Shown here: in pieces, positions 1 to 64,000 of the stretch | Position numbering within the stretch: the stretch's first letter is position 1 | Layout of the letters: the number at the start of each line of letters is the position of its first letter | Source of the DNA: Planctomycetota bacterium | GTDB taxonomy: Bacteria > Planctomycetota > Phycisphaerae > UBA1845 | Reading direction: 5' to 3' | Length of the DNA stretch: 64,000 nucleotides | Assembly: GCA_024280855.1 (NCBI GenBank) | Contig: JAJRPG010000084.1 | Span: forward strand, 62,001-126,000 | The notes under the pieces: generated by a model | What the model was told of the DNA's origin: nothing | Seen by the model: the letters and a program-made list of their open reading frames with translations, nothing else | Database searches by the model: none | Program-made: the position numbers and the translations under genes

Positions 1-38
1 TTCGCTAATACCGTTCCTGATTCTTGCACATGTGTACC

Positions 39-215
39 TCATAATAACGGCTCGCGCGCAATTCGATTGGCGAGAACTCGCGCAAGAAAGTCCAGAATGT
101 AGGCGTGGATAGCACGGCTGCCCTCGATCGTCTCGCCGGCGCGCACGCCAACCTTAACCTTGAACTTCCAGTGAATACGAAATTTGTTCGAACGTTCCTT
201 TGAAAGGCTAGCCAT
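39..215 (-). pseudogene. Truncated integrase N-terminus (remnant)
   Basis: A 58-codon reading frame starts with ATG at 215 and ends at a TGA at 39-41. It begins MASLSKERSNKFRIHWKF and continues KVKVGVRAGETIEGS. That start resembles the N-terminal arm-binding region of planctomycete tyrosine integrases, which open with a basic stretch and an 'RIHW' type beta strand. After about residue 33 the resemblance is lost and the frame soon stops, so the catalytic domain is missing here. A good promoter lies upstream at 283-311. The gene starts 188 bases from the 3' end of tmRNA, a classic integration target, and reads away from it, as an integrase next to its attachment site would. The family assignment rests on recalled similarity over about 30 residues, so it is inference. 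Confidence 0.45.
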
Positions 216-282
216 CACACTGTTTCCTTTGACGAATGCTGTTCGTCAATCGCAGTGTGTTGGCCGCAAACCGAGTGGCCTT

Positions 283-311
283 AGTGTATCAGGCCCCTTA
301 GCCGGTGTCAA
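283..311 (-). promoter_or_regulatory. Sigma-70-type promoter upstream of the integrase remnant
   Basis: On the minus strand there is a perfect TTGACA -35 box (306-311) and a TACACT -10 box (283-288) separated by 17 bases. It points towards the integrase remnant starting at 215. A short direct repeat, AGTACCCGC, lies just outside it at about 334-354. This suggests the remnant was once a properly expressed gene. Confidence 0.55.
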
Positions 312-361
312 AAACTTTTCAAACACCAAAAAAGTACCCGCTATAGTACCCGCAACTGCCA

Positions 362-389
362 TACGCGTGTCGTAAGTAGTGACAGCGTA
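362..389 (-). other. Stem-loop just downstream of tmRNA
   Basis: On the minus strand TACGCTGTC pairs with GACACGCGTA through nine base pairs with one bulged C, around a nine-base loop. It lies 13 bases past the tmRNA 3' end and could mark the end of the tmRNA transcript. No T-run follows, so it is not a standard intrinsic terminator. Confidence 0.3.
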
Positions 390-402
390 AGGTGTTGCGA
401 AT

Positions 403-756
403 TGGAGGCGGGGGGAATCGAACCCCCGTCCCGCGACGGCTCCGGTAGCGCTTCTACGTGTGTAGTCGATCTTTTGAGTCTCGGGTTGGAAGACGCCGGT
501 CGACAGGCTTCAGCCTTCCCCAACCAGACTAAAGTTTCGCCAAGTGCCGGCCAGGTGTCAGCATATGACTAGCCCACTAATGGCGCTCCGTCGGAGTAGC
601 GGGCGTCCTCCGGGGAACGGGCGGCCTATTTTTAGGCTGCCATGGCTAACGAGTAGTTGCCATATAAAAGTTGTTGCCAGGTGTTTAACGAGGCCTCCTG
701 ACCACCTCGACACGCCACACTTCCTTTGTCACGCCCGGTCGAATCCAATCGCCCCC
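403..756 (-). ncRNA. ssrA: Transfer-messenger RNA (tmRNA)
   Basis: This is a one-piece tmRNA of 354 bases, which rescues stalled ribosomes and tags the nascent protein for proteolysis. The minus strand starts GGGGGCGATTGGATTCGAC and ends with a T-arm (GGGGG TTCGATT CCCCC) followed by CGCCTCCA. The 5' GGGGGCG and 3' CGCCTCC pair over seven positions, forming the alanine-type acceptor stem. CCA is not encoded after A73. The internal tag frame is best read from 661 down to a TAA at 632-634, closely followed by an in-frame TAG, giving GNYSLAMAA. The resume codon would be GGC. The usual tag ends in LAA; here it ends in MAA. The tag start is inference, because the sequence does not mark the resume codon. 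The 3' end is a common island insertion target, and an integrase remnant lies beyond it. Confidence 0.95.
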
Positions 757-1063
757 TAAACACGCCCTAATTGACGAATGTTTACGGATTGCGAAGCTCT
801 GCAACCTGCACAAGATCATGGTAGATCATGATCAAATAAAGTCAACTTCTCTGTTCGCAGATGGATTAGATGGCCTGCGTGTAGCCTTTGTGGAGAATAG
901 AAAGTGAGCGAAAATGATAATTCTGGAAAAAGTGCCTGGAGATGCAGTCGTTAGGGGGGAAATGTAGAGATTATGGATACTAAAGTGACATCAGATAGAC
1001 ACTTTACGACTACCCTGAAATATGTTGCTTATCGCAGTACGTAGGGTGGGCAGGGCTCGGCGG
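757..1063. other. Gene-free stretch with a small inverted repeat
   Basis: No gene is supported here. A perfect seven-base inverted repeat, TAAAGTG (981-987) and CACTTTA (1000-1006), lies about 60 bases beyond the 3' end of the lipoprotein gene and might act as a transcript end. It has no T-run. The part near 757-840 should contain the tmRNA promoter, but no strong pair of boxes could be picked. Confidence 0.3.
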
Positions 1064-1750
1064 TCAGAAACCCATGTGTGACCCCATCATGCCATATTCA
1101 GTGCCATGCGCGTGGCCCTGTGGGCCGCCGTTGGCCAAGTGGGACGTCATCGCATCACTTAATAGAATAAGTTCTTCCAAATCGCCATCATCATCCAAGT
1201 CGTCGATGTCTTGTGTCAATATGCATGTGTATACATCTCCGCACGAAAAATCCTGTCCCAAAAGACCGGGTACCGCCATAGTGTTTGCGACAGCTTCACC
1301 GTCATTTAGATGGCAGCCTGGCTCACCGGGATTCACTAGTGGCCCCAGGCCTACGATTTCGGCGCAAGGCAACGTCATGGTAATGGATTCACCGGCTGCG
1401 ACATTCACATCTTGTAGGATGTATTCAAGTCCCATGTGGCTGGCAAGGTAAGATAAGTGAAACGTCGCGTCTGTGTGCCATTGATTTTCGAGACGAACCA
1501 TCAATTCGCCAGTTTCCGAAGCCATGTTCGCTTGAGAGTAGAAGCCCATAGCCCCAGGCATATGGGATGTATATCCTGTCATTGCGTTGCTACCGAAGCC
1601 GTCTACGCCACCTACCATAGACGCGATTGAAGCGGCCTTCGATGCTACAGCTGCGATGGTCGCGCTGCGCTGTGCAACAGGTTGAAAAAAGCCACTGTTG
1701 CAGCCGACAAAGAGTACGGCGATAAGTGAGGCGGGCATAAGTCGTGTCAT
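1064..1750 (-). CDS. Hypothetical lipoprotein
   Basis: This is a 228-residue predicted lipoprotein of unknown function. It starts MTRLMPASLIAVLFVGC, a short signal peptide ending in a lipobox (LFVG-C) with the lipidated cysteine at residue 17. The start is supported by AAGGAG eight bases upstream. The mature part is rich in Met, His, Gly and Ala. It includes a Ser/Ala/Met/Gly-rich stretch, a middle segment about placing an N-terminal domain on a beta-rich core, an acidic run (DDLDDDGDLEEL) near residue 190, and a His/Met-rich end. The His/Met richness could hint at metal contact, but that is speculation. No family was recognised. It stands alone, between the tmRNA and a kinase-like gene on the other strand. 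Confidence 0.7.
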   Translation of the reverse strand: MTRLMPASLIAVLFVGCNSGFFQPVAQRSATIAAVASKAASIASMVGGVDGFGSNAMTGYTSHMPGAMGFYSQANMASETGELMVRLENQWHTDATFHLSYLASHMGLEYILQDVNVAAGESITMTLPCAEIVGLGPLVNPGEPGCHLNDGEAVANTMAVPGLLGQDFSCGDVYTCILTQDIDDLDDDGDLEELILLSDAMTSHLANGGPQGHAHGTEYGMMGSHMGF

Positions 1751-2173
1751 TATTGGAACTCCTTAATTAAGCAGCATCGTGCAAATTCTGGCGCACGAAT
1801 ACGGGATGCGCTATTTATTTGTCGTGTCCCTTAGTCGGTCCGAATGGTATCCTTAGGCTCGGGCCATCCATTCGCACCAACAGCACCATCTCCCAATACT
1901 CAAAGTTACCTGCAAGGTGTGTGCCATTTTTGGTTGGAATAGATCATGCGTGTAATTCTCGCCTTGGCTTTCTAAGAGGCAGGGATGGAACACGCAGAAT
2001 AATGTACGTCATATTCTGGGGGGAAAGAAATTACGACATCTTGATATTGCTGCGTCAGGATTGCGTGTTACATGCGGCTCGATACACTTATATGCGGTAT
2101 GTGCTTGAGAATGAAGCATATTTTGTAGGAAGTATTTGGCTGACCAGGTTTGTTCGCATTGAGGACGTCATAG
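1751..2173. other. Intergenic region, divergent promoters expected
   Basis: These 423 bases separate two divergent genes and should hold promoters for both. A 122-codon frame at 1819-2187 runs through it, but its translation has no recognisable features, and it overlaps the start of the next gene. It is not called. No convincing promoter boxes were identified. Confidence 0.35.
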
Positions 2174-3436
2174 GTGGCTACACATAAATTTATAGTCTCG
2201 GCTGAGGATCAGCAGTGGATCGATCGGTACGGATGGAAGTCGGTGTCAGATGTGCTGAACTGTGCTTCTGATGATGTGGCTGCCGTGTCTCGTTCGTCGG
2301 ATGTAGTGCATGTCTCGATCGATTCAGCCATGGGTGGGCCAGAGAGCGTTTTTGTTAAGCGATATTTATACAACCGGCGAAGCCAGCGCATTAAGCAGAT
2401 GTTCCGTGGGACATTGTTTGGAAAAAGTCGTGCGCGAACCGAGTATGAATTCCTACAAGAAATGTGTTCACGTCGGGTTCCTACCGTTCGGCCGATTTCT
2501 TATGGTGAGGTTCGCAAGGGGGCATTTTTACGAGAAAGCTTCATTATCACAGAAGGCATGGAGGGCGTTCAATCTTTGGATATGTTTGCTCTCAACGCTC
2601 GCCAAAACAAGACGGTGAATCGTGAGACGAAAAATTCGATTATCTTAGGGCTAGCAGAGATAGTGCGGCGCATGCACCAAGCAGGTGTGCAGCATGGCGG
2701 GTTGTATTGGCGAAATATCTTGTTACGACAGCAGGCTGGGTGCGGTTACGAGTTTTGGATGCTCGACCCTGACTCTAGCGGGAAGCTGTATGACTCGTCG
2801 GTTCCACTAGCGGGTATTGTCTCGGATTTATCGCATTTCATGGCTTCGGCGATGTCGCTTGATGCTCGTGGCGGTTTGGGGCGTTTTATGCGCGCGTATT
2901 TGCAGGTGTCTCGACTTGAGGATAAGCATCGACAATTGATCGCTCGTGTTTTGCAGAGTGCCAAAGATTTGGCATCTCAAGAGCGGCGTCGGATGGCTGT
3001 GACAGAGGCTATTGATTGGTTTCGAGGCCGGGTTTCTCTGGCGCAACAGCAATCGGAAGAAATCCGGTCATATGCCACGCTCGAAGAGTTTTTTGATGTG
3101 CTTGGCTCGAGCGAAGTTGTTTCCAGCGATGCAGCGAACAAAAAATTAGTTATTCATTTTTCTTTTTCCGATGTAGAGGATTCTGGCGGAAAGGGGCAAC
3201 ATTGTTTGCTCATGGACAAAGGGCGTGTAGCCGTTGGTTCGTCCTCGGATTCTCGGCCTGATATGACCATTCGCACCGATTCTCAGACCTGGTTATCAGT
3301 GATATCTGGTCGTCCAGACGCCTATGCCCGGCTTCGTGCGGGGCGTCTGAGGATGCAGGGGGATACCAAATACTTGCATTTTCTGGTAAAACACATCGAT
3401 GAAGTGTCGCGTTCGGCGCGGCCAAACTCAGTGTAA
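2174..3436 (+). CDS. WaaP/InaA-like kinase fused to an SCP2-like domain
   Basis: The 420-residue protein starts at a GTG with GAGG nine bases upstream. Residues about 55-250 look like the lipopolysaccharide (Kdo/heptose) kinase superfamily. There is a nucleotide-binding lysine in VFVKRY (K62), a likely helix C glutamate (E90), a catalytic-loop-like HGGLYWRNILL (174-184), and LDPD (197-200) at the metal-binding position. The loop normally has Asp two residues after His (HxD); here that residue is Gly176, so activity is doubtful or uses another residue. Residues about 325-410 resemble an SCP2 sterol-carrier domain, including pDMTIRTDSQTWLSVISG and a 'GRLRMQGD' lipid-pocket motif. The combination suggests a role at lipids of the cell envelope, which is inference. 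A methyltransferase gene follows after 22 bases, probably in the same operon. Confidence 0.65.
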   Translation: MATHKFIVSAEDQQWIDRYGWKSVSDVLNCASDDVAAVSRSSDVVHVSIDSAMGGPESVFVKRYLYNRRSQRIKQMFRGTLFGKSRARTEYEFLQEMCSRRVPTVRPISYGEVRKGAFLRESFIITEGMEGVQSLDMFALNARQNKTVNRETKNSIILGLAEIVRRMHQAGVQHGGLYWRNILLRQQAGCGYEFWMLDPDSSGKLYDSSVPLAGIVSDLSHFMASAMSLDARGGLGRFMRAYLQVSRLEDKHRQLIARVLQSAKDLASQERRRMAVTEAIDWFRGRVSLAQQQSEEIRSYATLEEFFDVLGSSEVVSSDAANKKLVIHFSFSDVEDSGGKGQHCLLMDKGRVAVGSSSDSRPDMTIRTDSQTWLSVISGRPDAYARLRAGRLRMQGDTKYLHFLVKHIDEVSRSARPNSV

Positions 3437-3458
3437 TCATCCACGTTAGGGTGTTTCA

Positions 3459-4151
3459 GTGGAGAAAAAGAGATTGACAACAACCACAGAGCCAGTGGCT
3501 GAGCGTGCATTTGGAAATAAATACAAGGCTGACGACTTCGCGCAGTATTATGCCAACAAGCATGAAACGAGCCTGATGCGACGTATTTCCAATTCGTTGG
3601 AACGGCGTATGGTTCGTAAGTCTTTGCTTCGCATCAAGCGTCATCACGATTTTCATAGTGCGTTGGATTGTCCGTCGGGGACTGGACGTTTTCTTCCCGT
3701 GCTTGCGGGTTTTGGTGTGTCCGTGATTGCGATGGATACTTCCGCGCAGATGCTTCGAGAAGGTTTTCGACATCATGATATGTTTGATAATCGGCCCATC
3801 GCATCGGCTGGGTCCGCGTTTGAATTGCCTTTAGCTGACGACGCTGTTGATGTTGTGTTGTGTTCTCGGCTGGTACACCATATTCCTGAGAGTGAGAAAC
3901 GAGTCTGTATTCTTCGAGAACTTAATCGCGTAGCCAGGGTTGGTGTGGTCGTTTCCTTTTTTGATTCTGCATCACTTCGCGCATGGCGACGTGATAAAAA
4001 AGCTAAGCGTAAAGGTAGGGTTAGCGGCAGGCACGCCATGTCGCGGTCAGCGTTTTTGGAGGAAGCTAACGAGGCTGGGCTTCGTCCTATCGGTATGAAT
4101 TCACTGCTGCGTTTCCATACGGAAGTTACGGCTGCGGCGTTTCTGACTTGA
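3459..4151 (+). CDS. Class I SAM-dependent methyltransferase
   Basis: This 230-residue protein starts at a GTG, with a weak ribosome site. It carries the class I methyltransferase fold. Motif I is the loop DCPSGTGRF (about residues 68-76), followed by VIAMDTS, where the acidic residue binds the SAM ribose. Motif IV is VVLCSRLVHHIPE at about residues 128-140. The substrate cannot be read from sequence. The protein ends with basic segments (RRDKKAKRKGR). It follows the kinase/SCP2 gene after 22 bases, so the pair probably modifies the same molecule, perhaps an envelope glycolipid. That link is inference from gene order alone. Confidence 0.75.
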   Translation: MEKKRLTTTTEPVAERAFGNKYKADDFAQYYANKHETSLMRRISNSLERRMVRKSLLRIKRHHDFHSALDCPSGTGRFLPVLAGFGVSVIAMDTSAQMLREGFRHHDMFDNRPIASAGSAFELPLADDAVDVVLCSRLVHHIPESEKRVCILRELNRVARVGVVVSFFDSASLRAWRRDKKAKRKGRVSGRHAMSRSAFLEEANEAGLRPIGMNSLLRFHTEVTAAAFLT

Positions 4152-4284
4152 TGCGGTAGAGCCTGTTGTTTCTCGTTGATTTGCCTTGTGAAATGTAATA
4201 AGGTTGCTTGTATCCATTGTGGATAAGCTGAGGCTTACCCATGCCATTCTTTTTTTCATTCTTAGAATTCAATGCGAAGAATCG

Positions 4285-5370
4285 CTAGCTAGTTTCGCAG
4301 GATTTTGGCAGGGCTGGTGTAGCTATTTCTTCGCGTTGTTGACGAGCGAGTTTGCAGGCAAGGCGGATGGCTTCTTTCATGCTGGTGGGGTCAGCTACGT
4401 TCGTGCCAGCTATGTCGAAGGCCGTGCCGTGGTCTACGCTTGTGCGAGGCATGGGTAAGCCTAGCGTGACATTCACGGCTGAGTCGAAGGCTAACATTTT
4501 CATGGGGATTAAGCCCTGGTCATGGTACATCGCGATGATACCGTCAAATTTGGTCCGGCGTTGCGGTGTAAATAATGTGTCTGCCGGGAAGGGGCCTTCG
4601 ACGTCCATGCCGTGATTGCGGGCCATCTCGATAGCCGGGGTGATGATGCGTGTTTCTTCATCGCCAAACGCGCCATTTTCAGAAGCATGTGGATTTAATC
4701 CCGCGACCGCTAATTTCGGATGAGCAATGCCGAACCAGTTTTGCAGGGCTTCATGCAGTAAATCGATTGGCTGAAATACCAGGCCAATGGTGAACGTGTT
4801 GCGTAGCTGAAAGAGGCCTATATGTGTGCTGGCGAGTGCCAAACGCATGCCACCACCGACAAAGGCCATCGTCACACGTTTGACGTGAAAATCCTTAGCC
4901 AGTTTTTCTGTGTGTCCGGGGAATTTGCAGCCTGAAAGATGCCAGCTTTCCTTGTTGATTGGACCCGTGACCATGGCGTCTACGGTTGAGGCTTTCATGC
5001 TTTCAATAGCTGCGTCTACAAAGGCCAGGGATGCTTCTCCGCCAGAAGCGGTGGGGCGAGCGTGAACCCAATAGCCTGCGTGGTATTGATCGTAATCCAC
5101 TACCAGGACGCCGGTGTCAATACGCAACGGCTCTGTAGGAGAAGTGCGAAACCAGAACGGGCGGATACCGGCTGAATCTGCAGCGGCTTCGAGGCATTCT
5201 TCGATGCCGTAAATCACAAAGCGGGCTAAATTGCGGATGTCTGCGTCAGCTAATGCTTTGACGATGACTTCTGCGCCAATACCCGCAGGGTCTCCCATCG
5301 TAATCGCTATGGTTGGGCGATGATCTGCAGAGGCAGGGGGCGAAGGCGAATTATCAGTTATAGGTTTCAT
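4285..5370 (-). CDS. pdxA: 4-hydroxythreonine-4-phosphate dehydrogenase (PdxA)
   Basis: PdxA oxidises 4-phosphohydroxy-L-threonine in the DXP-dependent pathway to pyridoxal phosphate, using NAD and a divalent metal. The 361-residue protein shows the family start ITMGDPAGIGAEV (residues 23-35), the HTEKLA segment with a metal/substrate histidine, and the C-terminal blocks YHDQGLIPMK and TSVDHGTAFDIAG. Length is close to the usual 330, with a Pro/Ser-rich N-terminal tail of about 18 residues. Its ATG overlaps the stop of riboflavin synthase (ATGA at 5367-5370), so translation is likely coupled. The pair joins two cofactor pathways, B6 and B2, which meet in FMN-dependent pyridoxine phosphate oxidase. 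Confidence 0.95.
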   Translation of the reverse strand: MKPITDNSPSPPASADHRPTIAITMGDPAGIGAEVIVKALADADIRNLARFVIYGIEECLEAAADSAGIRPFWFRTSPTEPLRIDTGVLVVDYDQYHAGYWVHARPTASGGEASLAFVDAAIESMKASTVDAMVTGPINKESWHLSGCKFPGHTEKLAKDFHVKRVTMAFVGGGMRLALASTHIGLFQLRNTFTIGLVFQPIDLLHEALQNWFGIAHPKLAVAGLNPHASENGAFGDEETRIITPAIEMARNHGMDVEGPFPADTLFTPQRRTKFDGIIAMYHDQGLIPMKMLAFDSAVNVTLGLPMPRTSVDHGTAFDIAGTNVADPTSMKEAIRLACKLARQQREEIATPALPKSCETS

Positions 5371-6008
5371 GCAAATCCCGCGTCACGCAAAGAGTTCATG
5401 GTGATGCCGTTATCACCGCTGACATGGCTCAGGTGGTGAACGATAGTGCGGGCTACGATGTCCGTTTCGATATTTACTTTATCGCCAGCTTTAAGGCTGC
5501 CAAGTGTCGTTAAATTGAGCGTGGTAGGAATCAAGGCGACGGAGAAAGTATCTTGGTCGACGGCTGCGATGGTCAATGACACGCCGTCAATGGTGACAGA
5601 GCCTTTGGGGATAATGAAAGATGTCAGCGATTTTTCAGGGCGTAGCCATGCGACCCATTCCTGGCTTGTCGAAATGACTGAGGTGACTTCGGCAAGGCCA
5701 TCCACATGCCCTTGGACGAAATGGCCATCGAGTCGGTCGCCCACGCGGAGTGAACGCTCCAAGTTTATTTTGTCGCCAACTCGTTTAGAGCCTAGCGTTG
5801 TGAGGGATAGCGTTTCTTTTATGACGTCAAACTCGGCTGAGTCGTTGCTAGTGTGGCAGACTGTCAGGCACACACCGCTGATAGCCACACTCGCACCGAG
5901 GGGTAATTCCGACGCCATCGGGCCTACTTCGATACAAAGCTTTTGACCACCGCTCACGCTGCGTGATTCACGGATGATGCCGGTGCGTTCAATAATGCCA
6001 GTAAACAT
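5367..6008 (-). CDS. ribE: Riboflavin synthase, alpha subunit
   Basis: The enzyme dismutates two molecules of 6,7-dimethyl-8-ribityllumazine to riboflavin. The 213-residue protein starts with the signature MFTGIIERTGII. It has the two internally repeated lumazine-binding barrels. Repeat 1 includes GASVAISGVCLTV and repeat 2 includes KGSVTIDGVSLTI. Each repeat is followed by the family's 'L..TTLG' turn. Length is typical. The gene is first in a pair with pdxA, overlapping by four bases. No FMN riboswitch could be recognised in the 127 bases before it, so flavin control at the RNA level is not supported here. Confidence 0.95.
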   Translation of the reverse strand: MFTGIIERTGIIRESRSVSGGQKLCIEVGPMASELPLGASVAISGVCLTVCHTSNDSAEFDVIKETLSLTTLGSKRVGDKINLERSLRVGDRLDGHFVQGHVDGLAEVTSVISTSQEWVAWLRPEKSLTSFIIPKGSVTIDGVSLTIAAVDQDTFSVALIPTTLNLTTLGSLKAGDKVNIETDIVARTIVHHLSHVSGDNGITMNSLRDAGFA

Positions 6009-6135
6009 AACAAACCAACCTTAAAAACATATGATACACTAAGGCATAATAGTATATGCGCATTTCGATGCCCTGTCGCAATCACGGGAAATTGGAGGCT
6101 GACTGTGCTTGCGGGCGAGATATATGCGTTTGAAT

Positions 6136-6399
6136 CTAGAGTTGAAGTAAGGCGTCTATGATCTTTTCGTCTTCAATGCCCAATCCTCGAAATTCGTTAC
6201 GTTTTTCTTGATCGGAAAGGGCGGGGTCATTGGCGATAACCTGAAGTTCGTCGAGGGTGAAAAGTTGGCCTTCGTTGCCGATGACGCGATTAGAAAACGT
6301 GGGTGAGTTGCTTACGCCGCAGCCGTTTAGCATCAGGCTTAGTATTGCGCATCCGAGTATGGCTCGCGATATTGTCATAAGTGTGCGTCGATTTCTCAT
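6136..6399 (-). CDS. Small hypothetical lipoprotein
   Basis: This is an 87-residue predicted lipoprotein. A basic N-terminus (MRNRR) and hydrophobic stretch lead to LMLNGC, a loose lipobox with the cysteine at residue 27. ATG at residue 8 is a possible alternative start. The mature part is about 60 residues and ends in a mainly helical segment, TLDELQVIANDPALSDQEKRNEFRG split over two likely helices. No family was recognised. It sits between the riboflavin synthase gene and the exopolysaccharide genes on the same strand, with 127 bases before the former and 44 bases after the glycosyltransferase stop. Confidence 0.6.
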   Translation of the reverse strand: MRNRRTLMTISRAILGCAILSLMLNGCGVSNSPTFSNRVIGNEGQLFTLDELQVIANDPALSDQEKRNEFRGLGIEDEKIIDALLQL

Positions 6400-6443
6400 A
6401 GACTGACGATTATATGCGAGTCTAGGGTCGTCACAAGACCACC

Positions 6444-7685
6444 TCAGCTAACGGACTTTGTGGGGGCTGGCGCATTAGATTCTATTCCCATAACCTCAGC
6501 TACTGCTTTTGAAACTGGCGGATGATTGGTTTCGTCTTTACGCGCTACTAATTTAGATAGCGTTTCTACTTTGGACCGCCAAGATTCACCTTTGACCATG
6601 ATGCTAATGTCTTCCCGTCTACCAGCATAGTCGTTGGCTAGCACTGTATCGCAGGCTTTGGCGAAAGCTTCAGGTGAATCAGTTATTTCAATTACATCTG
6701 AATATCGACGGGCTTCCGGTAATGGCGTCGAAACGACTGGTAAACCTGCGGCTAAGTATTCATACATTTTGATAGGGTTCACGCTGTCGGTCATGGCTGA
6801 TTGCGTGAATGGCATCAAGCCCGCATCGAACGCACGACAATAGGCCGGGAGTTCGTGGTTTGGCTTACGACCGAGAAAATGCACGTTTGGCAAACACGAC
6901 AAATGAGAGACGTCTATACTACAGTCCCCGATGAATACAAAGGAGTATTTGGGACGAAGTTTAGCGACTAATTCGATGAGGCCTGTATCGATCCAAAATT
7001 GAATCAGCCCGAAAAATCCGAAAATGGGGCCTGGGACAGAAGCTATGTCTTTTGGTTTGGGTAGTTCTTGTTTCCAGGCTGAGGCAAACCTGTCGTAATC
7101 TACGCCGTGGCGGACCAGTTCCGTGTCTTTGCGTAAACGGGATTTGCATTGCAACAAGGCTTCTGACGTGGTGACGACAAGGTCGGCTCGGCGGACCATT
7201 TCATCTTCTGATGCTTGTATTCGTTTCGAGTCGTAGCCTTCAAAAAGGGTGTAATCGTCTACGCAATAATAGATAAAAGCTTCTTCGTTGAATCGGCCAA
7301 TTAGAAATGGCACGTCTGGCGCGAAAGCCCATATTTGAATGGGTTGCGCAGTGTGGCCTACGGTTCGTTTGATGGCTCGTCTAATTTGCGAAACGAGTAA
7401 ATGTTCATGCATGCGTTGTAATATGCGGTTGCGAGCGCCTGGGAAAACCAACGGTGTAATTTGGTTGAACGTCGGCCCGACAGGCTGTACGCCGCGAACG
7501 ATTCTTCTTAGCACGCCCATGCCCGCTTTGAAGTCTGCACTGCTTAAAACTGGTCTGCGCGTACCGTGGTAATTCACCCACACGATATGGTTGCGCTGGG
7601 CAAGCAGCTTCATGATCTGGTGCTTACTTGTAGGATCGTAATCCCACGAGCTAGCAATACAAACAATGGTTCGACCTTCTATCAC
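6444..7685 (-). CDS. Glycosyltransferase of the exopolysaccharide locus
   Basis: The 413-residue protein is a GT-B-fold glycosyltransferase, probably cytoplasmic and acting on a lipid-linked sugar. Residues 1-60 hold the N-terminal acceptor domain (IVCIASSWDYDPTSKHQIM). The C-terminal donor-binding domain has FLGRKPNHELPAYCRAFD, then KMYEYLAAGLPVVSTPLPE, the typical nucleotide-sugar block with the conserved E. The start is a GTG preceded by GAGGG at some distance. This sequence type is often found in PEP-CTERM-associated exopolysaccharide clusters. It lies 96 bases downstream of the tyrosine kinase gene, and is likely in the same transcript. Its sugar specificity cannot be inferred. Confidence 0.85.
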   Translation of the reverse strand: MIEGRTIVCIASSWDYDPTSKHQIMKLLAQRNHIVWVNYHGTRRPVLSSADFKAGMGVLRRIVRGVQPVGPTFNQITPLVFPGARNRILQRMHEHLLVSQIRRAIKRTVGHTAQPIQIWAFAPDVPFLIGRFNEEAFIYYCVDDYTLFEGYDSKRIQASEDEMVRRADLVVTTSEALLQCKSRLRKDTELVRHGVDYDRFASAWKQELPKPKDIASVPGPIFGFFGLIQFWIDTGLIELVAKLRPKYSFVFIGDCSIDVSHLSCLPNVHFLGRKPNHELPAYCRAFDAGLMPFTQSAMTDSVNPIKMYEYLAAGLPVVSTPLPEARRYSDVIEITDSPEAFAKACDTVLANDYAGRREDISIMVKGESWRSKVETLSKLVARKDETNHPPVSKAVAEVMGIESNAPAPTKSVS

Positions 7686-7781
7686 AGTATTATCAATCCC
7701 TCGAGAGGTAATAAGTATTTCGCATTACGCGGTTTTATGCCTAAGCATGAATTTTCAACGCCCAGGCCCGGTAATTTCACA

Positions 7782-8678
7782 TCACTCCGATTTTTCTTCC
7801 CTACGGTAATAGTTGTAATAACGATAATAGTTGTTACTAAATCCTGTACTGAATCGTCCGCCTGCGGCATCTTTTCCAACGAGCAAGCATCCCATGATGG
7901 GTATGTTGTTGACCTGGAGTAAACGAACGGTCCTCTTAGCTGCGGTTTCATCGGTACGATTCAACCTGATGACAACGATCACGCCGCTACACATTTGGCC
8001 AATGATGCCAATATCCGATACAGTAGTCGCGGGGGGGGTATCTACGATGGTGTAATGAAAATCGTTTTGCATTCGTTGGAAAATTGGATTCGCCGCCGCA
8101 GAGGCCAGTAGCGAAGTCGCGGCCCGATGACTCGTATTTCCGGCTGGAATGAGATAGAGATTAGGGATTGGTGTATGACGAATCGCTTCTGAATAGGTGA
8201 TTTCGCCGCGAAGCACTTCTGCAAGCCCAGGAGATTCCGGCTGATTCATCATGCGAGCCAGGGAACCTCGACGGAAATCGCAGTCAACAACCAACACCTT
8301 TAAGTGGCGAATTTCGGCAAGTGTGATAGCTAAGTTCATGGACGTTACGCTTTTGCCCTCTTTAGGCACTGCGCTGGTTATCGCTATGGTGCGGTGTTCG
8401 TAGTGTGGGTTTTGGCTTAGCAACCGCGTGCGAAGAGATCGATATTGTTCTGTAATTATGGCTGACCGCTCATAATAAGGAACCAAAGATTCAGACAATC
8501 CCTTGGCTAGCGTCAGGGGCGCATCCAACGTGGAGTCTGGATGGAACGAGTTTGGTAAGGGCGGCGTTGACGGCGCATGGCCCGACGGGGGCGTGTCAAA
8601 AGTTTTGCCCGCACCCTGTTTCCCGGCAGCGACACGTTCCTGCTCTGCACGTTTTAATGCTTCTGCGATTCTTCCCAT
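7782..8678 (-). CDS. Bacterial tyrosine autokinase (CpsD/CapB-type), exopolysaccharide locus
   Basis: BY-kinases of this type control polymerisation and export of polysaccharide by cycling autophosphorylation on a C-terminal tyrosine cluster. The 298-residue protein has a Walker A loop AVPKEGKS (103-110), a Walker A' segment VLVVDCDFRRG (128-138), and a Walker B-like IVDTPP. The end is strikingly Tyr-rich: NNYYRYYNYYRREEKSE. It lacks a transmembrane activator part, so it needs a partner. The chain-length protein at 34216 is a candidate, though distant. AAGGAAG precedes the ATG. The gene lies between the export lipoprotein (61 bases upstream) and the glycosyltransferase, and it matches the PEP-CTERM locus autokinase family. 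Confidence 0.9.
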   Translation of the reverse strand: MGRIAEALKRAEQERVAAGKQGAGKTFDTPPSGHAPSTPPLPNSFHPDSTLDAPLTLAKGLSESLVPYYERSAIITEQYRSLRTRLLSQNPHYEHRTIAITSAVPKEGKSVTSMNLAITLAEIRHLKVLVVDCDFRRGSLARMMNQPESPGLAEVLRGEITYSEAIRHTPIPNLYLIPAGNTSHRAATSLLASAAANPIFQRMQNDFHYTIVDTPPATTVSDIGIIGQMCSGVIVVIRLNRTDETAAKRTVRLLQVNNIPIMGCLLVGKDAAGGRFSTGFSNNYYRYYNYYRREEKSE

Positions 8679-8739
8679 GACTAAACTTCCTTGTTATTCG
8701 ATCAACGGTACGGCCATCGCTGTTGGCTGTTTCACATTT

Positions 8740-9510
8740 TTATAGGGGGGCGCTGAATTGCGATGTAGTTCTACCACCGCGGTTATTATTGCTGTACACA
8801 TAGTCTGCATCTCGAATGTATGCCGGGGCAGTGTAAGCTTGAATAGCTGGACCGACCGGGTAAATTAATTCGCGCACACGTTGCCCTATCCAGGCTATCG
8901 GCGTTGGCGGGATATACACAATGTCGTTCGGCTCTAGTAGGATATTTTGCGTCCAGTCGCCTTCCTTAATCATTTTATCAACGTTTACGGTCAGCGTTCT
9001 GGCTGGCTCATCGCCGTATGCCGGTCGTGTGACTTTGACTCGACTGGTCCAATCCAAAAAGGAGATGCCCGAACCCATCACCACATCGAGCAGCGTGTCT
9101 CGTCCGGTATAAGGCCGAGGTCCACTTGAGCCGCTTTCGCTCCGAACATAGTACTTTTTGCTGGAATACGAGGCTAATTTAACTGTAACTTTGGGTTCAA
9201 CGTAGTAACGACCAAGAAGCACTTCCAGCTTGGCTGCGATTTCCTTCGCAGTCATGTCTGTTACTTTTACTTCGCCGAGAAGCTCTAAATTTATTTTTCC
9301 GTCAGGTTGAATTCGCTGGAAACTTCCATCAATTTCAACGATTTGAGGCGCGCTAATTCCAATCGTATCTGGGATGCCCACGCGGTATTCGATAGCCGAC
9401 ACATCATGTTCATGCTCACGAAGGAAGTGCAGCATATCTTTGTTGCTGACGGCGCAACCAACGGTTAAGCAGGCGTATAACGCTATGAAACTAAGGGCTA
9501 GTATGCGCAT
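8740..9510 (-). CDS. Polysaccharide export lipoprotein (Wza-like)
   Basis: This 256-residue protein is a predicted outer-membrane polysaccharide exporter. A signal peptide ends in LTVGC, with the lipidated cysteine at residue 19. Residues about 42-125 form the poly-export domain (YRVGIPDTIGISA, then IQPDGKINLELLGEVKV and a TAKEIAAKLE helix). An SLBB-like segment follows (residues about 130-200), with TLLDVVMGSGIS and ILLEPNDIVYIPPTP. GGAG ten bases before the ATG supports the start. It is the first gene of the minus-strand export/kinase/glycosyltransferase block, with an ATPase gene divergent on its other side. Confidence 0.9.
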   Translation of the reverse strand: MRILALSFIALYACLTVGCAVSNKDMLHFLREHEHDVSAIEYRVGIPDTIGISAPQIVEIDGSFQRIQPDGKINLELLGEVKVTDMTAKEIAAKLEVLLGRYYVEPKVTVKLASYSSKKYYVRSESGSSGPRPYTGRDTLLDVVMGSGISFLDWTSRVKVTRPAYGDEPARTLTVNVDKMIKEGDWTQNILLEPNDIVYIPPTPIAWIGQRVRELIYPVGPAIQAYTAPAYIRDADYVYSNNNRGGRTTSQFSAPL

Positions 9511-9856
9511 GGCTTACTGACTCCAACTACCGAGATAATTCATATCACGACCCAGCCATCCGTTGGCTAAAAAGGTCAGGGCAGTGTCACTCGTCTGATA
9601 AACCTGCCTGCTCGGGTTATCGGGTTAGGATGGGAGCGTCTGAATCACATAATTATAGGAGCCAAATTTTTGGACCGCGTGAACGAGTATTTGTGCCAAT
9701 ATGCTTGTTCTTGGCCTAATAAAGGCGATGAATTAGTTTTGGTCCGCAAATATGTTTCTTGTAAATCAAGCGAGCCGGCGTAAGGACCGATATTCCAGCG
9801 GATAACGATTTGTCTTGGTCTGACGCTTATAGTGTTCATACTACAGGACCACTGAT
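9511..9856. other. Divergent intergenic region of the exopolysaccharide locus
   Basis: These 346 bases separate the export lipoprotein from the divergent ATPase gene and should hold both promoters. A 64-codon minus-strand frame (9645-9839) has no ribosome site or recognisable features and is not called. No confident promoter or operator was found. Confidence 0.3.
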
Positions 9857-11629
9857 ATGTATGCAGAATTCTTCGGACTGCGTGAACTGCCGTTCAACAA
9901 CACACCCGATCCGCGTTTTTTCTACTCGACGCCAGATCATGAAGAAGCTTTAGCCTCTCTTGTATATGCAACGCAAGAGAGAAAGGGCTTTGTGTTGTTA
10001 AGTGGTGAAGTGGGTACGGGAAAAACGCTTGTATCCAGGATGATGTTACGGAATTTTGGTAGCCGCATTGCTTTTGCGAATATCAATCACGTCGTCAACG
10101 GAGCCAGTGACCTTTTAGAATCGGTGTGCGTAGAATTCGAGCTTCCCGTAGAACCACGGTCCAGCCACACGAAAATTGTGCGCGTTCTTCACGACTTTTT
10201 GCTCGCAAAATTCGCCCAGGATGTACCCGTTGTGTTATTGCTGGATGAAGCGCAGAACCTTCCAACAGAGGCATTTGAGCAATTGCGAACTATCGGCAAC
10301 CTAGAGGCTGATGACGCCAAGCTGTTGCAGATTGTGATTGTCGGTCAGCCCGAGCTTCAACAGCGTTTTCAATCGCAAGAATTACGTCAGCTTCGTCAGC
10401 GATTATTTCGAAGTTTTCACCTGAGTTCATTAACCTTAGAGCATACCACAGGGTATATCGAACATAGACTTAGTGTGGTGGGCGCTCCCGATTCAACAAT
10501 TTTTGATCGTGGTGCGGTGGAAATAGTATACCAATACTCACGAGGCCTGCCGCGCGAAATTAATACGATTTGCGATAACGCGATGTTAAGCGCCTATGCT
10601 GCTAACTCGAAAAACATCAGTGCCTCATTTTTGAAAACAGTCGTTGAGCAAATGAACCTTGGTCAGCCTGCTCCAGCGACTACCGCGACAACGACTACCA
10701 ATCCAGTATCAACCGCAGTGCTAGCTAAGCAGTTGGTTTCGCAGCCTGTGACTACGGTCGCTGCGAATGTGCCTGAGCTAAATTCTGGACAAGTCGAATC
10801 TTTGAGCATTCGGCTGGCAGAAATCGAGGGTCGTTTGCAGGCCCAGAAGCAGAGTTCAACAAACGTTTCGAGCCAGGTACACGATGTGTTGTGCGAAGCC
10901 ATGAATCGCAACAAAGAGGACATAGCCAGCATTCGAGGCCAAATGCACACGGACGTACACGAATTGAACCGTCGTATCGCTCAGTCTGAAAAACAAATGA
11001 ATGACACGCGCGGCATCGTAGCCGTGGCTCAAAAGGCGGCCCATGATTTGTCGGCCTTGCTAACCAAAGCTGAGAATTTATCTACATCAATCGATCAGCG
11101 TTCCGAAAGTCTCGATCGGCGGGACACGGACTTAAAGCAAACGGGAATGAAATTCAAACGTGTGATTGGCGAGGTGCGCCGCGTGTTCGATAGGCTGCGA
11201 GTCGTAGCTTCTCAAACCCACGCTGTAGAACGTCGGGCACAGCGCGTATCCGACCAACTAAAATCGCAGACTTCTCAAGCACGCGCGGTTGTTGATGGAC
11301 TGACAAACCATCTTCGTAGCATAGTGCCTGCCAATACGCAGAGCAGTAAATCAGTTCGTATTCTCAAAGAAGCGACGATGCGTAAGGACGAAGTGTTAAC
11401 TCATATGCCCAAATCGCAACCTTTTCAGGCCGATCGAACACGCATGATGGGTATTCTTGATAGCACCCGCGAAAGCGTCTCCGAGTTGCGAGGTCTGGTT
11501 GTCGATCAGTCCCTGGAACGAAAATTGCCTACCCCCAAGATCGGTGGGCAAGATGACGAAAACGAGCCAGTAGTGACTTCTCGTTTAGCCAATGAGGTTG
11601 AAGGCTTGCTCCAAATGATTGAAGACTAA
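9857..11629 (+). CDS. ExeA/GspA-like AAA ATPase with coiled-coil tail, exopolysaccharide locus
   Basis: The 590-residue protein starts MYAEFFGLRELPFNNTPDP, the opening typical of the ExeA-like ATPases found in exosortase/PEP-CTERM exopolysaccharide loci. The Walker A motif is GEVGTGKT (50-57), and Walker B is VVLLLDEAQN (about 124-133). Residues up to about 270 form the AAA module. A Thr/Ala/Pro-rich linker at 271-310 leads to a long region rich in heptad-like segments (about 310-590), predicted to be coiled coil, which most homologues lack or have shorter. No peptidoglycan-binding domain was seen. It is divergent from the export gene and is probably a regulatory or assembly ATPase of polysaccharide secretion. 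The exact role is unknown for the family. Confidence 0.85.
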   Translation: MYAEFFGLRELPFNNTPDPRFFYSTPDHEEALASLVYATQERKGFVLLSGEVGTGKTLVSRMMLRNFGSRIAFANINHVVNGASDLLESVCVEFELPVEPRSSHTKIVRVLHDFLLAKFAQDVPVVLLLDEAQNLPTEAFEQLRTIGNLEADDAKLLQIVIVGQPELQQRFQSQELRQLRQRLFRSFHLSSLTLEHTTGYIEHRLSVVGAPDSTIFDRGAVEIVYQYSRGLPREINTICDNAMLSAYAANSKNISASFLKTVVEQMNLGQPAPATTATTTTNPVSTAVLAKQLVSQPVTTVAANVPELNSGQVESLSIRLAEIEGRLQAQKQSSTNVSSQVHDVLCEAMNRNKEDIASIRGQMHTDVHELNRRIAQSEKQMNDTRGIVAVAQKAAHDLSALLTKAENLSTSIDQRSESLDRRDTDLKQTGMKFKRVIGEVRRVFDRLRVVASQTHAVERRAQRVSDQLKSQTSQARAVVDGLTNHLRSIVPANTQSSKSVRILKEATMRKDEVLTHMPKSQPFQADRTRMMGILDSTRESVSELRGLVVDQSLERKLPTPKIGGQDDENEPVVTSRLANEVEGLLQMIED

Positions 11630-11637
11630 TCGTTGCC

Positions 11638-12172
11638 TCAGCTTTTAGCGCGCCGCTGATTGGTGCCTAGTTCAAATTCCTGATACTTAAGCTCTACCCA
11701 TACATGCCCATTTTCATCGGCATCTGTTTAGCCTAACTAAAAGCTTGTCCATATCGCGGGGCGAAGGCCCACGCAAACATTTACCATTGGCGTCAAAATC
11801 ACTCGCGTGACATCGACAGGTAAAACCATCTTCCGATGCCCGCTCGACTCCACAGCCTAGATGAGGGCATATGGTCTGCCAGGCATCAATCTCATCTACG
11901 CCTTCTGTGCCTATTCGACGCCTCAACCAAACGCTACCGATTACGCTTTTAGGATAGCGCGTGAATGAATCTTGCCGGTCAGCGATGACGTTGAGACGCG
12001 TCGGCTTGTCTATGGGCAGCGAGGTCAGCGGGGCGACTTTGTGAAACTCGGCTAGTTTGTTATTGCGTTTCAGCGGAGCCAAAAGAAATCGAACGCATGG
12101 GATCGCTAATAGCAATGTCACCACCGAACTGAAAGCGGTCGCGAAGATAATTAAAAATCGACGTCGAAACAT
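11638..12172 (-). pseudogene. bc1-type Rieske iron-sulfur protein with a +1 frameshift
   Basis: The first frame (12172 to 11714, 152 residues) encodes an N-terminal membrane anchor and a Rieske domain. It has CPHLGC (102-107) and CRCH (119-122), giving both 2Fe-2S ligand pairs plus the two disulfide cysteines, as in quinol-cytochrome c reductases. The frame then stops soon after GPSPRDMDKLLVRLN. Skipping one base in the run near 11727 restores a frame reading ADENGHVWVELKYQEFELG and then TNQRRAKS to a TGA at 11638. That text is the expected C-terminal strand of this family. The repaired protein would be about 177 residues. Either the gene is broken or the assembly has one extra A. A membrane zincin gene, also damaged, lies two bases upstream. 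Confidence 0.75.
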
Positions 12173-12174
12173 AG

Positions 12175-13065
12175 CTATTCCTTGCTTGGTTCCTGAGTTG
12201 GGGGCTTGCGTCGTTTTTTACGTCGTCGGGGCGCGTCGAACCGGATAACCCTTGGCGGTCCGACCGTCACCCTAGCTACGAGATCACCAAGCAAATAGGT
12301 GATAAACGCCAGCACGATGGAAACATCAATCGACACAAACACCAGGATGAAGGCTATGATAATACTGCCCGTCGTATGCAGCCCCAGCTCTTTGGGCTTA
12401 GTGAAAATGTTGCCGATCAAACTGAATACATCATCAGATCTCACACCCTCAAACAGTATGGTCGAAGCCGGTTTGGACTTAGTGTTTTCATCTGATTCCA
12501 ATTCCGTAACTTCTGGAAAGTCATTGGCGTCGGGAGGGGCAGTGTTATCCTCGCCAAACACCATCGTCACGGCCCGCGTGGTCATAATGGAGGACATTTC
12601 GTAGTAGTCGCCGGGCAGATTATAAAACGGAGCCATGCCCAACACGATGGCTGGGCCAAGCAGGATAGGATGTCGACTGCGCGTGCAAAATCTCAGCAAA
12701 GGCACACCGAAAATGATGGACAGCGTGAAAGGTAGAAAGTCAGTAGCCAGGTAGATCAAGTCTGACCCATTGGTGTCGAATCCTGTCAGTTAGCCCGCAT
12801 AGTTGCTATCAGGCACAATAAAATCGAAATAATGCTGGAGAATCGTTCCGCCATACCAAGGTCTAAGGGACAGTTCAGTGACTTTTCCACCTGTGCCTAC
12901 GCAGCCTAATACATGCAATAATTCGTGGACCGGCACATAAAGGAACCATGTGACGAGCATGGCTATCAACATCGGAGCCATCGCTTTGATTGGATTCCGG
13001 ATGCGCATCACCGGCTCCATGCCAGCGAGTACGTCGTGAAGGGGAATGTAAAGAAGTCTTTTCAT
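12175..13065 (-). pseudogene. Membrane zinc metalloprotease-like gene split by an in-frame stop
   Basis: The first part (13065 to 12790, 91 codons) has a hydrophobic segment running into VPVHELLHVLGC, with an HExxH zinc motif at residues 47-51. It ends at a TAA (12790-12792). The same frame continues without a break, reading LTGFDTNGSDLIYLATDF onwards to 12175, through further membrane segments, an acidic linker and a basic tail (RRRKKRRKPP). The second part has only a TTG as a start and no ribosome site, so it is not an independent gene. The intact product would be about 296 residues. The family resembles site-2-type or DUF3267-like membrane zincins. Substrate unknown. It precedes the Rieske gene by two bases. 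Confidence 0.7.
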
Positions 13066-13434
13066 CTATCTGCTCAACGCTTCGTCTCGCACCATGCCAA
13101 ATTTAAGCGATCACGTGATATGTCATACCACGATTTAGCTGGTTTTGACAAGATTCTACATCATTAGCCTGCCCCGGACAGATTAACACACGTCAGGCCA
13201 TTTCGATATATGTTCTCCTTCGCCTGGCAAGAACAACGATTATTGGCGGATGGTTTTTATGAGCTACTTGCTTGTGAAATGGTTATATCGTTGACGCGAG
13301 ACGGATGAAGCGGGTACGATAACGCCGAACCGTTGGGCGTTAACTGCGGCGCGGCACGTTGATCGCTAATCGGTTTGTATCAGAATTGCGTCTTCGCATG
13401 AGTGGTCAATCTTGCCGTGATGGATCTAGTGAAC
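13066..13434. other. Divergent intergenic region
   Basis: This stretch separates the split zincin gene from the TolC-like gene. Apart from the plus-strand promoter at 13291-13320 no structure was identified. Confidence 0.3.
13291..13320 (+). promoter_or_regulatory. Candidate promoter of the TolC-like gene
   Basis: TTGACG (13291-13296) and TACGAT (13315-13320) are separated by 18 bases, about 110 bases before the proposed start of the TolC-like gene. Box match and spacing are reasonable for a housekeeping sigma factor. Confidence 0.4.
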
Positions 13435-15111
13435 ATGGACGTTCGACAATGTTATAACATAACTTTGATCGCAATCTTGAGTTTGAGTGGGGCAGCGGTC
13501 TCCTCTCAAGCGCAAACACCCTCCAACGATGAGTTGGCTGTGGTGACACCGCAGATTATTTTGGAACATATCCCCGACCCTGAACTGAACCGTTCAGAGG
13601 CGGTGGAACGTTTGGGATTCGCTCGAGAAAATAACGACAAGGCCAAAACCGCATACCTCATGCGCATCTTGAATCGTGTTGAAGCGATTCGTCGTGAAGT
13701 GCAGGTGTCGCTCACGTTGGAAGAAGTCATTAACAGAACACTGGGTAATAGTTTCGCCATCGAAGTTGAGCGATTTAACCCGGCTGTGGAAGCGACGCGG
13801 TATAGCGAGGCACAAGCTGCATTCGACGCCGTATTTTTTACCACCGTTAACTTTACCAAACAGGATAGGCCTACTGCATCTCAGTTGAGTACGAGCGATT
13901 TGAAACAAATCGATATGAATATTGGCATACGCAAACTGCTGGCCTCTGGTGCGCAAATCACGTCATCTTACGGATTGCGACGCACCGAAACTTCTTTTGC
14001 GTTTCAAACACTTAACCCTGAATATTTCAGTAACTTCGCTCTGTCGTTAAGGCAACCCCTTCTTCGTGGTTATGGTCTTGATTATAACTTAGCCGTGATT
14101 CGCGTCCGCAATAATGATCACCTCGTGAGTGGATGGGTATTTCGTAGAAAGGTCCGGGATTTGCTCCGCGACGTCGAAGAAGCGTACTGGAGGCTGCTGC
14201 AGACTAGGCGAGATATTGTCATTACCGCACGACTTTTAGCTGATTTTGAAGGTATTTATGATTATCTGCAAGCGAGAAAAGGCTTTGACATCATGCCCGT
14301 TCAGCTAGCCGCGACCAAAGCCAGCCTGGCACAGACTAAGGCGGACTTCATCGCCCGCAAAGCTGCCGTATTTGATGCGGAAGACAAATTGGTTGCGCTC
14401 ATGAATGATTCAGCATTAGACTTAGCAGCCGGCGTCGAAATTATTCCAACCGATATACCTTCCATCGAGTTCGTTGTCGCCGACCGGTTAGCTGAGGCGC
14501 AGGTCGCCCTGGATCATCGCCCTGAAATTCACGAGCAAAAATTAACCATCGCCAACGCCAAAATTCAGGCAGGGAGAGCCAAGATAGACGAGTTACCGAA
14601 GCTGGATGTGACGTTCAGTTATACCATTGACGGATTAGCGGGTAATGCGGATAAGTCATTCGACGAGGCCACCCGTCACAATTTTGTCGATTATTTTGTT
14701 GGCGTAGATTTTGAGCTTCCCATTGGAAATCGTGGCCCGCGGGCCGCAAGGAAGCGGGCTGACCTTCAATATCGACAAGCATTAGCTGGACTGAAATCAG
14801 TCATCGAACAAATTCTACAGGATGTAAACGTATCCGTGCGGGCCTTGGGCACTTCTTATGATCAGATTGCACCAAGCTTGGAAGCCGCTCAATCTCGGCA
14901 GCGAGAAGTGGATTCCATCGTCGCTCGCGCCGAACGTAAAGATTTTAACACATTAAATTCCGAATTGTCATCGCGTCAGTCGCTAGCTAATGCTCGCCGC
15001 GCGATGCTCAAAGCCATGGTAGATTACAACATTGCTACCATCGACCTGCAACGTGCGCGAGGTACGCTACTGGAATATAATAACGTCATCATACCAGGCG
15101 CGTCTGATTGA
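13435..15111 (+). CDS. TolC-family outer-membrane efflux protein
   Basis: The 558-residue product belongs to the outer-membrane factor family, which forms trimeric channels through which inner-membrane pumps expel substrates. ATG at 13435 gives MDVRQCYNITLIAILSLSG, a good signal peptide ending near AAVSSQAQ. An in-frame GTG at 13402 and ATG at 13420 are alternatives, and none has a clear ribosome site. The body has the long helical hairpins typical of TolC, with two repeats. One begins LTLEEVINRTLGNSFAIEVE and the next PEIHEQKLTIANAKIQAGR; SLRQPLLRGYG marks the beta-barrel strand. No pump or membrane-fusion gene is adjacent. The radical SAM gene follows after 13 bases, and might be co-transcribed. 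Confidence 0.85.
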   Translation: MDVRQCYNITLIAILSLSGAAVSSQAQTPSNDELAVVTPQIILEHIPDPELNRSEAVERLGFARENNDKAKTAYLMRILNRVEAIRREVQVSLTLEEVINRTLGNSFAIEVERFNPAVEATRYSEAQAAFDAVFFTTVNFTKQDRPTASQLSTSDLKQIDMNIGIRKLLASGAQITSSYGLRRTETSFAFQTLNPEYFSNFALSLRQPLLRGYGLDYNLAVIRVRNNDHLVSGWVFRRKVRDLLRDVEEAYWRLLQTRRDIVITARLLADFEGIYDYLQARKGFDIMPVQLAATKASLAQTKADFIARKAAVFDAEDKLVALMNDSALDLAAGVEIIPTDIPSIEFVVADRLAEAQVALDHRPEIHEQKLTIANAKIQAGRAKIDELPKLDVTFSYTIDGLAGNADKSFDEATRHNFVDYFVGVDFELPIGNRGPRAARKRADLQYRQALAGLKSVIEQILQDVNVSVRALGTSYDQIAPSLEAAQSRQREVDSIVARAERKDFNTLNSELSSRQSLANARRAMLKAMVDYNIATIDLQRARGTLLEYNNVIIPGASD

Positions 15112-15124
15112 GGTAGCAAGCGTC

Positions 15125-16036
15125 GTGTCGGAAAAACATAATGACGATATGTCCCTGCCTCAGCATCACAACCATTCGCGTGACTGGCGCGACAACTTTT
15201 ATGTCTACCCGGTAATTTCCCGCCGCAGTAAAGGCTTAAGTGTTGGGATCAATCTCAACCCAGACAAGGCCTGTAACTTTGATTGCATCTACTGCCAGGT
15301 TGATCGCACCAAACAGCCTCGCGTGCGCCAGGTAGACCTCGACATTTTGCGAAATGAAATTACCGATTTAGTTAGCCTAGCCAAGAGTGGGGCGTTATTT
15401 GATGATCCTCAATTTGTTGGCGTGCCCGAATCGCTTCATCGTATCAACGACATGGCCTTCTCCGGCGACGGTGAGCCGACAACCTGTCCACTTTTTCAGC
15501 AAGCTGTGCAATTAGCCGCCAAGATAAAACGCGACGCTAGCTTGGATGCGACTAAGCTCGTGTTGATTACAGACGCCTGTTATTTGACCAAGCCAGCCGT
15601 TCAAGCAGGGCTGGAAATTCTCGACGAAAACAATGGTGAAATTTGGGCCAAGCTCGATGCCGGCACGCAGGCTTACTATCAGCAGATCAATCGCCCAAAT
15701 TTCCCGCTGCAACATGTCGTGGAAAACATCACGGCCGCGGCTCGTGTGAGGCCTATCGTGATTCAATCTCTGTTTATGCGGGTAGACGGGCATGGTCCAG
15801 ACGATGCGGAAATTCTAGCGTACACCAACCGACTCAATGAGATTACGCAAGCTGGCGGAAACATCTCTTATGTGCAGGTTTACACGGTAGCCAGGAAACC
15901 GACAGAGACATTCGTATCAGCCTTGTCAGACGCCGATGTGGACGAAATAGCCAAGGAAGTCACCAAGCGCACTTCGCTTCGTGCAGAAGTATTTTACGGC
16001 TCAAACGTCGCCTCGGATTCCGCCGGTAATAGCTGA
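15125..16036 (+). CDS. Radical SAM protein (COG0731-like)
   Basis: The 303-residue protein has the radical SAM cluster motif CNFDCIYC (C-x3-C-x2-C) early in the sequence, after VGINLNPDKA. A later GDGEPTTCP segment matches the 'GGE' strand involved in SAM binding in the wyosine-base/TYW1-like group. GTG at 15125 is preceded by GAGG at a suitable distance; ATG at 15149 is an alternative, and both lie after the TolC stop. The substrate is unknown. The TYW1 relation is distant, so tRNA modification is only one possibility. Its last 43 bases overlap the end of the convergent glycosyltransferase gene. Confidence 0.8.
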   Translation: MSEKHNDDMSLPQHHNHSRDWRDNFYVYPVISRRSKGLSVGINLNPDKACNFDCIYCQVDRTKQPRVRQVDLDILRNEITDLVSLAKSGALFDDPQFVGVPESLHRINDMAFSGDGEPTTCPLFQQAVQLAAKIKRDASLDATKLVLITDACYLTKPAVQAGLEILDENNGEIWAKLDAGTQAYYQQINRPNFPLQHVVENITAAARVRPIVIQSLFMRVDGHGPDDAEILAYTNRLNEITQAGGNISYVQVYTVARKPTETFVSALSDADVDEIAKEVTKRTSLRAEVFYGSNVASDSAGNS

Positions 16037-17862
16037 GACAATTGCTTAGCCAAGTTCCTATCAAGTGTCATTAGCTTGGCATGAACCGCCTTAGCTTCGC
16101 CCCATGATCCAACTTGGCTATAAGCACCCCCCAGATTATACCAGGCTATAGCGAAGGCTGGATTGAGTTCAACGGCATGTTGAAAAGCGTCGATGCCTTG
16201 ATGGAAATCTCCCGCAGCACTCCATGCAGACCCAAAACTGTTCCACGCATCTGCGCTGTTGGGGTCGATAGTAACTGCTTCACCAAGCCATCTAGTAGCT
16301 CTCTGACTATGTCCGGCGGTAAGTGCCATCATGCCGAGGTCCACTCGCGCTGGTGCAAAATTGGGGTCGAGTTTTGCCACGCCGAGAAAGCCTTGCACGG
16401 CTTCATCTCTATTGCCGGCATATAGAAGCTCCCGCGATTCGTTGTAATAAAAACGAACGAAGTTTGGCGTTGGTTCAATAAGTGATTTTCGGATCGAAAA
16501 CACGCCATCGAGAACCAGCAAGCCAAGCATGATTGCCGAAAACGAATTGATCCACAGGCGAGGATGAAATCGACTGCGGTTAGCCATTTGATGATTAGAT
16601 AAAATTACTGGCCACCAGAGTATGGCAAAAAGTAGGGGGGTATAAAGCGACAAAACGAATCGGTCGCCGTAAGCGACAGGCACATACCACGCATAGGCGA
16701 GTAGATATCCCATGAAACAGGTCGCTGAAAATAGCAAGGCTAATGCGTGCGATTTGATCGCGGGTATAAAGCCTCGGCGTAATCGCCAAGTCATCAAGCC
16801 GCAGAAACCAAGACTTATGGCTAAGTACTTAAAGTAAACCCCATGAATAGCCAATTGAAACAGCGTGGCTAAACCGTATCGAAGCCTTGTTATCATTTGC
16901 GATGCTGTGTGACTCCGCCAATATTGGTCAAAGCTGGGAATGACTTCTTCTGAGGCGTCGGGAAAAGAATCACCAATCGGATAAGCATCGGCGAACGCCT
17001 TAGCCTCAGGCCAACTGTCGCACCACATGAAAAATGTCGAGTTCACATTATAAAATACTCGGCCAAACTGCTGATAGTTATGCCAGACGTAAGGCGAAAC
17101 CGTCAGGAAAAATACGGCGATGAAAATACCTGCGCACCCCCAAGACCGTGAGACTTGCTTGTCGCGTATCGAATTTTCGCATTGGCGACGACCAAGCCAT
17201 AGCCATAATTGACTGACAATCATAGTCAGCAAAAACGTTAGCATCATAGGCCAAGCAGATGCTTTCGTGAGATACGTCAGCCCTAGCGTTAGCCCTGCAA
17301 CCCCGGCTAGCCAACCCGTCGGTTTTTGCAGCAAGCGGCACATCAACAGCCAGGATAAAAACGATAGGCCATAATAGAGCAATTCCGCCTGCACAAACGA
17401 GGCTCGACTAAGCAGGACGGTGAATGCGAAGATCGCGCTAAAAGCCGCGGCTGATAGCGATGGCAGTAATCGAAATGCCAGGGCGCTAACGCCAAGCAGC
17501 ACAATCGTACTTAGCGTTATGGAAAACCCAATTGACCGCGTAACAAAAGTAGGCCAATCGTCCGTGTAAACGAAAGCAAGCAGCGTCGGTACAAGTGGCA
17601 GGCGGTTGTGGTCGCCATACCACACTGGCATTCCGCCCTCTGCGATGTTTTTGGCATAATCCAAGTAAGGCATCTGACCACCAGCCGCTGCGCTGAGATT
17701 AAGATTTTTCGCCTGAACGATAGCCGCGTAAACGAAAACAACGCAAAGCAGGAACCAGTACGCCGCCAGTGAAAACCATTGGCCTTTAGTGCGCCGAACC
17801 TGAGACGGGGCATGCTTCGCCACGGCCGGGCAATCACTCATTGTCGAGCCGGATTCAATCAT
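15994..17862 (-). CDS. PMT/ArnT-like membrane glycosyltransferase with TPR repeats
   Basis: This 622-residue protein has an N-terminal cytoplasmic tail, a first membrane helix at about residues 28-48, and around ten further hydrophobic segments up to residue about 455. The first extracytoplasmic loop contains DYAKNIAEGGMPVWYGDHN, in the place where GT-C enzymes keep their catalytic acids. These enzymes use polyprenyl-phosphate sugars on the outer face of the membrane. Residues about 480-610 carry three or more TPR repeats, such as ADAWNSFGSAWSAAGDFHQG and AIAWYNLGGAYSQVGSWGEA. Protein glycosylation is plausible but unproven. The gene converges on the radical SAM gene with a 43-base overlap at their 3' ends. 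Confidence 0.75.
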   Translation of the reverse strand: MIESGSTMSDCPAVAKHAPSQVRRTKGQWFSLAAYWFLLCVVFVYAAIVQAKNLNLSAAAGGQMPYLDYAKNIAEGGMPVWYGDHNRLPLVPTLLAFVYTDDWPTFVTRSIGFSITLSTIVLLGVSALAFRLLPSLSAAAFSAIFAFTVLLSRASFVQAELLYYGLSFLSWLLMCRLLQKPTGWLAGVAGLTLGLTYLTKASAWPMMLTFLLTMIVSQLWLWLGRRQCENSIRDKQVSRSWGCAGIFIAVFFLTVSPYVWHNYQQFGRVFYNVNSTFFMWCDSWPEAKAFADAYPIGDSFPDASEEVIPSFDQYWRSHTASQMITRLRYGLATLFQLAIHGVYFKYLAISLGFCGLMTWRLRRGFIPAIKSHALALLFSATCFMGYLLAYAWYVPVAYGDRFVLSLYTPLLFAILWWPVILSNHQMANRSRFHPRLWINSFSAIMLGLLVLDGVFSIRKSLIEPTPNFVRFYYNESRELLYAGNRDEAVQGFLGVAKLDPNFAPARVDLGMMALTAGHSQRATRWLGEAVTIDPNSADAWNSFGSAWSAAGDFHQGIDAFQHAVELNPAFAIAWYNLGGAYSQVGSWGEAKAVHAKLMTLDRNLAKQLSQLLPAESEATFEP

Positions 17863-18131
17863 AGCCTTTTAGTATGGCTACCTGCACAGATATGCAACCA
17901 TTTCGTTCGTAGGTCACAATTAGGGTTTTGCCCATGCCATATAATGTCGAACCAATAACGGCGTTTAAGCCGTGAAAAGGGGGCTGCGATATTGACATTC
18001 GCTAGCCCGGACCTTATACCATCGTCGGGTTTGCATAGCCTCTACCTCTCTGCGATTCACTCGCCAGGGAGAGGCTGTGCGGATAGAAATCAGCGACGGA
18101 TGGCTTAGGCAAAGATCAGTCGCTGGTGTAT

Positions 18132-18204
18132 GCCGGTGTAGCTCAGTTGGTAGAGCGCCTGACTGTGGATCAGGAGGTCGAGGGTTCAAGTCCCTCCGCT
18201 GGTA
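18132..18204 (+). tRNA. tRNA-His (anticodon GTG)
   Basis: A complete 73-base cloverleaf is present. The acceptor stem is GCCGGTG with CGCTGGT, and the D-arm is GCTC-AGTTGGTA-GAGC. The anticodon arm is CCTGA-CTGTGGA-TCAGG, giving GTG, and the T-arm is GAGGG-TTCAAGT-CCCTC. CCA is not encoded. Position 73 is A, not the C normal for bacterial tRNA-His, and the base before G1 is T, so the usual G-1:C73 pair is absent. Several G:U pairs occur in the acceptor stem. An A73 tRNA-His without G-1 is known from alpha-proteobacteria, where it goes with a divergent HisRS. The hisS gene lies 2.4 kb downstream and looks like that type. Confidence 0.93.
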
Positions 18205-18296
18205 GTTAGAAACGCGGTTAATGGCGAAAACTTGTAGCAGTATCAAGCGCCGTCGCAGGATGGTCGCAGGAATCGACCAAAACCGTCGCAATATCT

Positions 18297-18330
18297 AAGC
18301 CCCTGACCTTGGCTGGTTTGGGGCTTTTTT
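18297..18330 (+). terminator. Intrinsic terminator downstream of tRNA-His
   Basis: AAGCCCC (18297-18303) pairs with GGGGCTT (18320-18326), with a 16-base loop, and is followed by a T-run to 18330. It lies 92 bases past the tRNA-His and probably ends its transcript. Confidence 0.65.
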
Positions 18331-18480
18331 AAATTGACTCTCACACCACCGTTTTGCTACGATGGTTTCCCTATTCTCGATTGCAGCCGCCGTTGCTGGT
18401 ACGGGGAAGCTGGCTAGAAAACTGGAAGGATAGTTGGACACCATTTGAAAAGGTCGGGGCATCGATTACACCATTAAAGA

Positions 18481-19032
18481 CTATAAGCAAATTCCAGCAG
18501 CGACTTTACGCTGCTTAAATCTATTTCCGCCAATCATTACCGCTGCTCCCATGAATATTAATATCCAAGTGGAGGGTTCTGGTACGACTGTGACCAAGAA
18601 GTCTGGACCAGGCTGTGTCAGTATTACGTTATCGCAAATCGGGCAGTCAGCGCCTTGTCCGCCAACGATGCTAATTGAGTAATCCCCAGGAACAACATTA
18701 TCAAGAACACGAATTTCAAATCCGTCTAACAGAACATGTTCGAAGGGACCCACATCATACACGTCATAACTTAACCTAGGTGCATCTGGATTCAAGGCCC
18801 AACTGTCCATTTCAAAAATATATGATTCACTTGCTTGCATCCGTACCCCCAAATAGCCAATGTATTGAGTGGCATCTAAATACAGTGCAGTAGAAAAAGT
18901 TTCTCCCGGCTGCACCGTTATTTCATGGTCAACGAAACTGTTTGAGTTGTTCAGACTTACTACTGGATCATGAATTGAACCCGTTGAAAGAATTGTAATA
19001 GTAAACAGATTCAGCCAATTAATAGCCAGCAC
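18481..19032 (-). CDS. PEP-CTERM sorting domain protein
   Basis: This 183-residue secreted protein ends with a PEP-CTERM tail. It consists of VPEPSTWILIFMGAAVMIGG, a hydrophobic helix, then a basic end (NRFKQRK). The tail targets the protein to an exosortase that cleaves it after export. The start is a GTG with AGGAG six bases upstream. The N-terminus (LAINWLNLFTITILSTGS) is a weak signal peptide without the usual basic residues. The mature domain is beta-rich and acidic, with one CxxC (DCPIC) near residue 130, and no family was recognised. It shows no exosortase gene nearby. The exopolysaccharide genes at 6444-11629 are the closest related locus. Confidence 0.8.
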   Translation of the reverse strand: MLAINWLNLFTITILSTGSIHDPVVSLNNSNSFVDHEITVQPGETFSTALYLDATQYIGYLGVRMQASESYIFEMDSWALNPDAPRLSYDVYDVGPFEHVLLDGFEIRVLDNVVPGDYSISIVGGQGADCPICDNVILTQPGPDFLVTVVPEPSTWILIFMGAAVMIGGNRFKQRKVAAGICL

Positions 19033-19082
19033 GATTGTCTCCTATAAACATTATATGCAGAGTAATCCTGAAATCCACTTAA

Positions 19083-19223
19083 AGTCATCCCCAAGATTGT
19101 AATTCTATTTTGGCTTCGTCCACAGGTCCAGCGACAAGCACCTGGGGGCTGGCTGTATTGCTTCTGCTCATGCTGGGTATAGCTACGTTGGCTTTTCAGC
19201 GTAAACAAGCCTCGCAATCGTAG
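19083..19223 (+). pseudogene. Orphan C-terminal sorting-tail remnant (IPTL-like)
   Basis: A 46-codon frame with no start ends in a stop at 19221. It reads SSTGPATSTWGLAVLLLL followed by MLGIATLAFQRKQASQS. This matches the pattern of C-terminal tails of the IPTL/'STWGLAVLLLL' type: a Trp-Gly pair, a transmembrane helix and a basic end. The rest of the gene is missing; a stop lies directly upstream at 19080-19082. It is therefore a leftover of a decayed exported protein gene, on the opposite strand to the PEP-CTERM gene. The identification is from pattern only. Confidence 0.5.
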
Positions 19224-19440
19224 ACAGCCAATAGCTCAACTAAATCACAGCCCCTGACTTCGATGTGTGGTTATATTGCTGGGGGATGACATTTGGCATG
19301 AATCCGAAAAACTGCCAGCCACTCTCAGCCACCAAAAATCAGTATTACGCACACCTCGGCGAATTTCTTAGATATGGTTTTATGGACTAGAATTCTGATG
19401 CGGGATGTACACAATACGTATTCTGAAACGGGAGAATAGC
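19224..19440. other. Short gene-free stretch before the AlkD-like gene
   Basis: No gene or strong signal was found between the sorting-tail remnant and the AlkD-like gene, apart from a GGGAG ribosome site at 19430-19434. Confidence 0.3.
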
Positions 19441-20154
19441 ATGAACAGCGTCACACAGGTCATGAAGGAACTGAAGAAATGTGGTAGCGAGCAGACGCGC
19501 AAAATCTACGCGCGGCACGGGGCTGGCGACAACGTATTCGGGGTGAAAGCGGCGGACCTGAAAATTATCGCCAAGAAAATTAAGGGGAAGCACGAGCTGG
19601 CGTGCGAACTCTACGAAACTGGGAACTACGATGCGATGTATCTTGCGGGTCTGGTGGCTGACGGAAAACAGATGAGCAAGAAAGAGCTGCACGACTGGGC
19701 TAAGTCGGCTGTGTGGCTGTGGATCTCGGAGTACGCCTTACCTTGGGTGGCGTCGGAAAGCCCGCACGGACGCGACATGGCGATGAAGTGGATAAAGCTT
19801 AAGAAAAAGGAGTCCATCGCGTCGTGTGGATGGAGTACCTATTCCAGTCTGGTGGCTATCACGCCGGATGAGGAGTTGGACTTAGCCGAAATCAAGGCGT
19901 TGTTGAAGCTCGTTGAGAAGGAGATCGATGGTTCAGCCAATCGCGTTAAGTACACGATGAACGGTTTTGTTATCGCCGTGGCGATGTACGTGACGCCGGT
20001 TTTGAAACAGGCTAAGGCGACCGCGAAGAAACTCGGCAAGGTCGAGGTGGATATGGGGGATACTTCGTGCAAAGTACCGCTGGCGTTGGAATACATCGAT
20101 AAGTTGGAGAAGGCGGGTCGGATTGGGAAGAAGCGTAAAACCACGCGGTGTTAG
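19441..20154 (+). CDS. DNA alkylation repair protein (AlkD-like)
   Basis: The 237-residue protein resembles the AlkD/AlkC-like family of HEAT-repeat DNA glycosylases that remove alkylated bases. It has MKELKKCGSEQTRKIYARHG at the start and FGVKAADLKIIAKKIK next, both typical of this family. The HEAT-like helical repeats run through most of the sequence, including the LAGLVADGKQMSKKELHDWA segment. The tail is basic (GKKRKTTRC). ATG at 19441 has GGGAG seven bases upstream; an upstream ATG at 19405 lacks one. Some members of this group have lost glycosylase residues, and the catalytic Asp could not be assigned here. It stands alone before the hisS operon. Confidence 0.8.
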   Translation: MNSVTQVMKELKKCGSEQTRKIYARHGAGDNVFGVKAADLKIIAKKIKGKHELACELYETGNYDAMYLAGLVADGKQMSKKELHDWAKSAVWLWISEYALPWVASESPHGRDMAMKWIKLKKKESIASCGWSTYSSLVAITPDEELDLAEIKALLKLVEKEIDGSANRVKYTMNGFVIAVAMYVTPVLKQAKATAKKLGKVEVDMGDTSCKVPLALEYIDKLEKAGRIGKKRKTTRC

Positions 20155-20617
20155 GGACATTCTCGTTGACCCCATTACATGCGGCATGATCAATTGCGGG
20201 TAAGATATATAGCGATCTGGTTGCGTGGGGAGCCATCGGTCATCAACCGGCTGCTCCGAAGCGGCGTAAAGATCAGATTGGTGCAAGAATTGAGTGGTCA
20301 TAAAGACAGCATGTCTTTACTGAAATTACTATACACACATGCCGTACAATGATAAGGTTGTAGCCATTGCGGAGTTGGCGAAGATTATGGTTGACTCGGT
20401 GCTAACAAAATGACCGATTTGTGGCAGAGGCTAAGCCACTTTTGGACCATTTTAGGCCATGCGTGGCTATAGTAAACGGCTTTTGAGGTGTAAAAACCCC
20501 CACGGTTTTTGTGGTCTAGACCAAATCCGTGCAATGTGATCGCAGGAATCGTTGATGAATTTCCTGTGATATTTTCAGGTAATCACCCCAGGCCTATTCT
20601 TTTGAGGTATTTATCCA
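20155..20617. other. Upstream region of hisS with hairpin and palindrome
   Basis: No gene was found in these 463 bases. Two structures lie about 100 bases before hisS. A seven-base hairpin, AAAAACC (20492-20498) and GGTTTTT (20504-20510), with a five-base loop, is followed immediately by the perfect 12-base palindrome TGGTCTAGACCA (20512-20523). The pair could be a weak terminator plus an operator, or a leader structure controlling hisS. Neither matches a known riboswitch that I recognise. Confidence 0.35.
20512..20523. promoter_or_regulatory. Perfect 12-base palindrome upstream of hisS
   Basis: TGGTCTAGACCA is fully self-complementary and lies 95 bases before the hisS start. A dimeric regulator could bind it. 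No regulator is known, so this is a candidate only. Confidence 0.3.
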
Positions 20618-22051
20618 TTGGATAAGAAAGTAAAGCCGCGGTTGGCACGCGGTCTACAGGACATTCTCCCGGCACAGATGCTGGCTCGGCAGCGGATGAT
20701 CGATGTGATTCGCGGTGTGTACGAGGGGTACGGATTCGTCCCACTGGATACCTCTGCTATCGAATTTATGGACGTGTTAAGTGGGTCGGGTGGAGAAGAG
20801 GCACAGTCTTCGATTTTTCAGGTAGCCAATCCGGATAATCCTGAAATCCCATTGGGGCTTCGGTTTGACTTGACTGTTCCCTTAGCCCGGGTCATCGCTC
20901 AATATGCTGATTTGCCAAGACCTTTCCGACGTTATCAGGTGGCGCCAGTTTGGCGAACGGATAAACCCGGTGCCGGTCGCTTTCGGCAGTTCACCCAATT
21001 CGACTTGGATTCTGTGGGTGTCAAATCAGAAATCGCGGATACCGAAATCATCGCAGCTGTGTGTGACACGTTAGAGGCACTTGACGTAGGCGGGTTTCGT
21101 GTGCGCGTGTCAAGTAGAAAAGTACTCAACCTGCTCATGCCCTTTGCAGATATCCCCACCGAAGCTGCGGCTGATGTCTTCCGCGTGCTAGATAAGCTCG
21201 ACAAGCTTGGTCTTGATAAAGTAAAACTAGAGTTGACTACAGGCTATAAAGATAAATCCGGCGATACGATTCGCGGACTGGGATTGTCATCTGCGCAAGT
21301 ACAAAAAATCGAGCAGTTTCTCGACATCAAAGCCGACAAACGTGATGACGTGCTGGTTCAGATCAAAGAGGCTTTTGCCGGGATTGATGGGGCGGAAAGC
21401 ACTATCGGCGAGTTAGAGAAAATTTCTAATCACCTGAAAGCGTTAGGGTATAACGATGATCGCGTCTCTTTAGACCTCAGCATCGCGCGAGGCTTAGCCT
21501 ACTACACTGGCCCGGTTTTTGAGGCTATCTTGCTCGACGCACCAGAGTTTGGCTCGGTCTGTGGCGGCGGTCGATACGATGACTTAGTCATGCGTTTTCT
21601 AGGAGAACCAGCCCCGGCGACTGGGGCGTCTATTGGCGTGGATCGACTATTAGCTGCGATGGTCCACTTGGATCGTATCAAGATGGTCAAATCGACAGCG
21701 CAGGTGTTAATCACCCGTTTTGATAAAGACCTCACCGACGATTATTTTGCCATGGCCTTTGAGCTACGGCGTGCGGGTGTGCGAACCGAATTATATGTCG
21801 GCACTGCGAAGCGTATGGGCAAACAGCTAAAATATGCCGACCAAACGGAAATTCCGATTGTGGTGATGATGGGGTCGGACGAAAAAGAGAAGGGGACCAT
21901 CACGATCAAAGACCTCGCACAAGGGCGTGAAATGTCCAAAGACATGTCCGGGCATGAGCAGTGGAAGTCTGAACGGCCAGGTCAATTTGAATCCCCGCGA
22001 AGTGAGCTTGTCCAAACTATTAAAAATCTGCTAAAGCAAATCGAGGGCTAA
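20618..22051 (+). CDS. hisS: Histidyl-tRNA synthetase, divergent (alpha-like) type
   Basis: The class II synthetase charges tRNA-His. The 477-residue protein starts at a TTG with GAGG nine bases upstream. It has RGLQDILPAQM at the start, motif 2 RRYQVAPVWRTDKPG...GRFRQFTQFDLDSVG (104-134), the histidine motif SIARGLAYYTG, and motif 3 GASIGVDRL. Common bacterial enzymes read GPMFRxERPQxGRYRQFHQ at motif 2. The version here resembles, from memory, the alpha-proteobacterial enzymes that recognise A73 and need no G-1. The C-terminal anticodon domain is present. The nearby tRNA-His indeed has A73. The next gene, hutH, begins three bases later, so they share an operon. Confidence 0.93.
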   Translation: MDKKVKPRLARGLQDILPAQMLARQRMIDVIRGVYEGYGFVPLDTSAIEFMDVLSGSGGEEAQSSIFQVANPDNPEIPLGLRFDLTVPLARVIAQYADLPRPFRRYQVAPVWRTDKPGAGRFRQFTQFDLDSVGVKSEIADTEIIAAVCDTLEALDVGGFRVRVSSRKVLNLLMPFADIPTEAAADVFRVLDKLDKLGLDKVKLELTTGYKDKSGDTIRGLGLSSAQVQKIEQFLDIKADKRDDVLVQIKEAFAGIDGAESTIGELEKISNHLKALGYNDDRVSLDLSIARGLAYYTGPVFEAILLDAPEFGSVCGGGRYDDLVMRFLGEPAPATGASIGVDRLLAAMVHLDRIKMVKSTAQVLITRFDKDLTDDYFAMAFELRRAGVRTELYVGTAKRMGKQLKYADQTEIPIVVMMGSDEKEKGTITIKDLAQGREMSKDMSGHEQWKSERPGQFESPRSELVQTIKNLLKQIEG

Positions 22052-22054
22052 CCC

Positions 22055-23911
22055 ATGACGCAAAAGGGGGGACATCAGGTAACGCTCGACGGCTCATCGC
22101 TCACCATCGACCAGTTGGTGCGCTTGGCCCGGGACGTGAAAATACAGGTTGTCTGCGATGCAATGGCGTTGGAGAAGGTTAATGAATCTCGTCAGCACAT
22201 TGAAGACATCGTCAAAAACTATACCGAGGCCTATAAGGAAAATGGTGACGGCGGCAATCCAGTGAAGCAGGTTTATGGCGTGACGACGGGTTTTGGCGAG
22301 TTTAAGACGATTCCCATCGCGCCTGCCCAGTTAGAGCAATTGCAGCGTAACATTTTGCTATCCCACGCGGCTGGGATTGGGATCAATTCGGATGCGGATG
22401 ACCCGGCGAATTACTTCCCGGCTGAGGTCGTGCGTGCGACGTTAGTGATTCGGTTGAACACGTTGCTCAAAGGTTACTCTGGCGTTCAGCCTGCACTGCT
22501 GGATTTTATCGTAAATTGTCTTCATGCTGGTGTTATTCCGTTGGTTCCACTGAAAGGGTCGGTTGGTTCCAGTGGCGATTTATGTCCCATGGCGCATATC
22601 TTCGTCACGCTGCTTGGCGAGGGGCGTTTTTATGTGGCGGATCAAGATACAAATCGTCATCCTAGCAGGACTGATTTTCAGCCGGCGTCCAAACTTGCCC
22701 AGGCATTAGGCGTCGAGACATTGCCTCTGCCTGGTTATAAAGATGGCTTAGCTTTAACCAACGGCGCGACAGTCTCAGCTGCGATGTTGGGCATGGCTGT
22801 CCATGATGCCATGTCGTTGGCATCTGTCGCCGACACCGCAGCGGCAATGACGCTGGAAGCTATTTGCGGAAGGACGCGTGCGTTCGATCCTAAAGTTCAT
22901 CTTGCGCGTGGACAGCAGGGGCAAATTGATTGTGCGTCTAATATCCTTTCGATGGTATCGGGCAGCAGCTTGGTCAATCGTTGCGAAGAAGTGCAGGATG
23001 CTTATTCGGTTCGTTGTGCGCCTACCGTTCACGGAGCCAGTCGAGACACGATTGCCTACGCGCGGATGGTTGCCCAGCGGGAAATGAATGCAGCCTGTGA
23101 CAATCCCTTATTTTTCCCGGGTGATTCGCCATGTGATGCGCCGGATGACCCTACGATGCGTGATCCCGCGATGGACTGGGAAGCTTATTCAGTGGGCAAT
23201 TTTCACGGTCAGCCCATTGCCCTAGCCTCAGATTTCCTGGCTATTGCCTTGGCGGAATTGGCCAATATCTCAGAGCGGCGAACGCAGATGTTGTTAGATC
23301 GTAATCATAATCGTAACCTGCCAGCCAACTTAGTCCCCGCGCCAGGGGTGAACTCCGGTTATATGATTACGCAATATAGCGCGGCTAGCTTGGTGTCGGA
23401 AAACAAAGTGCTTGCGCATCCCGCGTCGGTAGATTCCGTGCCGACATCAGCCAATACGGAAGACCATAACGCCATGGCTACTATCGCCGCTCGTAAACTG
23501 CGGACGGTCTTAGCCAATGTTCAGGCGGTCCTGGCGATTGAATTATTGGTCGCAGCACAGGCTATTGAATGGCGGGCCGGTTGCCATATGAAACCCAGCG
23601 TTAAACCAGTCACGGCTGATGCGGACGCCAAAGGGGCGGACGTTGGTGAATATAGAGAGACAAGCTCAAAGTCATTTGCCGAAGCTACTCGTGAAGAAAA
23701 TCGTGGAGAAATCGCGTCACAGCTAGGGGTCGGAACGCGGTCTGCCTACTTGCACATTCGAGAGCTTGTATCGCCCGTTATTGAAGACCGCACACTGGAC
23801 GAAGACATCAGGCTTGTGCGCCAGGCCATCGAGCAAGGCCTCATTTCTGGTGCTATCGACGAGGCACTTCCCAGCGGTTTAGTTCCGATTTCATCCTTGC
23901 AATCTGCTTAG
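22055..23911 (+). CDS. hutH: Histidine/aromatic amino acid ammonia-lyase, MIO triad Ser-Ser-Gly
   Basis: HutH-type enzymes convert histidine to urocanate and ammonia with a self-made MIO cofactor. The 618-residue protein has YGVTTGFGEF, LQRNILLSHAAGIG, with the His selective for histidine or tyrosine, GSVGSSGDLCPMAH, where MIO forms, then QDAYSVRCAPTVHG and HPASVDSVPTSANTEDH. The MIO triad is normally Ala-Ser-Gly; here it is Ser-Ser-Gly, a rare change at the first residue. The protein is about 100 residues longer than usual HAL, with additions in the middle and at the C-terminus. Tyrosine or phenylalanine cannot be excluded as substrate. It follows hisS by three bases, and no other hut gene is nearby. 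Confidence 0.85.
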   Translation: MTQKGGHQVTLDGSSLTIDQLVRLARDVKIQVVCDAMALEKVNESRQHIEDIVKNYTEAYKENGDGGNPVKQVYGVTTGFGEFKTIPIAPAQLEQLQRNILLSHAAGIGINSDADDPANYFPAEVVRATLVIRLNTLLKGYSGVQPALLDFIVNCLHAGVIPLVPLKGSVGSSGDLCPMAHIFVTLLGEGRFYVADQDTNRHPSRTDFQPASKLAQALGVETLPLPGYKDGLALTNGATVSAAMLGMAVHDAMSLASVADTAAAMTLEAICGRTRAFDPKVHLARGQQGQIDCASNILSMVSGSSLVNRCEEVQDAYSVRCAPTVHGASRDTIAYARMVAQREMNAACDNPLFFPGDSPCDAPDDPTMRDPAMDWEAYSVGNFHGQPIALASDFLAIALAELANISERRTQMLLDRNHNRNLPANLVPAPGVNSGYMITQYSAASLVSENKVLAHPASVDSVPTSANTEDHNAMATIAARKLRTVLANVQAVLAIELLVAAQAIEWRAGCHMKPSVKPVTADADAKGADVGEYRETSSKSFAEATREENRGEIASQLGVGTRSAYLHIRELVSPVIEDRTLDEDIRLVRQAIEQGLISGAIDEALPSGLVPISSLQSA

Positions 23912-24346
23912 AATACGTCGTTAATTCTTATCGATCCCAAGGGGCCGAGCCGGTCTTAGTGGCGGGGTTTTTCGTGCCTAGATAGGTATCATGTCCCGGT
24001 CTCACTAATAGATTCATTATCAGCCCTTCGTCCACGATTATCTACTAAAGCAGGTGTGGTCGCTCATCGCCTGGATGTATTTGTAGTCAGGATAAACTTA
24101 GAGCTTGACTAGGATTGACGTGCATATCGTAGCCTTCAGTTGGTGTGATGTGTCGTACAGGTTAAGGCCTGCATGCGGCGCTAAGTTCCTGGCGGTTTAG
24201 CTTGGGCTTGGTTCACATCGTAGTCACCCGATTCGCCGACGGGTGGCTAATTCGCGTTTTCGCCGTTGCGAAAATGCAGCCATTAACCGGGTACGGTTCT
24301 GGCGAACTTGCTCAAAGCAGATTAGGAACAACGAAAGGAATACACT
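23912..24346. other. Gene-free stretch between hutH and the hemoglobin gene
   Basis: These 435 bases contain no supported gene. An AAAGGA ribosome site lies just before the hemoglobin ATG. No clear terminator follows hutH, and no promoter was identified with confidence. Confidence 0.3.
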
Positions 24347-24721
24347 ATGTCACAGGCAGTAGCAGCACCAAGTCTATTCGACAAATTGGGCGGAGCGCCA
24401 GCCATCGAAGCTGTCGTAACAGAGTTCTACAAGCGTGTCCTCGCTGACAAGGAACTGAAGGGGTTTTTCAACACCACGGATATGGACAAGCAACGTCGTC
24501 ATCAAACACAATTCATCTCGATGGCATTGGGTGGCCCGAATCAGTACACCGGGCGATCTATGAAGGCCGCTCATGCAGACATGAAGATCAAGGAAAATCA
24601 TTTTAATCTTGTCGCAGGCCATCTGGTTGAGACACTGAAGTCTTTCAATATCTCGCAGGCAGACATCGACGAGGTGGTCTCAAAGGTTGGCCCTTTGAAG
24701 GATGACATTGTCAATTGCTAA
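24347..24721 (+). CDS. glbN: Group 1 truncated hemoglobin
   Basis: This 124-residue heme protein matches the truncated hemoglobin family, which binds oxygen or detoxifies nitric oxide. It has SLFDKLGGAPAIEAVV, a tyrosine at the B10-like position (FYKRV, Y28), LGGPNQYTGRSM, and AAHADMKI with the proximal heme histidine at H76. The length is as expected and no signal peptide is present. AAAGGA lies upstream of the ATG at a good distance. A strong terminator follows at 24783-24819, so it is a single-gene transcript. Confidence 0.93.
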   Translation: MSQAVAAPSLFDKLGGAPAIEAVVTEFYKRVLADKELKGFFNTTDMDKQRRHQTQFISMALGGPNQYTGRSMKAAHADMKIKENHFNLVAGHLVETLKSFNISQADIDEVVSKVGPLKDDIVNC

Positions 24722-24782
24722 GGCGATTCGTTAGGCAGGCGGCTTGATTTAGAAGTCGTCGAGCGTATGAAATTACAAGAAA

Positions 24783-24819
24783 AAGCCCGGATGTCATTTG
24801 CGACGTCCGGGCTTTTTTT
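24783..24819 (+). terminator. Intrinsic terminator of the hemoglobin gene
   Basis: AAGCCCGGA (24783-24791) pairs perfectly with TCCGGGCTT (24806-24814) over nine bases, followed by a run of seven Ts. The preceding A-run means it may also act, more weakly, for the convergent pgpA transcript. Confidence 0.9.
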
Positions 24820-24876
24820 GATATCATTTACGAGTTGTCAGTTGAAGAAATAAGTGGCCGTGTCCTCGACTACTTC

Positions 24877-25368
24877 TTATAGCCCGACCCAAGTCGGAAT
24901 AAAATGTATGACGGCATGAAGAATGCCGCATGTGTACAAGCCAGCCATAATATCGTCTCCGACCACGCCCCAGCCACCAGGCCAACGCTGTTCGATCAAG
25001 TTCGCAGGCGGAATTTTAGCAATGTCGATGGCCCGTTCCACCAAAAACGCGATCAGGGCTAATTGCCAGGTAAAGGGGACCGCTACGATGGCCACCCAGA
25101 AACCGGCTAATTCATCCCACACCAGTTTTCGACTGTCCTTCTCACCAAGAATGCGGTCGCCAACGTCGTGGAGTGCGATTGACGCTGCGGTGAAGATAAA
25201 CACGAAGACCAGATAGGGTATCAGCGGCGGCTCATACTTATCCACAAGCCAGAAAAAAGGGATACCAGCTACGGCAACTGTTACCGTGCCAGATGCGGGC
25301 ATGTGGCCTAGCGGTCCCAAAGAGCCGATACGAAGCAGAAATTTATGTCGAAAAGGAAGTTTACTCAT
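24877..25368 (-). CDS. pgpA: Phosphatidylglycerophosphatase A
   Basis: PgpA removes the phosphate from phosphatidylglycerophosphate to make phosphatidylglycerol in the inner membrane. The 163-residue protein has the family opening GSLGPLGHMPASGT, the metal-site helix GEKDSRKLVWDELAGF and IDIAKIPPANLIEQRWPGG. The last part is VVGDDIMAG, with the conserved Asp pair. Three to four membrane helices are predicted. Length is typical. It is a single gene, convergent with the hemoglobin gene. Confidence 0.92.
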   Translation of the reverse strand: MSKLPFRHKFLLRIGSLGPLGHMPASGTVTVAVAGIPFFWLVDKYEPPLIPYLVFVFIFTAASIALHDVGDRILGEKDSRKLVWDELAGFWVAIVAVPFTWQLALIAFLVERAIDIAKIPPANLIEQRWPGGWGVVGDDIMAGLYTCGILHAVIHFIPTWVGL

Positions 25369-25766
25369 AGGTCTACATTATTCATAACATACGAGCCGAG
25401 GCAAATTCGTGTCTTTGTTTCTTGCCGGTCACAAACATGTACCGAACTAGTGATAAGAATTCGGTCGTTTCGTGATTTTCAATGCTGGCGATAACGAGGG
25501 GGATAAGTGGCCAAGCTGAATAAGGATGGTCAGGGGCGTCTTATAGCCGTAACGTCGAAGTAACATAACTGCGGCATGCTTGAAATGTCTTGTGTTTGGA
25601 TGGTATAACCAACGATGGGTAGTCGTGCGTGCGGGCTAATCCCCGCGTCGGTATTCAGGTCGGCGTAAAATATGAAGCGTACCATTCGGCATTGATGTCG
25701 CGGTAATAGTTTATGAATCTAAATGTGTGTGAGCCAGTTTGTTTTCGAGAGAGGAACGGTATCGTC
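25369..25766. other. Divergent intergenic region
   Basis: About 400 bases separate pgpA from the DUF1573/thioredoxin gene. Apart from the GAGAGGA ribosome site at about 25747-25753, no signal was identified. Confidence 0.3.
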
Positions 25767-28385
25767 ATGAAGAGACGTGGAATGAATCGAACGATCAATG
25801 TGGAGCGTCAAGCCCGATGGGTAACGACGCTTCTAACGCCAGTTATGGTGGGTGTCCTTTGCCTTGGTGCTTATGCCAAGCCGCCAAGACCCGAAATTGC
25901 CCCAACACCATCCACAAACAAGGTGTCGGTGAAAAAAACTGCACCTTCTGCAATGAAAGGTGCTTCTGGTTCTACACCGAAAATTGTTTGCGACGAGGCA
26001 ACGCACAGTTTTGGTGAAACATGGATGGGGCCTAAGTTGTCGCACACCTACACCATCCGCAATGACGGAAAAGAAGCTTTGGTTATCACCAAGGTTAAGC
26101 CTTCATGTGGATGCACGAAAGCTGGGGCCCACCCTGCTTCTATTCCTCCGGGTGAGTCTGGAGAGTTTTCATTTTCCGTCGATAGTAAAAAATTGCGTGG
26201 ACGCTTTCAAAAGACTGTGACCATTTCCAGCAATGACCCTGAAACCCCCAATTTGCGTCTCACGCTAGCTGGAATTGTAAAGCGTTACGTCGATGTTCTG
26301 CCGGGCAATGCGACCTTCGGAAAAGTTTCGCTTTCCGAGCCTCAAGAACGAATTTTGAAAATTACCAACAATACAGAAAATCCTCTAGAGCTTAAAGTAT
26401 CTAAGAAAGTGGACGGTCCTTTTACGTTTGATTTGGTTGAAAAGGAAAAAGGTAAGAGCTTTGAGCTGAAAATCAAAATTACGCCACCATATAGCCCAGG
26501 TCGAATTCGTGGTAAGATTGAATTAACGACGAATATTGATGGACAGCCATCTATTCCAGTCAATGCACACGCGACAGTTCCAGAACGACTCGATGTTCAA
26601 CCATCGCAAGTTGTGATTGATCCTAATCGTCCTACGAAAAATGTTACTTCACGCCCAATTCGTTTGACCAACTATGGGGCCAGTAGTGTAAAAGTACTGG
26701 AAGCCACTTCGACTGACCCAAAAATCAAAGTTGCGCTCAATGAGCGAACACCAGGTAGAGCGTATACTATTACGCTCGATATGCCTGCAGGATATAAGCC
26801 GTCAGACGCTGGTGCTAAAATTGTTCTCAAAACAGATGACAAAGAAAAGCCAGAAATTATTATTCCGGTTACATTACGAAAAGCTCCAAAGCAACTAGAT
26901 GCTAGAGCCAATAATAAGCCACGTCGTCCTGCTGAACAAATGGTGGGGAAGGCCATTCCGAGTTTTTCCTTAACGACAACTGCTGGCAAACCACTTTCAA
27001 ACATTACCGCAAAAGAACAAGTGACTGTACTCGACTTTTTCGCCGTGAACTGTGGCTTCTGCAAGAAGCAGATTCCTCGTTTGGAAACAGTTCGCAAAAA
27101 GTATGAGGCTAAGGGCGTGCGTTTTGTGACGGTCAGTCAAACCATGCGTAAGCCTTTCACTGATGAAGAAACTAAGGCCAAGGTGAATGGCCTTGGTTTC
27201 AAAGGCGAATTAGCCATTGACAGTGCCAATACTGTTGGCCCATTATTCAAAGCAACCAGCTATCCCACAATGGTTGTTCTCGGCAAAAAAGGCAAAGTTG
27301 GTGCGGTGAACGTCGGAAATATTGGCGACTTGGAATCTCGTTTAGCGAGCCAGTTGGACGCACTACTAGCGGGTAAGGAAGTCCCGACTCTCGCTGCAGC
27401 ACCAGCCAGAAAACCTCAGCCTAAAAGGCAATCGCCAGATGATTTGGTGGGCAAATTCACGCCGAAATTTAGTTTGTCAACCACAAGCGGTAAGGCTTTA
27501 ACAACAGCCACGTCGAAAGAGCAGATTACTGTGCTGGACTTCTTTGCCGTAAACTGTGGCTTTTGTAAGAAGCAACTACCACGCGTTGAGCAAATTCGTA
27601 AAGAGTACGAAAGCAAGGGTGTTAGGTTCGTGGCTGTTGGGCAGACCATGCGTAAGCCGTATACCGTTGAGCAAACTCAAGCCAAACTAGACGAGTGTGG
27701 CTTCAAGGGTGAATTAGCCATGAACCCAGATAACTCGGTTGGTCGTACGTTTAATGCGAGCGGATTCCCAACGATGGTTATCCTTGGAAAAGATGGCAAA
27801 GTCGCCGCAGCTAATGTCGGAAACCTTGGTGATCTTGAAAAGCGTATGAAGGCCCAACTGGATGCTTTGATTGCTGGTAAACCAATGCCGAAGTTTGCCT
27901 CTGCTAAGCCTAGTGGCGGTGGTCAACGACCTGCGATGGCCCTAGTTGGTAAGCCTTCGCCGACTTTCGACATCAAGACCAAAGATGGAAAAATGGTGTC
28001 TAATGACGAGTTTGCAAAGCATGCAGCTACAGTACTCAATTTTATTGCACCAAACTGTGGCTTCTGCAAACGCCAGGTTCCAAATGTCGAAAAAGTTCGT
28101 GCAGAGTATGAGGCCAAGGGCATTCGCTTTGTGAACATCGCTCTGACTATGCGTAAAGAGTACTCTCTCGAAGATGCCTTTAACGTTTATAAAGGAATCG
28201 GGTCTAATCTTGAATTCGCCCACGATCCGAAAAACATTGTCGGTGGCAAGTTCAAAGCCGTGAGCTTCCCAACCATGATCGTGGTTGGAAAGGACGGCAA
28301 AATCGCCCACGTCAATATCGGTGCCAAGAAGGACATGGTTGAATTGCTCAAAGGGCAACTCAATGGCCTGATGAAGAAAGGGTAG
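25767..28385 (+). CDS. DUF1573 protein with three tandem thioredoxin-like domains
   Basis: This 872-residue exported protein begins with a signal peptide (WVTTLLTPVMVGVLCLGAYA). ATG at 25767 is chosen because GAGAGGA lies upstream; an in-frame ATG at 25713 lacks one. Residues about 60-160 form a DUF1573 domain (CDEATHSFGETWMGP, then VKPSCGCTKAG). Ig-like beta regions follow to about residue 370. Three TlpA-like domains come next, each about 140 residues and each with a CGFC active site (NCGFCKKQ, NCGFCKKQ, NCGFCKRQ). The first two are close copies, and the third is more diverged. CGFC is unusual, since TlpA proteins mostly have CxPC. A periplasmic thiol-disulfide role is likely; the target is unknown. 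Confidence 0.85.
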   Translation: MKRRGMNRTINVERQARWVTTLLTPVMVGVLCLGAYAKPPRPEIAPTPSTNKVSVKKTAPSAMKGASGSTPKIVCDEATHSFGETWMGPKLSHTYTIRNDGKEALVITKVKPSCGCTKAGAHPASIPPGESGEFSFSVDSKKLRGRFQKTVTISSNDPETPNLRLTLAGIVKRYVDVLPGNATFGKVSLSEPQERILKITNNTENPLELKVSKKVDGPFTFDLVEKEKGKSFELKIKITPPYSPGRIRGKIELTTNIDGQPSIPVNAHATVPERLDVQPSQVVIDPNRPTKNVTSRPIRLTNYGASSVKVLEATSTDPKIKVALNERTPGRAYTITLDMPAGYKPSDAGAKIVLKTDDKEKPEIIIPVTLRKAPKQLDARANNKPRRPAEQMVGKAIPSFSLTTTAGKPLSNITAKEQVTVLDFFAVNCGFCKKQIPRLETVRKKYEAKGVRFVTVSQTMRKPFTDEETKAKVNGLGFKGELAIDSANTVGPLFKATSYPTMVVLGKKGKVGAVNVGNIGDLESRLASQLDALLAGKEVPTLAAAPARKPQPKRQSPDDLVGKFTPKFSLSTTSGKALTTATSKEQITVLDFFAVNCGFCKKQLPRVEQIRKEYESKGVRFVAVGQTMRKPYTVEQTQAKLDECGFKGELAMNPDNSVGRTFNASGFPTMVILGKDGKVAAANVGNLGDLEKRMKAQLDALIAGKPMPKFASAKPSGGGQRPAMALVGKPSPTFDIKTKDGKMVSNDEFAKHAATVLNFIAPNCGFCKRQVPNVEKVRAEYEAKGIRFVNIALTMRKEYSLEDAFNVYKGIGSNLEFAHDPKNIVGGKFKAVSFPTMIVVGKDGKIAHVNIGAKKDMVELLKGQLNGLMKKG

Positions 28386-28441
28386 AACTATTGGTGATAG
28401 CATAGCCTTGAGTACGAACGGCTATGCGTGATATACTTTCG

Positions 28442-28482
28442 GGGTTCTGCTTCGCCACCGTGCGAGGCAGAACCCTTTTTTT
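28442..28482 (+). terminator. Intrinsic terminator of the triple-thioredoxin gene
   Basis: GGGTTCTG (28442-28449) pairs with CAGAACCC (28468-28475), and the inner bases TTCGC and GCGAG extend the stem. Seven Ts follow. Confidence 0.9.
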
Positions 28483-28533
28483 ATTGACGAACGAGTGCTG
28501 CGGGGCGTAACAATAAAAAAAGCGGCGATTGGC

Positions 28534-30120
28534 TTATCGATTTGTACCACGAAAAATTCGCGCACGTTGATTCACCTCGACGAAGCGTGGTGGCTCTTTG
28601 GCATTGAGCAGGTCTCTCGCTGTGCAGTAAGCTAACTCCGCGATGAACGCGACGCCATCCGCATGAATCTTTTCTATATCATCGCCAGGTTGGTGATAGT
28701 CCTCGTGTATGCCTGTGAAAAAGAACAGGGCTGGTATGCCGCCTTTGTAAAAAGACGCATGGTCACTTGGGCCTAAAGCGCTAGGCTCTTTGATGTAATC
28801 AATCGACAACCGGTCTGCATGTCGATCAACAATGCCTTCAAAGCTTTCGCCAGTCCCCAAGCCGTGAACTGCCAGTTTATTCATATCGCTGAATTGATCG
28901 AGACGGCCGATCATATCCAGATTTATCATAGCCATCGTGTGATCGAGTGGGAATATGGGATGATCTACATAGTGAGCGCTACCTAACAATCCAAGCTCCT
29001 CGCCTGAAAATGCCATGAAAACAAGGTTGCGTCGCCGCGTGCGCTGTTTGGAAAACGCATGAGCCATTTCAATAACCGCAGCGGTGCCAGACGCATTATC
29101 ATCTGCGCCGTTATAGATTTCGCCGTGTTTTTTTCCTAAATGATCGTAGTGGGCGCCGATGACTAGATATTCCTCGCTATCAATCGTCGCGGGCAATAGG
29201 CCGATTACATTGCGTGCAGAGATTGCGTCGTTGGCAAGTTCTACTCGCCCACGAATTGTTACACCCGCCAGCACCCTGGAGTGTGGCTCCTCATGTTCAT
29301 CGATGCCCACTTGAAGATCAATGATGTTTTTAATCGAGCCAGCTGCAAGCAACGCATCCGCTACTGTTCTCTTGATTTGCATTACCGGGATTTTCCCTCC
29401 GCCACGAGACTGGCGAAATGAGATAAGGTCGTCACTATCCAGGGAGTCTGGTTGCTGGTTGACGATAAGAACCGCTGATGCACCATGCTTGATGGCATTA
29501 GAGATTTTTCTCCGAAACGTCGCATGTCTGCTATGTCTTCCAGATTCGCTTGTCCAGGACTCAGGTTCTCGTCGTAGCATGAGTGCGATTTCCCCGTCCA
29601 CATTCACGCCTGCGTAGTCATCGTATTGGCGGTCGATGTCTGTAATCCCATAACCAACAAACACGCACCCAGCGTTAAATGAATCAGCCGCCGACATGCT
29701 CAATGCAGTGAAATCCTCATCAAGCTTAAAGATGTCTGTGCTTCCCTCAATCGAAAAGGTTGTCCCCTGTTCGATGTCAGTGAATTGATTGATAGTGAAT
29801 GGCTGAAAGTAAGTATGGGCGTCTCCAACTGGTATTAGCCCACTGCTCGCGAAACGCTCGGCTATATATTCTGCTGCGAGGTCAATGCCGCGTTCGCCTG
29901 TTCCTCGACCTTCCAATTCATCTGACGCAAGCATATTTATGTGGTCCATCATGTCGTCAGGATGGATATGTAGCCCATGAATCTTTCGTAGTTCAGTAGT
30001 TGGTTGGGCTTGTGTGGATTGAATCCTCGATCCAGCCCAAGGAGCGCATGAGGTCGTCGTAGTGAAGCAAGTTGCTGCTAACAGGAAATAAACTTGTGTA
30101 GTGAATTCGCGGCGGCGCAT
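28534..30120 (-). CDS. M28-family zinc aminopeptidase with PA domain, exported
   Basis: The 528-residue enzyme is a predicted exported metallopeptidase. A twin-metal M28 site is complete: IGAHYDHLG, NGADDNASG, FSGEELGLLGS, NLDMIGR and PSDHASF supply the metal ligands and the catalytic Glu. The first part (about residues 60-110) holds the M28 N-terminal helix pair, and a PA-type insertion runs from about 150 to 290. The N-terminus has a signal sequence, and Cys25 in TTTSC might be lipidated, but the residue at -3 is a poor fit, so type I cleavage is also possible. The ribosome site GAGGAGATC precedes the ATG. Substrate is unknown. Confidence 0.88.
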   Translation of the reverse strand: MRRREFTTQVYFLLAATCFTTTTSCAPWAGSRIQSTQAQPTTELRKIHGLHIHPDDMMDHINMLASDELEGRGTGERGIDLAAEYIAERFASSGLIPVGDAHTYFQPFTINQFTDIEQGTTFSIEGSTDIFKLDEDFTALSMSAADSFNAGCVFVGYGITDIDRQYDDYAGVNVDGEIALMLRREPESWTSESGRHSRHATFRRKISNAIKHGASAVLIVNQQPDSLDSDDLISFRQSRGGGKIPVMQIKRTVADALLAAGSIKNIIDLQVGIDEHEEPHSRVLAGVTIRGRVELANDAISARNVIGLLPATIDSEEYLVIGAHYDHLGKKHGEIYNGADDNASGTAAVIEMAHAFSKQRTRRRNLVFMAFSGEELGLLGSAHYVDHPIFPLDHTMAMINLDMIGRLDQFSDMNKLAVHGLGTGESFEGIVDRHADRLSIDYIKEPSALGPSDHASFYKGGIPALFFFTGIHEDYHQPGDDIEKIHADGVAFIAELAYCTARDLLNAKEPPRFVEVNQRARIFRGTNR

Positions 30121-30295
30121 AAGTGATCTCCTCGGTAATGATTAGTCATACCAATAAACCTGCTGCGGCTTGTGGTCCAATTATACTAACTCATAATGCC
30201 TGCTATTCTCATGCGTCAGGACAAGATTCGACAAGGTTGGCTTAATTACATTTTGGTGTTGGGTGAAACGAAAGCGGGGAGGTCGATTGATTATT

Positions 30296-30338
30296 AGGCC
30301 TACGCGCTTGAATTATTGACCAGTGCGCGCGTAGGCCT
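30296..30338 (-). other. Strong stem-loop downstream of smc
   Basis: AGGCCTACGCGC (30296-30307) pairs with GCGCGTAGGCCT (30327-30338), a perfect 12-base stem with a 19-base loop, 15 bases past the smc stop. No T-run follows, so it may end or protect the smc transcript without being a standard intrinsic terminator. Confidence 0.5.
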
Positions 30339-30352
30339 GTGATTCGCATTGC

Positions 30353-33300
30353 CTAAGCCACACGCTGCTGGTCGAGATCAACACTGACACGCGTAGAGAC
30401 ACCAGGCTCTTGCATGGTAATGCCGTAGAGTCTGTCACCAATGTTCATAGTCCACTTAGAGTGTGTGATGACAATGAATTGAGATTCCGAAGCAAACTCC
30501 TGCACGATGCGATTAAACCGATCATTGTTAGCCTCATCCAGCGCAGCGTCCACCTCGTCGAGGATGGTAAACGGTGCGGGCCGGGTTTTGAATATGCTCA
30601 TTAATAGTGCGATGGCTGTCATAGACTTTTCGCCACCCGACATGAGTGAAATCGCCTGCAAATCTTTTCCAGGAGGCTGGGCCACAATTTCAATGCCGCA
30701 TTCCAAGATGTCTTCAGAATCTTCAAGTATGATATCCGCTCGGCCACCACCGAATAGCTTGCGGAACATCGTGCGGAAGTGGTCTCGAATCTCAACAAAT
30801 GCCGTTCTGAATCGTTCCACGGATTCCTTGTTGAGCTTCTCGATTAGCAATTCGAGTTGTCGTTGGGATTCTGCTAAGTCGTCATGCTGGGTCTTGAGGA
30901 ATCCGTGACGCTGTTCCAACTCGTCCAGTTCATTGATCGCATCCAGATTCACATTTCCCAGACGGGACATCTTCCCTCGAAGCTCGTCGATCTCTTTTTC
31001 GACCGCTTCCCAGTCCTGATCTTCATGTTGATAAGTAGAGTACATTTCAACTAAGTCAACTTCGATTTCTTCCAGCGTTCGATGGATTAGTTCATCCCGG
31101 CGAACCTTGCACTCGGCTAATGACACATCCAAATTATGTGATCGCTGCTCTACTGTCGTCAGCGTAGTTCGGGCTGTCTTCACTGCTTGTGAGAGGCCAT
31201 CAAGCTGCGTTCTAATTTGCTCTCGTTGGCCGCGAAGTGCGCTGGCCTGTTCTGTTCCCTCGGAAATTTCACTGGCTAGGGAGGCCAGCTTGTCCGTTCC
31301 CTCTTGGATGGAATTCTGAGCTTCTTCAATCCGCTGCTGACACTGCGAGATGTCATGCTCAGCCGTGGTGATGAGCGTCTGTGAATCACGCAGGGCACGC
31401 TGATAAGCATTCACCTGTGCAGCAGTCGCCGACCGTTTCTCCGAAAGCTGGCCAATTTCAACGCGCGTTTGCGTTAATTCTTCTTGGGCTGAGCTTCGTT
31501 TTTCTGTTAAAGTATCTATGCGATCTTCATGCGTAAGAACCTGCTGTTCACGACTCGCGCTTTCCTCTTCTATCGAAGTTAGTGATAGAGTATATTCTTC
31601 ACACCGCTTCAAGATTTCCTGGATTTCTTTTTCAAGCAGAAGCTGCTCCTGAGCAATCAAAGGTTGCTCATTCATGTAGCGTTCAATCGTTTCCGTTACT
31701 GTTTGGTTCGCGGCGTTGATTTCTACTTTTTCAGTGTTGGAAGCGTAAATCGCGTCGCGCAATTCTTGTTGTGCTGCGTCAAGATCATCCGCTTGAATCT
31801 GCGTTTGGGCTAATTGTTGTGTGAATGATTCGATTTGCTGGTCTACGCCAACGAGTTGTGCGGCTATTTCACGAATTTCACTTTTACGTGAGATCAATCC
31901 GGAGTTTGATCCGGTGAACCCCATCGCCATTCGGCCATCAGCCTCAATGAGTTCGCCTTGTTTTGTGACAAAGCGATGCCCCGACAAGTTTTGGTCAGCC
32001 ATTCGCATCGCGTCTGAAATAGTTTCTACGACAATCGTTTTACCCAGCAGATGGCGAGCGAGAGGGCGGTAAACTTCTTCGCAAGTAATCAAATCACTCG
32101 CCCTAGCCACGAAACCAGGCTGATCGCTAAAATCCCGTTCGTTGACGACTGGTGGCAACTTGTCCAGGCAGATGGCATGGATTCGGCTAGGCAGTTCGCC
32201 AAGTGTTTGAACAAACCCTAGAAAATCTTCTCCATGATCAGCGACGATATATTGATCTGCCGAATCAAGCGCGGCTTCCAATATTTGTGCATTGATCGCG
32301 TCCGCTTCAAAAATATCAGCCACTAACCCAACGGTAGTGGATTGAGTTCGTGCCTCGTCGCTTTCCTGGACAATACCTAAGATTTTACGCACGCCCGCAC
32401 CCACGCCGTCAAGCTTGTTGTCAAGGTCGCGAAGCAAATCCAGTCGAGACTGCGAAGCGCTGCGATATTCCTTCGTCGAAGCCAGCTCGTCTACAAGCTT
32501 TTGCTGCTCCGTTCCCAATCGTGACGCTTCGTTTTTCTTGACGTCTAATTGTTGGGTCTTAGCTTCAGTCTCAGATTCAACAGCTTCAAGACGTTGTAGC
32601 AACTCAGCTTCTTGTCCACGCTGAATTTGCAAGTCAGTCTCAATTTCAGCATGACGGAGGGATAGCCGTTGTTTTTGGCTTTCTAGAGATTCACGCTGCG
32701 TCGTCAGGCGGACCAATTCGTTTCTCGTCTGAGCACCCTTACGCACCAAATCTATGATCCCAGCTTTTTCATCTTCTAGCGTGCGCTGCGCATCTGCAAA
32801 AGCCTGGGCTAGTTCGTGATCTTTCGCGTTAAGCGATTCAATATGGACGCGAAGTTCGTCGCCTCGGGTTTCTAGTGAAATAGCTGACTGCTGAGCTTCT
32901 TCAAGTCGCTTTGTCGTCTCTTGGCTACGATCCGTTTCGCTCGTCAGACGCTGCTGGGCACGTTCCCGAATCTGAGACTGTTCTTCCACCCGGTTATGCG
33001 CAGACGCTATTCGTTCTTCCATCGCATTCAAGCTGGACTGCGCATGAACAAGCCGGTTGTCCGTAGTGGCAATTTCCTCTGCGAGTCGATCCAAGCGAAT
33101 GGATAGTTGGCTACTCTCCGTTTCGTCATGATCGATGTCGGTATTGAGCTTGGTGGCTTCATCCGCAACCTCAGACACTTCTTTGTTCAGACGATTAACT
33201 TCCTGCGTGAAGCGATGATATTCCGCCATCGAGAAAGTGCTGCGCAGTTCGTTCAGCCGTTTTTCGTGTTCTTTGAATGTCCTGGCTCGGCCAGCTTGTA

Positions 33301-33919
33301 CCTTTACGCTGCGCAATTGTTTTTCAAGCTCTTGGATAATGTCTTCCACCCGCATCAAATTTTGCTGCGTGCGGCCAAGTTTTCTCTCGGCTTCTTTTCG
33401 GCGTGCTTTGTACCGACTAATCCCAGCCGCCTCTTCGAATATGATGCGACGGTCATGTGGGCTGCTTTGCAATAAGCTATCAACTTTTCCCTGCTCAATA
33501 ATCGAATAGGCATTGACACCCACGCCCGTATCAAGAAAAAGTTCGCGCACATCTTTCAAACGAGCGGGATCACCATTGACCAGATATTCGCTTTCGCCAG
33601 AGCGGTACAGCTTGCGCGTGATAGTCACTTCTTCCATGTCCGTCGGAAGGGTGTGATCTGCATTATCAAAGAGAAGGTCGATTTGCGCGACGCTGCTACT
33701 CTTGCGTGCGCTGGACCCGTTAAAAAGCATGTCAATCATCTGTCGCCCACGCAGCGAGCGGGCCGACTGTTCGCCGAGAACCCATTTGACCGCATCGACA
33801 AAATTACTCTTGCCGCATCCGTTAGGGCCAACGATACACGTGATGCCTGGACCGAAGTCGAAATCGACGCGGTCACAGAAACTTTTGAAGCCGTGAATGG
33901 TGAGTTTTTTTAGAAACAT
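30353..33919 (-). CDS. smc: Chromosome segregation protein SMC
   Basis: SMC dimers organise and segregate the chromosome, with ScpA and ScpB as partners. The 1,188-residue protein has the N-terminal Walker A GPNGCGKSNFVDAVKWVLG, two long coiled-coil arms, and a hinge around residues 510-640 (DGVGAGVRKILG and GFTGSNSGLISRKSEI lie in it). At the C-terminus are the ABC signature LMSGGEKSMTAIALL and Walker B PFTILDEVDAALDE. ATG at 33919 is chosen because GGGAGG lies 11 bases upstream; an upstream GTG at 33931 would be too close. A strong stem-loop follows the stop. scpA and scpB are not in the window. Confidence 0.97.
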   Translation of the reverse strand: MFLKKLTIHGFKSFCDRVDFDFGPGITCIVGPNGCGKSNFVDAVKWVLGEQSARSLRGRQMIDMLFNGSSARKSSSVAQIDLLFDNADHTLPTDMEEVTITRKLYRSGESEYLVNGDPARLKDVRELFLDTGVGVNAYSIIEQGKVDSLLQSSPHDRRIIFEEAAGISRYKARRKEAERKLGRTQQNLMRVEDIIQELEKQLRSVKVQAGRARTFKEHEKRLNELRSTFSMAEYHRFTQEVNRLNKEVSEVADEATKLNTDIDHDETESSQLSIRLDRLAEEIATTDNRLVHAQSSLNAMEERIASAHNRVEEQSQIRERAQQRLTSETDRSQETTKRLEEAQQSAISLETRGDELRVHIESLNAKDHELAQAFADAQRTLEDEKAGIIDLVRKGAQTRNELVRLTTQRESLESQKQRLSLRHAEIETDLQIQRGQEAELLQRLEAVESETEAKTQQLDVKKNEASRLGTEQQKLVDELASTKEYRSASQSRLDLLRDLDNKLDGVGAGVRKILGIVQESDEARTQSTTVGLVADIFEADAINAQILEAALDSADQYIVADHGEDFLGFVQTLGELPSRIHAICLDKLPPVVNERDFSDQPGFVARASDLITCEEVYRPLARHLLGKTIVVETISDAMRMADQNLSGHRFVTKQGELIEADGRMAMGFTGSNSGLISRKSEIREIAAQLVGVDQQIESFTQQLAQTQIQADDLDAAQQELRDAIYASNTEKVEINAANQTVTETIERYMNEQPLIAQEQLLLEKEIQEILKRCEEYTLSLTSIEEESASREQQVLTHEDRIDTLTEKRSSAQEELTQTRVEIGQLSEKRSATAAQVNAYQRALRDSQTLITTAEHDISQCQQRIEEAQNSIQEGTDKLASLASEISEGTEQASALRGQREQIRTQLDGLSQAVKTARTTLTTVEQRSHNLDVSLAECKVRRDELIHRTLEEIEVDLVEMYSTYQHEDQDWEAVEKEIDELRGKMSRLGNVNLDAINELDELEQRHGFLKTQHDDLAESQRQLELLIEKLNKESVERFRTAFVEIRDHFRTMFRKLFGGGRADIILEDSEDILECGIEIVAQPPGKDLQAISLMSGGEKSMTAIALLMSIFKTRPAPFTILDEVDAALDEANNDRFNRIVQEFASESQFIVITHSKWTMNIGDRLYGITMQEPGVSTRVSVDLDQQRVA

Positions 33920-34215
33920 AGGCGGTGGCACCTCCCTGTACCGTATAGCGTCGCCAATCCATTGGCTGAATTTAATTTAAGACTGACTTTCCTCACACCT
34001 CTGAACAAGTGCAAAGCGTACCATATACGACCAGCAAAGGCAAAGAGCAAATGGTTTTTTGCGAGAAATTGACGTCTTCAATGTGAAAAGGTGGCCAGTC
34101 AGAGCCGCTGGCGCAAGCCTGCGGGCCATAGGTCTTACACTGCCAGGCAAGAGACGCAATGGCAATCTTATAGCCATTAACGCCTGATGTTGCATGGTGC
34201 TACCGGCCTGTCACA

Positions 34216-36093
34216 TCATGGATTATCTGATAAATCTACCATCGCAATTAGCTCAGAATCAGACGTAGTTGCCTTGTGATTTGTGAAATACTGCAATGTC
34301 TTACTCGGGATAGTGCGCAGCTTTTCATAAGTCCAGGGTTTTTGAATACTCAAATAAGCCATCGTCCCCGCGACCCCTGTGATTAATAGGAAGGCTGTTA
34401 CCATCACCGGCGCAAGCACCGTGCGACTGAGTAATCGACGACGCCGATCTTGTGACGTGACGATTTCATCAATCGCATCAAGAATGGGAAGCCCCAGGCT
34501 CTTCGCTACATGAGCCGAGCTGCGATATACATGATCGAAAATCTCAGCTAATACAACAAACACGGCACCAGCTGCGATACCCGCCAGGACGGCCAACAAC
34601 AAAATCGTTGTCGATTTCGGATTAACTGGAATACTACTACCGCGAGCAGCTTCGCCTTCTGAAAACTGTAGCAGCCTGCCGTCTTCAATAGCTTCAATAG
34701 CCGGGTCAATTTTTGCAATCATGGAATCAAGTTCACGGCGTCTATTCTGCGCCTTCGCTACTGCCGAATTCGCATCTTCCATCACTTCCTGGTGCTGGAA
34801 AATTCCACTCTTGGCGTCATAAAGTTGTTTTAGCGACGCATCTGTTTTTTCCAAACTAAGATCAATGTCTTTAATCTTGGTGTCTACCGAAGCCATCTGA
34901 ACCTTCAGTCGATTTCGTTCTGCATGCCAGGGAGAGAGTGGGGCACTAAACCTTTGCGCCGATACTGGCTGTCCCGCAATTAGCGCACCACTGGTTACAA
35001 CAACTGTTTGATCCTGCGTGCGCTGAAGGGCTAACTCGTCCTCGATTCTGGCACGCGCCTTAATCAGAGATTGTACCTGCGGATGCTGATCGGTCATTCG
35101 TTTAATGCTGCGTAAATTGACGATTTGCTTGTCAATATCATCCAAATTATTCATGAATTCTACTGTCGCATCACTGACATATTCAACCATCGCAGGTGTA
35201 TCTTTGTCTAATATAGTAGGGCCAACTGGCGCAGGGCCCACCGTAGCCAGGAGTTGGTGAATCTCAGCCTTGGTCGTATCGTAGTCTCGTTTTCGACGCT
35301 GTAGCTCCCGACGTTCCATCTCCAATCGCGCGATGCCGGTTGTGATACTACCCGGATCACTTGGATTAATATGGGGATGATCCATACGCATCTGCGTAGC
35401 AAATCTTCTCGACCCGTTCAAAATCGTTTTTGCTTCAGCTAACTGATCGCCTACATAATCTCGCTGTTGTTTGAGGAAATCGTGAATCCAGATCATCGTG
35501 CGGCGGATGTAAGTTCGTTTCACTTCATCCAGCAGCTTGCAACCAAGTTGGGGGTCAGGGCCTGTATAAGTTAAATGTACGATGTCCAAATGCTTGCTTG
35601 GCGAGGAAGTAGAAACAGATATATGGCTACCCAGGCCTCTGGCTAGCGAGCTTCGACGAGCCAGCGATGTCGTTGTCAGCGTGCCATCTTCGTTTCGCTC
35701 GAACGACTCGGTAAGCTTCATACGATCGACTGTATCAACCATATATTCTGGCGACGTAAGATCGCGGTGCATAGTGCTTCGGAAATATTGGAATGAAGCC
35801 GCGCCCGGTGCATTCGGCAGATTGACAATAATCGGATCGTTACGACGCTCAAAAATTGTTGTCGCGCGATACGTTCGTGGATAGTACAAGCTCATCAAAA
35901 AAGCCGCAGTAGCTACAGTGCAAAACGGTACAAAGAACGCCCACCGATGCGTGACTACAATGCGTAAGATGTCCTGGATGTTCTTTCGGATTTCTGCGAA
36001 CGGGCGATCATCGTCGGTAGATAGCACGTCTGGGCGTCCCATCATGCCAGAGCCCGCGCGACCTTGTCCTAGTTGAGTTTCTGTTCGTGTCAC
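34216..36093 (-). CDS. Wzz/GumC-type polysaccharide chain-length protein
   Basis: The 625-residue protein is predicted to control polymer length and to activate the tyrosine kinase. A GTG at 36093 with GGAG ten bases upstream gives the best start; the open frame extends 26 codons further without support. A first membrane helix lies near residues 50-70 (FFVPFCTVATAAFLM), and the last two near 535-555 and 575-595. Between them is a large, coiled-coil-rich periplasmic region. No kinase domain is fused. It heads the second exopolysaccharide block, about 25 kb from the kinase gene. Similar arrangements occur in PEP-CTERM loci. Confidence 0.88.
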   Translation of the reverse strand: MTRTETQLGQGRAGSGMMGRPDVLSTDDDRPFAEIRKNIQDILRIVVTHRWAFFVPFCTVATAAFLMSLYYPRTYRATTIFERRNDPIIVNLPNAPGAASFQYFRSTMHRDLTSPEYMVDTVDRMKLTESFERNEDGTLTTTSLARRSSLARGLGSHISVSTSSPSKHLDIVHLTYTGPDPQLGCKLLDEVKRTYIRRTMIWIHDFLKQQRDYVGDQLAEAKTILNGSRRFATQMRMDHPHINPSDPGSITTGIARLEMERRELQRRKRDYDTTKAEIHQLLATVGPAPVGPTILDKDTPAMVEYVSDATVEFMNNLDDIDKQIVNLRSIKRMTDQHPQVQSLIKARARIEDELALQRTQDQTVVVTSGALIAGQPVSAQRFSAPLSPWHAERNRLKVQMASVDTKIKDIDLSLEKTDASLKQLYDAKSGIFQHQEVMEDANSAVAKAQNRRRELDSMIAKIDPAIEAIEDGRLLQFSEGEAARGSSIPVNPKSTTILLLAVLAGIAAGAVFVVLAEIFDHVYRSSAHVAKSLGLPILDAIDEIVTSQDRRRRLLSRTVLAPVMVTAFLLITGVAGTMAYLSIQKPWTYEKLRTIPSKTLQYFTNHKATTSDSELIAMVDLSDNP

Positions 36094-36237
36094 TGTTAAT
36101 AATCTCCGTGACGCCGGTAATCGCACGCCGAGTTTCTCGCACATAATTTGTGCAGAGCATCCATATATCAATGTTTTTTCGGACTCAAAACAGTCGCCCT
36201 TGAGGACAAACTTCTGATAATGCTGTGCCGCAAGTGT

Positions 36238-37491
36238 CTATAGGTATGATTGTTCGTCATTACCGGACGTTCCCGCGTATGCCTCGCCATTTGCCGCTTG
36301 TGAAATGGGATATGGGCTTGCAGAATGTGATAAAGCACTTGATGACTTCGTCACAATCGTCACGCCGCCAGGGAACAGGCACCGGCTATAGAATGTTTCA
36401 TAGTTCGCGACCATGCGATTAACATCATACCCCGCAGTCCGCTCACGGGCAGAATATCCCATCGTTTTGCGCAAAGCTCTGCTCGCCGCCAAATTGGCCA
36501 GCCCTGTGGCCATCGCATAAACGCCAGCTTTTTTAAGCACGATGCCATCAATGCCATCTCGCAGAATCAATCCATGATCGCCAACGTCGGTTGTCACGAC
36601 TGGTAAACCGCTAGCCATCGCTTCGAGCATAGCGTTACTGATTCCTTCAGAATGACTACTGCATACATACACATCCAGCGCCGCCAGATTTGATGCTACA
36701 TCCTGACATTGCCCCAGCCAGGTTACATGCGTGTCTATCCCTAAGTGCTTCGCCAGAGCGACCAAAGGCTCACGGCAAGGCCCATCGCCCATAAGTACAA
36801 GTTCAGTTTTCTGCCCCTGTGTCTTAAGAAGTTTAGCGAAGGCTCTCAATAGTAGTTCATGATTTTTGATAGGCGCAAGCGACCCGACGGACCCAATAGT
36901 CAGCGAGTCAGTTGTTAAACCAAGTTGCATCTTAGCTTTGTTTCGTTGGCCTTGGCTAGCCATCGAAAACTTTTTTCGATCAATGCCTGTATGGATTACA
37001 TCTATCCGCTCATTAGGAATGCCAGCTTCGCGCTGAAGTAGATCGCTGCCTGCCTGGGAAACACTGACGAATCGAGCGCCTAAATAATTGGCCATCCGCG
37101 AGATCCATCGGTGACGCCTTGGCAATGCCCCTTGCGTATCCAGACCGTGAAACCCCAGCACCAATTTCACATTCGGATTTAACATCGTAGCTAGTGTGGC
37201 ATCAGCCCAGCAGCATGTGTTTCGCGCGTGAATTAGTGTGCGACATCCGCGTGACAGTCGAGCCAATGAAATAAATGCCGATCGAGATCGACCTTTTTTC
37301 TCCAATGCCCGACAGCTAATATGATCCGGTAGGTAGGCTGCTAAATCGCCGGCTTGCCGTAGCGTCACCACGCTCTGTGCTACACGGGGTAGGTTTAGCT
37401 GCAACAATAACGCCACCATAGAACGCTCCGTGCCACCGCCAGTCAAGCTATGGACCACATGCATTATTCTTGTTGGGGCGTGATTACTCAT
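36238..37491 (-). CDS. Family 4 glycosyltransferase
   Basis: This 417-residue GT-B enzyme starts MSNHAPTRIMHVVHSL followed by TGGGTERSM, the typical loop of GT4 enzymes. The donor half has GSVGSLAPIKNHELLLRA, then LVLMGDGPCREPL, and HSEGISNAMLEAMASGLPVV, the E-x7-E region. ATG at 37491 gives no overlap with the preceding ligase gene (eight bases apart). The longer frame (to 37656) would add an out-of-family N-terminus that overlaps the ligase. Sugar unknown. It follows the ligase gene in the same operon. Confidence 0.88.
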   Translation of the reverse strand: MSNHAPTRIMHVVHSLTGGGTERSMVALLLQLNLPRVAQSVVTLRQAGDLAAYLPDHISCRALEKKGRSRSAFISLARLSRGCRTLIHARNTCCWADATLATMLNPNVKLVLGFHGLDTQGALPRRHRWISRMANYLGARFVSVSQAGSDLLQREAGIPNERIDVIHTGIDRKKFSMASQGQRNKAKMQLGLTTDSLTIGSVGSLAPIKNHELLLRAFAKLLKTQGQKTELVLMGDGPCREPLVALAKHLGIDTHVTWLGQCQDVASNLAALDVYVCSSHSEGISNAMLEAMASGLPVVTTDVGDHGLILRDGIDGIVLKKAGVYAMATGLANLAASRALRKTMGYSARERTAGYDVNRMVANYETFYSRCLFPGGVTIVTKSSSALSHSASPYPISQAANGEAYAGTSGNDEQSYL

Positions 37492-37499
37492 GATGTGCG

Positions 37500-38864
37500 T
37501 TAGTATCCATGACGGAACGCAGGCATGGGAGCCATGTCCCAGTCTTCTATCTGTTGCCTCGCTAGCGCAGGCATTTCGGCCTTTGCAGTCATCTCGCTCA
37601 CAACAATGCGGTGCAGGCAAAGCGGTAGCACGAGAATCCACCAATACGATTCGCATGAAAAACGCTCAGTACCAAGGCCAGCCACAAAATAACTAACCAA
37701 GGACACCAACATGCCATAGACCAATAACTTTGATTTGATGTCTTCTTCCGATTGCGATGCGATTCGATAGCAACGAAATATCAGCCGAAATGATTCCGCG
37801 ATAAGCATGAGGAACAGCAGTCCACCAACAATTCCCAGCTCTGTGAAGCATAGAATTATTGTGTTGTGTGGCGAACGATTTGCATACCGAACATCGTAAC
37901 TACCAATCATTTTCGTAAAATTGCCAAGACCAACGCCTAACGGATAATCGCTCATCATACCAACTGAGGCTAGCCAAATATCGAATCGCGACACGGCTGC
38001 GTAATCTTCCTCAAATGTTTCGGCTTGTGTCAATGTCCCGATTCTTTCCCAATAATGATTGTCCGTCAGTGAAAGTGCCATCAGGCCGCCGATGATTAGC
38101 ATCGCATGAATACGAAACCGTCGCGCACGAGGGGCCATGACAATCGCTGCTAATGCGCCACAAGCTACGCCAATAAACGCTGACCGCGTTCTGCATAATA
38201 CGATAGCATTAACGGTAAAAGCCCCGGAAGCCAGTGCCGCTAATTTCCAGAACCAGGACCGGGTACACATGTAAACCACGCCAATAATGGGTAGCATCGC
38301 CGTCAAGTGAGCCGCAGCCGTCGATGATGTGTTAATGTCAGAACCGCCGAATGATGTAAGTCGTCCTTTCCAGAACGCAGAAGCCGGAGCGGTGTAAGCA
38401 TCATAGCCCATTTGCAAGCTACCAAGTACCAACGTCCAAAGAACCAAGTTTAGATTTCTTCGCGTCGTTGCTAGGCGTGCGATAATGAGTACAAATAGTT
38501 GCAGCTTCCAAAATTTATCAAACGAACCACGAGCAGCAGGACCATAGCCCACGCCAATCAACGTGTTAAGAGTAGCCACCAGCACTAAGCCTATGACGCA
38601 TAATTCCCAAAGCGAAAGTACAGGCCGAACGATAGGAACTTTTCGTCGTCCCGTTAAGAGTCCAACGAGCGTAAAACTAGCCGCTAACATGGAGAAGCGC
38701 ATGCCTATATCTGCCAGCGGCTTGCCCCACCAAGTGACGGGGGGGTTAGACTGATAGGCTGCCATGTAGTTAACAACGCCCCAAATCGGATTGTACAGCG
38801 CAGCCAGGCATCCAAACCAAAACAAAGAGAAATATGCAATTGTTCTCAATGGCCACATGCGCAA
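37500..38864 (-). CDS. O-antigen ligase/Wzy-like polymerase or ligase
   Basis: This 454-residue membrane protein has about ten hydrophobic helices and a large outer loop, RFDIWLASVGMMSDYPLGVG then LGNFTKMIGSYDVRYANRS and PHNTIILCF. The latter 'PHN' block is characteristic of the Wzy_C/WaaL superfamily, and exosortase-associated members are common. It would join or polymerise repeat units at the outer face of the inner membrane. Upstream of its start lie two copies of a 12-base repeat (38926, 38950), candidate operators. The glycosyltransferase gene follows. Confidence 0.85.
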   Translation of the reverse strand: MRMWPLRTIAYFSLFWFGCLAALYNPIWGVVNYMAAYQSNPPVTWWGKPLADIGMRFSMLAASFTLVGLLTGRRKVPIVRPVLSLWELCVIGLVLVATLNTLIGVGYGPAARGSFDKFWKLQLFVLIIARLATTRRNLNLVLWTLVLGSLQMGYDAYTAPASAFWKGRLTSFGGSDINTSSTAAAHLTAMLPIIGVVYMCTRSWFWKLAALASGAFTVNAIVLCRTRSAFIGVACGALAAIVMAPRARRFRIHAMLIIGGLMALSLTDNHYWERIGTLTQAETFEEDYAAVSRFDIWLASVGMMSDYPLGVGLGNFTKMIGSYDVRYANRSPHNTIILCFTELGIVGGLLFLMLIAESFRLIFRCYRIASQSEEDIKSKLLVYGMLVSLVSYFVAGLGTERFSCESYWWILVLPLCLHRIVVSEMTAKAEMPALARQQIEDWDMAPMPAFRHGY

Positions 38865-38925
38865 GTCTCACAGCGCCAACACCTTGCTTCTATTCGCCAG
38901 CGCGCAGTTTAACTGGATCGTCCAG

Positions 38926-38961
38926 TTTTCGGACGTTACCTAAAAAGTCTTTTCGGACGTT
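38926..38961 (-). repeat. Two copies of TTTTCGGACGTT, 24 bases apart
   Basis: Copies at 38926-38937 and 38950-38961 are identical over 12 bases. They lie 62-97 bases upstream of the ligase gene (read on the minus strand as AACGTCCGAAAA). A third, near-identical copy lies at 40085-40095, before the methyltransferase gene and upstream of the transglutaminase gene. They look like regulator binding sites shared by these genes. Confidence 0.45.
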
Positions 38962-39114
38962 CCACAACTCAACTCAAGGTCCAATTTCTCAATTTCTGAG
39001 AAGAATTCAATGAGCCGCAGGTTTAGCCTGCGCGGAGTTGCGAACGCAATAACATTCCCGTCGGGTAGCTTGGATTAGAATCGAAGAGCATCATGGCTTC
39101 CCCGTGCCGAAATG

Positions 39115-39993
39115 TTAGGCCGTAACAGGCTGAGCGGAAGTTTGACGAGGCTTCAAGGCGTCGTTTCGAGGGTATACAACGTGTCTGGTAGAACGCCCCC
39201 ATTGGCGAATAGCGAGGCCAACGATTCCCGCCGTCCCGCTAAAAGCTAGAAGTAGCATCAGTAATGCAATTTTTGGGCATTCCAGAAAGCAAGGTCTGCC
39301 CAATCGATACACCTGTTCACCAAAGATAGCCTGGGCCAGCGAGAGGGCGAATTTGGTTAGACTATTTTTCTTCCAGTTGAATGTGCTAGTAGTGTGGTAT
39401 GTGGTGGACGCGGATAAGTAATATCGATCTCGGGCCGTAGATGCTGGGTTTTTTGCGAGCAACGCACTAATACGTTGTGGCAATATCTGGGCATCACGTC
39501 TCAAATCTATGAGATCATGATATCCGCCAGACTCATTAGGAAAGAATAGATTGTACGCCGGGTCTACCAGCATATATTCGTCTGCCCCGACGCGCGCTTC
39601 CAAAATCGTATGCGTAGGGTCATAAGTGGTCTCATCAAAGCACATAGCCATCGAAGAAGTAATATCAATTTCGCTCAGTAGCGCATATAAAAGCCGTGAC
39701 TTATCCGCGCAATCACCGCCGAGTTCAAGCACTTGCACCGGCGTCGCTCGCAATTTTTGTATTAGATAATAAGCCGGATTGCTCGCTGAGCCTTCCAAAT
39801 CATGTACCCAGCCCAATAGTGCCAGCACGCGATCGGATGGATCATCAATTCCTTCGGTTACATGCAGTGCTACGTCACGCAGGATGGCCCGATCTGCTCT
39901 ATACGAGACATACACTGCCACGCTGGCAATTAGCCCTAAAGCTCCTGTACCCATAAGAAATGTAGTTAAATAACGATGTCTATTTTGTCGCAT
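39115..39993 (-). CDS. Transglutaminase-like membrane protein of the exopolysaccharide locus
   Basis: The 292-residue protein has one N-terminal membrane helix (about 8-28) and one near the C-terminus (about 240-262). Between them lies a transglutaminase-like domain. It keeps the catalytic Cys in GGDCADKSRLL, the His in PTHTILEA and the Asp in LVDPAYN, so the Cys-His-Asp triad is complete. Such domains can be proteases or crosslinkers. Similar proteins occur in exopolysaccharide loci with exosortase genes, but their role is unclear. Stop codons of neighbours show it stands apart, with a 250-base gap to the ligase gene. Confidence 0.75.
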   Translation of the reverse strand: MRQNRHRYLTTFLMGTGALGLIASVAVYVSYRADRAILRDVALHVTEGIDDPSDRVLALLGWVHDLEGSASNPAYYLIQKLRATPVQVLELGGDCADKSRLLYALLSEIDITSSMAMCFDETTYDPTHTILEARVGADEYMLVDPAYNLFFPNESGGYHDLIDLRRDAQILPQRISALLAKNPASTARDRYYLSASTTYHTTSTFNWKKNSLTKFALSLAQAIFGEQVYRLGRPCFLECPKIALLMLLLAFSGTAGIVGLAIRQWGRSTRHVVYPRNDALKPRQTSAQPVTA

Positions 39994-40207
39994 ATCGGAA
40001 CATCTTTATAAAGCCTCGCTCCCGCACGTTTATCGTTTAATTTCGGACCCAGTATCAGCCACAATACACGATAAAAATAGACGATTTCGGACGTTAGATG
40101 CCATGCCGAGCGCCGATCAAAATGCTATGCTCAACCGCGTCTGAGCTACGACCGATATTAAGGTGCGCAACGATTGATGCAAACGCTAATTCCTGGGAAT
40201 CAGCACG
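39994..40207. promoter_or_regulatory. Divergent promoter region with a shared repeat
   Basis: This region separates the transglutaminase gene and the methyltransferase gene. It holds the third TTTCGGACGTT copy (40085-40095), about 92 bases from the transglutaminase start and 113 from the methyltransferase start. A regulator acting through this repeat could govern both directions. Confidence 0.35.
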
Positions 40208-41167
40208 ATGTCGACAATGAGCAACACAACCGCCGCTTCTCTAACCCTGGCGCGGAATAAAACGCATCCTCGGCTAGGAGTGATCGCGATAGCCCTACAT
40301 CTGCTGTCTCGCCTTCTCCTTAAACGAGCGGCCAAACATTCATGTGACCACATCAATGAGACTAAAACAGAAGGCCGCTATCGACAATGGCGGCAGCAGC
40401 AGTTGCTACAACAATTGACGGATCATTTTGATGTCACTCAGCTACGCGACAAAGACATACTCGATTTCGGTTGTGGCTCCGGCGAACTCTCACGCATCCT
40501 TGCACGGCATGGAAGTAAAAGTGTAACTGGCGTTGATATCTCCTCCGAAGCGATTGTCAAAGCCTCGCAACAAACAGTAAACGAAAAAAAAACAGACGAT
40601 GCTGCGCCGGTGTTCATCCATGCACAAGACCCTAAGAGCATCCCGCAAGATGATAATTCACTCGATCTGATTTGTACGTTCGACGTACTAGAACATATTC
40701 CAGACGTCCAAGCCGCCTGCCGTCAGTGGCATCGCGTGTTGCGTAGTGATAGTCGCGTATGGATATGGTGGTCTCCCTGGCGAGCGCCCTTTGGCCATCA
40801 CCTCTCGTCGTTGATTCCTATTCCCTGGATTCATTTACTACTGCCACAAAAAAAGATTTTCGCCGCATGTGCAGCTATATACGACGACCCCGCATTCATC
40901 CCCCGCAAGTGGGATATAGACCCAAGTACCAACCAGAAAAAGCCCAATAAATGGCACGATGTCCAAACGTTCGAGCCATTCCTAAATCGACTCACGAAAC
41001 GCTCATTCGAGAAATGCGCAAATGAAGCCGGCCTGAAAATATCACGATGCGAAACCCACGGTTTTCGCGGTGCTATTTCGGGAAGGCTAAGCGCATTCCT
41101 GCGACGCATTCCCATTCTGGGAGACTGTTTCGTGTCCTACTACGTCTACGAATTAGTCAAGCCGTAA
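40208..41167 (+). CDS. Class I SAM-dependent methyltransferase
   Basis: The 319-residue protein carries a Methyltransf_11-type domain. Motif I is DILDFGCGSGELSRIL, followed by VTGVDIS (SAM ribose acid) and LDLICTFDVLEHIPD (motif IV). The N-terminus has a hydrophobic stretch (LGVIAIALHLLSRLLL), perhaps a membrane contact. The C-terminal half, with GHHLSSLIPIPWIHLLLP, is longer than in simple methyltransferases and may form a lid. It lies divergent from the transglutaminase gene and probably modifies a sugar of the exopolysaccharide, which is inference from position. Confidence 0.8.
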   Translation: MSTMSNTTAASLTLARNKTHPRLGVIAIALHLLSRLLLKRAAKHSCDHINETKTEGRYRQWRQQQLLQQLTDHFDVTQLRDKDILDFGCGSGELSRILARHGSKSVTGVDISSEAIVKASQQTVNEKKTDDAAPVFIHAQDPKSIPQDDNSLDLICTFDVLEHIPDVQAACRQWHRVLRSDSRVWIWWSPWRAPFGHHLSSLIPIPWIHLLLPQKKIFAACAAIYDDPAFIPRKWDIDPSTNQKKPNKWHDVQTFEPFLNRLTKRSFEKCANEAGLKISRCETHGFRGAISGRLSAFLRRIPILGDCFVSYYVYELVKP

Positions 41168-41177
41168 TCTTTTCGCC

Positions 41178-41273
41178 ATCGCAAACTTGCGATCTGTATT
41201 CCTTTGGAAATATACGCGCGGGGTGGGGGACGGACTATCTCGATCCAAATAACGGTCTGCATTCCTTTGAAAT
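41178..41273. repeat. Inverted repeat and two near-identical direct repeats
   Basis: ATCGCAA-AC-TTGCGAT (41178-41193) is a perfect inverted repeat just after the methyltransferase stop. Directly next to it are TCTGTATTCCTTTGGAAAT (41193-41211) and TCTGCATTCCTTTGAAATG (41256-41274), about 63 bases apart. This may be a short repeat element or a regulatory region. No known element was recognised. Confidence 0.35.
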
Positions 41274-41360
41274 GGACGCACTTAGACATAAATGGTAGAG
41301 TGTGCATTGCGCGAGCCAACGAATTTTGGCTTATTAGCAATGTAGCGGAACGCCATTGAA

Positions 41361-41834
41361 ATGTTTGTACAGCTTTTATTACTACTAACGATCATACCTT
41401 TTGTTGAGTTGGCGATATTATTGCGTCTAGCGGATGCGTTTTCGTGGAGCGCCACATTGTCGTTGGTCATTATCACCGGCATCGTAGGCGCTTGGCTAGC
41501 TCGCCGGGAGGGCCTGAGGGCTTTAGCTAATTTGCAAAGCGAGATGGCTGCCGGTCACGCGCCAGCAGACGCCATCGTGGACGCGCTACTTATTTTCGTA
41601 GCAGGCGTTGTCCTCGTAACCCCCGGTGTACTCACAGACCTTTGCGGCTTCGCGCTTCTTATCCCCGCGATTCGTGCTGTTGTGAAACGTCGTCTTCATC
41701 GCTTTTTTACCGACCGCATGGTCACCATGAGATACGATGTAAACATGAACCATGAACATGCTGACGACGACACCTTCGTAGATGTTGAAGGCACAGGTCA
41801 TGACGTAAATGATTCTAAAACTTCCTTACCATAA
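41361..41834 (+). CDS. fxsA: FxsA-family membrane protein
   Basis: This 157-residue protein matches the FxsA family, named for an E. coli protein that modifies phage exclusion. Membrane helices cover about residues 2-25 (FVQLLLLLTIIPFVELAILL), 29-48 (TLSLVIITGIVGAWLARREG) and 72-95 (ALLIFVAGVVLVTPGVLTDL). The family blocks 'P..E' and 'TPG..TD..G' are present. An acidic C-terminal tail (NMNHEHADDDTFVDVEG) follows. The next gene, a DUF423 protein, starts 24 bases later, so an operon is likely. Confidence 0.88.
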   Translation: MFVQLLLLLTIIPFVELAILLRLADAFSWSATLSLVIITGIVGAWLARREGLRALANLQSEMAAGHAPADAIVDALLIFVAGVVLVTPGVLTDLCGFALLIPAIRAVVKRRLHRFFTDRMVTMRYDVNMNHEHADDDTFVDVEGTGHDVNDSKTSLP

Positions 41835-41858
41835 ACAGTAAAACTGGAGACCATAGCC

Positions 41859-42233
41859 ATGCCCGCGAGATGGATCACAGTCGCTTCGATCAACGGTTTA
41901 TTAGCCGTCGGGCTAGGCGCGTTTGGCGCGCATGGCCTGAAGAAAATAATCGACGAGGCGGCGCTAGCCACGTTTGAAGTTGGCGTGCGATACCAAATGT
42001 ATCACGCCCTCGCACTACTCGGCGTTGCTTGTTTTATGTCCATCCAGCCAACGAGACTCGTCAAAGCATCAGCCTGGTTTATGCTAATCGGGATTGTGTT
42101 ATTCTCCGGCAGTCTATATGGCCTAAGCTTGGCAGGTTGGCGTTGGCTGGGGCCAGTCACACCGCTCGGCGGATTGTTTCTCATGCTAGGCTGGTTATGT
42201 TTAGCTATCGGCGCGGGCAAACGTCAGCTATGA
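41859..42233 (+). CDS. DUF423 membrane protein
   Basis: The 124-residue protein has four predicted membrane helices and the family opening INGLLAVGLGAFGAHGLK. This is followed by YQMYHALALLG and SLYGLSLAGWRWLGPVTPLGG, the conserved blocks of the YgdD/DUF423 family. Function is unknown. CTGGAG lies upstream of the ATG. It is between fxsA and gatC. Confidence 0.9.
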   Translation: MPARWITVASINGLLAVGLGAFGAHGLKKIIDEAALATFEVGVRYQMYHALALLGVACFMSIQPTRLVKASAWFMLIGIVLFSGSLYGLSLAGWRWLGPVTPLGGLFLMLGWLCLAIGAGKRQL

Positions 42234-42285
42234 TGTTGAAAATGGATGTTGAAAATGATGTCGAAAAGATTCACCAGAGGTACGT

Positions 42286-42591
42286 ATGGCTAATTCAATA
42301 GACGCAGACAAGGTACGCCACGTAGCTAACTTAGCTCGACTGCACGTCAGCGAAGATGAGGTTCAGCGATATGTAGGTCAACTCTCACGAATTTTTGATT
42401 ACGTCGATCTGCTAAACGAAGTCAATACCGACAACGTGGAGCCATTAACCCACGCACTGCCCATCACCAACATCTTGCGCGAGGATGTAGTACGGCCTTC
42501 GCTATCAACAGAGCAGGCGTTAGCTAATGCGCCACAATCCGACCGCGGTTATTTTCTCGTCCCCAAAGTGCTAGACCAGGAAAGTTCGTAG
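42286..42591 (+). CDS. gatC: Asp/Glu-tRNA(Asn/Gln) amidotransferase subunit C
   Basis: GatC holds together the GatCAB complex that converts misacylated Glu-tRNA-Gln or Asp-tRNA-Asn to the amide. The 101-residue protein begins ANSIDADKVRHVANLARLHV, continues VEPLTHALPITNILREDVV, and ends YFLVPKVL, all typical. AGAGG six bases upstream supports the ATG. gatA begins 13 bases after it. gatB is not in the window. Confidence 0.95.
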   Translation: MANSIDADKVRHVANLARLHVSEDEVQRYVGQLSRIFDYVDLLNEVNTDNVEPLTHALPITNILREDVVRPSLSTEQALANAPQSDRGYFLVPKVLDQESS

Positions 42592-42604
42592 CGAGCGATT
42601 TATT

Positions 42605-44062
42605 ATGGGTGATGTTATCAACACCGCAGCCCTCGTTCAAAGCGGCTCGACCAGCGCAGCCGATGTCGTAAGCGCATGCTTAGGCCGCATCAAACGCCGC
42701 GATAAATCCGTGAACGCGCTGGTGAGTTACGACGATGACCGCGTCCTCGCAGACGCTGCTCGAATTGATAAAAAAAGAGCCAGCGGAAAATCGTTGGGGA
42801 AATTAGCCGGCGTCCCTGTTGTGGTGAAAGATAACATTTGCACCGAGTTTTCCCGCACCACTTGTGGCTCTAAAATCCTTGAAACATACGTCTCACAGTT
42901 CAACGCCTTCGTCGTAGACCAATTAATAAACGCAGATGCCGTGATCGTGGGTAAGGGGAACCTCGACGAATTCGCCATGGGCAGCAGCACCGAGTTCTCC
43001 TTGCATGGCGGCACGTTAAATCCGTGGGATACGAATCGCGTCCCTGGCGGTTCATCCGGCGGACCAGCCGTCGCCGTCGCCTCTCGCATGGTGTCAGCGT
43101 CTTTGGGCAGCGATACGGGGGGGTCCATTCGTCAGCCCGCCTCGTTCTGCGGCGTAGTAGGCTTGAAACCAAGTTATGGCCGAGTCTCTCGATATGGTCT
43201 GGTCGCCTATGGCAGCAGCCTCGATCAGATCGGCCCCTTCACAACAAGTGTCGATGACGCGGCACTCATGCTCGAAGTCATTGCAGGGCACGACGGACGG
43301 GACTCAACATCAGTCAATCAAGACGTCCCAACTTATTCCTCTGCATTAAATGAGCCTGTCGAGGGTAAACGCATTGGCGTATGCGCAGCCTGTTTTGCAG
43401 AAGGCTTATCCGACGACGTTCGACAGTCCGTCGAGCAAGCTATCGAAAAATTACGAGACGCCGGTTGCGAAATCGTGCCTATTGATTTACCGCATATGAA
43501 ATACGCGATAGCCTCCTATTACATGATTGCCATGGCTGAGGCGTCCAGCAACTTAGCCCGATTCGACGGCGTTCATTATGGCTATCGCACCGAACAGCCA
43601 CAGGACTTAGCTGACATGTATGCGTCGAGTCGAGGTGAGGGCTTTGGCGCTGAGGTCAAGCGCCGCATTATGATGGGAACGTATGCTTTATCGAGTGGCT
43701 ATTACGATGCGTATTACCTCAAAGCCCTCAAGGTGCGTCGGCTAATCAAAGAAGATTTCGACGCGGCATTTAAGCGTTGCGATGTGATCGCGCTGCCCGT
43801 CGCGCCAACAACCGCCTTTGCCATCGGCGAGAAAATCGACGACCCCTTAGCTATGTATCTTTCTGACATGTACACCGTATTCGCCAACTTAGCTGGCTTG
43901 TGCGCTATAAGTTTACCCTGCGGTTTTGACGCCGCAGGCTTGCCCATCGGCTGGCAACTCATGGGGCCTCCGTTTGGCGAATCGACTCTATTATCCGTAG
44001 CCCATCAGTATCAAAACATAACGGACTTTCATTTACAGACGCCAGCCTTAGCAGCTGATTAA
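42605..44062 (+). CDS. gatA: Asp/Glu-tRNA(Asn/Gln) amidotransferase subunit A
   Basis: GatA is the glutaminase of the complex. The 485-residue amidase-signature protein has the catalytic Lys in VVVKDNI, the Ser-cisSer part in PGGSSGGPAVAVA and GSDTGGSIRQPASFCG, where the nucleophile lies. LDQIGPFTTSVDDAA and MGTYALSSGYYDAYY are further family blocks. Length is normal. It lies 13 bases after gatC, in the same operon. The next frame starts 13 bases beyond its stop. Confidence 0.96.
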   Translation: MGDVINTAALVQSGSTSAADVVSACLGRIKRRDKSVNALVSYDDDRVLADAARIDKKRASGKSLGKLAGVPVVVKDNICTEFSRTTCGSKILETYVSQFNAFVVDQLINADAVIVGKGNLDEFAMGSSTEFSLHGGTLNPWDTNRVPGGSSGGPAVAVASRMVSASLGSDTGGSIRQPASFCGVVGLKPSYGRVSRYGLVAYGSSLDQIGPFTTSVDDAALMLEVIAGHDGRDSTSVNQDVPTYSSALNEPVEGKRIGVCAACFAEGLSDDVRQSVEQAIEKLRDAGCEIVPIDLPHMKYAIASYYMIAMAEASSNLARFDGVHYGYRTEQPQDLADMYASSRGEGFGAEVKRRIMMGTYALSSGYYDAYYLKALKVRRLIKEDFDAAFKRCDVIALPVAPTTAFAIGEKIDDPLAMYLSDMYTVFANLAGLCAISLPCGFDAAGLPIGWQLMGPPFGESTLLSVAHQYQNITDFHLQTPALAAD

Positions 44063-44075
44063 GCGGAATTGCCAT

Positions 44076-44849
44076 ATGTCATCAACCATCGGCTCGTTGC
44101 TTCGCGTGAACCAATCTCATACTCAGCAGATTTGTGAGAAGCAGACGTTGGAATATGGCATATGTTTTTACGCCACAAAATTTCCAAATTACGACCAAGC
44201 CAATCAGTTTCGAGAAGTGGTTCTGGATGATGATGTTTCTCTCGAAACGGTCTATCAAGAATCTCAAGCATGGTTCGCACAGCATCAGCTAACCTGCCAG
44301 CGATGGGCACCAGCTATGGGGCAAAATTGCGACAAATTGACTCCGTTTCTCGTCGAAAAAGGGTTTACACCACAAACATACAGTGCCATGCAGTTGACGC
44401 AGTGGGGCGAATTAGATGAGCATGACGAAGTTCGTATCGTTCCCGCTAGGGCGGTGCGTCAGAAATTCCGAGAGCTGGTTAGGCAAGAATCTCAAGAAGA
44501 ATCCGAATCCGCCGCCGCGTTAAGAGTGCAAGCCGAAGAATTGCGCATGGACGATACGACTTACGACGCATGTATCGCGTTAGCAGATAACAAAGCCGTG
44601 GGAAGATGTTCGTTATATCAAGTGGGTGACATCGCCTGCGTCATGGATTTTCATGTGCCCCATAGTTCGGATTCCGCTGCCATCGAAATGTCTTTATTAT
44701 CGCATGTGTTAGCGCTAGCTAAGCGATTGGTGATTGGTAACATTTGCACGCAGGTTGAATTGGAAAGTCCAAAGATGAGTTTGCTACAACGAGCCGGGTT
44801 TGAATCGCAATGCGAAATCGTCGAGTTTCACAGACACTCTCAGTTATAA
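44076..44849 (+). CDS. Acetyltransferase-like protein of unknown specificity
   Basis: This 257-residue protein has no confidently recognised signature. The pattern of predicted strands and helices, with GRCSLYQVGDIACVMDFHV and MSLLSHVLALAKRL, then LLQRAGFESQCEIVEFHR at the end, resembles the last half of a GNAT acetyltransferase, whose final strand typically reads 'LYxxxGFxxxxx'. The N-terminal half is not recognised. It follows gatA by 13 bases, and the amidohydrolase gene starts four bases after its stop, so it is probably co-transcribed with both. The GNAT call is inference. Confidence 0.5.
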   Translation: MSSTIGSLLRVNQSHTQQICEKQTLEYGICFYATKFPNYDQANQFREVVLDDDVSLETVYQESQAWFAQHQLTCQRWAPAMGQNCDKLTPFLVEKGFTPQTYSAMQLTQWGELDEHDEVRIVPARAVRQKFRELVRQESQEESESAAALRVQAEELRMDDTTYDACIALADNKAVGRCSLYQVGDIACVMDFHVPHSSDSAAIEMSLLSHVLALAKRLVIGNICTQVELESPKMSLLQRAGFESQCEIVEFHRHSQL

Positions 44850-44853
44850 TCAA

Positions 44854-46077
44854 ATGCTACTACTCGCAAAATATGTGGTTCCTGTTGATGCCCCCGTGAT
44901 TGAAAACGGTTATGTGCAAATAGAGCAGGGGCGCATTGTGTCGTTGGGCAAATCTGCCGACCGTCCTTTTGATAAAGATTCCATTGATTATGGACAAGCC
45001 GTAATTTGTCCTGGCTTCGTCAATGCCCATACCCATCTGGAACTAACTTCGCTTAAAGGGAAAGTGCCACCCACTGCCGATTTTCCCGCTTGGATTTTAC
45101 AGTTGGTTAAATTGATTCATGCCGAGCTTTCTACCAAAGAGCAGTTGCAAGCTTCAACTCAGTTAGGGATTGAGCAGTCATTAGCCGCTGGCGTAACCTG
45201 TGTCGGAGACATTACCAGAGCGCCATCATGGTCTCGGCCATGCTTAGCCAATTCTAATATCTGCGGCGTTTCTTTTGGAGAAATCATCGCCACTGGGAAA
45301 TTGCGAGATCAGTGGAATGACAAGATGTTGGCATCAATAACACCAATTCCAGATACCTCGCGCATACAAGTTGGCCTATCACCGCACGCACCTTATACGG
45401 TAGAGCCAAAAGCGTTACGGGAGTGTGCTGAAAAATCATCGGCCTTAGATTTGCCTTTATGTATTCATGTAGCTGAGACCATGGCCGAGGCTCAGTTTAC
45501 GCAACATCAATGCGGTCCGTTACAGCAATACTTAGCCGACCTTGGCATTTGGGATGACGAGGTGGAGACACTTTCATTAACGCCAATAGATTTAGCCGAG
45601 GCGACTGGATTGCTCAACGCGAGAACCATCATCGCGCATGCCAATTACGTCAGTGACGCCGACATTAATAAACTAGCCACGTCGAAAACCAGCGTAGCCT
45701 ATTGTCCAAGAACCCACGAAGCCTTTGGCCATGAGCCTCATCTATACAGAGACATGATGAGCGCGGGCGTCAACGTCGCCATAGGCACGGACAGCTTAGC
45801 TTCAAACCCATCGCTATCAATTTTAGAGGAGTTGCAACTTCTGCGACAGCGCGATGGCATTGATGCGCAGATGCTAATGGAAATGGGCACCATCAATGGC
45901 GCGAAAGCGCTAGGCCTAGGCGATCAGGTCGGTTCTTTGACACCAGGAAAATCCGCAGATGTCGCTGTCGTATCCTTATCAAATAGCCAAGAATGTCACT
46001 GGGGAGACATGTTTCGTGATGAGCCCTCTCCGGTAGCAGTTTACGCGGATGGTAAGGCCATAAACATTAAAAAATAA
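44854..46077 (+). CDS. Metal-dependent amidohydrolase/deaminase
   Basis: The 407-residue protein is a TIM-barrel amidohydrolase of the group that deaminates purine- or adenosine-like substrates. It has the metal site PGFVNAHTHLE, then HVAETMAEA, HANYV with the third ligand, and GTDSLASNPSLSILEEL holding the catalytic Asp. The flanking beta sandwich is formed by both ends (VENGYVQIEQGRIVSLG near the start). SAH or aminofutalosine deaminase activity is plausible, but substrate residues cannot be read. ATG at 44854 is chosen; the frame extends upstream into the preceding gene. Confidence 0.75.
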   Translation: MLLLAKYVVPVDAPVIENGYVQIEQGRIVSLGKSADRPFDKDSIDYGQAVICPGFVNAHTHLELTSLKGKVPPTADFPAWILQLVKLIHAELSTKEQLQASTQLGIEQSLAAGVTCVGDITRAPSWSRPCLANSNICGVSFGEIIATGKLRDQWNDKMLASITPIPDTSRIQVGLSPHAPYTVEPKALRECAEKSSALDLPLCIHVAETMAEAQFTQHQCGPLQQYLADLGIWDDEVETLSLTPIDLAEATGLLNARTIIAHANYVSDADINKLATSKTSVAYCPRTHEAFGHEPHLYRDMMSAGVNVAIGTDSLASNPSLSILEELQLLRQRDGIDAQMLMEMGTINGAKALGLGDQVGSLTPGKSADVAVVSLSNSQECHWGDMFRDEPSPVAVYADGKAINIKK

Positions 46078-46082
46078 TTCTC

Positions 46083-46110
46083 GTGACTCTAATCGCTGAT
46101 CTGGTATAAT
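46083..46110 (+). promoter_or_regulatory. Candidate promoter of the first PEP-CTERM paralogue
   Basis: GTGACT (46083-46088) and a consensus TATAAT (46105-46110) are separated by 16 bases. They lie 67 bases before the ATG at 46177. Confidence 0.45.
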
Positions 46111-46176
46111 AGTACGCGGTCTTATGGCCAAACAGTTTCTGAAGTTCTGGGGACGAACATAAAAAGGGGCCGTGTT

Positions 46177-46839
46177 ATGAGCGTGACTAATCGTAAATTC
46201 GCAATGTTGGCATTTGGACTTGTTATTGTTTGTAGCTCACATGCGAGAGCAAACTATGCCGTATCTGTAGTGGATGATGCTGGGAATGGTTCTGCATTCT
46301 GGACATTTGGTTCTACATCAAGAATAAACATTGTGCTATCTGGGAATAGTGTACACATCGCCAACGATTTTACGATTACAGTTTCTAATCCTGGTGTGAT
46401 TATAACAGATTTTTCTTGGGGCGATCCTTTTGTGACTAATGGCAGCGATGACGTAAGTGTGCCACAACTCGATGATCTGCCAGTAACTTTGACGGCTGAC
46501 ACGTTTTATACCAATGATGTCATAGATGCCAGGTTCTCAAACTTTCTCGGAACCGGTGTTTTTGGAGAAGGCACTCTGTTGTCCATTGATTTACAGTTTC
46601 CTAGTAGTAGTGATTACCATGGAAACTTCGATTTCAATGTTGCGGCGACGCCGCCTGACACAAATTTGAGATTCCTTGAGGACTTCGGCGATACAACGAT
46701 TGACGATATACGAGGATTTACGTTTATTCATATTCCTGAACCGACCTCAATAATCTTATTTGCGATAGCTGGGTTTACGACCTTGCGGCGACGCAGGAGA
46801 AATTTGAAAAATATCTTGCAGTTGCCACTCAAGCGATAA
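46177..46839 (+). CDS. PEP-CTERM sorting domain protein, paralogue 1
   Basis: This 220-residue exported protein has a signal peptide (KFAMLAFGLVIVCSSHARA) and a PEP-CTERM tail: IPEPTSIILFAIAGFTTL, then RRRRRN. Between them is a beta-rich domain of unknown function that contains DFSWGDPFVTNGSDDVSVPQ. The tail continues for 11 residues past the basic cluster (LKNILQLPLKR), longer than typical. The next gene, 69 bases downstream, is a paralogue with the same domain and similar blocks, so they arose by duplication. Confidence 0.85.
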   Translation: MSVTNRKFAMLAFGLVIVCSSHARANYAVSVVDDAGNGSAFWTFGSTSRINIVLSGNSVHIANDFTITVSNPGVIITDFSWGDPFVTNGSDDVSVPQLDDLPVTLTADTFYTNDVIDARFSNFLGTGVFGEGTLLSIDLQFPSSSDYHGNFDFNVAATPPDTNLRFLEDFGDTTIDDIRGFTFIHIPEPTSIILFAIAGFTTLRRRRRNLKNILQLPLKR

Positions 46840-46908
46840 TAGAATAATTCGCGGGCGTAAAGCCAACCTTTTCTGTTATTCTGGGGATAAAAAAAGAGGA
46901 TTCAAATC

Positions 46909-47535
46909 ATGATCTTAGCTAATCGAAAACTGGTTGCTCTGGCGATAGTGATGATGGTCGTGTGCGCTTCACAAGCGAGAGCTAATTATGTCATCTCAGT
47001 TGAAGACGATTTTGGCAATAATGGTGGCGGATTACTGCTGCCGGGATCTACGCATCGCCTAAACATTGTACTATCTGGAAGTAGTGAACATATCGCCAGC
47101 GAATTTACAGTAGTAATTTCAAGGCCTGGCTTGGTATTATCGAATTTCTCATGGGGAGACCCGTATGTTACTAACGGCGGCGATGACGTAAGCGTACCCC
47201 AAGTCACAGATTTACCGACGCTTCTTACTGCTGATACTTATGCAAGTACTTCAGCCGTTGATGCCAAGTTTTCAAATTTCCTAGGTTCAGGATTTTTTGG
47301 AACAGGTACGGTATTATCCTTCGAGTTGTTTGTTCCGAATAATGTACCATTTGCCCTTTTCGATGTGAGTGTAGGTGCTACATTTCTCAACAGTACGCCA
47401 TATTTCTTAGAGGATTTTGATGCTGTAACCATAGACGCTATCAACGGGTACTCATTTTCAATTGTCCCTGAACCGGCTTCCATCGCTATGTTTGTTGTGG
47501 CTGGGTTTGCTTATTGGCGTAAAGGACATAAATGA
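46909..47535 (+). CDS. PEP-CTERM sorting domain protein, paralogue 2
   Basis: This 208-residue protein has the same layout as the gene before it: signal peptide (LVALAIVMMVVCASQARA), a beta-rich domain with NFSWGDPYVTNGGDDVSVPQ and a PEP-CTERM tail VPEPASIAMFVVAGFAYW ending RKGHK. AAGAGG lies eight bases before the ATG. Its own weak -10-like element precedes it, so it may be transcribed separately. The function of the mature domain is unknown. Confidence 0.85.
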   Translation: MILANRKLVALAIVMMVVCASQARANYVISVEDDFGNNGGGLLLPGSTHRLNIVLSGSSEHIASEFTVVISRPGLVLSNFSWGDPYVTNGGDDVSVPQVTDLPTLLTADTYASTSAVDAKFSNFLGSGFFGTGTVLSFELFVPNNVPFALFDVSVGATFLNSTPYFLEDFDAVTIDAINGYSFSIVPEPASIAMFVVAGFAYWRKGHK

Positions 47536-47930
47536 AATTTGTTTCCATGTAGAACAATTTAATCTACGCACACTGCTAGAACACCCAAACTCTTGCTGCG
47601 ACGGGAAGAAAATGAATAAATATTTTTGGCTAACGATGTAGCTGGAGAAATGCTACATATCGAGATGAAAAAAACATGCCAGAACCCGTCCCTAATCTAC
47701 ATTATAAGTAATACTGATTTGACGCTTGTTGCCTTGGCGGGCGATACGTTGACTGCTAGTTATAAGAGAGATCAACTGAGCCTAATAGTATGCATTAATG
47801 GCTTATCCTGGAATGCCCACGAGCCGTACACACATTGCCGTAAAAACGTATTATGGATTCGATTCTCAGGACGACATATTGTTTGACCCATGTGAATTCA
47901 GGTTGAGTCAGAATCATCCGATATGTAATC
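47536..47930. other. Gene-free stretch
   Basis: No gene is supported. An 86-codon frame at 47626-47886 lacks a ribosome site and shows no family features. No clear terminator was seen after the PEP-CTERM pair. Confidence 0.3.
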
Positions 47931-48329
47931 ATGTCTATTAAACAAGCCGTATACACATGCCTTGGCGTCATCAGCGTGGCTCTTGGAACCGCCGGGATTT
48001 TTCTTCCACTGCTGCCAACGACGCCTTTTTTGCTATTGGCTACTATTCTGTTTTCGCGCGGTAATGATAGGCTTAACGATTGGCTACTCACGCACAAGCA
48101 TCTTGGCCCGTACATTCATGCTTTCCGAAACAAGAATGGGTTGACCCGCGCACAGAAAATTCGCGTGGCTACATCGTTCACTGTCATGTTCGGTGTCAGT
48201 ATGTGGTTCGTACCCTTGCTCGTCGTTAAAATTGGACTCGCAACCGGATGGATGTTTTGGATGGCCTACCTATACCAGATGAAGAATCCGACTCTGCCAG
48301 TTCAGGGGCAGTCCTGCTCCGTTGGATAA
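47931..48329 (+). CDS. DUF454 (YbaN-like) membrane protein
   Basis: The 132-residue protein has the family opening VYTCLGVISVALGTAGIFLP, then LLPTTPFLLLATILFSRG. DWLLTHKHLGPYIHAF and MWFVPLLVVKIGLATGW complete the typical pattern with three to four membrane helices. The function of this family is unknown. It starts with an ATG at 47931, and is followed 56 bases later by the zinc-ribbon gene. Confidence 0.9.
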   Translation: MSIKQAVYTCLGVISVALGTAGIFLPLLPTTPFLLLATILFSRGNDRLNDWLLTHKHLGPYIHAFRNKNGLTRAQKIRVATSFTVMFGVSMWFVPLLVVKIGLATGWMFWMAYLYQMKNPTLPVQGQSCSVG

Positions 48330-48385
48330 ACTAACAGCGACAGTTGCGGCTTCTATAAAGAAGCCGATGAAGGTATGATGGTGTT

Positions 48386-48964
48386 ATGTCAACATTGGAC
48401 ATAATGCCAGATGAGGCTATTTGCCTGGATTGCGGTTATTTGCTCAGGGGACTTCCGGGTATCGTATGTCCAGAGTGTGGACGCGCGTTTAATCCTGACG
48501 ACTCCTCGACGTATGGCTTGGCTGGGAACTCGCGCTTGCGGCGGCGAATCAGAACTGTCGCTTTGTTGATCGTTTTATCTGGGCTACTATATGCCATAGC
48601 ACCGCGTGGAATCTTGCATGGCAAAATCAATATGACATGCTCGGAATGTGGATTGTCTGATAGCGTATCACGCTGGGAATTGATACCGCCGTCGTGGCTG
48701 TCATTTCGGTATCCTGGCATAAGTCTAACTAATAGAACGCCCGCAATTGATTCGTCCACTAATAGACCATGCGGCCGACATCGATTTGATGTGCTAATTC
48801 GATTGGACCTTCGTAACAGTCAGCGGCTCACTACAACTACAACGTATATCGAAGGCGAAGGCGAAGATGTAGATTGGTTTGGCATACCGATTGCTTTCAG
48901 TACCCTGTCCGATGTAATCTACACGGCCATATCATTCAGCTACACGACAAGTGTAGGGCCTTGA
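48386..48964 (+). CDS. Planctomycete zinc-ribbon membrane protein
   Basis: This 192-residue protein opens with a zinc ribbon: CLDCGYLLRGLPG then IVCPECGRAF, giving four ligand cysteines (CxxC...CxxC). It continues with a membrane helix at about residues 55-75 (VALLIVLSGLLYAIAP), and a second ribbon half, CSECG. This 'CGYLLRGL' type is common in Phycisphaerae and relatives, and its function is unknown. After the stop at 48962-48964, a shifted frame continues to 49107 (NQEYVVVRWSGDEERTSGR and so on). It reads like protein, so the gene may carry a frameshift near 48955. This is tentative. Confidence 0.65.
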   Translation: MSTLDIMPDEAICLDCGYLLRGLPGIVCPECGRAFNPDDSSTYGLAGNSRLRRRIRTVALLIVLSGLLYAIAPRGILHGKINMTCSECGLSDSVSRWELIPPSWLSFRYPGISLTNRTPAIDSSTNRPCGRHRFDVLIRLDLRNSQRLTTTTTYIEGEGEDVDWFGIPIAFSTLSDVIYTAISFSYTTSVGP

Positions 48965-49795
48965 ATCAAGAATATGTTGTTGTGCGATGGTCCGGAGATG
49001 AAGAACGAACTTCTGGCCGCACCATTGCTGATGTAGCTTTTGTCATTCATCTTCCGAAATGCAGTAAAAATACTGTTCGCCGCGTAGGTATAACTCTTGG
49101 CCAATAATGGCCGGAGAAGCTGAGAAGGAGTCGTCTAGCATGTAACTGTACTAAAGTCCCACTTCGGCCTACACTTAAAAGACTATGTTCGGCGAGCGGC
49201 ATGAGTACGTGTCAGTCAGCTCCCGATCCTATCGTTTGCGATGGCTCGACATTCATAAAGTCCCAGAAATTTCAAAAATATTTTTTCAGGGCCGGCCTTT
49301 AACACGAGTTAGCTAATGCGTAGCTTGCGCGTCGCGGGGTGGTCGGTCGTTTCACTTTTTGCATCCAATGATCCCATTTTGCCTTAAATAATTCTTAAAG
49401 TGTCAAAAGTATGGCATTTACCATGCTTGATTATAAACTGAAAACAGCAAGAAAACAAGCCGAGAACACTGCGCAAACAATCGCCAAAACTTTCATCATG
49501 CGTGGGTGTTTGCAATCGAAGATTTTTCTTTAACCGACCGTAACATCCCCACCAAAGCCGGAAACATCGCTTGGCGACACCAGGCGGTAGCGCAGATACT
49601 CAAGCGAAATATACCGATTAGCCATGCTGGTCTTTATTGACTTCTTCAGGGCTATGAAAATATATTCGCCTTGCATTCGACGTCCGTTTGACCATTGTAG
49701 GCCACCATCAAACAGGATTTTACGGATATCGCCGGTTGAAAACGCTACGATATAAATTCATCCAAAAAGTTTATCTGCACTTGCCCATCATGATG
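48965..49795. other. 831-base region without a supported gene
   Basis: The left end may hold a frameshifted extension of the zinc-ribbon gene (to 49107). A 40-codon plus-strand frame at 49411-49533 and a 31-codon minus-strand frame near 49530-49625 are visible, with no ribosome site or family match, and are not called. No terminator was recognised at the 3' end of the surface-protein gene. Confidence 0.3.
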
Positions 49796-52700
49796 CTACT
49801 GTGTCAGTGACGTCATGAAATTGGCAACGTCTGCCATGTCTATGACACCATTATTGTCAAAGTCGAACACTACGATACAAGTGTCCTGGCAGGCTTGGTT
49901 CGCAGGGGACGGCGCGGCGTCTGGCCCGGATAGACAGTCTACCAGCGATGCATAGTCTGTAGCGTCCACGTCGCCATCCTGGTCGTAGTCGCCGCTGCCC
50001 ATACCACACAGGTCGTTAACCTGATTACTTTCGCAGTGAAGTAAGCCGGGGAAGATGTAGGCGCTACCTGCGCCAATGCCAGGACTCAATTGGTCATTAA
50101 AAATGCCTCCGACGACGGCTCGGCCTGCGTCTAAGTCTATCGAAAAGCCAAAGAAATCTCGGCCCATGGGGTTTCTCCCTTGGAATTTAGTGTCTACTGT
50201 CCACAGGCCGCCTGTACGACTGAACAAGAAGGCTGATCCTAATCGGGAGCCGTTGGGCGACGAGCTGACTATGGCTAAGTCACCTTGAATGACCACCGAC
50301 GAGCCAAACCAATTGCTAGTCAACGACTCAGGCGAGTGAATTTTTTGAGTTTGTGTAGCATCAGCCCAGCCACCAGTTGGCTTGTCGAAGAAATATGCTG
50401 AGCCAGTATTCACGCCGCCTTCGTCATCACGGTTAGCCCCGACCAAAATCGTGTTGCCCTGGATAGAAACCGAATTGCCAAAGGCATTGTCGTTTGTTTC
50501 ATCTGTGACGCTTAATTTTGCGACACGATTCCAATTCATAGTCCCACTATTGTATGTGAAAACGTGGGCAGAACCGGGTTGGGAAAATTGTGGCGCGCCG
50601 ATCAGAATGGTATCGCCCTCGATGGATACTTCCAGACCAAATGTATCAAATGAGCATCCGCAGGCTGAGCCGCCATCGTCGGTGCGAAAAAGTCTCGCAT
50701 CCAGATTCCATGTTGTTCCATCGTGTCGATATACATATGCGGTCCCTCTTTGGATGGTGCCAATGACGACTACATTTCCACTAATAGCCACCGTTTGGCC
50801 AAACCCGTGCATCGTGTTGCCGTTTATACCTCGATCCAGTGGGTCGGGTTCCAATTTTTGTTCTTCCTCCCAGACGTTAGTCGCGGCGTTACGACGGTAG
50901 ATATAAGCCGCGCCAGCCGGATTGTGTTTTCTCGCCCCCACAATGATGATTTCGGAGTCCATATCTACTGAATCTCCAAAAGAGTCTGAAGCTACGCCGT
51001 CAGAGGCGGTGATGGTTTGATCGAATGGCCAATCGCCGCCATTCTTTTTGAACAGATGGACTGAGCCAGCGTCTGCTCCGATGTCGAATAATTCGGTAGC
51101 GCCTACAGCAGCCCAGTCACCATCTATGGCTGTGCCGAATCCAAAACCAGCACCAGCTAGCGCGTCAACGGGCGGTAGACCAACTGGCCCGTTTATCGTG
51201 CATAGCGGGCCTTCGCAAAGAAAGCTTCCTGGTATGTTGACGCAGGTGTCATTCAGGTTGCAGTTGTTGCCGTTACCCTCATCTACGCATTCGTTATCGT
51301 CGTTGCAGTAAGAGCCATTGACGTGGTATCCGGCAGGGCATGCACATGTGAAACCGTCACCCACGAAACCGGCGTTACACTGGCAAGTGAAGCTGCCCAC
51401 AGTGTTGCTGCAAGTGGCGTTGAAATCGCAATTGTTGCCGCTACCTTCTCCGGCGCACTCATTGTCGTCTACGCATACACCGCCAGAAGGGTGAAATCCT
51501 GGGTCGCAGGCACAGGTGATGCCGTCGCCGGTAAAACTCGAATTGCAAGCGCAACTGAAACTTCCTACGGAATTACTACAAGTAGCGTTTATATCGCAAT
51601 TGTTTCCGCTGCCTTCTCCGAGGCACTCATCGTCATCCACGCAGACACCGCCAGCCGGGTGAAATCCTGGATCACAGGCACAAGTGAGGCCGTCTCCAGT
51701 AAAACCGGCGTTGCATGCGCAAGTGAAACTTCCCGTTGTGTTGGTGCAAGTGGCGTTAGGGTCGCAATTGTTACCGCCGCCTTCTCCCGCGCATTCGTTT
51801 GCATCGTTACATGTGGTCCCATCGCCGATGTATCCTGCGATGCATGTACATGTAAAACCGCCTATCGTATTCGTGCAAGTGGCTAGGACATCGTTGCAGT
51901 CATGTCCGATACCTTGGCCGAGGCATTCATTAAAATCAGTACAAGTTAGTCCGTCGCCGAAGTATCCCTGAGGACATACGCAAGTAAAGCTGCCATCGGT
52001 ATTGGTGCAAACGGCGTTGATGTCGCAGTTGTTTCCGCCAAGCTCGCCTGCGCATTCGTTGGCGTCGCGGCAGATACTCACAAAGGTTGCATTGTCACAA
52101 ATATATCCAGATTCCACCGCGCAGAACGAGTCGCAACCGTCGCCATCAACTAAATTGCCATCATCGCATCCTTCTCCGACCTCTGCGTTGACCAAACCGT
52201 CGCCGCAAATATCTTGGCATTCATCGGGGATTTCATCGCCCCCCGGAGGAAGCAAGTCATCGCTTGTGTTGTCAGCTATATCTATTAAATCAGGGATGCC
52301 GTTAATGTTGCAATCGGATTGGCAATCGTCTGGTATGCCATCGCCGCCGACGGGTAAGTCGTCAGTGGATGACAAGTTACCCAAGTCGCAGGAATCCAAA
52401 GCCCCGTTATTGTTGCAATCCATGCACGCAGTATCAAATGGTCCGCAGTTAGCTATGTCGCATATGTCAGGGTCGCTGTTGTTATCGCAGTCGCCCAAGC
52501 CGGTAAAAAGATAGGCGCGACCGGCATTGAATGCGGGGTTGAGTCTGTCGTCTCCTAACGCGCCAACCAATCCAGTTGTTCCACTCAAAGCTACGGCACT
52601 TCCGAAAGTGTCTTGTCCGCTAGCACCCAGGCCGGTGAATTTAGCGTCCACGGTCCATGTCCCAGCCGTTCGAATGAGCAGATACGCGGAACCAGGTGAA

Positions 52701-53827
52701 CCACCACCGGGGCTGCCCACCAATGCAATGTCGCCATCTATCGCGACGGATCTCCCAAACCCACCAGATGTAGTAGGCGAGCTAGCCTGCAATCTTTGAG
52801 TTTCTGTACTGCTAACCCAACCAGCTACGGGTTTGAGAAAAGTGTATACCGATCCGGTATCCATCAATGCACCGTCATGGCCGGTAGCACCAATTATGGC
52901 GGTGTCCCCTTGGATAGCCACGGAGAAACCGAAGTCATCATTGGCTAGTCCGTTCGAGGCGGTCAAGTCAGCCACACGCGACCAAGTGCTGGTTCCACTG
53001 TTAAAGGTAAAAACGTGAGCTGAACCGGGTGCGGAAAATTGAGGCGCGCCGACTAGGATAGTATCCCCGTCGATAGCTACCGTTTGTCCGAAAGTATCAG
53101 AGTTACATCCACAAGAAGAGCCACCATTGTCAGTACGATGCAATAGCGTATCCACATTCCAGGTGCTTCCATCGTATCGGTATACGTATACCGTCCCCCT
53201 TTGGCGAGTGCCCACTACGGCTACGTTGCCGCTAATGGCTACCGAGCCGCCGAATAAGCTAATTGTGTTAAAGTTCACGCCTACATCTGTGGGAGCAGGT
53301 GCTAACTTTTGCTCTTCTTCCCAAAGATTGGTTGTCCCATTGAAGCGATAGATGTAGGCCGCGCCCTTAAAGGCGTTATGTCTATTTGCGCCCACGATGA
53401 TGACGTCCCCGTCCATCGCTACAGATGTTCCAAAGCCGTCTGAAGCAGCGCCGTCAGAGGGGCGCAACTCGCCTGTTTGAGACAAACCGGCGCTATCTAT
53501 GGCGTAGACGAAAGCCACGCCAGTGTCCGTGCCTGTATTGAAAAATTCCAATGCGCTGATAACCGCAGTGCTTCCATTGATGGCAACACCAGCACTAAAC
53601 AAACCATCGCGGATTGCATCGACGGGCGGAATAGCCAAGGTCTCCGTGGTCTCGCATATGACCCCGGCATGAGCGATTGAAGTGATACACGATACGAATG
53701 CACAGATGAATGTCATTTTTGCAGACTTTGACATAGCTTTTAGTCCTCTGTTAGTTGGTTGACGGGTTTTCATAGTATTATCTCGTTTTCTGGCGTATCG
53801 AAGCTTATTACTTCTAAATAGACTCAT
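49796..53827 (-). CDS. Large surface protein: FG-GAP / EGF / FG-GAP / dockerin-like
   Basis: This 1,343-residue exported protein begins with a signal peptide (FICAFVSCITSIAHA). Two or three in-frame ATGs exist, at 53827 and 53776. Residues about 63-443 form an FG-GAP-type beta propeller with repeated blocks such as DTFGQTVAIDGDTILVGAPQ. Short Cys/Asp-rich 'CNNNGALDSCDL' repeats follow, then a Myxococcus-type cysteine repeat (CGDGLVNAEVGEGCDDGN), and six EGF-like domains (about 585-871), most with the calcium signature DxNEC. A second propeller follows (about 880-1263), copied from the first. The end is a dockerin-like EF-hand pair (GDYDQDGDVDATDYASL and FDFDNNGVIDMADVANF). It is likely cell-surface or matrix protein. 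The sigma factor/kinase operon is divergent from it. Confidence 0.88.
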   Translation of the reverse strand: MSLFRSNKLRYARKRDNTMKTRQPTNRGLKAMSKSAKMTFICAFVSCITSIAHAGVICETTETLAIPPVDAIRDGLFSAGVAINGSTAVISALEFFNTGTDTGVAFVYAIDSAGLSQTGELRPSDGAASDGFGTSVAMDGDVIIVGANRHNAFKGAAYIYRFNGTTNLWEEEQKLAPAPTDVGVNFNTISLFGGSVAISGNVAVVGTRQRGTVYVYRYDGSTWNVDTLLHRTDNGGSSCGCNSDTFGQTVAIDGDTILVGAPQFSAPGSAHVFTFNSGTSTWSRVADLTASNGLANDDFGFSVAIQGDTAIIGATGHDGALMDTGSVYTFLKPVAGWVSSTETQRLQASSPTTSGGFGRSVAIDGDIALVGSPGGGSPGSAYLLIRTAGTWTVDAKFTGLGASGQDTFGSAVALSGTTGLVGALGDDRLNPAFNAGRAYLFTGLGDCDNNSDPDICDIANCGPFDTACMDCNNNGALDSCDLGNLSSTDDLPVGGDGIPDDCQSDCNINGIPDLIDIADNTSDDLLPPGGDEIPDECQDICGDGLVNAEVGEGCDDGNLVDGDGCDSFCAVESGYICDNATFVSICRDANECAGELGGNNCDINAVCTNTDGSFTCVCPQGYFGDGLTCTDFNECLGQGIGHDCNDVLATCTNTIGGFTCTCIAGYIGDGTTCNDANECAGEGGGNNCDPNATCTNTTGSFTCACNAGFTGDGLTCACDPGFHPAGGVCVDDDECLGEGSGNNCDINATCSNSVGSFSCACNSSFTGDGITCACDPGFHPSGGVCVDDNECAGEGSGNNCDFNATCSNTVGSFTCQCNAGFVGDGFTCACPAGYHVNGSYCNDDNECVDEGNGNNCNLNDTCVNIPGSFLCEGPLCTINGPVGLPPVDALAGAGFGFGTAIDGDWAAVGATELFDIGADAGSVHLFKKNGGDWPFDQTITASDGVASDSFGDSVDMDSEIIIVGARKHNPAGAAYIYRRNAATNVWEEEQKLEPDPLDRGINGNTMHGFGQTVAISGNVVVIGTIQRGTAYVYRHDGTTWNLDARLFRTDDGGSACGCSFDTFGLEVSIEGDTILIGAPQFSQPGSAHVFTYNSGTMNWNRVAKLSVTDETNDNAFGNSVSIQGNTILVGANRDDEGGVNTGSAYFFDKPTGGWADATQTQKIHSPESLTSNWFGSSVVIQGDLAIVSSSPNGSRLGSAFLFSRTGGLWTVDTKFQGRNPMGRDFFGFSIDLDAGRAVVGGIFNDQLSPGIGAGSAYIFPGLLHCESNQVNDLCGMGSGDYDQDGDVDATDYASLVDCLSGPDAAPSPANQACQDTCIVVFDFDNNGVIDMADVANFMTSLTQ

Positions 53828-54033
53828 TACCGGCCCCTGTTCGATGCCCCCATTGTCACAATGGGCAGCATATTAAATCGTCCCTGTGGCGTCGATCCCC
53901 ACCAAAACCGGCTATAATGAAACGGCCGGAGTAGTTTGGTTTTTATCGCACTAATGCAAATTACCGCCGCAATAGATAGTCCGCCGAAAAGGTGATTTTT
54001 AGGACAATTATTTTAGAAAAATCTGAAATTCTC

Positions 54034-54633
54034 ATGGAAGACGTCTCCCAAATATTGGCCTCAGTCGTTAATGGCGACCAAAACGCAGCTGATGAGTTGC
54101 TTCCTATGGTCTATACGGAGTTACGCAGACTTGCGGAATCGCGGATGGCTAAGGCCAATCCTGGTAATACATTGCAGCCGACGGCGTTGGTTCATGAGGC
54201 GTATATGAGGCTCATCGGTTCGGTTGATCCAGGCTGGAATGGGCGACGTCATTTTTTCGGGGCCGCCGCCCAGGCTATGCGAGATATTCTGGTTGAGCAG
54301 GCACGACGAAAGGCTCGCATTAAGCATGGTGGTGATCGAAAACGGGTCGATGTTGATACCGCAGAGCTAGAAGGCGGTCCCAGGCCTGAGGATGTAATCG
54401 CCGTACATGAAGCCCTTGAACTTTTTGAAAAAGAAGACCCTCGCTGTGCGGAAATTGTAAGATTGCGGTATTTCGCTGGACTGTCTGAGAAAGACATTGC
54501 GTCAGGATTAGACCTATCCGAGCGCACCATTCGTCGAGAGTGGCGATATGCTCGATCCTGGCTTCAGCGGGCGTTGTCTGAGTCGAGCCAAGCAAAGCCT
54601 GGTGGAGATCATTCCAATCATGGATCAAACTAG
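54034..54633 (+). CDS. ECF-family RNA polymerase sigma factor (planctomycete ECF_sub type)
   Basis: The 199-residue sigma factor belongs to the ECF subfamily widespread in planctomycetes. Sigma region 2 is seen in TALVHEAYMRLI and HFFGAAAQAMRDILVEQARR, and region 4 has a helix-turn-helix (GLSEKDIASGLDLSERTIRR, then EWRYARSWLQRAL). ATG at 54034 gives the family-typical opening MEDVSQILASVVNGDQ. A GTG at 53992 would add 14 residues; neither has a strong ribosome site. Its last codons overlap the start of the kinase gene. Such pairs typically act as a signalling unit, with the kinase controlling sigma activity, which is established for some members but not shown here. Confidence 0.92.
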   Translation: MEDVSQILASVVNGDQNAADELLPMVYTELRRLAESRMAKANPGNTLQPTALVHEAYMRLIGSVDPGWNGRRHFFGAAAQAMRDILVEQARRKARIKHGGDRKRVDVDTAELEGGPRPEDVIAVHEALELFEKEDPRCAEIVRLRYFAGLSEKDIASGLDLSERTIRREWRYARSWLQRALSESSQAKPGGDHSNHGSN

Positions 54634-57600
54634 GCGTATCAAAGAACTGTTTCAGCGTGCCTGCGAATTGGATGCGGACGTGCGGTCGAAATTTCTCGAC
54701 GACGCATGCGGGGCTGATGTCGCGCTACGCGCCGAAGTCGATTCATTATTAGCCCACGACGACCAACCGATAGCCGAGCATTTTCGTGTACCGGCCTATG
54801 CACCTCTTGAAACTGATGACGCAGATACATTTTCGAATCACCAATTACCAACGAATATCGGCAGCTTTCGTATCATACGAAAAATTGGTGAAGGCGGCAT
54901 GGGAACCGTATACGAAGCCGAGCAGGAAAAGCCTCGTCGCACGGTTGCCTTAAAGGTCATCCGACCGGGTATAGCTTCGCGTGATATGCTTCGGCGTTTT
55001 GAGCGTGAAGCCCATGTGCTAGGTCAATTGCAACACCCAGGGATAACGCACATTTTCGAAGCTGGCATGGCTAACACACAGCACGGGGAGCAGCCTTACT
55101 TCGCTATGGAGCTAGTTCATGGAGAAACACTTGGCGCATATGTCAAAGGTCATGAGATTGGCACTCGTGAACGTCTTGCTTTGGTCGCTTTAGTGTGTGA
55201 CGCGATTCACCACGCACATCAAAAGGGATTCGTACATCGTGATCTCAAGCCAGGTAATCTTTTAGTCAATGAATCTGGTCAGCCTAAAATTCTGGATTTT
55301 GGCGTGGCTCGCGCGACACATGTAGATCAGAGCGTCACGATGCAGACCGAGGTCGGACAAATTTTGGGAACCATTCCATATATGAGTCCGGAGCAGGTGA
55401 CAGGTCGACCGGATGATTTGGATACCCGTTCCGATGTGTATGCGATGGGCGTCATCCTCTTTGAACTATTAGCGGGAAAGCTACCGTACAACGTGCGAGA
55501 GATGTCAATCCCAGAGGCTACTCGTGTGATACGAGAGGAAGACCCGACAAGGCTCAGTTCTTTAAGAACGGAATTTCGCGGCGATATAGAGATAATAGTT
55601 GCTCGGGCACTAGAAAAAGATCGGGAACGGCGATACGGATCAGCCGCTGAATTCGCAGCAGACATTCGCCGTTACTTGTCGAATCAACCGATCATCGCCC
55701 GACCGCCGAGTACACTCTATCAGTTACGCAAATTCTCAACGAGAAACAGAGCGCTCGTTGGAAGCACGCTAGCCGTGTTTTTGGCCGTGATTGCTGGGGC
55801 GGTAGTATCAGTCGATTTTGCACTGAGTGAAGCGAAGGCGCGCGTAACGGCTGAGGCTCAAGCCAGTCGCGCTAGGAAAATCTCGACATTTCTGACAGAT
55901 ATGCTTCGTCAGGTCGAACCTTCTGAAGCACAGGGCGAAAAAGTTACTGTTCGGGAGGTACTAGACGCATCAGCGAGCGGCATCGGCGATATTTTTGACG
56001 GCGAATCAGAAGTCGAGGCGGCCATTCGATATACCATCGGAAGTGTATATGTGCGTCTTGGCGAATACGATCGTGCGGAGCCCATGTTGCTACGCGCGTT
56101 AGACCTACGCCGAAAAGAACTCGAATACGAAAGTATTGATACGGTCAATATTCTTAACGATTTGGGGTCGCTTCGACTCGCTCATGGGAAACGTGAAGAA
56201 GCGCTCCGGCTCTATGAAGAGGCGGTGACGTTGTCTAAAAAGACCACCGGCCTGGATAGTGCTGCCACGCTAACGACACTTGAGTATGTGGGCGATGCGC
56301 TACGGGAACTCGGCAGGCTAGATGAGGCCAGAGATATCATTAATGAAGTCATAGAAGGACGTCATAAGCTTTACGGCCCAGATCACGAGAAAATTATTTC
56401 TGCGAACCACAATCTTGGCATCATTTTGATCGGTCTTGGAGAATACGCTGAAGCGGAAGTCATTTTGACCGATGCATTAGCTGGAATTCGGAAATATCAC
56501 GGCTTACGTCACCCTAAGACAGCGATGGCACTACAGAATCTTACTTACGCCATGACGTCGAACGGGCGATTCAAAGAGGCTGAACCATTCGCTCGTGAAT
56601 GCGTGGAAGTTAATAGAATTTTATACGGCGACAATAATTCCAAAGTTGCTGATGCGCTAGGCAAGCAGGCCAATGTCTTGCAAAAACTAGGTAATTACGT
56701 TGAAGCAGAATCCATACTACGAGAAGCGATTGAAATACAAGAGCATGTTAAAGGAGCGGACCCGATGACGATCACTCGTTTGCTGGTTATGCTTTCTGAT
56801 CAGCTTTATCATCAGGATCGTTTTCAAGAAGCTGAGAAGTTGCAACGTCGAGGGATTACATACTATGAATCACTGGCAGAACCAGATACAGCGGATCATG
56901 CGTGGGCCATCCATTCACTCACGATAAACCTTGTGAAGCAGAAACGTTTCGATGAGGCCGAGCCTTTACAGCGCAACGCCGTCAGGATGATGCGCAAAGT
57001 TAAGGGGAACGATCATCCTTCGACAACTATCGTGATGAGTAACCTTGGGAATATCATGCACCGGAAGGGTGATCTGATTGCCTCCGCTCGAATTACGCAA
57101 GAAGTTTATGAATCCCAGGTTCGACTGCTTGGAGAAGACCATCCTGAAGTTACCGTGGCTATGATGAATTTGGGTACGGTCAAATGGAAAGCTGGCGACC
57201 CTGGTTCGGCTGAGACGCTAGTGCGTAGTGCCCTCAAGCGATTCCGCAAAGAACGCGGCGATGAACATCCTTATGTCACCTATGCCATGGGAAATCTGGC
57301 CGGAATCTGCTCCGAACAAAAAAATTATGACGAAGCAACCCAACTTCGACGGGACGTGCTAGAGCGAAAACGGGAACAGTATGGCAACGAGCATCAGAAG
57401 ACTGCCATCGCCGAAGGGAAACTCGGTGAAGTACTTAGAAAACGGGGCGATGCCCATGGCGATCGTAACGATTTTGAAGAGGCCGAGACGCTGCTACTTA
57501 ATAGCCACGCCTATCTGTCAGCCAATTTGCCCACTGACGATGGACGTGTAAAAAGTGCTGCTGAGAGGCTTGCCAATCTATATATCGCATGGGGCCGTCC

Positions 57601-57649
57601 AGAAGAAGCAACGACGTGGCAGAACGGGAACAGCCCATCGACACCATGA
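54620..57649 (+). CDS. PknB-type Ser/Thr protein kinase with C-terminal TPR repeats
   Basis: The 1,009-residue protein has a complete kinase domain at about residues 80-360. It has the loop GEGGMGTVYEA, VALKV with the ATP lysine, HRDLKPGNLLV, DFGVARATH and YMSPEQ. One membrane helix follows at about residue 390-412 (ALVGSTLAVFLAVIAGAVV). The outer part carries about a dozen TPR-like repeats, for example SVYVRLGEYDRAEPMLLRAL and ANVLQKLGNYVEAESILREA. ATG at 54620 overlaps the sigma gene by 14 bases, so translation is coupled. TPRs face the outside and could sense a ligand or protein. The neighbouring, divergent surface protein is a plausible target of the sigma factor. Confidence 0.93.
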   Translation: MDQTRRIKELFQRACELDADVRSKFLDDACGADVALRAEVDSLLAHDDQPIAEHFRVPAYAPLETDDADTFSNHQLPTNIGSFRIIRKIGEGGMGTVYEAEQEKPRRTVALKVIRPGIASRDMLRRFEREAHVLGQLQHPGITHIFEAGMANTQHGEQPYFAMELVHGETLGAYVKGHEIGTRERLALVALVCDAIHHAHQKGFVHRDLKPGNLLVNESGQPKILDFGVARATHVDQSVTMQTEVGQILGTIPYMSPEQVTGRPDDLDTRSDVYAMGVILFELLAGKLPYNVREMSIPEATRVIREEDPTRLSSLRTEFRGDIEIIVARALEKDRERRYGSAAEFAADIRRYLSNQPIIARPPSTLYQLRKFSTRNRALVGSTLAVFLAVIAGAVVSVDFALSEAKARVTAEAQASRARKISTFLTDMLRQVEPSEAQGEKVTVREVLDASASGIGDIFDGESEVEAAIRYTIGSVYVRLGEYDRAEPMLLRALDLRRKELEYESIDTVNILNDLGSLRLAHGKREEALRLYEEAVTLSKKTTGLDSAATLTTLEYVGDALRELGRLDEARDIINEVIEGRHKLYGPDHEKIISANHNLGIILIGLGEYAEAEVILTDALAGIRKYHGLRHPKTAMALQNLTYAMTSNGRFKEAEPFARECVEVNRILYGDNNSKVADALGKQANVLQKLGNYVEAESILREAIEIQEHVKGADPMTITRLLVMLSDQLYHQDRFQEAEKLQRRGITYYESLAEPDTADHAWAIHSLTINLVKQKRFDEAEPLQRNAVRMMRKVKGNDHPSTTIVMSNLGNIMHRKGDLIASARITQEVYESQVRLLGEDHPEVTVAMMNLGTVKWKAGDPGSAETLVRSALKRFRKERGDEHPYVTYAMGNLAGICSEQKNYDEATQLRRDVLERKREQYGNEHQKTAIAEGKLGEVLRKRGDAHGDRNDFEEAETLLLNSHAYLSANLPTDDGRVKSAAERLANLYIAWGRPEEATTWQNGNSPSTP

Positions 57650-57777
57650 TGTAATCCGAGGCCAATGCGGCTACCCGGCATTGGTTTAATCGGCAAACAT
57701 GGCTTGAATTTCACCGTTCTGATTAAGCGCTCACACTCAACCAGAAGTGTGCAGAGGATGTTTTCTTGCCCTCGGCG
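57650..57777. other. Short stretch after the kinase gene
   Basis: No gene was found between the kinase stop and the integrase-tail remnant. Confidence 0.25.
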
Positions 57778-58104
57778 TCACTTGGCCACCATCGCCAAGA
57801 TGCTATCGCGTAATATTTGGGGCAGTGTTGGCCATGCTTCGATCCGCTGTGCCAAATCGGGGGGATGTATCGGAGCCGTTATCTGGGTTTTGGACACTAA
57901 GTGCGCCGCATTCTGCGCCGCCTGTTTTGACAAACCCTTGTTTTCTCGGTGTTTTTTAGAATGGGTGAGGGGTTCAAATCCCTTCGTCTCCATTTTTTGT
58001 GACAAGTCCGTGCCACTCAATGTCAATGCGGTTTCCCGCGACTCCTGTGTGCTTGCCAAATCTTGGTAGGGCATCTGTGCTATGGCTGTATTAGAAACGT
58101 CCAT
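57778..58104 (-). pseudogene. Integrase C-terminal tail remnant
   Basis: A 108-codon frame ends at 57778. Its last part reads LSKQAAQNAAHL, then LAQRIEAWPTLPQILRDSIL and AMVAK. This resembles the non-catalytic tails of planctomycete tyrosine integrases, which end with an 'AWPTLPexIrxaIxAM' helix. Upstream in the same frame, METKGFEPLTH is the antisense translation of a tRNA T-arm and acceptor end (57966-57992), a known feature where an integrase gene runs into its tRNA target. The catalytic core is missing. The family link is by recalled similarity. It looks like a fossil attachment site. Confidence 0.5.
57966..57992 (+). repeat. tRNA 3' fragment (attachment-site scar)
   Basis: The sequence starts TGAGGGG-TTCAAAT-CCCTT and ends CGTCTCCA. 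That is a T-arm stem and loop, followed by a seven-base acceptor 3' strand and discriminator A. The other half of a tRNA is not upstream: no GGAGACG acceptor 5' strand or D-arm precedes it. A tRNA with 5' GGAGACG, possibly tRNA-Ser or tRNA-Leu, should exist elsewhere in the genome. The fragment is embedded in the integrase-tail frame. Confidence 0.6.
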
Positions 58105-58256
58105 GATTTCCGCTACGTCCTAAAATACATCATAGACAATATCCACAATCCCGCCCCCCATCCTTTGCTCAGTTCAGATTCAGAAGAGATAATGGCTCGT
58201 CGATATCTTTTTCAGCTATGAGATAATGCCTGTCTGCGTGATTGGGAGTTAGTTCC

Positions 58257-59537
58257 TTGGATAAGCCATATGCACTAATCGTTGATGCTTCGCGGACCGT
58301 TCGGTCTGTTATTCGTGCGGAGTTTGATCCCGACGTATTTGAGATCGTGGAAGCGGCTGATGGCGAAGATGCATTGCGCAAGGCGAGGGAGCTTCGCCCG
58401 GCGATTATTACGCTGAGTATGGTATTGCCGCCTACGGATGGCTTGGCGGTCTGTCGAGCGCTCGCATCAGAAGATTGCCTATCTGCTACATCTGTAATTA
58501 TGATAACATCTCGTGATGTGCCGGATGAAGAATTGCAGGCGTTTGAGGCTGGAGCTATGCGTTTTGTACACAAGGGTTTTAAGACGGGCGAGCTTAAAGT
58601 CTATGTTGATGAGATCAAGCGAAAGCGTGGTTCATTGGCCGGTGTCACTGTGCTTGCAGTAGACGATAGTGCGTTTATCAGAAAATCGATCTCTAGGGCA
58701 TTGGGTTTGGAAAAGGCCACGGTGTATACGGCTGAGGACGGTAGTCAGGTGTTGCCCTTGCTCAAGCAGCATGACATAGATGTAATTGTGACAGATTATC
58801 ATATGCCCAATGTAGATGGTCTTGAACTGGTAAAGATGATTCGAGACTGCCGTGAATATGTCAATGTGCCTATACTTTTTCTGACGGCTTCGGAAGATCG
58901 TGGAACGGTTGTTCGTGCGTTGGACGCCGGTGCGACAGACTTTGTACGCAAGCCTTTCGATGCGACGGAGTTGCTGGCTAGGATTCGCTCACTTGCTCGG
59001 CTTGCACTGACGACCAAACGCCTAGAGGCGCGGGCGGCTACTGATGATCTGACAGGTCTTATGAATCGTCGCGAGGCGATGAAAGACTGTGCGGAACATT
59101 GTGCTACTTTCCGCAGATACGAAACCAAATTCGCTTGTATTATGATAGACATTGATTACTTCAAAAAAATAAACGACACGAAAGGGCACGCCGCTGGCGA
59201 TTACGTGTTGCAGGAAATTTCCCGAATATTTAAACGTACTACAAGGGAAACCGATGGCGTGTATCGAATTGGTGGTGAGGAATTTTTGGTGTTATTGCCA
59301 TATGGCGATGTTTCGAGTGCGCTTGCCTGCGCTAAAAAAATAAGAATTACGGTAGAGGAACATAAATTTGTATTCCGCGGCGTGCCCATACCGGTAACCG
59401 TGTCTAGTGGCGTGGCTCGCTTCGACGAAAGTATGACTAATGAGGATGCACTTATGAGAGTTGCCGACGCAGCATTGTACGAAGCTAAGGCTGCTGGCAG
59501 AAATCGTGTGTCAGCCGCAAAAGAGTTGGCCGTGTAA
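58257..59537 (+). CDS. PleD-like response regulator: two REC domains plus GGDEF diguanylate cyclase
   Basis: The 426-residue protein is predicted to make cyclic di-GMP. The first REC domain (about 5-120) is degenerate: the phospho-acceptor position reads IITLSMVLPPTDG, with Ser in place of Asp. The second REC (about 130-250) is intact: VLAVDDSAFIRKS, VIVTDYHMPNVDG, and the K in VRKPFD. The GGDEF domain (about 270-420) has YRIGGEEFLVLLPYG, and an inhibitory RxxD site, RETD, five residues before GGEEF. TTG at 58257 is chosen because GGGAG lies eight bases upstream; a TTG at 58242 is the alternative. Low-GC context next to a scar does not obviously affect it. No partner kinase is adjacent. Confidence 0.92.
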   Translation: MDKPYALIVDASRTVRSVIRAEFDPDVFEIVEAADGEDALRKARELRPAIITLSMVLPPTDGLAVCRALASEDCLSATSVIMITSRDVPDEELQAFEAGAMRFVHKGFKTGELKVYVDEIKRKRGSLAGVTVLAVDDSAFIRKSISRALGLEKATVYTAEDGSQVLPLLKQHDIDVIVTDYHMPNVDGLELVKMIRDCREYVNVPILFLTASEDRGTVVRALDAGATDFVRKPFDATELLARIRSLARLALTTKRLEARAATDDLTGLMNRREAMKDCAEHCATFRRYETKFACIMIDIDYFKKINDTKGHAAGDYVLQEISRIFKRTTRETDGVYRIGGEEFLVLLPYGDVSSALACAKKIRITVEEHKFVFRGVPIPVTVSSGVARFDESMTNEDALMRVADAALYEAKAAGRNRVSAAKELAV

Positions 59538-59549
59538 CGCAGACGCGAT

Positions 59550-60227
59550 TTACTTGATCTGTACTCGTCGATATTGATTCGCGTACTCCGGCGCGACGAT
59601 TCCCGCCCTAAGTTTATCGTCATCCATAGGAACACCCGCCGATAGCGACATCGGTATGACACCAGCCCAAACATCCAGTTGATAATCGGCATCATCGTCA
59701 ACCGGCGGACCTGTGCGAGCCTTGGCTGAGCATTCATCTAGCGGCAGGCCTATGAACGCAGTGGCTGCTAATTCATTCTCAGACGGTTGTCTAGCCTCGG
59801 CCCATCTACCTGGCACCACGTGGTCCATTAAAGCGTGAGAAATTTCTCTCTTTTTTTCTATGTCTGGCACGTCAAACGCCTGACCGAAAATTACGACCGA
59901 ACGATAGTTCATCGAGTGATGAAAAACGGAGCGGGCTAACACGAGTCCATCGACCAAGGTGACAGTTAAACAGGCCGGTTCGCCTGAGAGCAAGCATTTG
60001 ATCATGCGCGAGGCGTGAGACCCGTGGATATAAATGTTGTCGCCCATTCGTACATGGATGGTCGGGATAACCACGGGCTGAGCTTCGTCCACGAACCCGA
60101 CATGGCAGACCAATGCTTCGTCAAGGATTTTGTCGATGTCGTCGCGATCGTAAATGCCTCTTGTAGCTGAACGTTTTACGGTGGTGCGTGACGTTGGCTC
60201 GAAAGTGTTCTGCGGCTTGGTATTCAT
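59550..60227 (-). CDS. Pyridoxamine 5'-phosphate oxidase-family flavoprotein
   Basis: The 225-residue protein has the split-barrel flavoprotein fold. It is seen in HVGFVDEAQPVVIPTIHVR and YIHGSHASRMIKCL, then CLTVTLVDGLVLARSVFHHS and MNYRSVVIFG. These blocks match the 'pyridoxamine phosphate oxidase-related/NimA-like' group, which binds FMN. ATG at 60227 has GGAAGGGA upstream; a TTG at 60242 would come before the ribosome site. It starts 28 bases after the transporter stop on the same strand. Together with a MocR regulator, typical of vitamin B6-linked control, this suggests a B6-related or detoxifying role, which is inference. Confidence 0.8.
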   Translation of the reverse strand: MNTKPQNTFEPTSRTTVKRSATRGIYDRDDIDKILDEALVCHVGFVDEAQPVVIPTIHVRMGDNIYIHGSHASRMIKCLLSGEPACLTVTLVDGLVLARSVFHHSMNYRSVVIFGQAFDVPDIEKKREISHALMDHVVPGRWAEARQPSENELAATAFIGLPLDECSAKARTGPPVDDDADYQLDVWAGVIPMSLSAGVPMDDDKLRAGIVAPEYANQYRRVQIK

Positions 60228-60254
60228 AACATTCCCTTCCAATATAGCTATGTT

Positions 60255-61349
60255 TTATGTGTCAGATGAGATCGACGCACTTGACGGAATTTTATCGTTC
60301 AATGACATATGACAGGTGTCTGGCATACCTACTGCGGGGGTTGTAGCTGCTTGAAGAATTTGTGGATTAGAACAATCAGCCAGAGCCTTTAATTCTTTAG
60401 GAACTCGGTTTTCCGAGGAGGTTTGGGCTGTTGTGGAGCGAGTCTTCGATAAATTTATCATGACAACAGCCATGATAATCGCCATCCCGGCTAAGATAAC
60501 TCGCGAGGATATTTCTTCGCCCAAGAACGTTGCACCTAACAGAATAGCGATGAGCGGATTTACGTAGGCGAATGTGGATACCCGTGCCGCCGTCGTGACA
60601 CGCAATAGCCAAACGTAGCAGCTAAAAGCCAGGATGGAACCGAACAGAGTGAGATAAAGAATCGACAGCCACGAGGTGACTGTCACGCTACCAATGTCGA
60701 AGCCAGACCATTCTCCACAAAAAGTTCCCAGGAGGATAAGAGCTAATCCTGCGGAGAACATTTGCATCGCCGTGGCTAACAGTGGAGATTTTGGAAGATT
60801 CGCGCGACGCGATTGCAGCGAACCCAATGAAAATGACGCGCAGGCCAACACCATCACGATAGCCCCGATGGGATCAACGGTATCGCCGCTAAGTTTGGGC
60901 GCACCGACAAGGGCGTATAGGCCGAGAATTCCCATTCCCATTCCAAAAATCATCAAAGTAGTGGGGCGAGGACCGCGATAAAAAGCCCAATCTAAAAAAG
61001 CCATCCATAGGGGAACCATGCCTACCATGAGGGCCACTAAGCCCGTAGGAATATAAAGCTCGGCCCAGGCATACATCCCGCTGCCACCCAGGAGCATAAG
61101 GCAGCCAACGAGGGCGGCTGAACGCCACTGGGCGAATGTTGGCTTTGTGGCTTTGTTGCGCAATCGAACAAATGCGTAAAGCAGTATTCCCGCCAATGTG
61201 TATCGCGTACCCGCCGTAAGGAACGGTGGGACAGTATCAATGGCTAAGCGGACAGCAAGAAACGTTGATCCCCAGACTAGATATATAACGCCCATAGCGG
61301 CTGCGATGAGAGCGGTTGGGGTTGGTTTAACTGGTGTTGCATGATTCAT
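60255..61349 (-). CDS. EamA/DMT-family transporter (YedA-like)
   Basis: The 364-residue membrane protein has about ten helices in two EamA repeats. The N-terminal repeat begins VIYLVWGSTFLAVRLAID, and the second repeat contains YVNPLIAILLGATFLGEEIS, the family's conserved end. An unusual C-terminal tail of about 60 polar residues follows (from SKTRSTTAQTSSENRV). GGGA lies before the ATG. Its promoter region is shared with the divergent MocR gene, which probably controls it. Substrate unknown; members export amino acids or metabolites. Confidence 0.85.
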   Translation of the reverse strand: MNHATPVKPTPTALIAAAMGVIYLVWGSTFLAVRLAIDTVPPFLTAGTRYTLAGILLYAFVRLRNKATKPTFAQWRSAALVGCLMLLGGSGMYAWAELYIPTGLVALMVGMVPLWMAFLDWAFYRGPRPTTLMIFGMGMGILGLYALVGAPKLSGDTVDPIGAIVMVLACASFSLGSLQSRRANLPKSPLLATAMQMFSAGLALILLGTFCGEWSGFDIGSVTVTSWLSILYLTLFGSILAFSCYVWLLRVTTAARVSTFAYVNPLIAILLGATFLGEEISSRVILAGMAIIMAVVMINLSKTRSTTAQTSSENRVPKELKALADCSNPQILQAATTPAVGMPDTCHMSLNDKIPSSASISSDT

Positions 61350-61395
61350 GGCTAATTATCCCGAAGCGTCATTGAATTGGCTATAGTTGAAAATA

Positions 61396-61423
61396 TAATT
61401 CAAAAGCCCTTGATCTAATTCAA
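61396..61423. promoter_or_regulatory. Direct repeat TAATTCAA, 20-base period, over the MocR promoter
   Basis: TAATTCAA occurs at 61396-61403 and again at 61416-61423, exactly 20 bases apart. The first copy also forms the inverted repeat TTGAA-N7-TTCAA (61387-61403). The second overlaps the -35 region of the MocR promoter. A two-turn spacing of direct repeats is typical for MocR-type regulators such as GabR and PdxR, so this is a good operator candidate. Confidence 0.55.
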
Positions 61424-61437
61424 GCGTTTGTTATAGT
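61410..61437 (+). promoter_or_regulatory. Promoter of the MocR gene, likely leaderless
   Basis: TTGATC (61410-61415) and TATAGT (61432-61437) are 16 bases apart. The ATG at 61446 lies only eight bases beyond the -10 box, so transcription would start at or next to the A of the ATG. No ribosome site fits between. A leaderless mRNA is therefore likely. Confidence 0.5.
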
Positions 61438-61445
61438 ACAAACAC

Positions 61446-62774
61446 ATGAACGATCTAGTACATAAGTATATATCAGGAAACTCCGCTGTCAAGATCGCAC
61501 GAAGTATCGAAACAGCCGTGCGTGAAAGTAAAATCTTGTCTGGCACGCAGTTGCCGACGGTGCGAGCGCTGTCTGAGTGGCTTGAAGTTGCGCCAGCGAC
61601 GGTGGCTTCTGCCTATCAAACCTTACAGGCAAGGGGCGTGGTTGTTTCACGCGGGAGGCGCGGCACGAGTGTGAGCCATCGTCCGGTACCAGCGAGTCGG
61701 CGGGTGGGTGCGATTACCTGCGAAGGGCGAAATTTAAGAGATGGCAATCCCGATCCGAAGTTGTTGCCTGGCATGAAGGCCGTGCTACGTCGAATTGATT
61801 CTTCTCATCATATGTACGGTGAGCCTCCGCACGATGCGTCTTTGGTGAAGATCGTTTCGCGCGATATGAAAAAAAGCGGCGTAGCTGTGGGGGATGTATG
61901 CGTGACCAACGGGGCGATGGACGCTTTGGACCGTGTGATGACCGAGCGACTCAAGCCCGGCGACCGTGTGATTGTAGAAGACCCTGGCTTTGGCAATACG
62001 TTCGATTTGGTTCTCGCGCATGGCTTGGTTCTCGTGCCTGTGCCAATCGATCAGGAAAGTTTTATTCCCGATGAATTAGCACGAGCGTGTCGTGACGGTG
62101 CCCAGGCACTAATCATGACTCCGCGTGCGCAAAATCCTACCGGGGCAGTGTTGAGCGAATCACGATCGAGAGAATTGCGGGAAATTCTTCGACAACATCC
62201 ATCGTTGTTAATCATCGAGGACGATCATAAGCATAGCATCGCTGATGCGCCGCTTCATTGTTTGCACGATCATCGAACGCAGCAGTGGGTACATATGCGA
62301 TCATTTTCAAAATCATTAAATCCCGACCTGCGCATGGCTGTCATGACCGGCGACGAGGAAACCATGGCCCGCGTGCAAGATCGTTTTGTCGTGGGTGATC
62401 GATGGGTTAGTCATATTTTGCAGCGCATCACTGCATCGCTACTTTTGGATAAGGATGTGCGAAGTCTGCTAAAATCCGCTGCAAAAACTTATACCCAGCG
62501 ACGAGAAAATTTAATTCGTGCGCTGCAGCATGAAGGAATTGAGATGGAGAGTCGCTCCGGTTTTAATGTTTGGATACCCGTTAAGGAAGAGACGGCTACG
62601 GTTCAAGCGTTAGCCGCTGCCGGTTGGGCGGTTCGTGCCGGGGAACGTTTTCGCCTCAGTAGCCCTCCAGCGATTCGTGTCTGCACTGCGACACTTTCAC
62701 CCCAAGAAGCCAAAAACTTCGCAGCCGTCTTCGCCAGGGTGGTGAGTGGTGGTGCAACAGCCTGTACGGTATAG
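61446..62774 (+). CDS. MocR-family regulator: GntR helix-turn-helix plus aminotransferase-like domain
   Basis: The 442-residue protein has an N-terminal winged HTH of the GntR type (QLPTVRALSEWLEVAPATVA, then SAYQTLQARGVV) and a class I/II aminotransferase fold. PLP-binding features are present: NGAMDALDRVM, VEDPGFGNTF, and SFSKSLNPDLRMAV with the PLP lysine. Such proteins bind PLP or a PLP-amino acid complex and switch transcription. It is divergent from the EamA/flavoprotein pair with 96 bases between, and the operator-like repeats lie there. Members regulate B6 synthesis, GABA use or transport. The ligand here is unknown. Confidence 0.9.
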   Translation: MNDLVHKYISGNSAVKIARSIETAVRESKILSGTQLPTVRALSEWLEVAPATVASAYQTLQARGVVVSRGRRGTSVSHRPVPASRRVGAITCEGRNLRDGNPDPKLLPGMKAVLRRIDSSHHMYGEPPHDASLVKIVSRDMKKSGVAVGDVCVTNGAMDALDRVMTERLKPGDRVIVEDPGFGNTFDLVLAHGLVLVPVPIDQESFIPDELARACRDGAQALIMTPRAQNPTGAVLSESRSRELREILRQHPSLLIIEDDHKHSIADAPLHCLHDHRTQQWVHMRSFSKSLNPDLRMAVMTGDEETMARVQDRFVVGDRWVSHILQRITASLLLDKDVRSLLKSAAKTYTQRRENLIRALQHEGIEMESRSGFNVWIPVKEETATVQALAAAGWAVRAGERFRLSSPPAIRVCTATLSPQEAKNFAAVFARVVSGGATACTV

Positions 62775-62924
62775 GGTGAAATTTCTAAAAAGCCTGATTT
62801 TTTCCTTGTATTATATATGTCAATTTTGCTACCATAACTCATGAGTTGCATTGTTTGTTCGGGACGAATCAAGCAGTCAACCCGTGAGAGTATTGACGAC
62901 TTGTGATGCTTAAATGAGGCCATC

Positions 62925-63611
62925 ATGTACGCACGAATAATTAAGCCAGGCATTGGCATCGTTTGCTTGGCCTCGGTTGCCTTGGCGCATCAAGCTGGGT
63001 TGTTTTCTAACATAGATTCCAACCAACGATTCTGTTGGAGCGAAAACATTGGGTTTCTGAATTGGCTTCACGATGCACCTTCTCAAGGAGATGGCGTGAC
63101 CGTTGGATTTGACCATCTTTCCGGCATGGTCTGGGCAGAAAACGTCGGTTGGATAAATGTCGGCAACGGCGCAGGCCCTTATCTCAACGACCTTAGCGAC
63201 TCATCAACTGTTGGCGTAAATGTGAACGCCAGCACAGGCGACTTGTCAGGTTTAGCCTGGGGGGAAAATGTCGGCTGGTTTAACTTTGACACCGCCAGCA
63301 CATTGAACAGTTTTGGTCAACATGCGCGTTTTGACTTTTGCGAAAACCGATTTCGCGGTTATGCCTGGGGAGAAAATGTTGGCTGGGTAAATCTCGATGA
63401 CGATGAACATTTCGTATCTGTCAATCAATCATGTTCAACTGGCGACGTGTTATGTGACGGCGCGATTTCTTACCACGACTATTTCATCTTGTCTTCTAAC
63501 ATCACCGGCCCGGACCAGCAAAATTCCTGCACCGTTTTCGATAGCGACGATGACCGTGATGTTGACCTCCGCGATATTGGCGAGTTCCAACGAAATTTTA
63601 CCGGCGGATAG
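62925..63611 (+). CDS. Exported repeat protein ('WGENVGW' repeats) with dockerin-like tail
   Basis: The 228-residue secreted protein has a short signal sequence (IVCLASVALAHQA). Four repeats of a 'G.aWGENVGWxN' motif follow: FCWSENIGFLNW, VWAENVGWINV, LAWGENVGWFNF, and YAWGENVGWVNL. Each ends in a Trp-Ile/Val-Asn turn. The C-terminus is dockerin-like: DGAISYHDYFILSSNITGP and FDSDDDRDVDLRDIGEFQ form two EF-hand loops. This layout is known from planctomycetes, but the function is not. It probably binds calcium and may anchor to a cohesin-like partner. The gene stands alone. Confidence 0.78.
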   Translation: MYARIIKPGIGIVCLASVALAHQAGLFSNIDSNQRFCWSENIGFLNWLHDAPSQGDGVTVGFDHLSGMVWAENVGWINVGNGAGPYLNDLSDSSTVGVNVNASTGDLSGLAWGENVGWFNFDTASTLNSFGQHARFDFCENRFRGYAWGENVGWVNLDDDEHFVSVNQSCSTGDVLCDGAISYHDYFILSSNITGPDQQNSCTVFDSDDDRDVDLRDIGEFQRNFTGG

Positions 63612-63682
63612 TTGACAAAGAGAATCTAACCCATCTCATAGGCTGCACTTTCGATATTTTCAAAACCCACGATTGGAGAAAC

Positions 63683-64000
63683 ATGAATACTTTGAACAGC
63701 CCCGTAGGTGTCAGTGCGATGACAATAGAGCAGCAGATTACCATAAACGCGCCGCGTGAGAAGGTCTTTGAGGCCTTGACTGAAGACATTGTCAAATGGT
63801 GGGCTTATAAAGAAAGCGCCGAGATGTACCTAGAAGCCTGGCCTGGCGGTCGATTTTACGAGGGCAGTTCTGATGGCGACGGTTTTTTGTGGGGAACCGT
63901 ATTAGAAGTGCGCAGGCCTTCGGTGTTGCGGGTTTCTGAATTGCTCGGCAGCTTGCCAAGCGTTCGGGCTGGGGCGCATAAATATGAACTAGAAGATGAT
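63683..64000 (+). CDS. SRPBCC/AHSA1-like protein, partial at window edge
   Basis: The frame begins with an ATG at 63683, with GGAG six bases upstream, and runs off the end after 106 codons. It reads MTIEQQITINAPREKVFEAL, then KWWAYKESAEMYLEAWPGGR and GFLWGTVLEVRRPSVLRVSE. The opening 'ITINAPREKVFEAL' and 'WPGGRFYE' strands match SRPBCC-fold proteins of the AHSA1 type, which bind hydrophobic ligands. The C-terminal helix lies outside the window. Function unknown. Confidence 0.85.
   Translation, partial: MNTLNSPVGVSAMTIEQQITINAPREKVFEALTEDIVKWWAYKESAEMYLEAWPGGRFYEGSSDGDGFLWGTVLEVRRPSVLRVSELLGSLPSVRAGAHKYELEDD

What the first reader, a model, noticed from the sequence alone, without database searches (positions are those of the whole stretch)
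18132..22051. tRNA-His with A73 and no G-1, near a divergent alpha-type HisRS
The tRNA-His ends in A73 with T before G1, so it lacks the G-1:C73 pair that most bacterial HisRS enzymes require. The hisS gene 2.4 kb away has a motif 2 with RRYQVAPVWRTDKPG and FTQFDLDSVG. That is unlike the common bacterial type, and like the alpha-proteobacterial enzymes known to accept A73 without G-1. This looks like a co-evolved or jointly transferred tRNA/synthetase pair outside the Proteobacteria.
Basis: partly seen in the sequence, partly recalled or inferred. Interest (0 to 1): 0.7.

Follow-up and report, generated by a model that had tools for sequence, protein, structure and literature searches.

The report
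Transferred histidine tRNA and charging enzyme
A planctomycete has replaced its own histidine tRNA and charging enzyme with a matched pair that lacks an almost universal extra G, apparently acquired from Acidobacteriota as linked genes, so a trait described in bacteria only from alphaproteobacteria also occurs in other phyla and can move between them.

Summary
Confirmed. The genome's only tRNA-His (18132-18204) has A73, G1·U72 and T at -1; its only hisS (20618-22051) encodes a HisRS of the G-1-independent ("alpha-type") clade. No Thg1, no second pair. In 93 genomes where I paired HisRS with tRNA-His, 43 tRNAs have A73+U72 and 50 have C73+G-1, and HisRS type matches in 93/93. All bacterial A73 enzymes form one clade (100/100). 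Alphaproteobacteria are one tip group in it, beside Planctomycetota. The window and two sister MAGs nest within Acidobacteriota (97/84), although the contig backbone (SMC) is Phycisphaerae and all 37 class-mates read have C73/G-1. In the sisters tRNA-His lies directly upstream of hisS, and a histidine ammonia-lyase (HAL) gene follows 3 nt later; the nearest Acidobacteriota have the same three-gene order and share nothing else nearby. Best reading: a linked block was transferred and displaced the resident system; a 2.3-kb insertion later split it in the window. tRNA sequence alone does not settle co-transfer. The biochemistry is that known from Caulobacter; distribution and linkage are new relative to the literature I could search. 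Charging was not tested.

The parts
18132..18204 (+). tRNA-His(GTG), G1.U72, C2:G71, A73, T at -1 (18131), no encoded CCA; the genome's only tRNA-His
20618..22051 (+). hisS, 477-aa HisRS of the A73/G-1-independent clade; the genome's only hisS
20954..20992 (+). motif 2 loop RTDKPGAGRFRQF (residues 113-125); PQK/PQR of C73 types replaced by PGA
21236..21277 (+). insertion-domain segment (about residues 207-220, G..D.SGD...G), present in all 43 A73-type and essentially absent from C73-type HisRS; predicted beta-hairpin
21938..22048 (+). C-terminal extension (residues 441-477) with Gln456, which is invariant in A73 types and absent from C73 types
22055..23911 (+). histidine ammonia-lyase-like gene (HAL/hutH family), 3 nt after hisS; part of the shared block
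18205..20501 (.). 2.3-kb insertion that separates tRNA-His from hisS in the window only; absent from both sister genomes

Best explanation
This is the genome's only histidine-charging system. It works by the rule worked out for Caulobacter: RNase P makes a tRNA-His without an extra 5' G, and a divergent HisRS identifies it by A73, U72 and the GUG anticodon, so neither G-1 nor a tRNA-His guanylyltransferase is needed. The ancestor of the window and its two sister MAGs acquired hisS with tRNA-His and the downstream HAL gene as one linked block from Acidobacteriota, and lost the C73/G-1 pair found in all other Phycisphaerae read. In the window a 2.3-kb insertion later separated tRNA and hisS. Shown by computation: sequence features, single copy, covariation, tree placement, shared gene order. 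Inferred: charging activity, the mature 5' end, one joint transfer event, its direction.
For: Sole pair, no Thg1. 43 A73 tRNAs all with G1.U72 and C2:G71, 50 C73 tRNAs all with G-1 and none with U72; HisRS type agrees with base 73 in 93/93. A73 enzymes one clade 100/100; window clade inside Acidobacteriota, 97/84 and 95/91, within a 100/100 group; Acidobacteriota without the window clade rejected, AU p 0.032. Contig backbone is Phycisphaerae by SMC, and 37 of 37 class-mate tRNAs read are C73/G-1. Same tRNA-His-hisS-HAL order in L004, L005 and in Acidobacteriota G453, G466 and G495, with no other shared ORF. U72, A73 and anticodon are the measured Caulobacter elements (PMC9976931).
Against: No biochemistry. 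The tRNA bodies of the two closest Acidobacteriota (L305, L306) are only 78-80% identical to the window's, no more than class-mates (median 79%, maximum 85%), so tRNA sequence does not prove co-transfer. AU p values are near 0.03 and the groups were named after seeing the tree. hisS-HAL adjacency also occurs next to some C73-type hisS (L312, L316, L321). The genome is a 96% complete draft.
Confidence: 0.75

Rival explanations
1. Only hisS (perhaps with HAL) was transferred; the resident tRNA-His then adapted in place from C73/G-1 to A73/U72, as Ardell and Andersson proposed for alphaproteobacteria.
For: The tRNA body of the window is not especially close to that of the nearest Acidobacteriota (78-80%). 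That route was proposed for the alphas (from memory of the 2006 paper; PMC3937112 speaks of HGT of a HisRS perturbing tRNAs).
Against: tRNA-His sits directly upstream of hisS on the same strand in both sister MAGs and in the closest Acidobacteriota, which would need independent relocation of the resident tRNA. Bodies of Bryobacterales and planctomycete A73 tRNAs are 86-97% identical to the window's, above the class-mate maximum of 85%.
Confidence: 0.2
2. The mature tRNA keeps an extra 5' nucleotide, U-1 paired to A73, and HisRS reads that eighth pair instead of doing without it.
For: T at -1 in the window and in 34 of 43 A73 genes; ARAGORN draws the extra pair.
Against: -1 is G, C or A in 9 of 43 A73 genes. 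In alphaproteobacteria RNase P removes N-1 (PMC6471195). U at -1 is also a common RNase P preference (own knowledge).
Confidence: 0.08
3. The pair sits on a misbinned or chimeric contig and does not belong to this genome.
For: All three genomes carrying it appear to be MAGs.
Against: The contig carries a Phycisphaerae-like SMC; two independently named MAGs hold the genes in the same context over about 20 kb; the Acidobacteriota loci share only the three genes; no other pair exists in the genome.
Confidence: 0.02
4. Origin from alphaproteobacteria by transfer.
For: Same enzyme clade and same tRNA rule.
Against: HisRS is 65-68% identical to Acidobacteriota but about 42-44% to alphas; alphas form a separate 100/100 tip group beside Planctomycetota.
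Confidence: 0.01

Closest known systems
Alphaproteobacterial G-1-less tRNA-His / divergent HisRS pair (RRCH clade; Caulobacter crescentus studied in vitro)
   Same: A73, U72, no G-1 gene-encoded, no Thg1; HisRS of the same clade with the Gly motif 2 loop.
   Different: Different phylum and a separate branch of the clade, nested in Acidobacteriota; tRNA and hisS linked in the lineage, with a HAL gene; no alpha locus examined has the tRNA next to hisS (0 of 48).
A73-type pairs of Acidobacteriota (Bryobacterales and relatives; G453, G466)
   Same: Closest HisRS (60-68% identity), same tRNA rule; G453 and G466 have the same tRNA-His-hisS-HAL order.
   Different: tRNA body only 78-80% identical in G453 and G466; HAL MIO triad ASG there, SSG in the window clade. 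I found no paper describing these pairs.
G-1-independent HisRS of Trypanosoma brucei and Acanthamoeba castellanii
   Same: Histidylation without G-1 (PMC9976931, PMC6471195).
   Different: Eukaryotic enzymes not included in my trees; human HisRS lies outside the bacterial A73 clade (AU p 0.037, long branch).
Common bacterial C73/G-1 system (E. coli HisRS)
   Same: Class II HisRS fold family.
   Different: C73, G-1, PQK motif 2 loop, no insertion hairpin, no C-terminal extension; far in the tree.

Membership tests
G-1-independent A73/U72 HisRS-tRNA-His pair (Caulobacter type) | tRNA-His with A73 and no encoded G-1 | tested here: met
   T at 18131, A73 at 18204
G-1-independent A73/U72 HisRS-tRNA-His pair (Caulobacter type) | U72 (G1.U72 pair) | tested here: met
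   U72 at 18203; present in 43/43 A73 tRNAs, 0/50 C73 tRNAs
G-1-independent A73/U72 HisRS-tRNA-His pair (Caulobacter type) | HisRS in one clade with alphaproteobacterial A73 enzymes | tested here: met
   100/100 support
G-1-independent A73/U72 HisRS-tRNA-His pair (Caulobacter type) | Gly in place of Gln at motif IIb position 123 | tested here: met
   PGA in window; but Bryobacterales A73 enzymes have D/H/Q there, so the residue is not strictly diagnostic
G-1-independent A73/U72 HisRS-tRNA-His pair (Caulobacter type) | No tRNA-His guanylyltransferase and no second C73 pair in the genome | tested here: met
   (draft genome, 96% complete)
G-1-independent A73/U72 HisRS-tRNA-His pair (Caulobacter type) | Charging in vitro of tRNA without G-1 | not testable with these tools
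   needs aminoacylation assay
Pair derived from alphaproteobacteria | Window HisRS nested among alphaproteobacterial enzymes | tested here: not met
   alphas are a separate 100/100 tip clade beside Planctomycetota
Common bacterial C73/G-1 pair | G-1:C73 in tRNA-His | tested here: not met
   T-1, A73
Histidine ammonia-lyase (downstream gene) | hutH profile above curated cutoff | tested here: inconclusive
   TIGR01225 515 bits, below its cutoff of 539; subfamily NF006871 534, above its 524; MIO triad SSG instead of ASG

The most novel reading that the evidence does not exclude
A self-contained tRNA-His-hisS(-HAL) block moves between bacterial phyla and replaces the host's histidine identity rule in one step, because tRNA and enzyme are linked and probably orthogonal to the resident pair. 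The alphaproteobacterial A73 system, taken as a once-only bacterial trait from a eukaryotic-like HisRS, would be one branch of a family spread through Planctomycetota, Acidobacteriota and Hydrogenedentota.
Probability: 0.55. Interest if true: 0.72.

Novelty: new member of a known kind. Interest (0 to 1): 0.6.

Why it matters
Loss of G-1 with A73 has been used as a marker of one alphaproteobacterial clade, for example to place SAR11, and described as having likely arisen only once in bacteria (PMC3937112); the reviews I could read, up to 2023, name only alphaproteobacteria among bacteria. Here the same enzyme clade and tRNA rule occur in Planctomycetota, Acidobacteriota, Hydrogenedentota, an Omnitrophota and an Abditibacteriaceae genome, often with linkage that would make joint transfer easy. 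The marker is therefore transferable, and the alpha enzymes sit nearest to planctomycete ones rather than to the human enzyme. The family also offers many natural tRNA/enzyme pairs for orthogonal histidine charging.

Tried and rejected
(1) My first tRNA-His pattern had a wrong anticodon-loop spacing and missed even the window's tRNA; corrected. (3) Reading E. coli HisRS by a recalled N-terminus failed, and the first joint alignment run timed out; a faster setting was used. (4) Ardell & Andersson 2006, Wang et al. 2007 and Yuan et al. 2011 are not held; what I use of them comes through PMC3937112, PMC9976931, PMC3875453, PMC6471195, or is marked as memory. (5) Gly123 as the diagnostic residue: rejected, Bryobacterales A73 enzymes have D/H/Q. 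(6) tRNA body similarity as proof of co-transfer: rejected, the nearest Acidobacteriota tRNAs are no closer than class-mates. (7) Alphaproteobacterial donor, second pair, binning error: rejected. (8) The 2.4-kb spacing as a sign of weak linkage: rejected after seeing the sister genomes.

Full report
Observation. The window is part of a 145-kb contig of a planctomycete genome (G000; 4.56 Mb, 112 contigs, 96% complete). The tRNA-His at 18132-18204 reads GCCGGTG...CGCTGGTA: G1.U72, C2:G71, A73, T at -1, no encoded CCA. The hisS gene at 20618-22051 is a full-length HisRS.

Is it the only pair? One hisS and one tRNA-His by pattern. Typing the genome's tRNA hits gave one His; 44 of 45 hits were typed and the last is a fragment at a contig end. 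No Thg1 match at E <= 1. The genome is a draft, so a missing second copy is unlikely but not excluded.

Covariation. I paired HisRS and tRNA-His in 93 genomes from Planctomycetota, Acidobacteriota, Hydrogenedentota, Omnitrophota and Alphaproteobacteria. In 43 the tRNA has A73, always with G1.U72 and C2:G71; the base at -1 is T (34), G (4), C (3) or A (2). In 50 it has C73, always with G-1 and never U72. HisRS type, defined by R326, D212 and G215, agrees with base 73 in 93 of 93. Those residues were chosen from the same alignment, so this describes the data rather than testing it independently. The A73 enzymes also share an inserted segment (about residues 207-220, a predicted beta-hairpin) and a C-terminal extension with an invariant Gln456. 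U72 and A73 plus the anticodon are the identity elements measured for Caulobacter (PMC9976931).

Phylogeny. In an 80-row tree (IQ-TREE, LG+C20+F+G4 PMSF) all bacterial A73 enzymes form one clade, 100/100. The alphaproteobacteria are one 100/100 tip group beside Planctomycetota. The window and two other MAGs (Phycisphaerae OFTM182, 91% identical; Planctomycetota Dive96_bin2.90, 89%) are sister to two Acidobacteriota enzymes (97/84; 95/91 in an A73-only tree) inside a 100/100 group that is otherwise Acidobacteriota. Forcing eight Acidobacteriota rows together without the window clade is rejected (AU p 0.032). Adding the human enzyme to the A73 clade is weakly rejected (p 0.037), but it is a long branch and the only eukaryotic sequence used, so the eukaryotic-source question stays open.

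The gene history conflicts with the organism history. In the window's class the other 40 sampled genomes give only weak matches to this HisRS; the 16 of them whose HisRS is in the 93 pairs are all of the other type, and 37 class-mate tRNAs read are all C73/G-1. SMC from the same contig is 89% and 78% identical to the two sister MAGs, then up to 41% to other Phycisphaerae and 31-32% to the Acidobacteriota with the closest HisRS. HisRS shows the reverse: 65-68% to Acidobacteriota. The gene was therefore acquired, and misbinning is unlikely. At least 15 of 392 Planctomycetota genomes and 6 of 199 Acidobacteriota genomes have the type.

The linked block. In the sister MAGs tRNA-His ends 128 and 37 nt upstream of hisS on the same strand, and a histidine ammonia-lyase (HAL) gene starts 3 nt after hisS. 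In the window 2297 bp (18205-20501), absent from both sisters, separate tRNA and hisS, so the spacing is secondary. In Acidobacteriota G453 and G466 the order is again tRNA-His, hisS, HAL, and no other window ORF between 8000 and 36000 matches the 16-18 kb around them. G495 has the same three genes at lower identity; G498 has tRNA-His-hisS. Among non-alpha A73-type loci with enough flank, 12 of 46 have tRNA-His directly upstream of hisS; none of 67 C73-type loci does (Fisher p 8e-6, not corrected for relatedness). tRNA-His-hisS also occurs in Omnitrophota (L040), Hydrogenedentota (L020), Abditibacteriaceae (L016) and other Planctomycetota (G107, G123, G124).

Did the tRNA travel with the enzyme? 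Gene order says yes. tRNA sequence is undecided: over positions 8-65 the window's tRNA is 86-90% identical to most Bryobacterales tRNAs and 97% to planctomycete G124, but only 78-80% to G453 and G466, whose enzymes are closest; class-mates have a median of 79% and a maximum of 85%. I put co-transfer at about three in four, with in-place adaptation of the resident tRNA as the main rival.

How it works. By homology to the Caulobacter pair, RNase P trims the precursor at G1, no 5' G is kept or added, and HisRS reads A73, U72 and the anticodon. None of this was measured in these organisms. A retained U-1 paired to A73 cannot be excluded from sequence, but -1 is not conserved across the family.

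Novelty. The papers I could search describe this system in bacteria only from alphaproteobacteria (PMC9976931, PMC6471195, PMC3875453; [quoted passage not shown] Searches aimed at Acidobacteria or Planctomycetes found nothing relevant. The library lacks many subscription papers, so an earlier mention cannot be ruled out. The mechanism is known; the distribution, the linked block and the acidobacterial source for this lineage are what is new.

Noticed in passing
window 22055-23911; L004, L005, L371, L372: HAL-like gene 3 nt after hisS. Its MIO-forming triad reads SSG in the window and both sister MAGs, but ASG in the Acidobacteriota G453 and G466 (loci L305, L306). hisS-HAL adjacency is also seen next to some C73-type acidobacterial hisS. 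Why hisS and HAL are neighbours is unexplained.
   Followed up: partly
window 18205-20501: 2.3-kb insertion beginning at the 3' end of tRNA-His, with an imperfect 15-nt direct repeat (18261-18275 and 20537-20551) near its ends. It holds a DNA-alkylation-repair-like gene (19405-20154) and a short reading frame (18481-19032, minus) with a PEP-CTERM-like end; I saw no integrase.
   Followed up: partly
L258, L188, L263, L264: Four A73/U72 tRNA-His genes have G at -1. If RNase P kept it there, G-1 would face A73, as in eukaryotes.
   Followed up: no
L253, L254, L255 (genomes G047, G022, G265): Planctomycete family f30 has C73 tRNA-His whose first pair is C1:G72 instead of G1:C72, still with G at -1.
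   Followed up: no
window 9857-11629 and 34216-38864: Exosortase (XrtA/PEP-CTERM) system-like genes: ATPase, chain-length determinant, glycosyltransferase and O-glycosylation ligase.
   Followed up: no
window 54548-57649: 1033-aa protein with a Ser/Thr kinase domain followed by a part matching an FxSxx tetratricopeptide-repeat family.
   Followed up: no
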